Of a stretch of DNA of 28,962 bases, positions 1 through 28,962 are shown in pieces. Position numbers and translations under genes: made by a program. Source of the stretch: a virus; IMG/VR virus record IMGVR_UViG_3300025127_000184, positions 1 through 28,962 of that record; one strand, 5' to 3'. The first letter of the stretch is position 1. Every line of letters begins with the position of its first letter. Under the pieces are notes generated by a model. The model was not told the DNA's origin. It ran no database searches and worked only from the letters and a program-made list of their open reading frames with translations.

Positions 1-2
1 TG

Positions 3-188
3 CAGGAAATTAACGCACATGAGCGCGAGTGTGCGTTGCGCTATGAGCGCATAGAAGAGCGACTCAAAGATGGCTCTAAGCGTTTTGATAGGCTAGATGA
101 AAAGATTGACCGCTTTGGCAATAGGCTATGGTGGATCATTGGTTTAATCGTTGTGAGCATTCTAGTGCCACAGTTTTTAGGAGCATAA
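3..188 (+). CDS. XhlA-like lysis-associated membrane protein, C-terminal part
   Basis: This gene is cut by the left edge; the last 61 residues are visible, reading in the frame that ends at TAA 186-188. The visible part is a charged helical stretch rich in Glu, Arg, Lys and Asp, containing an Arg-Leu-Asp-Glu-Lys-Ile heptad-like run. It is followed by one hydrophobic segment near the C-terminus beginning Leu-Trp-Trp-Ile-Ile-Gly. A coiled coil followed by a single C-terminal membrane anchor is the layout of the XhlA/haemolysin-like proteins that accompany holins. The position immediately upstream of a holin and lysozyme fits that role. The family call rests on layout and context, not on a diagnostic motif. 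Confidence 0.6.
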   Translation, partial: QEINAHERECALRYERIEERLKDGSKRFDRLDEKIDRFGNRLWWIIGLIVVSILVPQFLGA

Positions 189-189
189 T

Positions 190-492
190 ATGAGCGACGG
201 AACAATAAAAATACCGACATGGGCGTTGCCAATAGGCGCTGCTGCGCTGTCAGGTGCAATGGTCTGGGGTGCTAGTCAGGCACAAGCACAGGCTACACAA
301 GAAGAAGTAGATCGTATTGAGGCTGCTGTTGTTGATGTGGTCGAGGAACAACAAGCAACGGGAAAGTTAGCAGCAGTAAATGCGAGCAAAATCGAGGCTA
401 TAGTCGATTCATTAGCGGAGCAGAGCGAGACAGCGAAGGCGTCGGACGCGAAGCTACAGCAACTAATAGAGATAATGCTGAAGCAGAACTAG
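190..492 (+). CDS. small membrane-anchored coiled-coil protein of the lysis cassette
   Basis: A 100-residue protein that starts one base after the previous stop. It has a hydrophobic, Ala/Gly-rich segment at about residues 11-30, then an Ala/Gln stretch and a long Glu/Ala/Val helix to the end with no Cys or Pro, so it should be one membrane segment plus a coiled coil. This topology resembles an inner-membrane spanin or another holin accessory protein, but no family motif is visible. The minus-one frame stays open under its 3' half and continues into the next gene, so a longer frameshifted product is possible. The function is unassigned. Confidence 0.65.
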   Translation: MSDGTIKIPTWALPIGAAALSGAMVWGASQAQAQATQEEVDRIEAAVVDVVEEQQATGKLAAVNASKIEAIVDSLAEQSETAKASDAKLQQLIEIMLKQN

Positions 493-542
493 AGTATGAC
501 CCAGCCAACCCGAACCTGTACTGTGATCTAAGGGAATGGCGC

Positions 543-767
543 ATGTTAGAACTAGTCAACCCGCCCCAGTATCGTCACTGTATCGCTATGCAGTGGATGC
601 GCTATAACCACCGTCAGTGCGAATATGGCGCTCAGATTTATGTGCAAAACACCATGTCTCGCGTGCTGGGAACTGCTCACCAAATTGATGTAGAGCTGCT
701 CTCTTGGGATCTTGTCAAACCTGCGGCTGTAAGAACACAAGCAGTTAAGAAAAAGCGGAGGCTGTAA
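543..767 (+). CDS. hypothetical protein, possibly N-terminally extended
   Basis: From ATG 543 the product is 74 residues, rich in Tyr, Cys, His and Gln, with a basic tail (Lys-Lys-Lys-Arg-Arg-Leu). No family is recognised. The same frame is open upstream to position 336. Just upstream of the ATG it reads as protein-like sequence (Asp-Pro-Ala-Asn-Pro-Asn-Leu-Tyr-Cys-Asp-Leu-Arg-Glu-Trp), but no ATG, GTG or TTG codon lies in that stretch. The true start may therefore be a rare codon, or the frame may be entered by a minus-one shift from the gene at 190-492. The stop overlaps the next start as TAATG. Confidence 0.55.
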   Translation: MLELVNPPQYRHCIAMQWMRYNHRQCEYGAQIYVQNTMSRVLGTAHQIDVELLSWDLVKPAAVRTQAVKKKRRL

Positions 768-985
768 TGGAGATAGCGCCGTTCCCAAATAGCGTCAACG
801 TGCCATATCACGGCATTGACCAGTTGCGTGACAGCTATCGCATTGACCAAATATCTCGCAACACAACCAAAGAAATTGCAGCGATAACTCGTTACAGCGA
901 ACTTGTATACGAATATCGCAGCGGAGAGATACACACCTCAACACTCAAAGTCACGCGACAAGATTATCTGGATCTTGAAGCATGA
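767..985 (+). CDS. hypothetical protein
   Basis: A 72-residue soluble protein whose ATG shares its first base with the previous TAA stop (TAATG), so translation is probably coupled. It has no hydrophobic segment, and its central part is a charged helix. No domain is recognised. It sits in the small-gene stretch before the holin and ends in an ATGA overlap with the next gene. Confidence 0.6.
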   Translation: MEIAPFPNSVNVPYHGIDQLRDSYRIDQISRNTTKEIAAITRYSELVYEYRSGEIHTSTLKVTRQDYLDLEA

Positions 986-1233
986 GCATGATGATCTTTG
1001 TTTTGATTATTCTTGAGCGGGGCGAACCCACCGGACAAGAGTTTTATTTCCAAGAGCTTACGTCTTGCCTTGAGTACAGCAACGCGCTCAACGCACAGTC
1101 TGTCGGTAGCATCAACCAACTTCTAAGCAACAACCGATACTTTTCAACCTACTGTGCAGTGCGAGAGATCCCGACTGCAGATGCTGGAAACAAGATACTG
1201 TTCCGTGATCCCAAGAAGGCAGCGTCAGAATGA
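982..1233 (+). CDS. hypothetical small protein with hydrophobic N-terminus
   Basis: An 83-residue product whose start overlaps the preceding stop as ATGA. The first nine residues are hydrophobic (Met-Met-Ile-Phe-Val-Leu-Ile-Ile-Leu) and are followed by a polar domain with two Cys. The hydrophobic run is short for a membrane helix. The function is unknown; the next gene again starts in an ATGA overlap. Confidence 0.6.
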   Translation: MSMMIFVLIILERGEPTGQEFYFQELTSCLEYSNALNAQSVGSINQLLSNNRYFSTYCAVREIPTADAGNKILFRDPKKAASE

Positions 1234-1427
1234 AAGCAAAAATGGTAATGATCTTGGTTGTAGGGCTGATATTCCTGCTTGCGACTATAGTTATTGGTGA
1301 TTTTTACATAGCCATAACCGAAAGCCGTCCACCTGACGAGTCTGTAATTAGGTTGCTAGAACACGCCATCATTGGCATCGTAAGTCTTTGTGCTGGCTAT
1401 ATCGCAGGTAAAGACAATGAGTCCTAA
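1230..1427 (+). CDS. two-helix membrane protein, holin-like
   Basis: A 65-residue protein with two predicted membrane segments, at about residues 5-25 and 43-60. They are separated by a polar loop (Glu-Ser-Arg-Pro-Pro-Asp-Glu), and the tail is short and acidic. Size and topology match small class II holins, and it lies between lysis genes, but no holin family motif is recognisable. It could be the holin, an antiholin or an accessory protein alongside the Holin_3TM protein at 1734. Its start overlaps the previous stop as ATGA. Confidence 0.6.
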   Translation: MKAKMVMILVVGLIFLLATIVIGDFYIAITESRPPDESVIRLLEHAIIGIVSLCAGYIAGKDNES

Positions 1428-1737
1428 GAAACTAGAACCTAAATCGCGTTATGCCCAGTACGACCTTGATGGGGACGGGACGGTAAGCGATGAAGAACTT
1501 GCAAGAAATCAAGAGCTTGTTGAGATCGAACTGCGTGAAGAGAAAGCAGATAGTCAACGAAGAATGGCTTGGGTTAGTCTTTCTAGTATGGTGGTTTTCG
1601 CTCTTCTACCACTCATGCCTTTTGTCCCTGAGTCCCGTTTGTCCACTTTGGCTTCTCTAAGTGACATGTTATTTCTTAGTCAGGCAAGCATAGTAGGTCT
1701 ATACTTTGGTGCTACAGCGTACATGGCAAAACGATGA
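1417..1737 (+). CDS. EF-hand membrane protein of the lysis cassette
   Basis: A 106-residue protein started at ATG 1417 because an AGGT ribosome site lies just upstream; the in-frame start at 1390 lies deeper inside the preceding gene. Residues 16-27 form a canonical EF-hand loop (Asp-Leu-Asp-Gly-Asp-Gly-Thr-Val-Ser-Asp-Glu-Glu) with all calcium ligand positions filled. A charged helix follows, then two hydrophobic segments at about 52-70 and 82-101. The predicted product is therefore a membrane protein with a calcium-binding head on the N-terminal side. It overlaps the gene before it and shares ATGA with the Holin_3TM gene after it, so it is probably part of the lysis machinery. Confidence 0.75.
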   Translation: MSPKKLEPKSRYAQYDLDGDGTVSDEELARNQELVEIELREEKADSQRRMAWVSLSSMVVFALLPLMPFVPESRLSTLASLSDMLFLSQASIVGLYFGATAYMAKR

Positions 1738-2117
1738 GCATACTTGCATCACTAATAGGGCCAGCTACCTCTTTGCTCGACAAGGTTATTGAAGACAAGG
1801 ACGAGAAAAATCGTATCGCCTTTGAGTTGAGTACACTTGCAGAGCGCCATGCCGCTGAACTTGCCAAGGGTCAAATGGAGATCAACAAGGTCGAGGCTGC
1901 TCACAAGTCGCTGTTCGTTGCCGGGTGGCGTCCTAGCATCGGTTGGTGCTGCAGTCTGGGTCTTTTGTATCATGTATTGATCGCACCCATTGCAGGTATC
2001 TGGGTAGAGGTTCCAGAGATAGACCCGTCGCTGTTAATGACTACTATGACTGGCATGCTTGGTCTCGGCGCTATGAGATCCTACGAAAAAACTAGAGGCG
2101 TGAGTAGGGAGAAGTAA
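1734..2117 (+). CDS. holin, Holin_3TM family (PF11351)
   Basis: A 127-residue protein. The N-terminal half is a charged helix with a Lys-Asp-Glu-Lys-Asn-Arg run. It is followed by the Gly-Trp-Arg-Pro-Ser-Ile-Gly-Trp motif typical of the Holin_3TM family, then two clear hydrophobic segments at about 69-90 and 98-115. Family members form the membrane lesion that releases the endolysin in phages and gene transfer agents. Its start overlaps the EF-hand gene (ATGA) and its stop overlaps the lysozyme start (TAATG), so holin and endolysin are translationally coupled. Confidence 0.88.
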   Translation: MSILASLIGPATSLLDKVIEDKDEKNRIAFELSTLAERHAAELAKGQMEINKVEAAHKSLFVAGWRPSIGWCCSLGLLYHVLIAPIAGIWVEVPEIDPSLLMTTMTGMLGLGAMRSYEKTRGVSREK

Positions 2118-2536
2118 TGACTCAATTAATCGAAATGCTAAAACGCCACGAAGGTGTTCGCTCTAAAGTCTATATGTGCTCTGCTGGCTATGAAACTATT
2201 GGTGTTGGCCGCAACATAGCTGACTCCGGTCTTGGGTTATCTGATGACGAAATAGATTACCTTTTGAACAATGACATAGAGCGTGTCCGACAAGAATTGA
2301 CTGACACTTATTTCTGGTTCCCTGCCCTCAACGAAGCGCGTCAGGATGCGATGATTGACATTAGTTTTAATCTGGGTCAGACAAGACTGCGTGGGTTTAT
2401 CAAAGCGGTTGAGGCCATGTCTAGAGAGCAGTTTGACATCGCAGCAGACGAGTTTATGGATAGCCGCTGGAGCCAACAGGTGGGTAATCGTGCCATAGAG
2501 GTGACTGAAATGATCCGAACAGGAGAGTACCAGTAA
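2117..2536 (+). CDS. endolysin, GH24 phage lysozyme
   Basis: A 139-residue glycoside hydrolase family 24 lysozyme that cleaves the MurNAc-GlcNAc bonds of peptidoglycan at the end of infection. The active-site region reads Arg-His-Glu-Gly, with Glu12 as the general acid. Nine residues on is Cys21, then Thr27 within Glu-Thr-Ile-Gly-Val-Gly. Relative to the T4 lysozyme triad Glu11/Asp20/Thr26, the Asp is replaced by Cys, a substitution known from P1 Lyz. The C-terminal part carries the Trp-Ser-Gln-Gln-Val-Gly-Asn-Arg-Ala motif typical of the fold. There is no signal or SAR segment, so export should depend on the holin. The start is TAATG-coupled to the holin gene. Confidence 0.93.
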   Translation: MTQLIEMLKRHEGVRSKVYMCSAGYETIGVGRNIADSGLGLSDDEIDYLLNNDIERVRQELTDTYFWFPALNEARQDAMIDISFNLGQTRLRGFIKAVEAMSREQFDIAADEFMDSRWSQQVGNRAIEVTEMIRTGEYQ

Positions 2537-4428
2537 TGCCTTTGCAAAAGTTTATCTTCAACCCCGGCATCAACAAAGAAGGCACCGATTACACCGCAGA
2601 GGGCGGGTGGTTTGACGGTAATTTGGTCCGATTTCGCAAGGGGTTGCCGGAAAAGATAGGCGGCTGGCAAAAATACATACAAGCATCGTACGAGGGCACC
2701 GGTCGAAAGCTGTTTGGGTGGGTCGATCTCGACGGTACAAAGCTCTTGGGCCTCGGCACACGGAGCAAGTTGTATATCCAAGAGGGCGCTTCGTACAACG
2801 ACATCACGCCAATACGCGCAACGACCTCTGCAGGAGATGTGACGTTTGCTGCGACAGATGGGTCCGGTACGATCACAGTCACTGACTCCGGGCACGGTGC
2901 AGTTAACGGTGATTTCGTCACGTTTTCTGGGGCAGCAACTCTTGGAGGCAACGTCACTGCTGCCGTGTTGAATCAAGAATACGAAGTGTTGACGGTTCCG
3001 ACCGCCAATACGTTTACGATATCTGCAAAAGACACCGACGGTGCTGCAGTTACCGCCAACAGTAGCGATAGTGGCAACGGTGGCAGCTCTGTCGTTGGTA
3101 CATACCAAATAAACTCTGGTCTGGACGTTTTCGTAGACGGCACAGGTTGGGGTGTGGGCGCTTGGTCGTCAGGCACTTGGGGGTCCACTACCTCTTTGGG
3201 TGACTCAAACCAATTACGCTTGTGGTCGATGGACAACTTTGGAGAAGACCTAATCTCTAATCCACGTGCGGGCAGTATCTACTATTGGGACAAGACCAAC
3301 GGCTTGAACACAAGAGCCGTAGCTTTGAGCTCACTGTCCGGCGCCAACGCCGCACCGACCAAGGGATTACAAGTCATTGTTTCGGACGTAGACCGACACG
3401 TTTTAATTTTGGGTGCTGATCCACTGACGGACGTTGCAGGAACCACTAGAACAGGCACGATCGACCCTTTACTTATCGCTTTTTCTGACCAAGAGAACGC
3501 CGCCGAATGGGAACCAAGAGCAGACACCACAGCAGGATCACTGCGTTGTTCTGCCGGTTCTGAGATTATTGGTGGTCTGCGAGCCCGCCAAGAAACTTTG
3601 ATCTGGACCGACGTCGCCCTGTACAGCCTGCAGTTCATTGGCACACCTTTGACCTTTGGACTGAACCTAGTCAACGAGGGCGTCAGCCTCATGGGCCCGA
3701 ACGCCTCCGTCAACACACCGGCTGGCGTTTACTGGATGGATAAAAAAGGGTTCTACATGTACAACGGCAGCGTTGCTGTAGTGCCTTGTAGCGTACATTC
3801 CTACGTGTTTTCTGACATCAACGAAGGCCAAGCGTTTCAGTTTTTTGCCTTTGTGAACAAGCAGTTCAATGAGGTGGGATGGTTCTATTGTTCTGCTGAT
3901 AGCAATTCTATCGACAGGTACGTGGTCTACAACTACCTAGAGCAAAGCTGGAACATTGGACAGTTGTCGCGTACCGCTTGGCTTGACGAGGGTATCGTCG
4001 CCTTCCCACGTGCCGCTGGTGCGGATTCTTCCGTAAATTACCTGTATCAACACGAAACCGGTAATGATAACGACGGTACTCCAATGGACAACGTGTTTAT
4101 AGAGTCTGCTGACTTTGACATTGGCGATGGCGAAGAGTTTCAGTTTATACGCCGTATGATCCCAGACGTTAAATTCAACGGTAACGGCGGTAGCGATCAG
4201 GCTATCAACGTGGTGTTAAAAGCACGCAACTTTCCCGGCAGCACACTGACCACGGACCAAACCACTAGTTTTACGGCTACGACTACAAAAGTAGACATGC
4301 GAGCTAGGGCTAGGCAAGCAGCAGTGCGGTTTGAATCGGACGATGATGCCTCAACGGACGTGCGTCTAGGAGTCGGCTTTAGGCTCGGTGCAACACGTTT
4401 GGATCTGCAAGCCAACGGTCGACGATGA
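2536..4428 (+). CDS. tail/DNA-stabilisation protein, P22 gp10-like
   Basis: A 630-residue virion protein. The N-terminal part and residues of about 270-630 consist of repeated short beta blades, such as Gln-Glu-Thr-Leu-Ile-Trp-Thr-Asp, Gly-Val-Tyr-Trp-Met-Asp and Tyr-Val-Val-Tyr-Asn-Tyr. This suits the beta-propeller head of P22 gp10 (Phage_stabilise), which closes the portal and joins it to the tail needle. An insert at about residues 95-165 (Gly-His-Gly-Ala-Val-Asn-Gly-Asp-Phe-Val-Thr) resembles a beta domain common in marine phage structural proteins. It is the first of the rightward virion genes after lysozyme (TAATG overlap). The assignment rests on fold pattern and gene order; a generic tail hub protein is the alternative. 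Confidence 0.6.
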   Translation: MPLQKFIFNPGINKEGTDYTAEGGWFDGNLVRFRKGLPEKIGGWQKYIQASYEGTGRKLFGWVDLDGTKLLGLGTRSKLYIQEGASYNDITPIRATTSAGDVTFAATDGSGTITVTDSGHGAVNGDFVTFSGAATLGGNVTAAVLNQEYEVLTVPTANTFTISAKDTDGAAVTANSSDSGNGGSSVVGTYQINSGLDVFVDGTGWGVGAWSSGTWGSTTSLGDSNQLRLWSMDNFGEDLISNPRAGSIYYWDKTNGLNTRAVALSSLSGANAAPTKGLQVIVSDVDRHVLILGADPLTDVAGTTRTGTIDPLLIAFSDQENAAEWEPRADTTAGSLRCSAGSEIIGGLRARQETLIWTDVALYSLQFIGTPLTFGLNLVNEGVSLMGPNASVNTPAGVYWMDKKGFYMYNGSVAVVPCSVHSYVFSDINEGQAFQFFAFVNKQFNEVGWFYCSADSNSIDRYVVYNYLEQSWNIGQLSRTAWLDEGIVAFPRAAGADSSVNYLYQHETGNDNDGTPMDNVFIESADFDIGDGEEFQFIRRMIPDVKFNGNGGSDQAINVVLKARNFPGSTLTTDQTTSFTATTTKVDMRARARQAAVRFESDDDASTDVRLGVGFRLGATRLDLQANGRR

Positions 4429-4763
4429 GCAAGCTTTTACAAGGCAGGCTACCGTTTGCAGTTGGCGAAGCCGTTGACTCTGGCACCTATAACAGGGCTG
4501 TACGTTTATTAGAGATCAGTTTAGACTCAGTCGATCCGGATTCTACGCCGCAGTTTACGAATACAAAGAGGGACCAGCTAAAATTCTCTAGAGGAGATTT
4601 GATTTGGAACCTGACTTTAAACCTGCTGCAAGTATACGATGGGGCTAATTGGATCAGCCTGTCGCAAGAGTTGCCATATACGACCGATCCCTTAGAGGCA
4701 CAAGGGCTTGTCGGAAGTGTACAGGTAATAAATAAGGGCGCGATTGTTGTAACCGTCGGATAA
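4425..4763 (+). CDS. hypothetical virion-associated protein
   Basis: A 112-residue protein that overlaps the gp10-like gene by four bases (ATGA). It is mostly beta-like, with Trp-Asn-Leu-Thr-Leu-Asn-Leu and Tyr-Asp-Gly-Ala-Asn-Trp-Ile-Ser near the middle, a pattern seen in small phage head-tail or fibre-associated proteins. No domain is recognised, there is no membrane segment and no Cys. Its place between tail and internal-virion genes suggests a structural role. Confidence 0.6.
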   Translation: MSKLLQGRLPFAVGEAVDSGTYNRAVRLLEISLDSVDPDSTPQFTNTKRDQLKFSRGDLIWNLTLNLLQVYDGANWISLSQELPYTTDPLEAQGLVGSVQVINKGAIVVTVG

Positions 4764-4766
4764 ATT

Positions 4767-6653
4767 ATGGGACAAGCTGCACTTCAGTACGATGAGTTTG
4801 AAGATATTGAACCGATAGAGGTTCCTGCTGGCGGCATCGCCTCGTTTTTGACGGCGACTGAGGGCTCTTGGGCCACGGATGACGAAGATGACTTGCCTCA
4901 AACCGGCATTGCTCAAGTCAAACGTGTAGCCGATCAACTCGCAACATATGGTCGTCACGAAGACGAATACATGATCCACGCTGCAGAAGGCGAAACCGTC
5001 ATACCGATGGAAGTCTTCCGCAAAAACCCAATTCTCAAAGACCGTATCTTCCAACAAATGCGCGACATGGGCATCGAGCCCGAGCGTTATGTGGTAGGTA
5101 ACGAGCTTAACTCCTTGAACCCGGTCACCGGGCAACCAGAATTCTTTTTGAAGAAGCTTTTTAGTGGGCTGAAAAAGTTTGTCAAAAAAGCGGTCACGGT
5201 TGTATTACCGATTGTGGGTGCTGCTTTCTTCGGACCTTTGGGCGCGGCTGCCGGATCAGGCATTGCGACACTCATCAACGGCGGTAACTTGAAAGACGCG
5301 CTCAAGTCAGCCGCTATTAGCGGCCTGACAGCCGGTGTGATGAACGGTATTAGTGGCGGAATGTCCGCTGCGGGCGAGGGCGGTAGTTTCTTCCAAGGCG
5401 CTAAAGCAGGCGCATTTGGTGAGGGGGCGTTAACACGTACTGTTGGTGAGGCTGCCGCTGCCGGTGGGGCCAAAGCTGCTGAAGCTGCTGCTGTGGCGTC
5501 ATCTTTAGAAAGTATTGCGAACCCGACTGCCGCTTCACAAGCCGCGTCAGCACAACAAGCTCAGTTTACTTACATGCCTGACGGTACAGCGGTGCCTGTA
5601 GCAAAAGCCACACCAACGGTTGTCCCACGCCCTCTTGATGCTGCGACGGAAGCTGCTTTTCGTAGAGCAGCTCCTACGGGCACTACAACTGCAGAAATAC
5701 AAGCTTTGGCTACCGGAGCACCTCTTTCTAGCTCTGCAAGCTCTGCTGGAGCGCCTAGTTATCTTGGGATGCAGGATTTAAATCCTCAACTTGACGTGGC
5801 TGCAAGCTCTGCTGGAACGACCGCATCAACAAGGCCACCAATCATTACTTCAGAGGGCGTGAACATCGGCTCTGATTTGGAATCGTACGCTGACGCTGGA
5901 GCTTCTGCGGGGGCTGGAGTTCCTCCGACAGGTCCCGCAGCGGGCACAACAGTCTCTGCAGTGCCTACCGCAACTGAAGCTCCCGGTGTAGTTGACAGCT
6001 TTAAAAGAATGTTTGGTATTGGGCCGGAGCAAGACGCTGAATTTTTCCAAGGTGCCCGAGATTTGTTTATGCCCAGTGCGGGACAACGTGCGGCAATTGT
6101 AGACGCTGCCGAAGCAGCAGGTTTGAAGCCCGGCACGCCTGAGTTTACTAAGTTTGTTGCAGAAGGAATGAAAGCAAGTGCAAGTCTGGCCCCCAGCGCG
6201 ATTCGCAGGTATGCACCGGGTATTGTTGGCTTGGCTGCTTTCGACTCATTGACTCGGGAAGAACCTACGGATTTCAACGTCGACGAACGAGTGACGGGTT
6301 TTGATCTACGAGAGCAAAACCCTTACACGTATGAGCTTGGCCCCGGCACTATGCGACTGCCGTCTACATACACGATTCAAGACGTCTCAAATCAATACAC
6401 ACCTATCAAAGCGCCTGTTTATCAGCCCGTCCCGTTGGGCGTGGCCCAAGGCGGCGAAATCGACAATTTTCCTCGCATGAACGGTCCGATCGAAGGCCCC
6501 GGCACTGAAACCAGTGACGATATCCCTGCTATGTTGAGCGACGGAGAGTTTGTATTTACGGCAAAAGCCGTGCGCGGCGCCGGTAACGGCAGTCGTCAAA
6601 ACGGAATGAAGAACATGTACGACCTTATGAGCAAGTTTGAGAGAATGGCGTAA
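4767..6653 (+). CDS. putative internal virion or tail protein (628 residues)
   Basis: The first of four very large virion genes in a row. Residues of about 65-110 form a compact charged domain (Ala-Ala-Glu-Gly-Glu-Thr-Val-Ile-Pro). A Lys-rich amphipathic stretch and glycine-rich hydrophobic segments follow at about 130-200, suggesting membrane insertion. The long middle is Ala/Ser/Thr/Pro-rich and low in complexity. The end carries Ser-Asp-Asp-Ile-Pro-Ala-Met-Leu-Ser-Asp-Gly-Glu-Phe-Val, a C-terminal signature shared by many uncultured marine phage structural proteins. An ejected internal protein analogous to T7 gp14/gp15, or a tape-measure-like protein, is plausible. No enzymatic motif is seen. 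The stop overlaps the next start as TAATG. Confidence 0.6.
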   Translation: MGQAALQYDEFEDIEPIEVPAGGIASFLTATEGSWATDDEDDLPQTGIAQVKRVADQLATYGRHEDEYMIHAAEGETVIPMEVFRKNPILKDRIFQQMRDMGIEPERYVVGNELNSLNPVTGQPEFFLKKLFSGLKKFVKKAVTVVLPIVGAAFFGPLGAAAGSGIATLINGGNLKDALKSAAISGLTAGVMNGISGGMSAAGEGGSFFQGAKAGAFGEGALTRTVGEAAAAGGAKAAEAAAVASSLESIANPTAASQAASAQQAQFTYMPDGTAVPVAKATPTVVPRPLDAATEAAFRRAAPTGTTTAEIQALATGAPLSSSASSAGAPSYLGMQDLNPQLDVAASSAGTTASTRPPIITSEGVNIGSDLESYADAGASAGAGVPPTGPAAGTTVSAVPTATEAPGVVDSFKRMFGIGPEQDAEFFQGARDLFMPSAGQRAAIVDAAEAAGLKPGTPEFTKFVAEGMKASASLAPSAIRRYAPGIVGLAAFDSLTREEPTDFNVDERVTGFDLREQNPYTYELGPGTMRLPSTYTIQDVSNQYTPIKAPVYQPVPLGVAQGGEIDNFPRMNGPIEGPGTETSDDIPAMLSDGEFVFTAKAVRGAGNGSRQNGMKNMYDLMSKFERMA

Positions 6654-8452
6654 TGGCAGAGACAACAACCACAACTCAGATTGTCCGCGAAGCGCCAGAA
6701 ATTGAGGCGTACAAGTCTGGTATTTACTCCGACGCTTTAAACTACGTTCGACGTCTGCAAGAGTCAGGCATCGCACCGCCTACGCAAGCTGTTGCAGGCA
6801 TGACCGCTGACCAGATAGCGGCGGGCAACATCATTCGAACAGGTATCGGTGGCTACGAGCCTTTTCTGCAAGGTGCTCTACAATCGACACAAGCCGGTCA
6901 AGACGTCATCACAGGTGGTGCGTTGCCCGGTATACAGGCGGCTTTACTTGCACAACAAGGCGGACTTGGCACCTTACGAGATGCCCAGACCCTCGCAGCA
7001 GATACGCGTGCAGAGCCATACAGCTTTCGCGATCAGGCCATACAAGGGCTTTCTAGGGCTGCTAGTGACATTACCGGCGCGGCTGCTGGCGTGCCTTTAC
7101 AAGTACAAGCGGCACAGCGTGGACTTTCTGCTGCTGATGTAGCTGCTCAACGCGCTGCAAGCGACACCGCAACACGCTTAGGACTTGGTGCTGAACAGGG
7201 CAGGCAACTGGCTGCCGATGTAGGCATCGGGGCTCTTGGCACAGCCGGTGCGCTGGGTGGACAACTCGGGGCTGCTACCAGAGGTGGCTTACGAACCGCC
7301 GCTCAAGGACAACGGGGTTTACTGCAGTCAAGACAAGATATTGGTGGCATCAGAGGCGGACTTACCGACGCTGGCGCACAATTCGATCCCAGCGGTATAG
7401 CGGCGTTTATGGACCCGTACACACAGCAGGTAGTAGAGGCTGCTCGACAAGAGTCTTTGCGTACCGGTGAACTACAAAAACAACAGGCTCGGGCACAGCA
7501 AGTCGCTGCCGGTGCCTTCGGCGGTTCCAGAGGTGCGGTACAAGCGGCAGAGATCGATCGAGCTATCAACGACCAGATTGCCAGACAAACTGCAGGACTC
7601 TTGAGCCAAGGCTACGGACAAGCACTACAAGCGTCACAACAAGCCTTCGAAGCAGGGAAAGGACGTGAACTACAAGCGGCTGGTCTTGGTGGTCAGTTAG
7701 CGCAGTCCGAAGCCGGGCTCTCGGCCCAAGGCGCACAGTTAGGCATGTCTGCGCAACAACAGGCGGCTGCGAACGCACAGGCACAAGCACAAGCGGCACA
7801 GGCTGCTCAACAGCTACGCGGTTCGGTTGGTCTGCAAGCAGGTCAAATGGGGCAGCAGGCTGCGCTACAAGGCGGTCAGCTTGGACTATCTGCCGCAGAA
7901 ATAGCTCAACGTGGCGCTCTACAGGGCGGTCAATTAGGCATGCAAGGGCAACAGTCATTGGCTTCGATGGCGGGTCAAAGGGCCGATCTGGCACGTGCAG
8001 GTGGCCAGCTAGGCTTGCAGTTCGGTCAACTAGGTCAAGCCGACGTGTCACAACTCGCGGCTCTTGCAGGCCAACAGCAACAAGCGGCACAAGGCATAGG
8101 CGCACTAGCAGGTCAAGCCGGTCAGTTAGGCGGACGTCTGGCTTCTATGGGTCAAATCCAAGCAAGTCTGGGACAGCAAGGGCAACAGCAGCGCGCGGCA
8201 GACGTGTCTCAGTTGATGGGCTTTGGTGGAACACAACAACAGCAGGCGCAAAACATATTGAACGCGCAGTTTGCGGCAGAACGTCAAGCGTATGACGAGC
8301 CGTTCAGACAGCTAGGTTTCTTGGGCGACATGACGAAAGCGTTGCCATCATCACAAAGTGCGGTGTTCCAACAATCGGCGCCTAGTCCGGGTTTTGCCCA
8401 AACGGTCGCTGGGTTAGGTGTGGGTGCTGCTGGTTTATCGAGGGCGTTCTAA
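6653..8452 (+). CDS. Ala/Gly/Gln-rich internal virion protein (599 residues)
   Basis: A virion protein of extreme composition, dominated by Ala, Gly, Gln and Leu. Residues of about 245-300 carry the recognisable Phe-Met-Asp-Pro-Tyr-Thr-Gln-Gln-Val-Val and Ala-Phe-Gly-Gly-Ser-Arg-Gly motifs common in uncultured marine podovirus structural proteins. From about residue 340 to 540 it is a degenerate repeat built on Gly-Gly-Gln-Leu-Gly, predicted to be long helices. It has no membrane segment and no catalytic motif. TAATG overlaps on both sides bind it to its neighbours, and I infer a DNA-ejection or inner-core role. Confidence 0.6.
   Translation: MAETTTTTQIVREAPEIEAYKSGIYSDALNYVRRLQESGIAPPTQAVAGMTADQIAAGNIIRTGIGGYEPFLQGALQSTQAGQDVITGGALPGIQAALLAQQGGLGTLRDAQTLAADTRAEPYSFRDQAIQGLSRAASDITGAAAGVPLQVQAAQRGLSAADVAAQRAASDTATRLGLGAEQGRQLAADVGIGALGTAGALGGQLGAATRGGLRTAAQGQRGLLQSRQDIGGIRGGLTDAGAQFDPSGIAAFMDPYTQQVVEAARQESLRTGELQKQQARAQQVAAGAFGGSRGAVQAAEIDRAINDQIARQTAGLLSQGYGQALQASQQAFEAGKGRELQAAGLGGQLAQSEAGLSAQGAQLGMSAQQQAAANAQAQAQAAQAAQQLRGSVGLQAGQMGQQAALQGGQLGLSAAEIAQRGALQGGQLGMQGQQSLASMAGQRADLARAGGQLGLQFGQLGQADVSQLAALAGQQQQAAQGIGALAGQAGQLGGRLASMGQIQASLGQQGQQQRAADVSQLMGFGGTQQQQAQNILNAQFAAERQAYDEPFRQLGFLGDMTKALPSSQSAVFQQSAPSPGFAQTVAGLGVGAAGLSRAF
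7673..8273 (+). repeat. degenerate protein-level repeat (Gly-Gly-Gln-Leu-Gly units)
   Basis: Within the 599-residue virion gene, short units such as Leu-Gln-Gly-Gly-Gln-Leu-Gly-Leu, Leu-Gln-Gly-Gly-Gln-Leu-Gly-Met and Ala-Gly-Gly-Gln-Leu-Gly-Leu recur. The DNA repeats forms of CAAGGCGGTCAG with synonymous changes, so the repeat is old and kept at protein level. A long minus-strand open frame across it is a by-product of the biased codons. Confidence 0.6.
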
Positions 8453-10902
8453 TGGCTGTTACAGATAGACCTTTGTTTCGTGCAAATGGTGGCCCTGCAA
8501 GCGGCGGGCGCTCCGAAGCAGAAATACGCTCAGAAATACGTGAGCTTGATCAATTGGTCAAAAACGAGGTTATTTCGCAAGCACGGGCGGATCACGACAT
8601 GAAGCTGCTTGTACGAGAACTGCAACAAGCACCGCTAATGATGATGGACTCAGTAGAAAAAAATAAAGACGGTCTAGGTGGTCTAGGTGGTCTTTTTAAG
8701 ATAGGCGCTAAAGGGCGGAAGGAAAAATATAAAGGCGCCCTGATGCAAGATTTAATAAACCAACAAGCAGTTTCACGCGCCGAGGGCGGTCCTGCAAACG
8801 GTTTTCCTGATTTGAGTGGTGACGGCAAGATCACACAAAAAGACATCTTGATGGGCCGTGGCGTGATCGCCAAGCAAGAAGGCGGACCGATCATGCCGCA
8901 AGAGGCTGCTGGACAGGTGCAGATGGCATCTGAGGCCGAAGGTCAACAGGTCGGTTTAGACTACGTTGCAAAGACCTTGGGCGGTATCGACCAAGCAGAA
9001 GACGTTGAAAGCATGATCAACGCCATACGTGGCAACGACATGCCTATCGAAGCACGGCGCACGGAACTGGCTGGGTTTGTAGGTCAGGACGACGCTATGG
9101 CAACGCCTGAGTCTGTTCTTGCGATGGTGCAACCTACGATCATGTTGTCAGAAGAAGGCGCCATGAACAGTGGTATAGGCGATCTGATGCAGGGTATGAC
9201 CTCAGACATCGATATGGCGACCGAAGCTGGAGCGCCCACGGACATGGGCCAAGGGGTTGGTCAGTTGATGATGGCCGGTGCGCCAATGGACGCGGCGCCA
9301 CAGCAGTTCGCCAACGGTGGTGCGGTACAACCGGTGTATATGAACAGCGGGACCGATCCGTCCATGATGCAGCTTTTCCAGACAGCTTTGGGTAATGTTG
9401 AAAATCCAACGGCTCCTACTCGGACTACTGTGGATTTAGAGTCAGCGTATGCTGACTATCTCCCTTTTTTTCAAAACATCGCACAAGTAAATGAAGAAGA
9501 CCGAGAGAAAGATCGCGCATTAGCTTTAGCTAAAGCAGGATTTCAATTTGCTTCCGGACGAGATTCGGCAGGTAAAAACATTGCCGGGTCTTCCATGCTG
9601 TCTCAATTAGGCACTGTCGGGCAGGACTACGTTGAAGATGTCGCAAAACTTCGTACAGATGCACGCACACAGGATCGTGCTGTGCGAACACTCGCGGCAC
9701 AAAGTGCGATCGAAAAGCAACAAGCGGCCACAGCAGCACAAGCGGCTCTAGATTTGCAAACTTTGAAAGGTCAACAGGCTTTACAAGAAAAAAACGTAGG
9801 CTTGCTTGGGGACATGATTAAGCAGGCTCAAATCAACAATAAAGTTGAAGTTAGAACAATCAAACAACCTGACGGGACCGAAGCCATTGGCGTTTATAAC
9901 CCCGCAAACAACAGCTTCAAATTGGTCAGCGACCCAACGGCGGCTAGTCAATACATGATGAGCTTGGATTCTGATGGATCGATGAGGGCCGGACTTTCTA
10001 GAAATCTAATTGGATTTGCAGACGGCACCCTCGACGGTTTGGATGATGGTGGACGAGCCAAAGCGGACGTGTTCACAGCGATCAGCACCTTATACGCTCC
10101 AAAGAGCGGCGCGGAAAAAGGCACCGTGAACCCCATGCCGTTAACTGTCGCCAAAGCTATCGTTGACAGAAAGAAAGCTGGTTTAGAACTGAACCTTAAT
10201 GGAAAAATCATCGACGAAGCTGAATACTTGATGGGTAACACGGGTGCAGCTTTAGAGCAACGGATGAAAGACATCCAAACAGAGGGCGCTCAAACTCAAA
10301 AAGACATACGAGCATACGTGCCTGCAGGTGCTGACATGGAAGCAAGTTTCGGGGCTATGAGTGGTTTGAAGAGATCTTTACGATTTATAAATGACCAAGT
10401 CAAAGACATTACCGAAGGTCTTGTCGGCATGGATTTCAGCGGTGACGATACGTCTAATGTTGTTAAATCGGACACTTATCTGACGACTTTGCAGGGCGAG
10501 ACTCTCAAGCTGCGTTTTGCAGACTTCGGCAGTGCCCCCAGAATCAAGAGTATTGTTGATGCCATTCAAGCCGAAGTTGCCGGTATTCTTCCGGGTGCCG
10601 GACGCACTGACGACAAAGTTTTAAGCACTGCTAAGGCCTTGCGAAACAGGCTTTCAGTGATGCAAGCGGAACTACAAGGCGTTTTGGCCTCTCGCAACAG
10701 CACAAACAAAGAAATCAAGCAAGCTCAAAGTTTGCTGAAATACGACATGCCCGTCCTTTTGGAAAGTTATGACAACCTCATAAATAGCCTATCGGCCACC
10801 GTCGAAGGCGCGCGTGACCAACGTGTTCCAAAGCTTACGGCGCCCGGCAGGGTTAGCGAAGACGCAGAGGACTTTCAAAAGATACTGCAGGGTCCAGAAT
10901 AA
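8452..10902 (+). CDS. putative internal virion protein with EF-hand-like loop (816 residues)
   Basis: The N-terminal third carries repeated Gly-Gly short motifs: Asn-Gly-Gly-Pro near residue 12, Glu-Gly-Gly-Pro twice, then Ala-Asn-Gly-Gly-Ala near residue 282. Residues 120-131 form an EF-hand or dockerin-like loop (Asp-Leu-Ser-Gly-Asp-Gly-Lys-Ile-Thr), with Ser in place of one Asp ligand. The section to about 290 is Met/Ala-rich and disordered-looking, and the rest is long alpha-helix with an Ala/Gln coiled-coil stretch at about 400-460. No enzymatic motif is seen. Gene order and size put it with the internal virion proteins. The start and stop are both TAATG overlaps. Confidence 0.58.
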   Translation: MAVTDRPLFRANGGPASGGRSEAEIRSEIRELDQLVKNEVISQARADHDMKLLVRELQQAPLMMMDSVEKNKDGLGGLGGLFKIGAKGRKEKYKGALMQDLINQQAVSRAEGGPANGFPDLSGDGKITQKDILMGRGVIAKQEGGPIMPQEAAGQVQMASEAEGQQVGLDYVAKTLGGIDQAEDVESMINAIRGNDMPIEARRTELAGFVGQDDAMATPESVLAMVQPTIMLSEEGAMNSGIGDLMQGMTSDIDMATEAGAPTDMGQGVGQLMMAGAPMDAAPQQFANGGAVQPVYMNSGTDPSMMQLFQTALGNVENPTAPTRTTVDLESAYADYLPFFQNIAQVNEEDREKDRALALAKAGFQFASGRDSAGKNIAGSSMLSQLGTVGQDYVEDVAKLRTDARTQDRAVRTLAAQSAIEKQQAATAAQAALDLQTLKGQQALQEKNVGLLGDMIKQAQINNKVEVRTIKQPDGTEAIGVYNPANNSFKLVSDPTAASQYMMSLDSDGSMRAGLSRNLIGFADGTLDGLDDGGRAKADVFTAISTLYAPKSGAEKGTVNPMPLTVAKAIVDRKKAGLELNLNGKIIDEAEYLMGNTGAALEQRMKDIQTEGAQTQKDIRAYVPAGADMEASFGAMSGLKRSLRFINDQVKDITEGLVGMDFSGDDTSNVVKSDTYLTTLQGETLKLRFADFGSAPRIKSIVDAIQAEVAGILPGAGRTDDKVLSTAKALRNRLSVMQAELQGVLASRNSTNKEIKQAQSLLKYDMPVLLESYDNLINSLSATVEGARDQRVPKLTAPGRVSEDAEDFQKILQGPE

Positions 10903-13900
10903 TGGCTGAAAACCCTCTAGATCCAGTACAACCTGAAATGACGCCTGTCGGCGCGCCAGATATCCCGACGCGTCCCGTTCTTACTTTTGGTGATCATTTC
11001 GTGCCTATGTTACGACGCGGTAAAGGCTTGTCTGCAGCGGTTGAGGGCATTGTGTCCGTGATGGACGGACCCGGTGTGTACGAAGATCTGCGTAACAATG
11101 CCGGTATGAACGACCTAGAAATTATACAAAGGCACGTTCAACTACCAAAAGTGGACGTGCCCATAGAAAGTTTGCGGGCAGAGGGTTTATCAAAAGACGA
11201 CATCATCGATAGCTTTCTTACCGACTTGTATCTAGACCTTGACGATGACTTATTGAAGGCGGGCATTTCCAAAGACGAGTTCTTTGCAACCTTTGTTAAA
11301 GGACGTGAGCTCACACCGGTTGAGGCACGATTGGAAGGCACGGGTCGAGGTTTGGTTCTTGGCACAGGTGCGACGGCAGGCGGGTTGACAGGCGCAGCTA
11401 TTATGGCGCAGACAGGCAATCCTTATCTTACTGCTTTCGGTGGTCTAATCGGCCTTGGTGTCGGGGTGGTCGGCGCCCAAGAAGTAGAGGAAGTTTTGTT
11501 TCCCACCGATCCTGTCCTCAATGACGAAGCTTTGGCAACGATTGAGGCTTACAAAGTTTTAGGCGAAGGCGCGACAGGCATGTTTGCGCCTGCTGTGGGG
11601 CGTCGAGTCGCAAAAGCTGCTGTAAAAGCAGCGCAACCTACGCTGGGTGATCAAGCAGGATTTCTAAACCGTCTTGGTCGAGCAATTATGACTCGACCGT
11701 ACAATCAGAAACCTAACCCGCTTTATGGCATGGAGGGCGTTAGCGACGTCATTAGCTCGCAAAAGTTTTTGCCCGTGGATGAACCCGCTCTGTTTAAGAT
11801 GTTTCAAAGCTATAACAGGTCGCCTAGACAAACGCTTATGCAAGAAAGTCTGGGCGTGGCTGGGGCGTCGGTCGGTGCCAACATTGCAATGCGCGGTGAC
11901 CCCAACGATCCTTTCGGACGCGTCGCTGGAGAAGTTGGTGGCGGTATGCTTACTCAATATCTTTTGGGACCTTTGCGATTTGCGCCATACATCGCTGCTG
12001 CGAAGGAAACCTTAAACCAAGATTTGATGAAGCTTGCCGAGGACACCACGGCTACTGGTGCCGAGAGCCGCGTCGCATTTGCCTTGGTTCAATTGCTCCA
12101 AGAACGTGGTGAAGATCCGCAAGCTTTGCTAGAGGGCTTACGTGACCCATCGTTTCGAAACATTTTAGGCGAGGCTGTTGAAGGCTACGGGCAAGACGCC
12201 ACACGGCCCTTGCTTCAAGCACAGCCCGGTTTAGATGCCCCAACCTCGCGTGCAATTACCAACAGTGTGACTTTGGAGTTGTTGGAAGCGAAGCTGCGTC
12301 AAACCAGCAGAGGCACCGCTGGAGACAACTTTGACGTGCGCATGCAAAACGCTTTTGACGGTCAGTTAGAAGCTATTGATAACTTGATTGTAGCGTTAAC
12401 GGTAACGGGCAAAGATAACCCGGCTGCCGTACAACTTGCAGCAGGATTGCGCAAAGAATACTTCGAAGATGTGGTGTCAAAACGATTTACAAACGCACTC
12501 GCACGCGTCGATCGAACTGTTCAAAACATCAACCCCAACAGTGCGGACGCCAGAGTTGAAGCCAGTAAAAAGGTAGATGAAATCTTGCAAAGAGCTTTTG
12601 CTGACGTGCGAGCTCAAGAAAACGAATTGTATAAAGACATCCCTCAAAACATTAGGGTTGGCACCGATAATCTTGTTGCGATGGTCGATCAATACAAAGA
12701 CGATTTGAGCATTGAGCAGTTTGAAAAAGAGTTCCCCGATCTAGCTCGCAAAGTAGCTAAACGATTCAGCAGACAAGAAGATGAAACAGACGAGTTAGGT
12801 GACGCACTTTTCCCGACCGGAGACGTACGAGATACGGCAGCGACTGTTGCAGAAACAGCAGACGTTGAAGAGGAAATAATTACCTTCGGAGAAATGGACC
12901 GTTTACGACGTTCTTTCCTTGCACAAGCAAGAGCAGCGGCCAGCGGCGAAGCTCCGAATCCGGAACAAGCGCGTGTTTTTGGTGATATTGCTGAATCGAT
13001 CCGAGTGGACATGGAAGATTTGCCGAAACTAACAGAGTTCAACGGTGCAGATATGGCGACGGACACCGTGCTGGCTTTAGGAAAAGCCAAGGCCTACGGC
13101 AAAGCTATGCGCGACGTTTTCCGACGCGCTTTTCCAAACGTCGCTTTACGTGACAAGCGCAGTGGTGAAGATTTTGTCGTGCCCGAGCTTTTGTACAAAA
13201 AGGTCATACAGGGCGGTGATGACGAGACTCGCTTGCGCATGGACCAAATGAAAGACGCGGTGACGTTTTTGGCGACACAGTTGACTCCCGAGGCACCTTT
13301 TGATTTGGCGCAATCGGCCATTCGTTTAAACGATCTTTCTGACGCAAACGAAATAATCATGCGCTCTGTTGCCAATTCCAAGATTGTCAAAGAGGGGCGG
13401 ATCGATCAGGCGGCTTTAGATCGTTTTGTTCGTGACAACGAACGAACTTTGGATTTGTTACCGGCTTTGAAGGCGGACCTTTCAAACGCAGCTACCGCAG
13501 AAACCTTGTTACGAAGGGCGCAAGACCGGGCCGACACTAATTTCTTTGAAAACCGTTTTGAGACAGAAGAGATCTTTGACCGGCTTACTGGCGAAACGCC
13601 ATCAACGGCGATAAACCTTGCGTTGTCGTCACCCAAACAAGCAACTCGTAACATTCTTGAGTTGGTAGATAAAGTCAGGGCGGACGCCGCAAGAACTGGT
13701 CGCGTGTCTGTCGAAGAAGTAAACCGACAGTTGCGAGACATGTTTTTTATCAACGCAAACGCCAAAGCTGGCGGCAGGACAACAGCAATAGGTGATAGCG
13801 GGTCTGCGCCCGTGGAACGGGTTGCACCTAATTTTGGTGACATGCGAGCGTATTTCTTTGAATCCACGGCAGAGTCGCCTTCTTTGATGAATACGCTGGT

Positions 13901-14675
13901 CAAAGCGGATTTGTTCACAGAAGCCGAAAAGGTGCGTTTAAATAAGGTGCTCAAGGCTGCAGAGGCCGCACAGAAAAGGCTTACGGAGGGTGCGGATCTA
14001 GTAGAAGACTTAGAAACACCCGGCGACTTGTTGACGGGGTTACTTGTGAAATCTACAGGTGCCAGCTTAGGTACTAGAATGGCAGGACTTTTACCCGGTG
14101 GGCAGTCTACTTTGATCGCTGCTTCTGGCGGTTCGCGCGCCGCACAAAAGTTGATGGAAGCCATACCGGTTACGACTACCAATGAAATATTGGAAAAGGC
14201 TATTGAAGACCCCGATTTTCTTGCGTTGTTGCTTCAAAAGGGTCTGCTGGTCGAGCCCAAGGGTGGCTTCTCTCCAAAACAATTGGCTAAAAACCTTTTG
14301 AATGTTCGCAAAATCAACGTGTACCTCAAAAACGCTTTGGGCATCACCGGCACGGAAATGCTCGGTGCAGAAGAACTGACAGACGAAGAACGCACGGCAA
14401 TGAATCGTTTTGAAGAAAGTCCTTTTGGTACGTTGCGTCCAAGACAATTGACACCTATCGGTAGGCCAGACAGCCGTGCAATCATGCCAAGACGGCAAAC
14501 GGCTCCGACGCCAGCGCCACCGCCCGCACCGCCAATAGCGCCACCGGCACAAGCTGCATTGACACCGCCATCTACTGACAGACAACGGTACGCGGCTCTT
14601 TATCCGAATGACCCCGTCTCTGCATTGATCGATGTGCAGGGTATAGGGGCTTTGCCCCAAGCCCCTCGGGTCTAG
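10902..14675 (+). CDS. large internal virion protein (1257 residues)
   Basis: The longest gene in the window and last of the rightward virion cluster. Its size and position recall T7 gp16-type ejection proteins, but no lytic transglycosylase motif is evident. A Gly/Ala-rich hydrophobic region at about residues 145-185 could insert into a membrane. Most of the rest is charged alpha-helix with many Asp/Glu-Lys/Arg pairs. The last 60 residues are a Pro/Ala-rich tail after a Gln-Thr-Ala-Pro-Thr segment. It starts in a TAATG overlap. The TAG stop at 14673-14675 lies in a CTAG palindrome that also gives the stop of the opposing helicase gene. Confidence 0.6.
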   Translation: MAENPLDPVQPEMTPVGAPDIPTRPVLTFGDHFVPMLRRGKGLSAAVEGIVSVMDGPGVYEDLRNNAGMNDLEIIQRHVQLPKVDVPIESLRAEGLSKDDIIDSFLTDLYLDLDDDLLKAGISKDEFFATFVKGRELTPVEARLEGTGRGLVLGTGATAGGLTGAAIMAQTGNPYLTAFGGLIGLGVGVVGAQEVEEVLFPTDPVLNDEALATIEAYKVLGEGATGMFAPAVGRRVAKAAVKAAQPTLGDQAGFLNRLGRAIMTRPYNQKPNPLYGMEGVSDVISSQKFLPVDEPALFKMFQSYNRSPRQTLMQESLGVAGASVGANIAMRGDPNDPFGRVAGEVGGGMLTQYLLGPLRFAPYIAAAKETLNQDLMKLAEDTTATGAESRVAFALVQLLQERGEDPQALLEGLRDPSFRNILGEAVEGYGQDATRPLLQAQPGLDAPTSRAITNSVTLELLEAKLRQTSRGTAGDNFDVRMQNAFDGQLEAIDNLIVALTVTGKDNPAAVQLAAGLRKEYFEDVVSKRFTNALARVDRTVQNINPNSADARVEASKKVDEILQRAFADVRAQENELYKDIPQNIRVGTDNLVAMVDQYKDDLSIEQFEKEFPDLARKVAKRFSRQEDETDELGDALFPTGDVRDTAATVAETADVEEEIITFGEMDRLRRSFLAQARAAASGEAPNPEQARVFGDIAESIRVDMEDLPKLTEFNGADMATDTVLALGKAKAYGKAMRDVFRRAFPNVALRDKRSGEDFVVPELLYKKVIQGGDDETRLRMDQMKDAVTFLATQLTPEAPFDLAQSAIRLNDLSDANEIIMRSVANSKIVKEGRIDQAALDRFVRDNERTLDLLPALKADLSNAATAETLLRRAQDRADTNFFENRFETEEIFDRLTGETPSTAINLALSSPKQATRNILELVDKVRADAARTGRVSVEEVNRQLRDMFFINANAKAGGRTTAIGDSGSAPVERVAPNFGDMRAYFFESTAESPSLMNTLVKADLFTEAEKVRLNKVLKAAEAAQKRLTEGADLVEDLETPGDLLTGLLVKSTGASLGTRMAGLLPGGQSTLIAASGGSRAAQKLMEAIPVTTTNEILEKAIEDPDFLALLLQKGLLVEPKGGFSPKQLAKNLLNVRKINVYLKNALGITGTEMLGAEELTDEERTAMNRFEESPFGTLRPRQLTPIGRPDSRAIMPRRQTAPTPAPPPAPPIAPPAQAALTPPSTDRQRYAALYPNDPVSALIDVQGIGALPQAPRV
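14645..14666. other. 8-bp hairpin at the convergent gene junction
   Basis: AGGGGCTT (14645-14652) and AAGCCCCT (14659-14666) are perfect complements around a six-base loop, inside the last codons of the 1257-residue gene and just before the shared CTAG stop. There is no T run on either side, so it is not a standard intrinsic terminator. It could slow polymerases or protect mRNA 3' ends. Confidence 0.5.
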
Positions 14676-16117
14676 ATAAGCCAGCTACGCGCTTCTTCGC
14701 CCAGCACTTGTTGAGCGAGGTTTATCTTTCCCTTTAACGCTTGAATGATCTTTTCGTCTACAGTCTTGGGACTGACCAGATCCACGTACAGCACGTGATG
14801 CTCTTGCCCGATCCGGTGTGCGCGGTCTTCTGACTGCAGCCGTATCTCAAGGTCGTACGAGTTGTTGTAGTACAGCACGTTGGTCGCAGCCGTCAACGTC
14901 AGTCCATAGCCCCCGGTGCGTGGATTAGCGACAAAGAAACGCGCTTCACTGTCAGGCTCTTGAAAGTTAGCCACAATGTCGGCTCGCTCTTCAGCAGGCG
15001 TGGCACCATAGAAAGTGACCACGGAACTTGGTCCATAGGTGTCTTTCAGCGTTTGTTCTATCGCTTGTATGTCATAGACATACGACGCCCAGATAATGAC
15101 CTTACCCATCATCTCGCTGATTACTTCAAGCATCTCGTTCATACGATTACTTGGCAAAGCCTGTATCTCACCGTCGTCGGTGCGTAGGTGACCACAGCAG
15201 ATTTCTTGCAGGCGCATAATCTGTGTCAGCACGCTTTGGGTTGTGGATAACTCACCTTGATCAAGCATCGCCAGTGCGTATTGACGCATTTGTGCGTAAG
15301 CGTCTTTTTGTTCTTTGGTCAGTTCGACCGATCGCTGCGTGTATATTTTGTCTGGCAAGTCGAGGCAGTCTTCTTTCAGCACACGGTGACTGAATCGTTC
15401 AAGCCGTTCGTTGAGCTCATCTAGGTTTCGGTAGCCGACAATCTGTTGAAAGCTGCGAGCACCAAACTTACGCTGCTGCAATTGGGCATAGCGGCCTTGA
15501 AAGGCGTAGTAGCTGTCGAAGCCAAGGGCTTTTGAGCCTAAGAAACCACACTGTGAAAACAGATCCATAGGGTTCTTTGTGATAGGAGATCCCGTAAGAA
15601 TGCGGCGATACTTGGCTTTCTTGCCTAACGCGATAATGTTTTTGGTGCGTTGGGCTGCTCTGTTCTTGATTGACGTGCTTTCGTCTACGACCACAAAGCT
15701 ATCCGGGTTGTAATCCAAAAACTTACTGGCCACGTCTTTGCCTTTCTTGGTAGACAGGGCTTCTGTGTTCATCACAAAGATTCTTAGGATGCCCGAGGCT
15801 TTGCGCACGGCCACGTCTCGCAGTTCTGCTTTGAACTTCTGTGTCACATTAGGCTGCCAGAGCACGACCTTACGTTCTATACGGTCAGGTAGGTGCTGTG
15901 GTATTTCTTTATTAACCCAGTTTGCGTACACGCCCTTTGGTGCTATCACCAACGCTGCCTCGACGCGTCCGGCTTCATACAGCGCGGCTAGTGTGTCGAT
16001 CGCGACCTTTGTTTTACCTGTACCCATCTCCATGAAAAGGGCATAGGCGTTGCGTTCCCACGACTTGTCGAAGGCAACTTTTTGGTGTTCGTAAGGCTCA
16101 GTTTTAAATTCGTACAT
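14672..16117 (-). CDS. SNF2/DEAD-like superfamily 2 helicase-ATPase
   Basis: A 481-residue helicase on the minus strand. The order is a Tyr-Glu-His-Gln Q-motif near residue 12, Walker A Met-Gly-Thr-Gly-Lys-Thr at 31-36, motif II Val-Val-Asp-Glu-Ser-Thr-Ser-Ile-Lys-Asn near 140, motif III Leu-Thr-Gly-Ser-Pro-Ile near 170, motif V Thr-Gly-Gly-Tyr-Gly-Leu-Thr-Leu, and motif VI Glu-Asp-Arg-Ala-His-Arg-Ile-Gly-Gln near 430. The last motif is diagnostic for SNF2-type enzymes, which couple ATP hydrolysis to translocation on double-stranded DNA. Phage members are placed among replication and recombination genes. It diverges from the rightward replication operon and converges with the virion genes with no spacer. 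The ATG at 16117 has only a weak ribosome site. Confidence 0.93.
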   Translation of the reverse strand: MYEFKTEPYEHQKVAFDKSWERNAYALFMEMGTGKTKVAIDTLAALYEAGRVEAALVIAPKGVYANWVNKEIPQHLPDRIERKVVLWQPNVTQKFKAELRDVAVRKASGILRIFVMNTEALSTKKGKDVASKFLDYNPDSFVVVDESTSIKNRAAQRTKNIIALGKKAKYRRILTGSPITKNPMDLFSQCGFLGSKALGFDSYYAFQGRYAQLQQRKFGARSFQQIVGYRNLDELNERLERFSHRVLKEDCLDLPDKIYTQRSVELTKEQKDAYAQMRQYALAMLDQGELSTTQSVLTQIMRLQEICCGHLRTDDGEIQALPSNRMNEMLEVISEMMGKVIIWASYVYDIQAIEQTLKDTYGPSSVVTFYGATPAEERADIVANFQEPDSEARFFVANPRTGGYGLTLTAATNVLYYNNSYDLEIRLQSEDRAHRIGQEHHVLYVDLVSPKTVDEKIIQALKGKINLAQQVLGEEARSWLI

Positions 16118-16132
16118 TTGGTTTCTTTTTCG

Positions 16133-16154
16133 TTGACATAAGGGACAATATAAG
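16133..16154 (+). promoter_or_regulatory. putative promoter or control element before the replication operon
   Basis: The 102-base gap between the divergent helicase and the replication operon holds a perfect TTGACA (16133-16138) and TATAAG (16149-16154). They are only ten bases apart, too close for an ordinary sigma-70 promoter. The rest of the gap is A/T-rich with no coding frame, and ends in a GAGGAC ribosome site before ATG 16220. The same unusual spacing recurs at other transcription starts in this window. Confidence 0.4.
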
Positions 16155-16219
16155 ATTACCCTGCGTTTGGGAAGTGTCGAAAGGCGCTTATTTAACTAAA
16201 AACGACCGAGGACAACGAC

Positions 16220-16780
16220 ATGGGTCTACTTGACGAGATGGAGGGTGACAGCAATAGCTCACTTGAAGTTCCAAACGATTCCGGGCTTGGCGCGGTTGCA
16301 AAGCTTGCCGAAAAAATTATCGCGCAAGAGAAGCACGTCAAACAACTAGAATTGGAACTGAAAGACTTAAAAGCAAAACTTTTGAAGATGACAGATGAAG
16401 ATCTGCCGTCTGCGATGCAGGAACTCAACCTTTCTACGTTTAGTTTGCACGATGGGTCCAAAGTCAGTATCAAGCCTACTTACGGCGCACGCATCAGTAA
16501 GGACAACGAAGACAAAGCCTTTGAATGGCTACGTGTTCGTAACGAGGGTGATCTTATTAAGAACACCATTACCTGCCGGTTCAACAAAGAACAGGACAAT
16601 GAAGCGTCTGCGCTGTTTGCTGACCTGCAAAAACAACACCTCGATCCCGAACGCAAAGCGGAAATACATAGTGCAACTCTACGCAGTTGGGCTAAGGGCC
16701 GCATTGAAGAAGGCAAAGAGATCGATATGGAGCTTTTCGGTGTCTGGGTAGGCCAACGTGCAGAAATTAAGAGAGGTTGA
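16220..16780 (+). CDS. hypothetical coiled-coil protein of the replication operon
   Basis: A 186-residue acidic protein, the first gene of the rightward replication operon, with a GAGGAC ribosome site seven bases from its ATG. Residues of about 25-65 form a strong coiled coil (Leu-Glu-Leu-Glu-Leu-Lys-Asp-Leu-Lys). The rest is a small alpha/beta domain with a Lys-Asn-Thr-Ile-Thr-Cys-Arg-Phe strand. No family is recognised. Being directly before an SSB-like protein and the primase suggests a DNA-replication accessory role, but nothing in the sequence proves it. Confidence 0.65.
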   Translation: MGLLDEMEGDSNSSLEVPNDSGLGAVAKLAEKIIAQEKHVKQLELELKDLKAKLLKMTDEDLPSAMQELNLSTFSLHDGSKVSIKPTYGARISKDNEDKAFEWLRVRNEGDLIKNTITCRFNKEQDNEASALFADLQKQHLDPERKAEIHSATLRSWAKGRIEEGKEIDMELFGVWVGQRAEIKRG

Positions 16781-16781
16781 T

Positions 16782-17561
16782 ATGGCTGATAAAGAAAAAG
16801 AAGTAAGTGAAACCAAGAACAAGGACGTCGCAGTGGTCGACGCCACCATGTTCGAAGCGGATGCCGGTGTTGGCATGCAGATGGATCAAGACGATCTGGC
16901 ATTGCCATTTCTGAAGATCCTGTCCGGTAACGACGAGATCCTAGAGGTCATCGACGCAAAGCCGGGTGACGTGTACAACACGGTGACGGGCGCGATCTAC
17001 AAGAGCAAGGAAGGCTGCAAAGTCATCCCTTGTCACTACGAGCGTCGGTTCTTGATGTGGGCACCACGGGGCTCAGGCTCTGGCGCACCACTGCAGAACT
17101 ACGGTATCGAAGACGAGCGCCCGGAAACGAAGCGTGACGATAGCGACAACAAAGACTACGTGGTCGGTGGTGAAGGTGAGTACCTTGAAGAAACTCATCA
17201 GCACTATGTTGTTGTCGTAGAAGACGACGGCACGTTCAGCACTGCGTTGATCCCAATGAAATCCACGCAACTCAAGAAGAGTCGCAAGTGGAACAGCATG
17301 ATTGCGTCACGCACCATGCTCAATGCGAAGGGTCAGGCGTTTCAGCCGCCGCGTTTTTCACATGTGTACAAGATGTCCACTATCAAAGAAGAGAACTCCA
17401 AGGGTTCTTGGCATGGTTGGAACATCGAACTGGACGGTCAGGTTGAGGACGCGAATGTCTACCGGTCTGCTAAAGCGTTCTACGAATCCATTCGTGGTGG
17501 AGAAGTAACGGTCAAGCACACTGCTGACACTCAACAAACAGAAGGGGCTGACCCTTTCTAA
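16782..17561 (+). CDS. putative ssDNA-binding-like protein with acidic Pro-Phe tail
   Basis: A 259-residue protein started at ATG 16782, one base after the previous stop, with an AGAGAGG ribosome site; an in-frame ATG at 16758 is less likely. The core contains Leu-Pro-Phe-Leu-Lys-Ile-Leu-Ser-Gly and Gly-Asp-Val-Tyr-Asn-Thr-Val-Thr-Gly, then a cluster of aromatic beta strands. The last residues are Glu-Gly-Ala-Asp-Pro-Phe, an acidic tail with a terminal Phe like the docking tail of bacterial SSB and T7 gp2.5. Position between a coiled-coil protein and the primase supports a single-strand binding or annealing role. This is inference; no OB-fold signature is clear. Confidence 0.5.
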   Translation: MADKEKEVSETKNKDVAVVDATMFEADAGVGMQMDQDDLALPFLKILSGNDEILEVIDAKPGDVYNTVTGAIYKSKEGCKVIPCHYERRFLMWAPRGSGSGAPLQNYGIEDERPETKRDDSDNKDYVVGGEGEYLEETHQHYVVVVEDDGTFSTALIPMKSTQLKKSRKWNSMIASRTMLNAKGQAFQPPRFSHVYKMSTIKEENSKGSWHGWNIELDGQVEDANVYRSAKAFYESIRGGEVTVKHTADTQQTEGADPF

Positions 17562-17574
17562 CCGCTGTAGGCAA

Positions 17575-17625
17575 CCCGGTGTCTCTAGGCCCTGCATATC
17601 GTTCTCAGCCGCAGGGCCGACCGGG
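17575..17625 (+). other. strong two-stem RNA hairpin between SSB-like and primase genes
   Basis: In the 79-base gap, CCCGGT (17575-17580) pairs with ACCGGG (17620-17625), and inside it GGCCCTGC (17588-17595) pairs with GCAGGGCC (17611-17618). Both stems are perfect and separated by an asymmetric bulge. No T run follows, so it looks like an mRNA stability or processing element, or a regulator of primase translation, not a terminator. Confidence 0.55.
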
Positions 17626-17640
17626 ACCTTGGAATAATAG

Positions 17641-19170
17641 ATGATAGATAAGTTTTCAACGATTTTCGATGGACTGCGGCTGGCCTACGGCACGTTTAAG
17701 ATCGAAGATCGCAACGCAAAAGGCAAAGCCACCGGTAAAGCGATGATCGTTCGTGAAGAGCGGACGCAAGAAACGTGGCAAATGCACCTTGATGGCACGC
17801 AGTCTGTCGGGATCATCCCGATCAACGAAGACAACCAATGCCGCTGGGGTTGTATCGACATAGACGAATACAACTTCGACCACACCGCACTGATCAACAA
17901 GCTCAAGAATCTGAAGCTGCCGCTAGTGGTCTGTAGGAGCAAATCTGGCGGCGCTCACGTGTTTTTATTTACAGACGACTTCATACCTGCCAAAGACATG
18001 CAAGACGTCTTAACGCGCCTCTCCGTCGGTCTGGGGTACGGTGGCAGTGAGATCTTTCCAAAACAGATTGCATTGAACCTAGATCGTGGCGATGTCGGCA
18101 ACTTTTTGAACATGCCGTACTTCGATCACGAAAACAGCTTGCGGTACGCTTTTAAGCCAGACAGTAGTGCAGCCACCATAGAAGAGTTCTTCGAACTGGT
18201 TGCGGAGAACGTCCAGACACGCGAGCAAGCGTTAGCTTTGATCGTTGAGCAGGACAGTAGCCTGCCGATACAGGACGGCCCGCCGTGCCTGCAGACACTG
18301 TGTAAAGACGGCATAGGTGAAGGCGCCCGCAACAATGGCTTGTTTAACGTCGGTGTGTACCTACGAAAGGCGTTTCCGGACACATGGGAGTCCGAGATTC
18401 TGCAGCACAACATGCAGTTTATTCATCCACCGCTGCCCTTGGGCGAGGTCAACTCCGTTGCCAAGCAGTTGCTGCGCAAAGACTACGCCTACAAATGCAA
18501 AGACGCCCCGATCAACTCGGTCTGCAACAAAGAACTGTGCATGACTCGTAAGTTTGGGATTGAGGCGGTGGTGTCTGGCGTGCAGATTGCCAACCTACGA
18601 AAGTACAACTCGGTGCCGCCGGTCTGGTTTTTGGACGTTGAGGGCAAGCCACTTGAGATGGGCACAGACGATCTGTTGAACCAAATGGCGTTTCAGCGGG
18701 CATGCGTCGAGCAGCTTAACTTCTACCCTCGCACGATGAAGAAAGACATGTGGGAGACACGGATCAACGCTTTGCTGACTGAGATGCAAGAGACAGACGG
18801 TTCTATCATCGAAGTGTCAGAGGACGTAAGCGTCAACGGCATCTTCAATGAGCACTTGGAAGAGTTTTGTACTGGGCACCAAGCGGCGGAAGAGAAAGAA
18901 CAGATCCTGCTCAAGCGCCCTTGGACAGACGAAGAGAAGAACGAGACATACTTCCGACTCAAAGATCTGGAAGGTCACCTGCTCAAGGCCAATTTCAAGC
19001 ATTTCAAGACGCACCAGATTGCACAGCGCCTGCGAGACATCAACGGTGAAGCCACGCAGCTACGGATTCAAAGCAAGGTCGTGCGGCTGTGGAAGATCCC
19101 AGCGCACAAGGTTACAAAGACGGTCATACGCGACCCACGGTTCACAGTAGATGAAGAGGTTCCGTTTTGA
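17641..19170 (+). CDS. DNA primase, archaeo-eukaryotic (TOTE-type AEP) family
   Basis: A 509-residue primase that makes the primers for phage DNA synthesis. The AEP core has Ile-Asp73-Ile-Asp75-Glu-Tyr (metal-binding DxD), then Arg-Ser-Lys-Ser-Gly-Gly-Ala-His106-Val (the sxH motif), and Val-Gly-Asn-Phe-Leu-Asn-Met-Pro further on. This arrangement matches primases related to the TOTE conflict-system family. A PriCT-like helical region follows (Ala-Arg-Asn-Asn-Gly-Leu-Phe-Asn-Val-Gly-Val-Tyr-Leu). Cysteines at 216, 221, 286, 295 and 300 could form a metal or Fe-S site. There is no helicase domain, so unwinding must come from the neighbouring helicase genes. The C-terminus is acidic and ends Pro-Phe. 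The stop overlaps the next TTG start. Confidence 0.85.
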   Translation: MIDKFSTIFDGLRLAYGTFKIEDRNAKGKATGKAMIVREERTQETWQMHLDGTQSVGIIPINEDNQCRWGCIDIDEYNFDHTALINKLKNLKLPLVVCRSKSGGAHVFLFTDDFIPAKDMQDVLTRLSVGLGYGGSEIFPKQIALNLDRGDVGNFLNMPYFDHENSLRYAFKPDSSAATIEEFFELVAENVQTREQALALIVEQDSSLPIQDGPPCLQTLCKDGIGEGARNNGLFNVGVYLRKAFPDTWESEILQHNMQFIHPPLPLGEVNSVAKQLLRKDYAYKCKDAPINSVCNKELCMTRKFGIEAVVSGVQIANLRKYNSVPPVWFLDVEGKPLEMGTDDLLNQMAFQRACVEQLNFYPRTMKKDMWETRINALLTEMQETDGSIIEVSEDVSVNGIFNEHLEEFCTGHQAAEEKEQILLKRPWTDEEKNETYFRLKDLEGHLLKANFKHFKTHQIAQRLRDINGEATQLRIQSKVVRLWKIPAHKVTKTVIRDPRFTVDEEVPF

Positions 19171-19394
19171 AGATTGACAAAGGCGTCGACATTCCACCCA
19201 ACGCGGGTTGGGGTCGCTGGGTTAGCTTGGTCAAAGATATGAAGGTTGGCGACAGCATTGAAGTGCCAGACGGCAAAGAGCGTAACGCCCTGCGCAAAGC
19301 GATGGTAGATGCAGGTTACAAGGTTGTGCAGCGCAAGAACCATGAAGACTCAACGGAAGATCAGGTCCTGATCCGACTATGGCGAGTTAGCTGA
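19167..19394 (+). CDS. small conserved phage protein of the replication operon
   Basis: A 75-residue protein that begins at TTG 19167, overlapping the primase stop as TTGA, with a GAAGAGG ribosome site upstream. It opens Lys-Ile-Asp-Lys-Gly-Val-Asp-Ile-Pro-Pro and has Val-Gly-Asp-Ser-Ile-Glu-Val-Pro, a pattern seen in small phage proteins of unknown function near replication genes. It is basic, has no Cys and no membrane segment, and is probably a DNA- or protein-binding accessory. No function can be assigned. Its last base is the first base of the next gene. Confidence 0.7.
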   Translation: MKIDKGVDIPPNAGWGRWVSLVKDMKVGDSIEVPDGKERNALRKAMVDAGYKVVQRKNHEDSTEDQVLIRLWRVS

Positions 19395-20917
19395 TGCAGC
19401 GCATCTTCGGCCCACCCGGTACAGGCAAGACAACTACACTGCTCAATTTAGTCGACAAAGCTTTGTCTGACGGTGTGCCACCGACACAGATCGCCTTCTT
19501 CGCGTTTACACGTAAAGCCGCCACAGAAGCAAAAGAGCGGGCTGCCGCACGTTTCAATCTTGATCCAAAGACTGACCTGCCTTTTTTTCGAACCATCCAC
19601 AGTCTGGCGTTTCATCTGACCGGACTGAAGTCTGAGCAGTTGATGACCGCGCAGCACTATCGCGAGGTCGAGCGCAAGATTGGCATCGCGTTGGTCAGCG
19701 GTGACGTCCAAATGTATGAGGTCGAAGAGGATCTTAGTAACAGCCTGCGCAAAGAGTCACCGATCTTACGATTGATCACACTGTCTCGGCTCAAGAAGTC
19801 AGAGCTACAGACTGAATACAATGCCAGCGACCTAGAGTACACGTGGCTTGAAGTGGATTACGCAGCACGGGCCTTGGCCCAGTACAAGAAAGAGTTTGGC
19901 GTCTACGACTACACAGACATGCTTGAGCTCTTCGCACGCTCGGCCCATGAGGTGTGCCCGTCGTTCAAGCTTTCTATGCTGGACGAAGCGCAGGATCTAA
20001 GCCCGCTGCAGTGGGACATAGCCCACGCGATCGATGAAAAGTCAGAGCGGATGTACTGTGCGGGCGATGACGATCAGGCGATCTACAAGTGGAGTGGCGC
20101 CGACGTCGATCATTTCATCAACCTGCCCGGCGGCAGCGAGGTGCTAGAACAAAGCTTCCGCATCCCGCGTCTTGTACACGAAGTGGCTGACCGGATCTCT
20201 CGACGCATCAAGCATCGCTTTCCAAAGTCGTACCTGCCGAAAACAGAAGAAGGTCGCATACAAAACATCAGTACCTTTGCAGAACTGGACATGGCCCACG
20301 GCTCTTGGCTGTTCTTGTCGCAGGCTCAGTATTTCCTGCACCCGGTGCGCGACCATCTCAAAAGCCAAGGCTATTTCTTTGAGATACAAGGGCGGCAAAG
20401 TTTACGACTCAAGGTGCGCGAAGCCCTTGAGGCATGGCGCACGTTGCAGCGTGGCAACCCGATCACGTACGATCTGGCAAAGGTGCTGTACAGTTATATG
20501 ACAGGCAATGGCGTGCGTGTTGCACGCGGTCACAAAAAGATTCTTGGGGAAGAAGACGATACGTTCACGTTTGAAGAGTTGCGGGACAACAATGGGTTGT
20601 TGGCAACGCTTGATATGGCGTGGAACGAGGCGCTGGACAAAGTACCGGGTGTTGACGTCGCGTATGTCAACGCACTGGTACGCCGAGGCGAAGACCTCAC
20701 AGCACCTCCCCGTATCAAACTAAGCACAATACACGGCGCAAAGGGCGGTGAAGCAGATAACGTGGTGTTGTTTACGGATTTGACGGTCGCTGCAGAGCGA
20801 TCGATGGATGATGATCCGGATAGCATGCACCGCGTGTTCTATGTTGCGGTTACACGCACAAAGAAGAACCTGTTCACTGTTCTGCCAGAAAACTTTTATC
20901 GGAGCTACACGTTATGA
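19394..20917 (+). CDS. UvrD/Rep-like superfamily 1 DNA helicase
   Basis: A 507-residue ATP-dependent helicase that moves 3' to 5' on DNA. Motif I is Gly-Pro-Pro-Gly-Thr-Gly-Lys-Thr at 6-13 and motif II Asp-Glu-Ala-Gln-Asp at about 197-201. Motif III is Gly-Asp-Asp-Asp-Gln-Ala-Ile-Tyr-Lys-Trp-Ser-Gly-Ala and motif IV includes Ser-Phe-Arg-Ile-Pro. Motif V is Leu-Ser-Thr-Ile-His-Gly-Ala-Lys-Gly-Gly-Glu, and motif VI Tyr-Val-Ala-Val-Thr-Arg-Thr-Lys. All key residues are present. It is shorter than cellular UvrD and starts almost at motif I, as phage forms do. It probably unwinds DNA ahead of the neighbouring polymerase. It overlaps DUF3310 by ATGA. Confidence 0.94.
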   Translation: MQRIFGPPGTGKTTTLLNLVDKALSDGVPPTQIAFFAFTRKAATEAKERAAARFNLDPKTDLPFFRTIHSLAFHLTGLKSEQLMTAQHYREVERKIGIALVSGDVQMYEVEEDLSNSLRKESPILRLITLSRLKKSELQTEYNASDLEYTWLEVDYAARALAQYKKEFGVYDYTDMLELFARSAHEVCPSFKLSMLDEAQDLSPLQWDIAHAIDEKSERMYCAGDDDQAIYKWSGADVDHFINLPGGSEVLEQSFRIPRLVHEVADRISRRIKHRFPKSYLPKTEEGRIQNISTFAELDMAHGSWLFLSQAQYFLHPVRDHLKSQGYFFEIQGRQSLRLKVREALEAWRTLQRGNPITYDLAKVLYSYMTGNGVRVARGHKKILGEEDDTFTFEELRDNNGLLATLDMAWNEALDKVPGVDVAYVNALVRRGEDLTAPPRIKLSTIHGAKGGEADNVVLFTDLTVAAERSMDDDPDSMHRVFYVAVTRTKKNLFTVLPENFYRSYTL

Positions 20918-21219
20918 GCGATTACTTTGAAGTCAGTGTCGGTGACCGTAAAGAGAAGGTCTATTACAAAGACATTCCAAACGGGTCCGCAGGCATGTTA
21001 CACGACATGGTAAACCAGCCGCCTCATTACGCAGACTCCGAGATCGAATGCATAGACGCGATGGTGGCTGCCTTCGGGCGCGAAGCCGTCGCCACTTACT
21101 GTCGAATTGCCGCGTTCAAGTATATATGGCGTGCAGGCAAGAAATTTGATGCAGAAGAAGATTTAAAAAAAGCCATCTGGTATTTGCGCTTCACCTATGA
21201 AGATCCCCGGAGTGACTGA
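20914..21219 (+). CDS. DUF3310 protein (PF11753)
   Basis: A 101-residue protein carrying the DUF3310 signature: Val-Asn-Gln-Pro-Pro-His-Tyr, then Ile-Glu-Cys-Ile-Asp-Ala-Met, Ala-Phe-Lys-Tyr-Ile-Trp-Arg-Ala-Gly and Asp-Leu-Lys-Lys-Ala-Ile-Trp-Tyr-Leu. The family is widespread in phages, often annotated as nucleotide-kinase-like, but its biochemical activity is not established. It sits between helicase and polymerase with ATGA and TGATG overlaps, so it probably acts in phage DNA or nucleotide metabolism. An alternative start at the later Met-Leu-His would remove a poorly conserved head. Confidence 0.9.
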   Translation: MSDYFEVSVGDRKEKVYYKDIPNGSAGMLHDMVNQPPHYADSEIECIDAMVAAFGREAVATYCRIAAFKYIWRAGKKFDAEEDLKKAIWYLRFTYEDPRSD

Positions 21220-23126
21220 TGCAAAAAGAAACACGCTTGCAGTTTCCGCTGTTTACACCAAACGCGGAATGGACTGCACCGTTTGAGCTCAAAGACCTAA
21301 CCGACGCGAAAGAGATCGCGATCGACTTAGAGACACGTGACCCACACTTAAAAGAATACGGTCCCGGCTGGCCTCGTAAAGATGGTGACGTCGTGGGTAT
21401 CGCAGTCGCAACCGAAGGCTGGGAAGCCTATTACCCGATCGCACACCTTGGTGGCGGCAACCTCGACAAGAACGTCGTGCTGCGCTGGCTGAAGAAGCAG
21501 TTATCCACAGGTTGTCCCAAGATCATGCACAACGCACCGTATGACTTAGGCTGGCTGAAAGCTTTAGACATCCCGGTCAACGGCCCGATCATCGACACGA
21601 TGATCATGGCTGCGTTACTGGACGAGAACCGCTACAGCTACAGTCTGAACGCCCTGTCCTACGACTATTTGGGCGAAGCCAAGTCAGAGAAGCTACTGAC
21701 CCAAGCGGCAGTAGACTTTGGTGTCGATCCAAAAGCCGAGCTCTGGAAGCTGCCAAGCCAGTTCGTCGGGCCCTATGCGGAGATGGACGCACGATTAGCC
21801 TTTGATCTGTATAAGTTTTTTAAGCTGGAGATTGCCAAGCAAGACCTCAACACGGTCTGGGATCTTGAAACACGGCTCACGCCCTGCCTGATCGACATGA
21901 CCTTTCGGGGTATTCGGGTCGACATGGATCGCTGCGAGCGTACGAAGCAGGCGCTGATCAAGCGCGAGAAGGCAGTACTTAAAAAGATCGAAGCGCAGGC
22001 CGGTGGCGAGGTAGAGATCTGGGCGGCAGCGTCGCTGTCTAAAGCGTTCGACAAACTCAATATCAAATACCCACGCACCGCGACCGGGCAGCCGTCGTTC
22101 ACAAAGTCGTTCTTGAGCGAGAACCCGCACGAATTTGCAAAGCAGGTCGTCGAGGCGCGCAACCTCAACAAGGTCCAAGGCACGTTTGTGTCGTCGATCA
22201 TGCGGTACGTGTCCAAAGAAGGACGTATACATGGTCACATCAACCAGTTGAGATCCGACGACGGGGGTACGGTCAGCGGGCGCCTGTCCATGTCCAACCC
22301 CAATCTTCAACAAATCCCGGCTCGCGATCCCGAACTGGGACCTATGATTCGCAGTCTGTTCCTGCCAGAAGAAGATGAGCAGTGGGCTGCAATCGACTTT
22401 TCGCAGCAAGAACCACGGATCTTGGTGCATTACGCACAGATCTTCGGCAAGTGGAAAAGCAGGCCGCTGGGCGGTGCTCAAGAGTTTGTAGACGCCTACA
22501 ATGACGATCCAGACACAGACTTCCACACAATGGTCGCTGAAATGGCTCAAATACCTCGTAAGCAGGCCAAAGTCGTCAATCTGGGCATGATGTACGGGAT
22601 GGGAGTCAACAAGCTGGCAGACCAGCTAGACGTCGACGTCGACACTGCCAAAGAAATCACAAAGCAGTACCACAGTCGCGTGCCTTTCGTTAAAGAACTC
22701 ATGTCTGGCGTGTCACGGGCCGTGGACCAGAAAGACGACGGGTCGATCCGTAGTCTCAAGGGACGCAAATGCCGGTTCGATATGTTTGAGCCGCTGGGCT
22801 ACGAACTGAAGAAAGCATTGCCTAAGAAAGAAGCACGGGCGCAGTACGGCGACACAACGCCCCTGCGGCGTGCCTATACCTACAAAGCTTTGAATCGTCT
22901 GATACAGGCGTCTGCTGCCGATATGACCAAGCAAGCGATGGTCGATCTATATGAAGCCGGTGAGCGTCCGCTACTGCAGGTTCACGATGAACTGGGCTGC
23001 AGTGTGCGCAATCTAGCGCATGCAAAGAAGATCCGAGAGGTGATGGAGCGTGCGGTAGGGCTAGAAGTGCCTAACAAATGCGACATTGACCTTGGGCCAA
23101 GCTGGGGTGAAGCGGTAGAGGTATAA
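21219..23126 (+). CDS. polA: DNA polymerase I (family A) with 3'-5' exonuclease
   Basis: A 635-residue replicative polymerase. The exonuclease domain has Asp36-Leu-Glu38 (Exo I), His-Asn-Ala-Pro-Tyr-Asp near 103-108 (Exo II) and Tyr-Ala-Glu-Met-Asp near 186-190 (Exo III). The polymerase domain has motif A Asp393-Phe-Ser-Gln-Gln-Glu-Pro-Arg, motif B Arg447-Lys-Gln-Ala-Lys-Val-Val-Asn-Leu455-Gly-Met-Met-Tyr-Gly and motif C Val-His589-Asp590-Glu591. There is no 5'-3' exonuclease domain, as usual in phages. Leu455 corresponds to E. coli Phe762, which affects speed and fidelity. It closes the rightward replication operon, coupled to DUF3310 by TGATG. Confidence 0.96.
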   Translation: MQKETRLQFPLFTPNAEWTAPFELKDLTDAKEIAIDLETRDPHLKEYGPGWPRKDGDVVGIAVATEGWEAYYPIAHLGGGNLDKNVVLRWLKKQLSTGCPKIMHNAPYDLGWLKALDIPVNGPIIDTMIMAALLDENRYSYSLNALSYDYLGEAKSEKLLTQAAVDFGVDPKAELWKLPSQFVGPYAEMDARLAFDLYKFFKLEIAKQDLNTVWDLETRLTPCLIDMTFRGIRVDMDRCERTKQALIKREKAVLKKIEAQAGGEVEIWAAASLSKAFDKLNIKYPRTATGQPSFTKSFLSENPHEFAKQVVEARNLNKVQGTFVSSIMRYVSKEGRIHGHINQLRSDDGGTVSGRLSMSNPNLQQIPARDPELGPMIRSLFLPEEDEQWAAIDFSQQEPRILVHYAQIFGKWKSRPLGGAQEFVDAYNDDPDTDFHTMVAEMAQIPRKQAKVVNLGMMYGMGVNKLADQLDVDVDTAKEITKQYHSRVPFVKELMSGVSRAVDQKDDGSIRSLKGRKCRFDMFEPLGYELKKALPKKEARAQYGDTTPLRRAYTYKALNRLIQASAADMTKQAMVDLYEAGERPLLQVHDELGCSVRNLAHAKKIREVMERAVGLEVPNKCDIDLGPSWGEAVEV

Positions 23127-23152
23127 CCCGTCTTAGGCTGCACGGACGGGGC
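23127..23152. repeat. GC-rich hairpin, copy 1, directly after polA
   Basis: CCCGTC (23127-23132) pairs with GACGGG (23145-23150) right after the polA stop. The hairpin and the bases after it resemble a second copy at 23423-23458. It has no T run, so termination is uncertain. The rest of 23151-23258 has no gene; it contains an inverted TTCTACC/GGTAGAA pair near 23195-23220 that could fold but has no clear role. Confidence 0.45.
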
Positions 23153-23258
23153 GTGCTGACAGAAATGCAATTATCTTAATGCATCCTTAGCCTTTTCTAC
23201 CTTCGGCCACGCGGGTAGAACGCGTCCAATCAGAGCTTGATGGTACCAAGCCGGGGGC

Positions 23259-23513
23259 CTAAACCGTAACGCAGCGGCAGATTAGGTGTGGCCCAAACTG
23301 CCTGCAAAACTTTATTACTTTAAAACCGTTGGATGACTCTGGACAATGAACAGCGTCCGGTCCTAGCTGATCCCAATACGTTTTAGTCGTTGGGGCTACG
23401 CAGCCCGTTAAAAAAAGTAAAACCCCGCCTATCAGCCACACGGACGGGGGACGTGTTGGAAGGCCGTGATGTTGCCTTGGCTTGAAGTGGAGACGGGTGT
23501 TAGAGCCCGTCAA
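23259..23513 (-). CDS. putative small lipoprotein
   Basis: An 84-residue frame starting at TTG 23513, which overlaps the upstream RHH stop as TTGA. A basic head of about 29 residues is followed by a hydrophobic stretch and the lipobox Leu-Thr-Gly-Cys, then Val-Ala-Pro-Thr-Thr-Lys and a Cys-rich tail ending Cys-Arg-Cys-Val-Thr-Val. This could be an outer-membrane spanin-like or superinfection-exclusion lipoprotein. A shorter product could start at GTG near 23438. The hydrophobic codons coincide with a hairpin followed by T runs, so part of the signal may come from a terminator instead of a gene. Confidence 0.4.
   Translation of the reverse strand: MTGSNTRLHFKPRQHHGLPTRPPSVWLIGGVLLFLTGCVAPTTKTYWDQLGPDAVHCPESSNGFKVIKFCRQFGPHLICRCVTV
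23410..23449 (-). terminator. terminator-like hairpin, copy 2 of the GC-rich element
   Basis: On the minus strand CCCCG (23449-23445) pairs with CGGGG (23427-23423), helped by an inner CC/GG pair past a bulge, and is followed by TTTTACTTTTTTT. That is a plausible intrinsic terminator for the leftward RHH transcript, though it lies inside the putative lipoprotein gene. It resembles the hairpin after polA. Confidence 0.45.
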
Positions 23514-23680
23514 TCAAGTACACCAAGATCCCGCGCCTCTTGCAAGCGGTCTTCTTGCCATTCTTTGAATATTTTGCGTAGCTGACCACTAATAGAGCGG
23601 TCTTCTTCAAACGCGATTTTTTTGATGTCCCGGTAGACCTCAACAGGCACCAGAACCGATTTCCATTTAGATGTATCCAT
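23510..23680 (-). CDS. ribbon-helix-helix (Arc/CopG-like) regulator
   Basis: A 56-residue protein below usual gene-length cutoffs, translated from ATG 23680. It reads Trp-Lys-Ser-Val-Leu-Val-Pro-Val-Glu-Val-Tyr, a short beta strand. Two helices follow: Asp-Ile-Lys-Lys-Ile-Ala-Phe-Glu-Glu and, after Arg-Ser-Ile-Ser-Gly, Gln-Leu-Arg-Lys-Ile-Phe-Lys-Glu-Trp. Strand-helix-turn-helix with a Ser-x-Ser-Gly turn is the ribbon-helix-helix DNA-binding fold, whose dimers bind repeated operators. A perfect TTGACA lies 30 bases upstream. It probably represses its own or another phage transcription unit; the palindrome at 27996-28010 is one candidate site. It overlaps the lipoprotein frame by TTGA. Confidence 0.75.
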   Translation of the reverse strand: MDTSKWKSVLVPVEVYRDIKKIAFEEDRSISGQLRKIFKEWQEDRLQEARDLGVLD

Positions 23681-23693
23681 GCGCTATTCTCTT

Positions 23694-23715
23694 ACTATAT
23701 AAGATGATATGTCAA
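23694..23715 (-). promoter_or_regulatory. putative promoter or control element for the RHH gene
   Basis: On the minus strand TTGACA (23715-23710) is followed ten bases later by TATAGT (23699-23694), ending 13 bases before the RHH start. The TTGACA contains the stop codon of the upstream gene at 23712. The ten-base spacing matches the element at 16133 and is too short for ordinary sigma-70 use. Confidence 0.4.
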
Positions 23716-23915
23716 GATATATCGGGCTTACGGGCTTCATGTAGCGTCTGAGGCCACCCGGCGCTTGGGTCACGGATTTCTAGCGAGTAAAAGTCTTGTC
23801 CGAGGTGTTTACGCGCCTCTGTCGTGGCAATCTTCACTGCTTCCTCTGTGCTTTCTGCGTCACACGCAAAAAACTTGCGTGTGGTAATCAAGATCTCAAG
23901 ATCGTGATGCTTCAT
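23712..23915 (-). CDS. hypothetical protein of the leftward module
   Basis: A 67-residue soluble protein started at ATG 23915, overlapping the preceding gene's stop as ATGA. It has a beta-alpha pattern: Leu-Glu-Ile-Leu-Ile-Thr-Thr-Arg-Lys-Phe-Phe-Ala-Cys then Ser-Thr-Glu-Glu-Ala-Val-Lys-Ile-Ala. This resembles small sheet-helix phage proteins that carry an Ala-Glu-Ala-rich helix. No family is recognised. It is the last gene of an unbroken overlapping chain. Confidence 0.65.
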   Translation of the reverse strand: MKHHDLEILITTRKFFACDAESTEEAVKIATTEARKHLGQDFYSLEIRDPSAGWPQTLHEARKPDIS

Positions 23916-24133
23916 AAACCTTCACCGTTCAGATACTTGTTATGGCTTTGCAATGCGACAGAGTCCATAGGCATCGATCGCATCGTCATACCAATGATTT
24001 TGTTCTTCTCAAACTTACTTTCGACTGCGTCGTTGATCTGTTTCAACGTCAAGCCTTGGTAAACCTCAGTCTTGTACATGTTCGAAGGTTCTTGAAACGT
24101 CAAGATCATCTCCCAATTTCGTTGTGCGTTCAT
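23912..24133 (-). CDS. hypothetical protein of the leftward module
   Basis: A 73-residue protein started at ATG 24133, where a GGAG site and an ATGA overlap with a small upstream frame agree; the longer in-frame extension to 24199 lacks both. It is a mixed charged protein with Val-Tyr-Gln-Gly-Leu-Thr-Leu-Lys-Gln-Ile-Asn-Asp-Ala-Val in the middle. There is no membrane segment and no Cys. The function is unknown. Confidence 0.6.
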   Translation of the reverse strand: MNAQRNWEMILTFQEPSNMYKTEVYQGLTLKQINDAVESKFEKNKIIGMTMRSMPMDSVALQSHNKYLNGEGL

Positions 24134-24243
24134 ATGACTTCTACTCCAATCATAAAAAACAAAAAAATCGCCATGCAGTCGTAACCACAACGATCCCAAG
24201 CTTTAGTCACACGACTCACAATGTAGTCTTTTGCCGTCTTCAT
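24130..24243 (-). CDS. possible 37-residue single-span membrane peptide
   Basis: This short frame starts at ATG 24243 with a GAGG ribosome site and ends in an ATGA overlap with the next gene. It has a basic head and a hydrophobic tail (Cys-Met-Ala-Ile-Phe-Leu-Phe-Phe-Met-Ile-Gly). It overlaps the preceding mini-gene by 41 bases. Signals on both sides favour it, but the size makes it uncertain. Confidence 0.4.
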   Translation of the reverse strand: MKTAKDYIVSRVTKAWDRCGYDCMAIFLFFMIGVEVI

Positions 24244-24337
24244 CTTCGACCTCAAAAAGTGGCTCGCCACAATCGTCACATAAAACTTCGTCGTCGTCAT
24301 ATGGGTTATGAAAGCTTGAATCTGGACGTTCAATCAT
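24203..24337 (-). CDS. 44-residue zinc-ribbon-like mini-protein
   Basis: A very acidic short protein read from ATG 24337, overlapping the preceding gene's stop by eight bases. It has Cys-Asp-Asp-Cys-Gly-Glu-Pro-Leu, then a short spacer and Cys-Glu-Ser-Cys-Asp at the end. Two CxxC knuckles about 20 residues apart make a treble-clef or zinc-ribbon metal site. Such tiny acidic zinc proteins can bind host RNA polymerase or other enzymes, which is only a guess here. It is too short for routine gene finding. Confidence 0.6.
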   Translation of the reverse strand: MIERPDSSFHNPYDDDEVLCDDCGEPLFEVEDEDGKRLHCESCD

Positions 24338-25133
24338 TCTTTTCCCGACTCTTCCAATTGCGCCGCTGTACATTCTGAGTAATGAACTGTCGATGTTTTG
24401 TTGTACCGAACCAGTTTCCGGCCTTGATCAGTCGGATAATCACCGTTTCGTAGGTGCATCTGCCGCCCGGCCCGACTATCCGTAAACCGAGGTTTCGAAT
24501 TTCCCGTACCGTTTTACCATCTAAGAAAGCCGACCACTCTTGATCGTACACAAGATAGCCGTTTGATTTTTTGGGCGGCGGTTTCTTTTGAAGATCGACC
24601 TGACCATTGTTGATGAACCGCAGCACTACCGAATAACACAGGTTTTCCCAATCGTCGATTGTGTAAGACGCAAACCGACTCAAATCGAAAAACGTCTGAT
24701 CCAAATCTTCGACCGGGTTTTCTTCTACATACTCAGCAATTTGTTCCTCTACGGACGGTTCTGGCTCCGGGGCCTTCTCAGGCTGTATCGGGACGACCGT
24801 CCGCTTGGACTTTTTTGGCTGTGGCCCCTCTTCATAGACCATGACGTCCATCGCGTCGCGCCCGTCTAAAAAGATCAGGCGCTTCACTTTGACGTCAGCC
24901 ACTTCCGCACCTTCATGGTACGTCCAGCGGTGCGCTTGCTTCAGTTCCTTTAACTCAGCGTTAAAGACTTGGTCATTGCCGAGGTTGCCCATCCATATAG
25001 CCTGTATGACATGTCCCCGGATCTGCCTCTCTTCAAGCTCAATAATCTCCCAGTACCGTTCGACGTTCTCAGGCTCCGGGCGCTTGTCGGTGAACTCAAA
25101 GATCATGCCTTCGCGTAGCTGGTGATATTTCAT
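24330..25133 (-). CDS. hypothetical two-domain protein (267 residues)
   Basis: The largest protein of the leftward module. The N-terminal domain (about 1-105) is beta-rich with Trp and His, and starts Lys-Tyr-His-Gln-Leu-Arg-Glu-Gly-Met-Ile-Phe-Glu-Phe. A linker follows with Pro-Glu-Lys-Ala-Pro-Glu-Pro-Glu-Pro. The C-terminal domain (about 140-267) has a helical part and ends in a basic segment (Gln-Arg-Arg-Asn-Trp-Lys-Ser-Arg) that may bind nucleic acid. No known family is recognised. Its start overlaps the preceding stop (ATGA). Confidence 0.65.
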   Translation of the reverse strand: MKYHQLREGMIFEFTDKRPEPENVERYWEIIELEERQIRGHVIQAIWMGNLGNDQVFNAELKELKQAHRWTYHEGAEVADVKVKRLIFLDGRDAMDVMVYEEGPQPKKSKRTVVPIQPEKAPEPEPSVEEQIAEYVEENPVEDLDQTFFDLSRFASYTIDDWENLCYSVVLRFINNGQVDLQKKPPPKKSNGYLVYDQEWSAFLDGKTVREIRNLGLRIVGPGGRCTYETVIIRLIKAGNWFGTTKHRQFITQNVQRRNWKSREKND

Positions 25134-25828
25134 CCGACTTCTCCATCCAGAGCGAACTGAACCTGCACTTCTACCTCTTCATCAGGAAACTGGCCGACAC
25201 TGTTGTAGAACTCTTGGATCTGCCCCGCCAACCAAATCACGCGGTTCGTTTTTTCAAGGTGTTCTTGCTTCTGCCGACGACGAAACTGGTCACGGTCTTC
25301 GATCAAAAAGTCTTGCTCGCTTAACACCTGTATCTCTGTTTCGATCTCCGGGTGATGCCAATGCTGGCCATACTCGTTTTCTTTCACCAGTTCCCAGTGC
25401 GGTGAAACTTTATAGGTGTACTGATTACCCGATTCCTCACAGCGATAAGTCTCGGGCAGTTTGGTGTTCCAGCGCATACCGCCGGTCAGGTCCGGAAAGG
25501 GAATCGTGCAGACCCTGCACTTGGGCATCCGATCGAAGTCACTGTCGTACCCCGTCGTATAAACCGTTATGTACGCATCCGACGCTGACATCCAGTACGC
25601 GTTGTCGGGATGCACCGTCTGATACTTGTCCGCATGGTCAGGGTCTTGCATTTCAATGTTTTCTAACTGCTCGCGCTGCCGCACAAATTTCGACCGCAAG
25701 CTTTCTTTATCAAGGCGTTGACTTTCGATCGTTCTGTCTTTGCACTTGATGAGCTTTTTCTGATTAACAACCTTTTTCTCAAGCTTTTCGACCTGCTTGA
25801 CCAATTCAGCTTTCGTTGGTGCTTTCAT
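25130..25828 (-). CDS. hypothetical coiled-coil protein (232 residues)
   Basis: Started at ATG 25828 behind an AGGAGAAAG ribosome site; a GTG one codon earlier is also in frame. Residues of about 3-55 form a Lys/Glu/Gln/Arg coiled coil. The middle is a compact domain with Lys-Cys-Arg-Val-Cys and a later Tyr-Arg-Cys, a possible incomplete metal site, and His/Trp-rich stretches. The end is acidic (Pro-Asp-Glu-Glu-Val-Glu-Val-Gln-Val-Gln-Phe). No family is recognised. It overlaps both neighbours. Confidence 0.65.
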   Translation of the reverse strand: MKAPTKAELVKQVEKLEKKVVNQKKLIKCKDRTIESQRLDKESLRSKFVRQREQLENIEMQDPDHADKYQTVHPDNAYWMSASDAYITVYTTGYDSDFDRMPKCRVCTIPFPDLTGGMRWNTKLPETYRCEESGNQYTYKVSPHWELVKENEYGQHWHHPEIETEIQVLSEQDFLIEDRDQFRRRQKQEHLEKTNRVIWLAGQIQEFYNSVGQFPDEEVEVQVQFALDGEVG

Positions 25829-26033
25829 CACTTTCTCCTAATAAAAAATTACACAAGGCCTGACCTTTGGCCAAGCCCACTTCTGTTTCAGACAACCCAA
25901 GGGTCGCCTGTTTCTCTGCACCACAGATGCGGCGCAAAAACCTTAGTCGATTCTTGTCTTCAGACGTTCGATTCGGCTTGCTCTGCAACTGCAATAGCTC
26001 GGTATGCACGTCGATAGAATCTTCAAACTTCAT
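25806..26033 (-). CDS. hypothetical protein of the leftward module
   Basis: A 75-residue soluble, mostly helical protein from ATG 26033, with a GGAAACG site upstream. It contains Leu-Arg-Phe-Leu-Arg-Arg-Ile-Cys-Gly-Ala-Glu-Lys-Gln-Ala and a Ser/Glu-rich end. It overlaps the gene before it by 11 bases and the one after by 23. The function is unknown. Confidence 0.6.
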   Translation of the reverse strand: MKFEDSIDVHTELLQLQSKPNRTSEDKNRLRFLRRICGAEKQATLGLSETEVGLAKGQALCNFLLGESDESTNES

Positions 26034-26223
26034 TGTTACGTTTCCTTCCCGGCACGTACGACAAGCGCACGTCGACCTTTACAATGTCTTTGCGATACAC
26101 AAAGTTTTCCTGCATCGCCTTTTGAATCAGCGGCACAACGCTCTGCGCGTCGAACACGTCATCACCGTCGTCGGACAACACTTCGATCCACATCATGCGT
26201 GGCACTACACGGCGCCGTTTCAT
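26023..26223 (-). CDS. hypothetical basic protein of the leftward module
   Basis: A 66-residue protein from ATG 26223, overlapping the preceding mini-gene stop as ATGA. The head is basic (Lys-Arg-Arg-Arg), followed by Met-Trp-Ile-Glu-Val-Leu-Ser-Asp-Asp-Gly-Asp-Asp and a helix-strand pair ending Val-Asp-Val-Arg-Leu-Ser-Tyr-Val. A small sheet-helix-sheet fold is likely. No family is recognised. Confidence 0.6.
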   Translation of the reverse strand: MKRRRVVPRMMWIEVLSDDGDDVFDAQSVVPLIQKAMQENFVYRKDIVKVDVRLSYVPGRKRNNEV

Positions 26224-26387
26224 TTACTCAACTCCTTCACCGCGACCTCTACTTCACGCAGCTTGCGCTTTAGGGCTCGGACTTCTTTTAAAAGTTCGTC
26301 AAGCACGGCCCGCGAGTCTTGGACCAAATCCATAAACTCACGGGCCTCGGCCTCGTCTAACTCAACACGGACCTCGATGCGCTTCAC
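26220..26387 (-). CDS. 55-residue coiled-coil mini-protein (GTG start)
   Basis: Read from GTG 26387, which overlaps the preceding stop as GTGA behind a GAGGAG ribosome site, to TGA at 26220-26222. A short beta strand (Lys-Arg-Ile-Glu-Val-Arg-Val-Glu-Leu) is followed by one long helix of Leu/Val heptads (Leu-Leu-Lys-Glu-Val-Arg-Ala-Leu-Lys-Arg-Lys-Leu). Strand plus coiled coil suggests dimerisation. It is too short for standard length cutoffs, but coupled stops and starts on both sides support it. Confidence 0.65.
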   Translation of the reverse strand: MKRIEVRVELDEAEAREFMDLVQDSRAVLDELLKEVRALKRKLREVEVAVKELSK

Positions 26388-26629
26388 TTTGACCGCTCCT
26401 CTATCGCGTCGATTTTTTCTTGGATTGCTTCGCGTTCGCTTTCTTGCTTTGCGATCTCAAGATCCGTGATCGCGTGCGCCTGCTCAACACCGATTACCTC
26501 GGCCAGTTGCTCCAAGGCACCTTGCAAGTACTCCCGTTGCTTCGGGTCTTTGGTTCGCGCTAGATCGCGCAGCGTGGCGCGGTACACAAGGCAGTCGCGC
26601 ATATAAAGGTCTAGTTCAGGTTCCATCAT
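26384..26629 (-). CDS. hypothetical helical protein of the leftward module
   Basis: An 81-residue protein started at the paired ATG codons at 26629 and 26626, which follow a GGAGAAT ribosome site; the in-frame Met at 26665 has no such site. The whole product is charged alpha-helix, with a final segment (Gln-Glu-Ser-Glu-Arg-Glu-Ala-Ile-Gln-Glu-Lys-Ile) predicted as coiled coil. The function is unknown. It overlaps the genes on both sides. Confidence 0.6.
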   Translation of the reverse strand: MMEPELDLYMRDCLVYRATLRDLARTKDPKQREYLQGALEQLAEVIGVEQAHAITDLEIAKQESEREAIQEKIDAIEERSK

Positions 26630-26825
26630 ATTCTCCGTCCAAGATTCGATTGCCTTTTTCGGCAAGTTGAGAAATGCGCTCTAGGTTCTTCTGTAAGTCT
26701 TCAAAGGCCGGGTGTTCTTCCTTAAGACACTGTTTGCCAAAGTAGCTCACTACTTCTACGCGACTGTTGATTTCAGAAAAACAGTCTTCCAAAAAAACCA
26801 TTTGGCTTTGCAATTTATATTTCAT
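26616..26825 (-). CDS. hypothetical helical protein heading the central leftward operon
   Basis: A 69-residue protein started at ATG 26825, which follows a GGAGAACG ribosome site; an upstream in-frame ATG at 26879 would run through the promoter palindrome. It is helical with one Cys near residue 15 and another in Lys-Gln-Cys-Leu. It is the first gene of an overlapping leftward chain that runs to 23712. No family is recognised. Confidence 0.6.
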   Translation of the reverse strand: MKYKLQSQMVFLEDCFSEINSRVEVVSYFGKQCLKEEHPAFEDLQKNLERISQLAEKGNRILDGEYDGT

Positions 26826-26850
26826 CACGTTCTCCACTGAGGGGTAAGCG

Positions 26851-26892
26851 AGATTACGGGATGTTGCATACGGATGCAATACCCTTTATCCT
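26851..26892. promoter_or_regulatory. divergent promoter with shared palindromic operator
   Basis: TTGCAT (26864-26869) and ATGCAA (26874-26879) form a palindrome around ACGG. Each arm can act as a -35 box: rightward with TATCCT (26887-26892) at 17 bases for the gene at 26917, leftward with TAATCT (26856-26851) at 17 bases for the gene at 26825. One protein bound here could control both directions. Confidence 0.45.
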
Positions 26893-26916
26893 AAATTTTC
26901 GTATCAGGAGAAATTT

Positions 26917-27189
26917 ATGAAGTGGATTAAGCAAAAGTTGTGGTTGATGAAGTATCGGTGGATCAGTTTTAAAACTGGCCCCAAGCCATGGAGCAAACCC
27001 CGTCGTTGGCATCGACGCAACCCTTGGTTTGGCGGCGGCAGCGAGCAAGATAAAACGATGACGATGACAGCTTTTGGTTTGCATTCCGAAGCGATGGAGA
27101 TGGGGTTAGATGCAGAGGACCAGCTTTACTACGAATATCTCGACGGTCATATGCGGCAGCGGTTCCCAGAGTATCCGTGGAAAAATTAA
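26917..27189 (+). CDS. Trp/Arg/Lys-rich small protein, rightward gene inside the leftward module
   Basis: A 90-residue protein with an excellent CAGGAGAAA ribosome site. The first 37 residues hold seven Trp and many Lys and Arg (for example Lys-Pro-Trp-Ser-Lys-Pro-Arg-Arg-Trp-His-Arg-Arg). The remainder is acidic and helical with Asp-Gln-Leu-Tyr-Tyr-Glu-Tyr-Leu-Asp-Gly. Its head shares the pattern Leu-Trp-Leu-x-Lys ... Phe-x-x-Gly-x-x-Pro-Trp-Ser, with identical spacing, with the gene at 28377, so the two look paralogous. It has its own promoter and opposes the flanking genes, like a moron insertion. A membrane-active or nucleic-acid-binding role is possible. Confidence 0.7.
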   Translation: MKWIKQKLWLMKYRWISFKTGPKPWSKPRRWHRRNPWFGGGSEQDKTMTMTAFGLHSEAMEMGLDAEDQLYYEYLDGHMRQRFPEYPWKN

Positions 27190-27209
27190 AAAAAGGGGCC
27201 GAAGCCCCT
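27188..27209 (-). terminator. intrinsic terminator with UUCG tetraloop
   Basis: On the minus strand AGGGGC (27209-27204), TTCG, GCCCCT (27199-27194) and a run of T. The C(UUCG)G loop is an exceptionally stable RNA fold. It ends the leftward transcript of 27208-27862; its stem covers that gene's stop codon, and the T run reaches the stop of the opposing gene. Confidence 0.85.
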
Positions 27210-27420
27210 ACTGCTCATGCCACGCGTGGCGGTTGAAGAAGGCAACGATGCCTTCTTTGGTGGCCGGGAAGTCACACGTGTGCTTGTCGATCTTAAGATG
27301 GTCGCCGCCGGTGCTTGTCTTTCTCAAGATGAATGCCGCGCGTTCTTTCGCGGTACTAAAAACCCACACAGAATTATCCCAGCCTTCATCGTCAGTGACT
27401 CTAGCTAGATACAGCTTCAT
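27208..27420 (-). CDS. hypothetical protein of the leftward module
   Basis: A 70-residue soluble protein from ATG 27420, with an AAGGAGAAG ribosome site located inside the preceding gene. It opens with a beta strand (Lys-Leu-Tyr-Leu-Ala-Arg-Val-Thr-Asp-Asp) followed by Trp-Val-Phe-Ser-Thr-Ala-Lys-Glu-Arg-Ala-Ala, a pattern common in small phage early proteins. No family is recognised. It is followed directly by a strong terminator. Confidence 0.65.
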   Translation of the reverse strand: MKLYLARVTDDEGWDNSVWVFSTAKERAAFILRKTSTGGDHLKIDKHTCDFPATKEGIVAFFNRHAWHEQ

Positions 27421-27616
27421 CCACTTCTCCTTTGATTATTGCCAACGCCCGGTCGGCTTTTTCTTTGAGGCCCTCGCTGCCATGCTTGCAAAACATAACT
27501 TGCAGCTTACTGTTGGCCGGTTCGCCTTTGCGCCACACTTCTACATACATCGCTTTCAAAGCAATGTGTTCAAGCAGTTCTCGCAGTTCCGCGAGTTGTT
27601 CGTCTGTTGGTGTCAT
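27401..27616 (-). CDS. hypothetical protein of the leftward module
   Basis: A 71-residue protein from ATG 27616 with an AGAGAAG ribosome site. The first helix is Glu/Leu-rich (Gln-Leu-Ala-Glu-Leu-Arg-Glu-Leu-Leu-Glu-His), then comes a central strand region with one Cys, and a final helix. It overlaps the next gene by 20 bases. The function is unknown. Confidence 0.65.
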   Translation of the reverse strand: MTPTDEQLAELRELLEHIALKAMYVEVWRKGEPANSKLQVMFCKHGSEGLKEKADRALAIIKGEVDEAVSS

Positions 27617-27628
27617 TCACTTCTCTTT

Positions 27629-27652
27629 AAAAAATGGGGGCACACGGCCCCC
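27629..27652 (-). terminator. intrinsic terminator after the first leftward gene
   Basis: On the minus strand GGGGGC (27652-27647) pairs with GCCCCC (27641-27636) across a five-base loop and is followed by ATTTTTT. It sits between the genes at 27659 and 27401, so the first gene would be transcribed in excess of those after it. Confidence 0.75.
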
Positions 27653-27658
27653 GGTTGG

Positions 27659-27862
27659 TTAGAGTTCGAACACCGTGTCAGGATGCTCGTCGAGCGCGTG
27701 CTCTAGTTCCCGCTCCAAGTCGAAAGGCAGGTACAGATGGTACCGATTAAAAATTTTCAATATGGCCAGAATTTCCTGATCCGTGAGTGCAACATTCTTT
27801 ACGCTGCGGTCGACCGGCTTGCCGTCGGCTGCGGTCTTTACGGTTACTTCTTTCAAAGTCAT
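27659..27862 (-). CDS. hypothetical protein, first gene of the leftward module
   Basis: A 67-residue protein from ATG 27862 with a textbook AAAGGAGAAG ribosome site. It has a beta strand (Lys-Glu-Val-Thr-Val-Lys-Thr-Ala), then a helical C-terminal half (Leu-Glu-Arg-Glu-Leu-Glu-His-Ala-Leu) and an acidic end. No family is recognised. It is the promoter-proximal gene of the leftward module and has its own terminator, so it may be the most abundant early product. Confidence 0.65.
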   Translation of the reverse strand: MTLKEVTVKTAADGKPVDRSVKNVALTDQEILAILKIFNRYHLYLPFDLERELEHALDEHPDTVFEL

Positions 27863-27885
27863 TCACTTCTCCTTTTTAATGAACA

Positions 27886-27906
27886 AAGCAGGCCGCCACG
27901 CTGCTT
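27886..27906. other. leader hairpin upstream of the leftward module
   Basis: AAGCAG (27886-27891) and CTGCTT (27901-27906) form a six-pair stem around GCCGCCACG. Reading rightward it is followed by GGATTTTT, so it might stop stray rightward transcription. Reading leftward it lies in the untranslated leader of the first gene. Confidence 0.35.
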
Positions 27907-27926
27907 GGATTTTTAAGCGTTCTTAT

Positions 27927-27948
27927 ATTATCGCATATCATTATGCAA
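27927..27948 (-). promoter_or_regulatory. putative promoter of the leftward module
   Basis: On the minus strand TTGCAT (27948-27943) is followed by GATAAT (27932-27927) at ten bases and by TATAAG at fifteen bases, in a strongly A/T-rich tract 65 bases before the first leftward gene. The exact -10 cannot be chosen by eye. Confidence 0.45.
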
Positions 27949-27992
27949 AAATGCTGGAGGAAGTATGGAGAAATATGGGAGATCTTATATAG

Positions 27993-28019
27993 GGTGTTAC
28001 CAAAGGTAACAGGTGTTAC
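27993..28019. promoter_or_regulatory. palindromic operator with flanking half-site
   Basis: GTTACC (27996-28001) and GGTAAC (28005-28010) form a 15-base palindrome around AAA. GGTGTTAC occurs at 27993-28000 and again at 28012-28019, so the palindrome is combined with a direct repeat. It lies upstream of the leftward promoter and looks like a regulator-binding site. Confidence 0.55.
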
Positions 28020-28120
28020 TTCACGTAGCACGGGTCACGGCTCGGGGGACAAAAAAACGGCTTTGTATATAGAGTTTCTGGAGCAAATTACTTTTTTATA
28101 AAAAATATTTTTTTCAAAAT

Positions 28121-28201
28121 GGCGGTACAGGCGGTACGGCGGTACGTTTGCCCTGCAGGCCTTGTCGGAGAAGGCTTCAGCCGTACCACTACCCGTACCG
28201 C
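28121..28201. repeat. GGCGGTAC iterons forming a nested cruciform
   Basis: Three direct copies of GGCGGTAC start at 28121, 28130 and 28138. Downstream inverted copies pair with them: GCGGTACGG (28131-28139) with CCGTACCGC (28193-28201), and GGTACG (28141-28146) with CGTACC (28182-28187). Inside, GCCTT (28159-28163) pairs with AAGGC (28171-28175). Confidence 0.7.
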
Positions 28202-28339
28202 TGTTTTGCGATGGTGGGACGGTTTTAGAAAAAAGGGACTGTGTGTTATAGGCGTCTGAAAAAAAGTTTTTGTAAAAAAAATAAAAATTGCTGGGAAAGT
28301 CTATAACATTAGGGCGATTAACTAATATGGGATGTCCTA

Positions 28340-28362
28340 TTGACACCGGACGTTTGCATAGT
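28340..28362 (+). promoter_or_regulatory. putative promoter element for the rightward unit at 28377
   Basis: A perfect TTGACA (28340-28345) with CATAGT (28357-28362) eleven bases on, 14 bases before ATG 28377. If it is used, the transcript would have almost no leader. The spacing resembles the short-spaced elements at 16133, 23694 and 27927. Confidence 0.35.
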
Positions 28363-28376
28363 GTTAGGGTCTTGAG

Positions 28377-28637
28377 ATGTTGTGGTTATTCAAAGCAGTC
28401 AAAGCGCGTTTCGATCCGGGCGATGATCCGTGGTCCGAGCAAGCGAAACGTCGCCGCCAATCGCGTGCGAAACTGCAGCGTGAGACAAATAAAAAGAACC
28501 AAGCGTATTATCTTGACGGCTTGACGAAACGACACAACGCGGTTGCAAATGACTACGCTATACGCGACTATTCGCATACACCAATAACAATGGATGCGAA
28601 CAATGATCAAGAAACTACTCGACACCGCTCCGAATAG
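28377..28637 (+). CDS. basic small protein, apparent paralogue of the 26917 gene
   Basis: An 86-residue protein. It opens Met-Leu-Trp-Leu-Phe-Lys and has Phe-Asp-Pro-Gly-Asp-Asp-Pro-Trp-Ser, then a basic run (Lys-Arg-Arg-Arg-Gln-Ser-Arg-Ala-Lys). Its residues 2-20 align without gaps to residues 8-26 of the protein at 26917, with nine identities. Both also carry a Tyr-Tyr ... Leu-Asp-Gly motif later. The ribosome site is weak. The end overlaps the GP88 gene by 35 bases. The function is unknown, with nucleic-acid binding plausible. Confidence 0.6.
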   Translation: MLWLFKAVKARFDPGDDPWSEQAKRRRQSRAKLQRETNKKNQAYYLDGLTKRHNAVANDYAIRDYSHTPITMDANNDQETTRHRSE

Positions 28638-28962
28638 CGGCAATACAAAAGTTGCTAAGACGGCAGCAAAAGAAAACCCACTCGGCCCCGTACGCCTCGC
28701 GTCGTTAAGCCTGTTTCCAGACCTTAGCGTTTGTCCCGCCAGCGAATTAGCCGGTTGCATTGAACCGTGCTTAACGTGGTCGGGCTTGGCTGCCGTTTAC
28801 GATTCAATAAATAACGCACGCAAGGCGAGAACCAAATACTGGCTGACTGACCAATCCGGCTTTCTGGGCCAACTGCGCCGCGAACTAAAGAACTTTTCAA
28901 AATTGTGCCGTAAGCAGGGCGTACAGGGCGTCGTTAGGCTTAATGTATTGTCGGACATACAG
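28603..28962 (+). CDS. GP88-family protein (PF17338), N-terminal 120 residues
   Basis: This gene runs off the right edge. From ATG 28603 the visible part reads Asn-Pro-Leu-Gly-Pro-Val-Arg-Leu-Ala-Ser-Leu-Ser-Leu, then Cys44 ... Cys52 ... Cys56 (CX7CX3C). A helix follows with Arg-Lys-Ala-Arg-Thr-Lys-Tyr-Trp, and the visible end is Val-Val-Arg-Leu-Asn-Val-Leu-Ser-Asp-Ile. This matches phage gene product 88 proteins, a widespread family of unknown activity with a conserved Cys cluster and an Arg-Leu-Asn ... Asp-Ile segment. The cluster suggests metal binding. It starts inside the preceding gene. Confidence 0.75.
   Translation, partial: MIKKLLDTAPNSGNTKVAKTAAKENPLGPVRLASLSLFPDLSVCPASELAGCIEPCLTWSGLAAVYDSINNARKARTKYWLTDQSGFLGQLRRELKNFSKLCRKQGVQGVVRLNVLSDIQ

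Follow-up and report, generated by a model that had tools for sequence, protein, structure and literature searches.

A conserved noncoding repeat element of marine bacteriophages as a putative iteron-type replication origin

PICI/SaPI origins carry two sets of short, element-specific iterons, which flank an AT-rich region in noncoding DNA immediately 3' of the initiator gene (PMC6092414). The origin of pRN1 is a stem-loop of ~100 nt located 3' of the primase-helicase gene, and a phage counterpart has been proposed in Bordetella phage BIP-1 (PMC4234260). The pac site of the phages SPP1 and SF6 covers the beginning of terS, and bent DNA is believed to guide its selection; its direct repeats differ between both phages, with TerS being similar (PMC4737164). 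The repeat element described here shares features with these systems and, judged from its sequence, is probably an iteron-type replication origin.

The element is located in the IMG/VR virus record IMGVR_UViG_3300025127_000184 of a marine virus of bacteria, and the window analysed comprises all 28,962 bases of this record. Genes of the window encode a virion structural protein, an SNF2 helicase, Pam3 gp33/gp34-like proteins, an AEP (TOTE-type) primase, a UvrD helicase and PolA. Past PolA follow small genes, mostly on the minus strand, and then a rightward operon opening with a small ORF and GP88. PolA and primase point to Pelagibacter phage HTVC023P, phage 023Pt_psg01 and phage DSL-LC04 as named relatives. 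The element lies 5 kb from polA, the nearest replication gene, and 9 kb from the primase gene. According to the original prediction no gene covers the site. Indeed, no conserved gene was found between 27863 and 28376, but an ORF of 103 aa on the minus strand (28035-28346) crosses the array. As similar frames are limited to the window's own group and vary in length (46-103 aa), we do not take it for a gene. Further to the left, a hairpin AAAGCAG..CTGCTT followed by GGATTTTT (27884-27913) is found upstream of the leftward genes and is conserved in the window's relatives. The motif CACGGGTCACGGCTC is present at 28029-28043, left of the element, and similar strings of the CACGGCTC type occur at the corresponding place in HTVC023P (GAACCACGGCTC) and DSL-LC04.

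The core of the element consists of three direct copies facing two inverted ones, just as originally predicted. Exact copies of GGCGGTAC occupy the positions 28121-28128, 28130-28137 and 28138-28145 on the plus strand, with start-to-start distances of 9 and 8, and the window contains no others. The inverted iterons on the minus strand (28181-28187 and 28193-28199, both reading CCGTACC on the plus strand) share this core with the direct copies, not the whole 8-mer. Between both arms there is a variable centre (28146-28180), differing in length and sequence between groups, with a 5-bp GCCTT/AAGGC hairpin (28159-28163/28171-28175) read from the sequence. In the window this centre is GC-rich, and the A/T tracts which had been noted next to the array are situated outside the iterons, the left one (28086-28119) occurring in all GGTAC-type relatives shown and the right, A/T-rich one (28223-28287) being seen again in relatives. 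The repeat search listed the predicted 9-bp stem GCGGTACGG/CCGTACCGC (28131-28139/28193-28201) and the 8-bp inverted repeat TGTTATAG/CTATAACA (28244-28251/28301-28308), too. The repeats exceed what chance would give: for exact triples of any 5-mer at 9+8 spacing the expectation is 0.027 per 29 kb, and five GGTAC/GTACC words within 90 bp were obtained in 2 of 300 shuffles.

The full element of ~240 bp (about 28066-28308) is larger than the array at 28121-28201. It is bounded on the left by a TATATAG-type box with adjacent TTTCTG/CCAGA (28066-28087, minus strand, outward reading TTTGCTCCAGAAACTCTATATA), which recurs in relatives, and on the right by a box (28288-28308, plus strand, outward reading TTGCTGGGAAAGTCTATAACA) mirroring the left one in relatives, e.g. 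as TTTCTGTAGAAATACTATATAG in L016. A reading of these boxes as T7-like promoters found no support from a single-subunit RNA polymerase of the phage, 11 records giving no PF00940 match; control genomes gave none either, making this a weak control. Left of the main array, the cluster GGTGTTACC..GGTAACA..GGTGTTAC (27993-28019) contains GTTAC, the iteron of other members, and presumably belongs to the element as an accessory part.

A pattern scan yielded 42 contigs with the same array, and after looser scans the GGTAC set comprised 62 elements. What they share is an A/T tract, three direct words and a centre whose length varies, and inverted words are nearly always present; most of them exhibit outer boxes of the TATATAG type, with the right one inverted. 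Exactly one array per record was present in 14 records (16-54 kb), one of which (L066) looks unrelated by its flanks. Furthermore, the array was found in all seven loci which had been fetched via the neighbouring GP88 protein, not via the repeat, and were long enough to reach the region. A search of 80 loci fetched via PolA for 5-mers of any sequence recurring at 9+8 pitch detected, besides GGTAC, arrays of GTAAC, GTTAC and GTAAT in the same kind of place, and scans for GTAAC and GTTAC gave at least 109 elements with A/T-rich left flanks. The centre measures 14-51 nt across three word types. The pitch is 9+8 or in some cases 9+9, and mixed arrays occur as well (L133, L112, L115, L126), so the tight 9+8 pitch and the uniform words come partly from the search patterns. 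Neither blastn against INPHARED nor a pattern scan of genome contigs gave a match. In a provirus-like locus (L374, about 5800-6050), about ten further GTTAC/GTAAC copies surround the array, which adjoins a helicase gene.

The words of the inverted arm follow those of the direct arm across word types. Counted downstream within each element, GGTAC elements have on average 1.8 GTACC and 0.4-0.5 GTAAC or GTTAC, GTTAC elements 1.8 GTAAC and 0.05 GTACC, and GTAAC elements 1.6 GTTAC, 1.5 further GTAAC and 0.09 GTACC. Comparison of the relatives shows a conserved noncoding element which keeps its geometry while the iteron word changes.

This tracking of words between the arms, together with fold z values of -2.4 and -2.7 for the plus and minus strand as RNA and -2.2 as DNA, would suit a structured RNA or cruciform, both named in the original prediction, with the fold itself as the function. 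These z values are modest, and the minimum-energy pairing does not reproduce the drawn stems exactly: the direct copies 1 and 2 pair with the inverted copies 2 and 1, respectively. Alignment of the relatives confirmed the element as conserved but not its stems. RNAalifold on 45 distinct GGTAC elements retained the invariant iteron pairs only and no compensatory pairs; in pair counting on these 45 elements the outer helix was marginally above shuffles and the middle ones were below, and the pairs of the GCCTT/AAGGC hairpin showed no covariation above shuffles. As the word was the criterion for selecting the GGTAC set, changes of this word cannot become visible in it. Predicted folds differ between groups, and an Rfam scan of the site gave no match. 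With only invariant iteron pairs and no convincing helix covariation in the GGTAC set, the drawn stems are mostly a by-product of one word standing on both strands, and a function of the fold itself is highly improbable. For a partition site, also suggested originally, a limited examination found nothing. Alternatively, the array might consist of operators or enhancers controlling a divergent or rightward (terminase/late) promoter. It has a divergent position in the window, and a possible promoter of the rightward operon, TTGACA-N16-TGTTAG (28340-28367, plus strand), was noticed by eye there and in relatives of the window's groups. A candidate regulator exists, too: an unlisted ORF just after polA (23510-23680, minus strand) encodes a 56-aa protein (MDTSKWKSVLVP...), conserved at this place in 27 loci and lacking a match in INPHARED, to which a ribbon-helix-helix (RHH) fold may be assigned from its sequence pattern, without a database match. 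Against such control, the promoter consensus scan did not report TTGACA-N16-TGTTAG, other groups have genes of the same direction on both sides and no promoter-like sequence, the exact iteron is confined to the array in the window, and the RHH-like protein is identical across word types; we consider this explanation improbable. The identity concerns L204 and L346, which bear different words, and the core columns of TerS are likewise identical between GTAAC and GTTAC phages (L204, L335). Both proteins were therefore rejected as readers of the variable bases, and for TerS this readout is all that the identity excludes. As no local gene swap was seen between L204 and L346 from about -4.3 to +3.8 kb either, the word reader is encoded elsewhere or is a host factor, or there is none and it is pairing that keeps the arms alike. 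In the latter case, base-pairing between the arms of an extruded-hairpin origin would replace a dedicated protein readout and the site may serve replication as well as packaging choice; the word could then drift between GGTAC, GTAAC and GTTAC in all copies, with TerS, RHH and other local proteins unchanged. We regard this as rather unlikely. Near-identical phage pairs with different words such as L204/L346 offer a natural experiment for finding the iteron reader, if there is any.

The position of the element relative to terS points to packaging. In related marine podoviruses it is mostly found ~200 bp upstream of terS. Among the matches listed, terS of this family starts no more than 400 bp downstream of 56 of 59 GTAAC and 36 of 44 GTTAC A/T-flanked elements with coverage, and terS is directly downstream in 92 of the 109 A/T-flanked elements listed; in the GGTAC set it follows directly in 18 and at a greater distance in 28. 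At a packaging-initiation site (pac or cosB-like), TerS would pick bent A-tract DNA with direct repeats a short way upstream of the terS gene, and TerL would cut nearby. This would be in line with the pac repeats of SPP1 and SF6, and with 15 contigs beginning up to 1 kb to the left of the element against 2 ending up to 1 kb to its right. On the other hand, the distance to terS is ~4 kb in the window's group, no pile-up of contig ends marking a cut was seen, and the left contig ends scatter over 2-3 kb in the structural region, for which reason fixed genome ends opposite the element were dropped. Two contigs of different groups, L038 and L084, both begin exactly 41 bases to the left of the array, which may mark a cut or a break in the assembly. 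Taken together, contig ends give an ambiguous picture. Moreover, the same kind of array adjoins primase/helicase genes where terS is far or not seen nearby (H4907, PG1, CRP-823, L374, L310). In view of these arrays we downgraded packaging as the only role; a packaging site, the main alternative to an origin, is possible but not likely, and packaging could also be an additional role of the element. Position alone cannot fully separate origin and packaging, because in many phages the terminase follows the replication module.

The iteron-type origin, an initiator-binding origin being one option of the original prediction, is now the best-supported reading and is favoured over packaging because of its resemblance to known origins. 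It is consistent with a noncoding site of ~240 bp in which direct and inverted iterons enclose a variable centre prone to hairpin formation, with A/T tracts on both sides and mirrored boxes at the outer ends. GTTAC/GTAAC arrays in unrelated phages and proviruses adjoin primase/helicase genes that belong to several families; among the 48 largest ORFs in the vicinity of arrays lacking this TerS, ten match a large-terminase family and many match primase/helicase families. Seven isolates have, in the gap that follows a primase/helicase gene directly on its 3' side, direct-centre-inverted repeats with words of their own (TGTGCGG in S1, TGTTGGG-like in pAN, LPPA56 and PG1, TCAGAC in H4907, TTGTAG in CRP-823 and TGTGAG in MinM1), and the terminase is not adjacent in several of them. 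These arrays were judged largely by eye, a strict three-copy scan flagging three of the seven (S1, CRP-823, MinM1) and inspection revealing those of H4907, pAN, LPPA56 and PG1. The GC-skew inflection to be looked for at the site was ambiguous: GC and GC3 skew were confounded or inconsistent between records, GC3 skew changing its sign across the element in G001 and stepping up in G003, with neither in G002. Against an origin speak this inconsistency, the distance of the window element from the primase gene, the neighbourhood of terS in most relatives, the A/T tracts outside the iterons, and the failure of TerS and RHH to read the variable bases. If the element is an origin, a replication protein (phage primase/helicase or host factor) would bind the words of ~9-bp pitch on each arm; the strands would then part in the A/T tracts or in the centre, and the element would serve as loading site for primase, helicase and PolA of the phage. 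In these marine podoviruses the origin would then be placed apart from the primase gene, at the start of the terminase side. Fixed geometry combined with changing words may provide a simple signature for putative phage origins in metagenomes.

HTVC023P and DSL-LC04, PolA relatives with 54% identity, have repeat-rich noncoding DNA at a comparable place before the terS operon, but with other words and no GGTAC array. In HTVC023P (L060, 11660-11790), several CTAGGAAA direct repeats are located in the noncoding region just before terS. DSL-LC04-like phages (L180, about 18530-18800; L058, 6540-6800, minus strand) contain around the analogous region a large CTATAG-bounded inverted repeat (TAATAGAGGTACTT in L180, CTATAGGATACACTCTC in DSL-LC04). 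The published description of HTVC023P-type phages that we searched makes no mention of an origin, iteron or pac site. Compared with the SPP1/SF6 pac (PMC4737164), the element shares direct repeats just upstream of terS, differing between relatives with similar TerS, and possibly bent A-tract DNA; this position applies to most relatives, the distance being ~4 kb in the window's group, and, unlike pac, similar arrays elsewhere adjoin primase/helicase genes instead of terS. With the pRN1-type/BIP-1 origin (PMC4234260) it has in common a noncoding, hairpin-capable site of about 100 nt, found 3' of primase/helicase genes in the isolates examined. Its stems, however, are repeated words without covariation among GGTAC elements, and in the window the site is separated from the primase and forms no conserved extended stem-loop 3' of a primase-helicase gene. 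In PICI/SaPI origins the AT-rich region is positioned between the iteron sets and the initiator gene is adjacent, whereas the window has its A/T tracts outside both sets and the element is not beside an initiator gene; other array-bearing phages do show the array immediately 3' of such a gene. Like PICI/SaPI origins (PMC6092414), the element has two sets of short iterons on either side of a centre, in this case three direct copies and two inverted ones; the words are specific to the element, and the site is noncoding with A/T-rich sequence.
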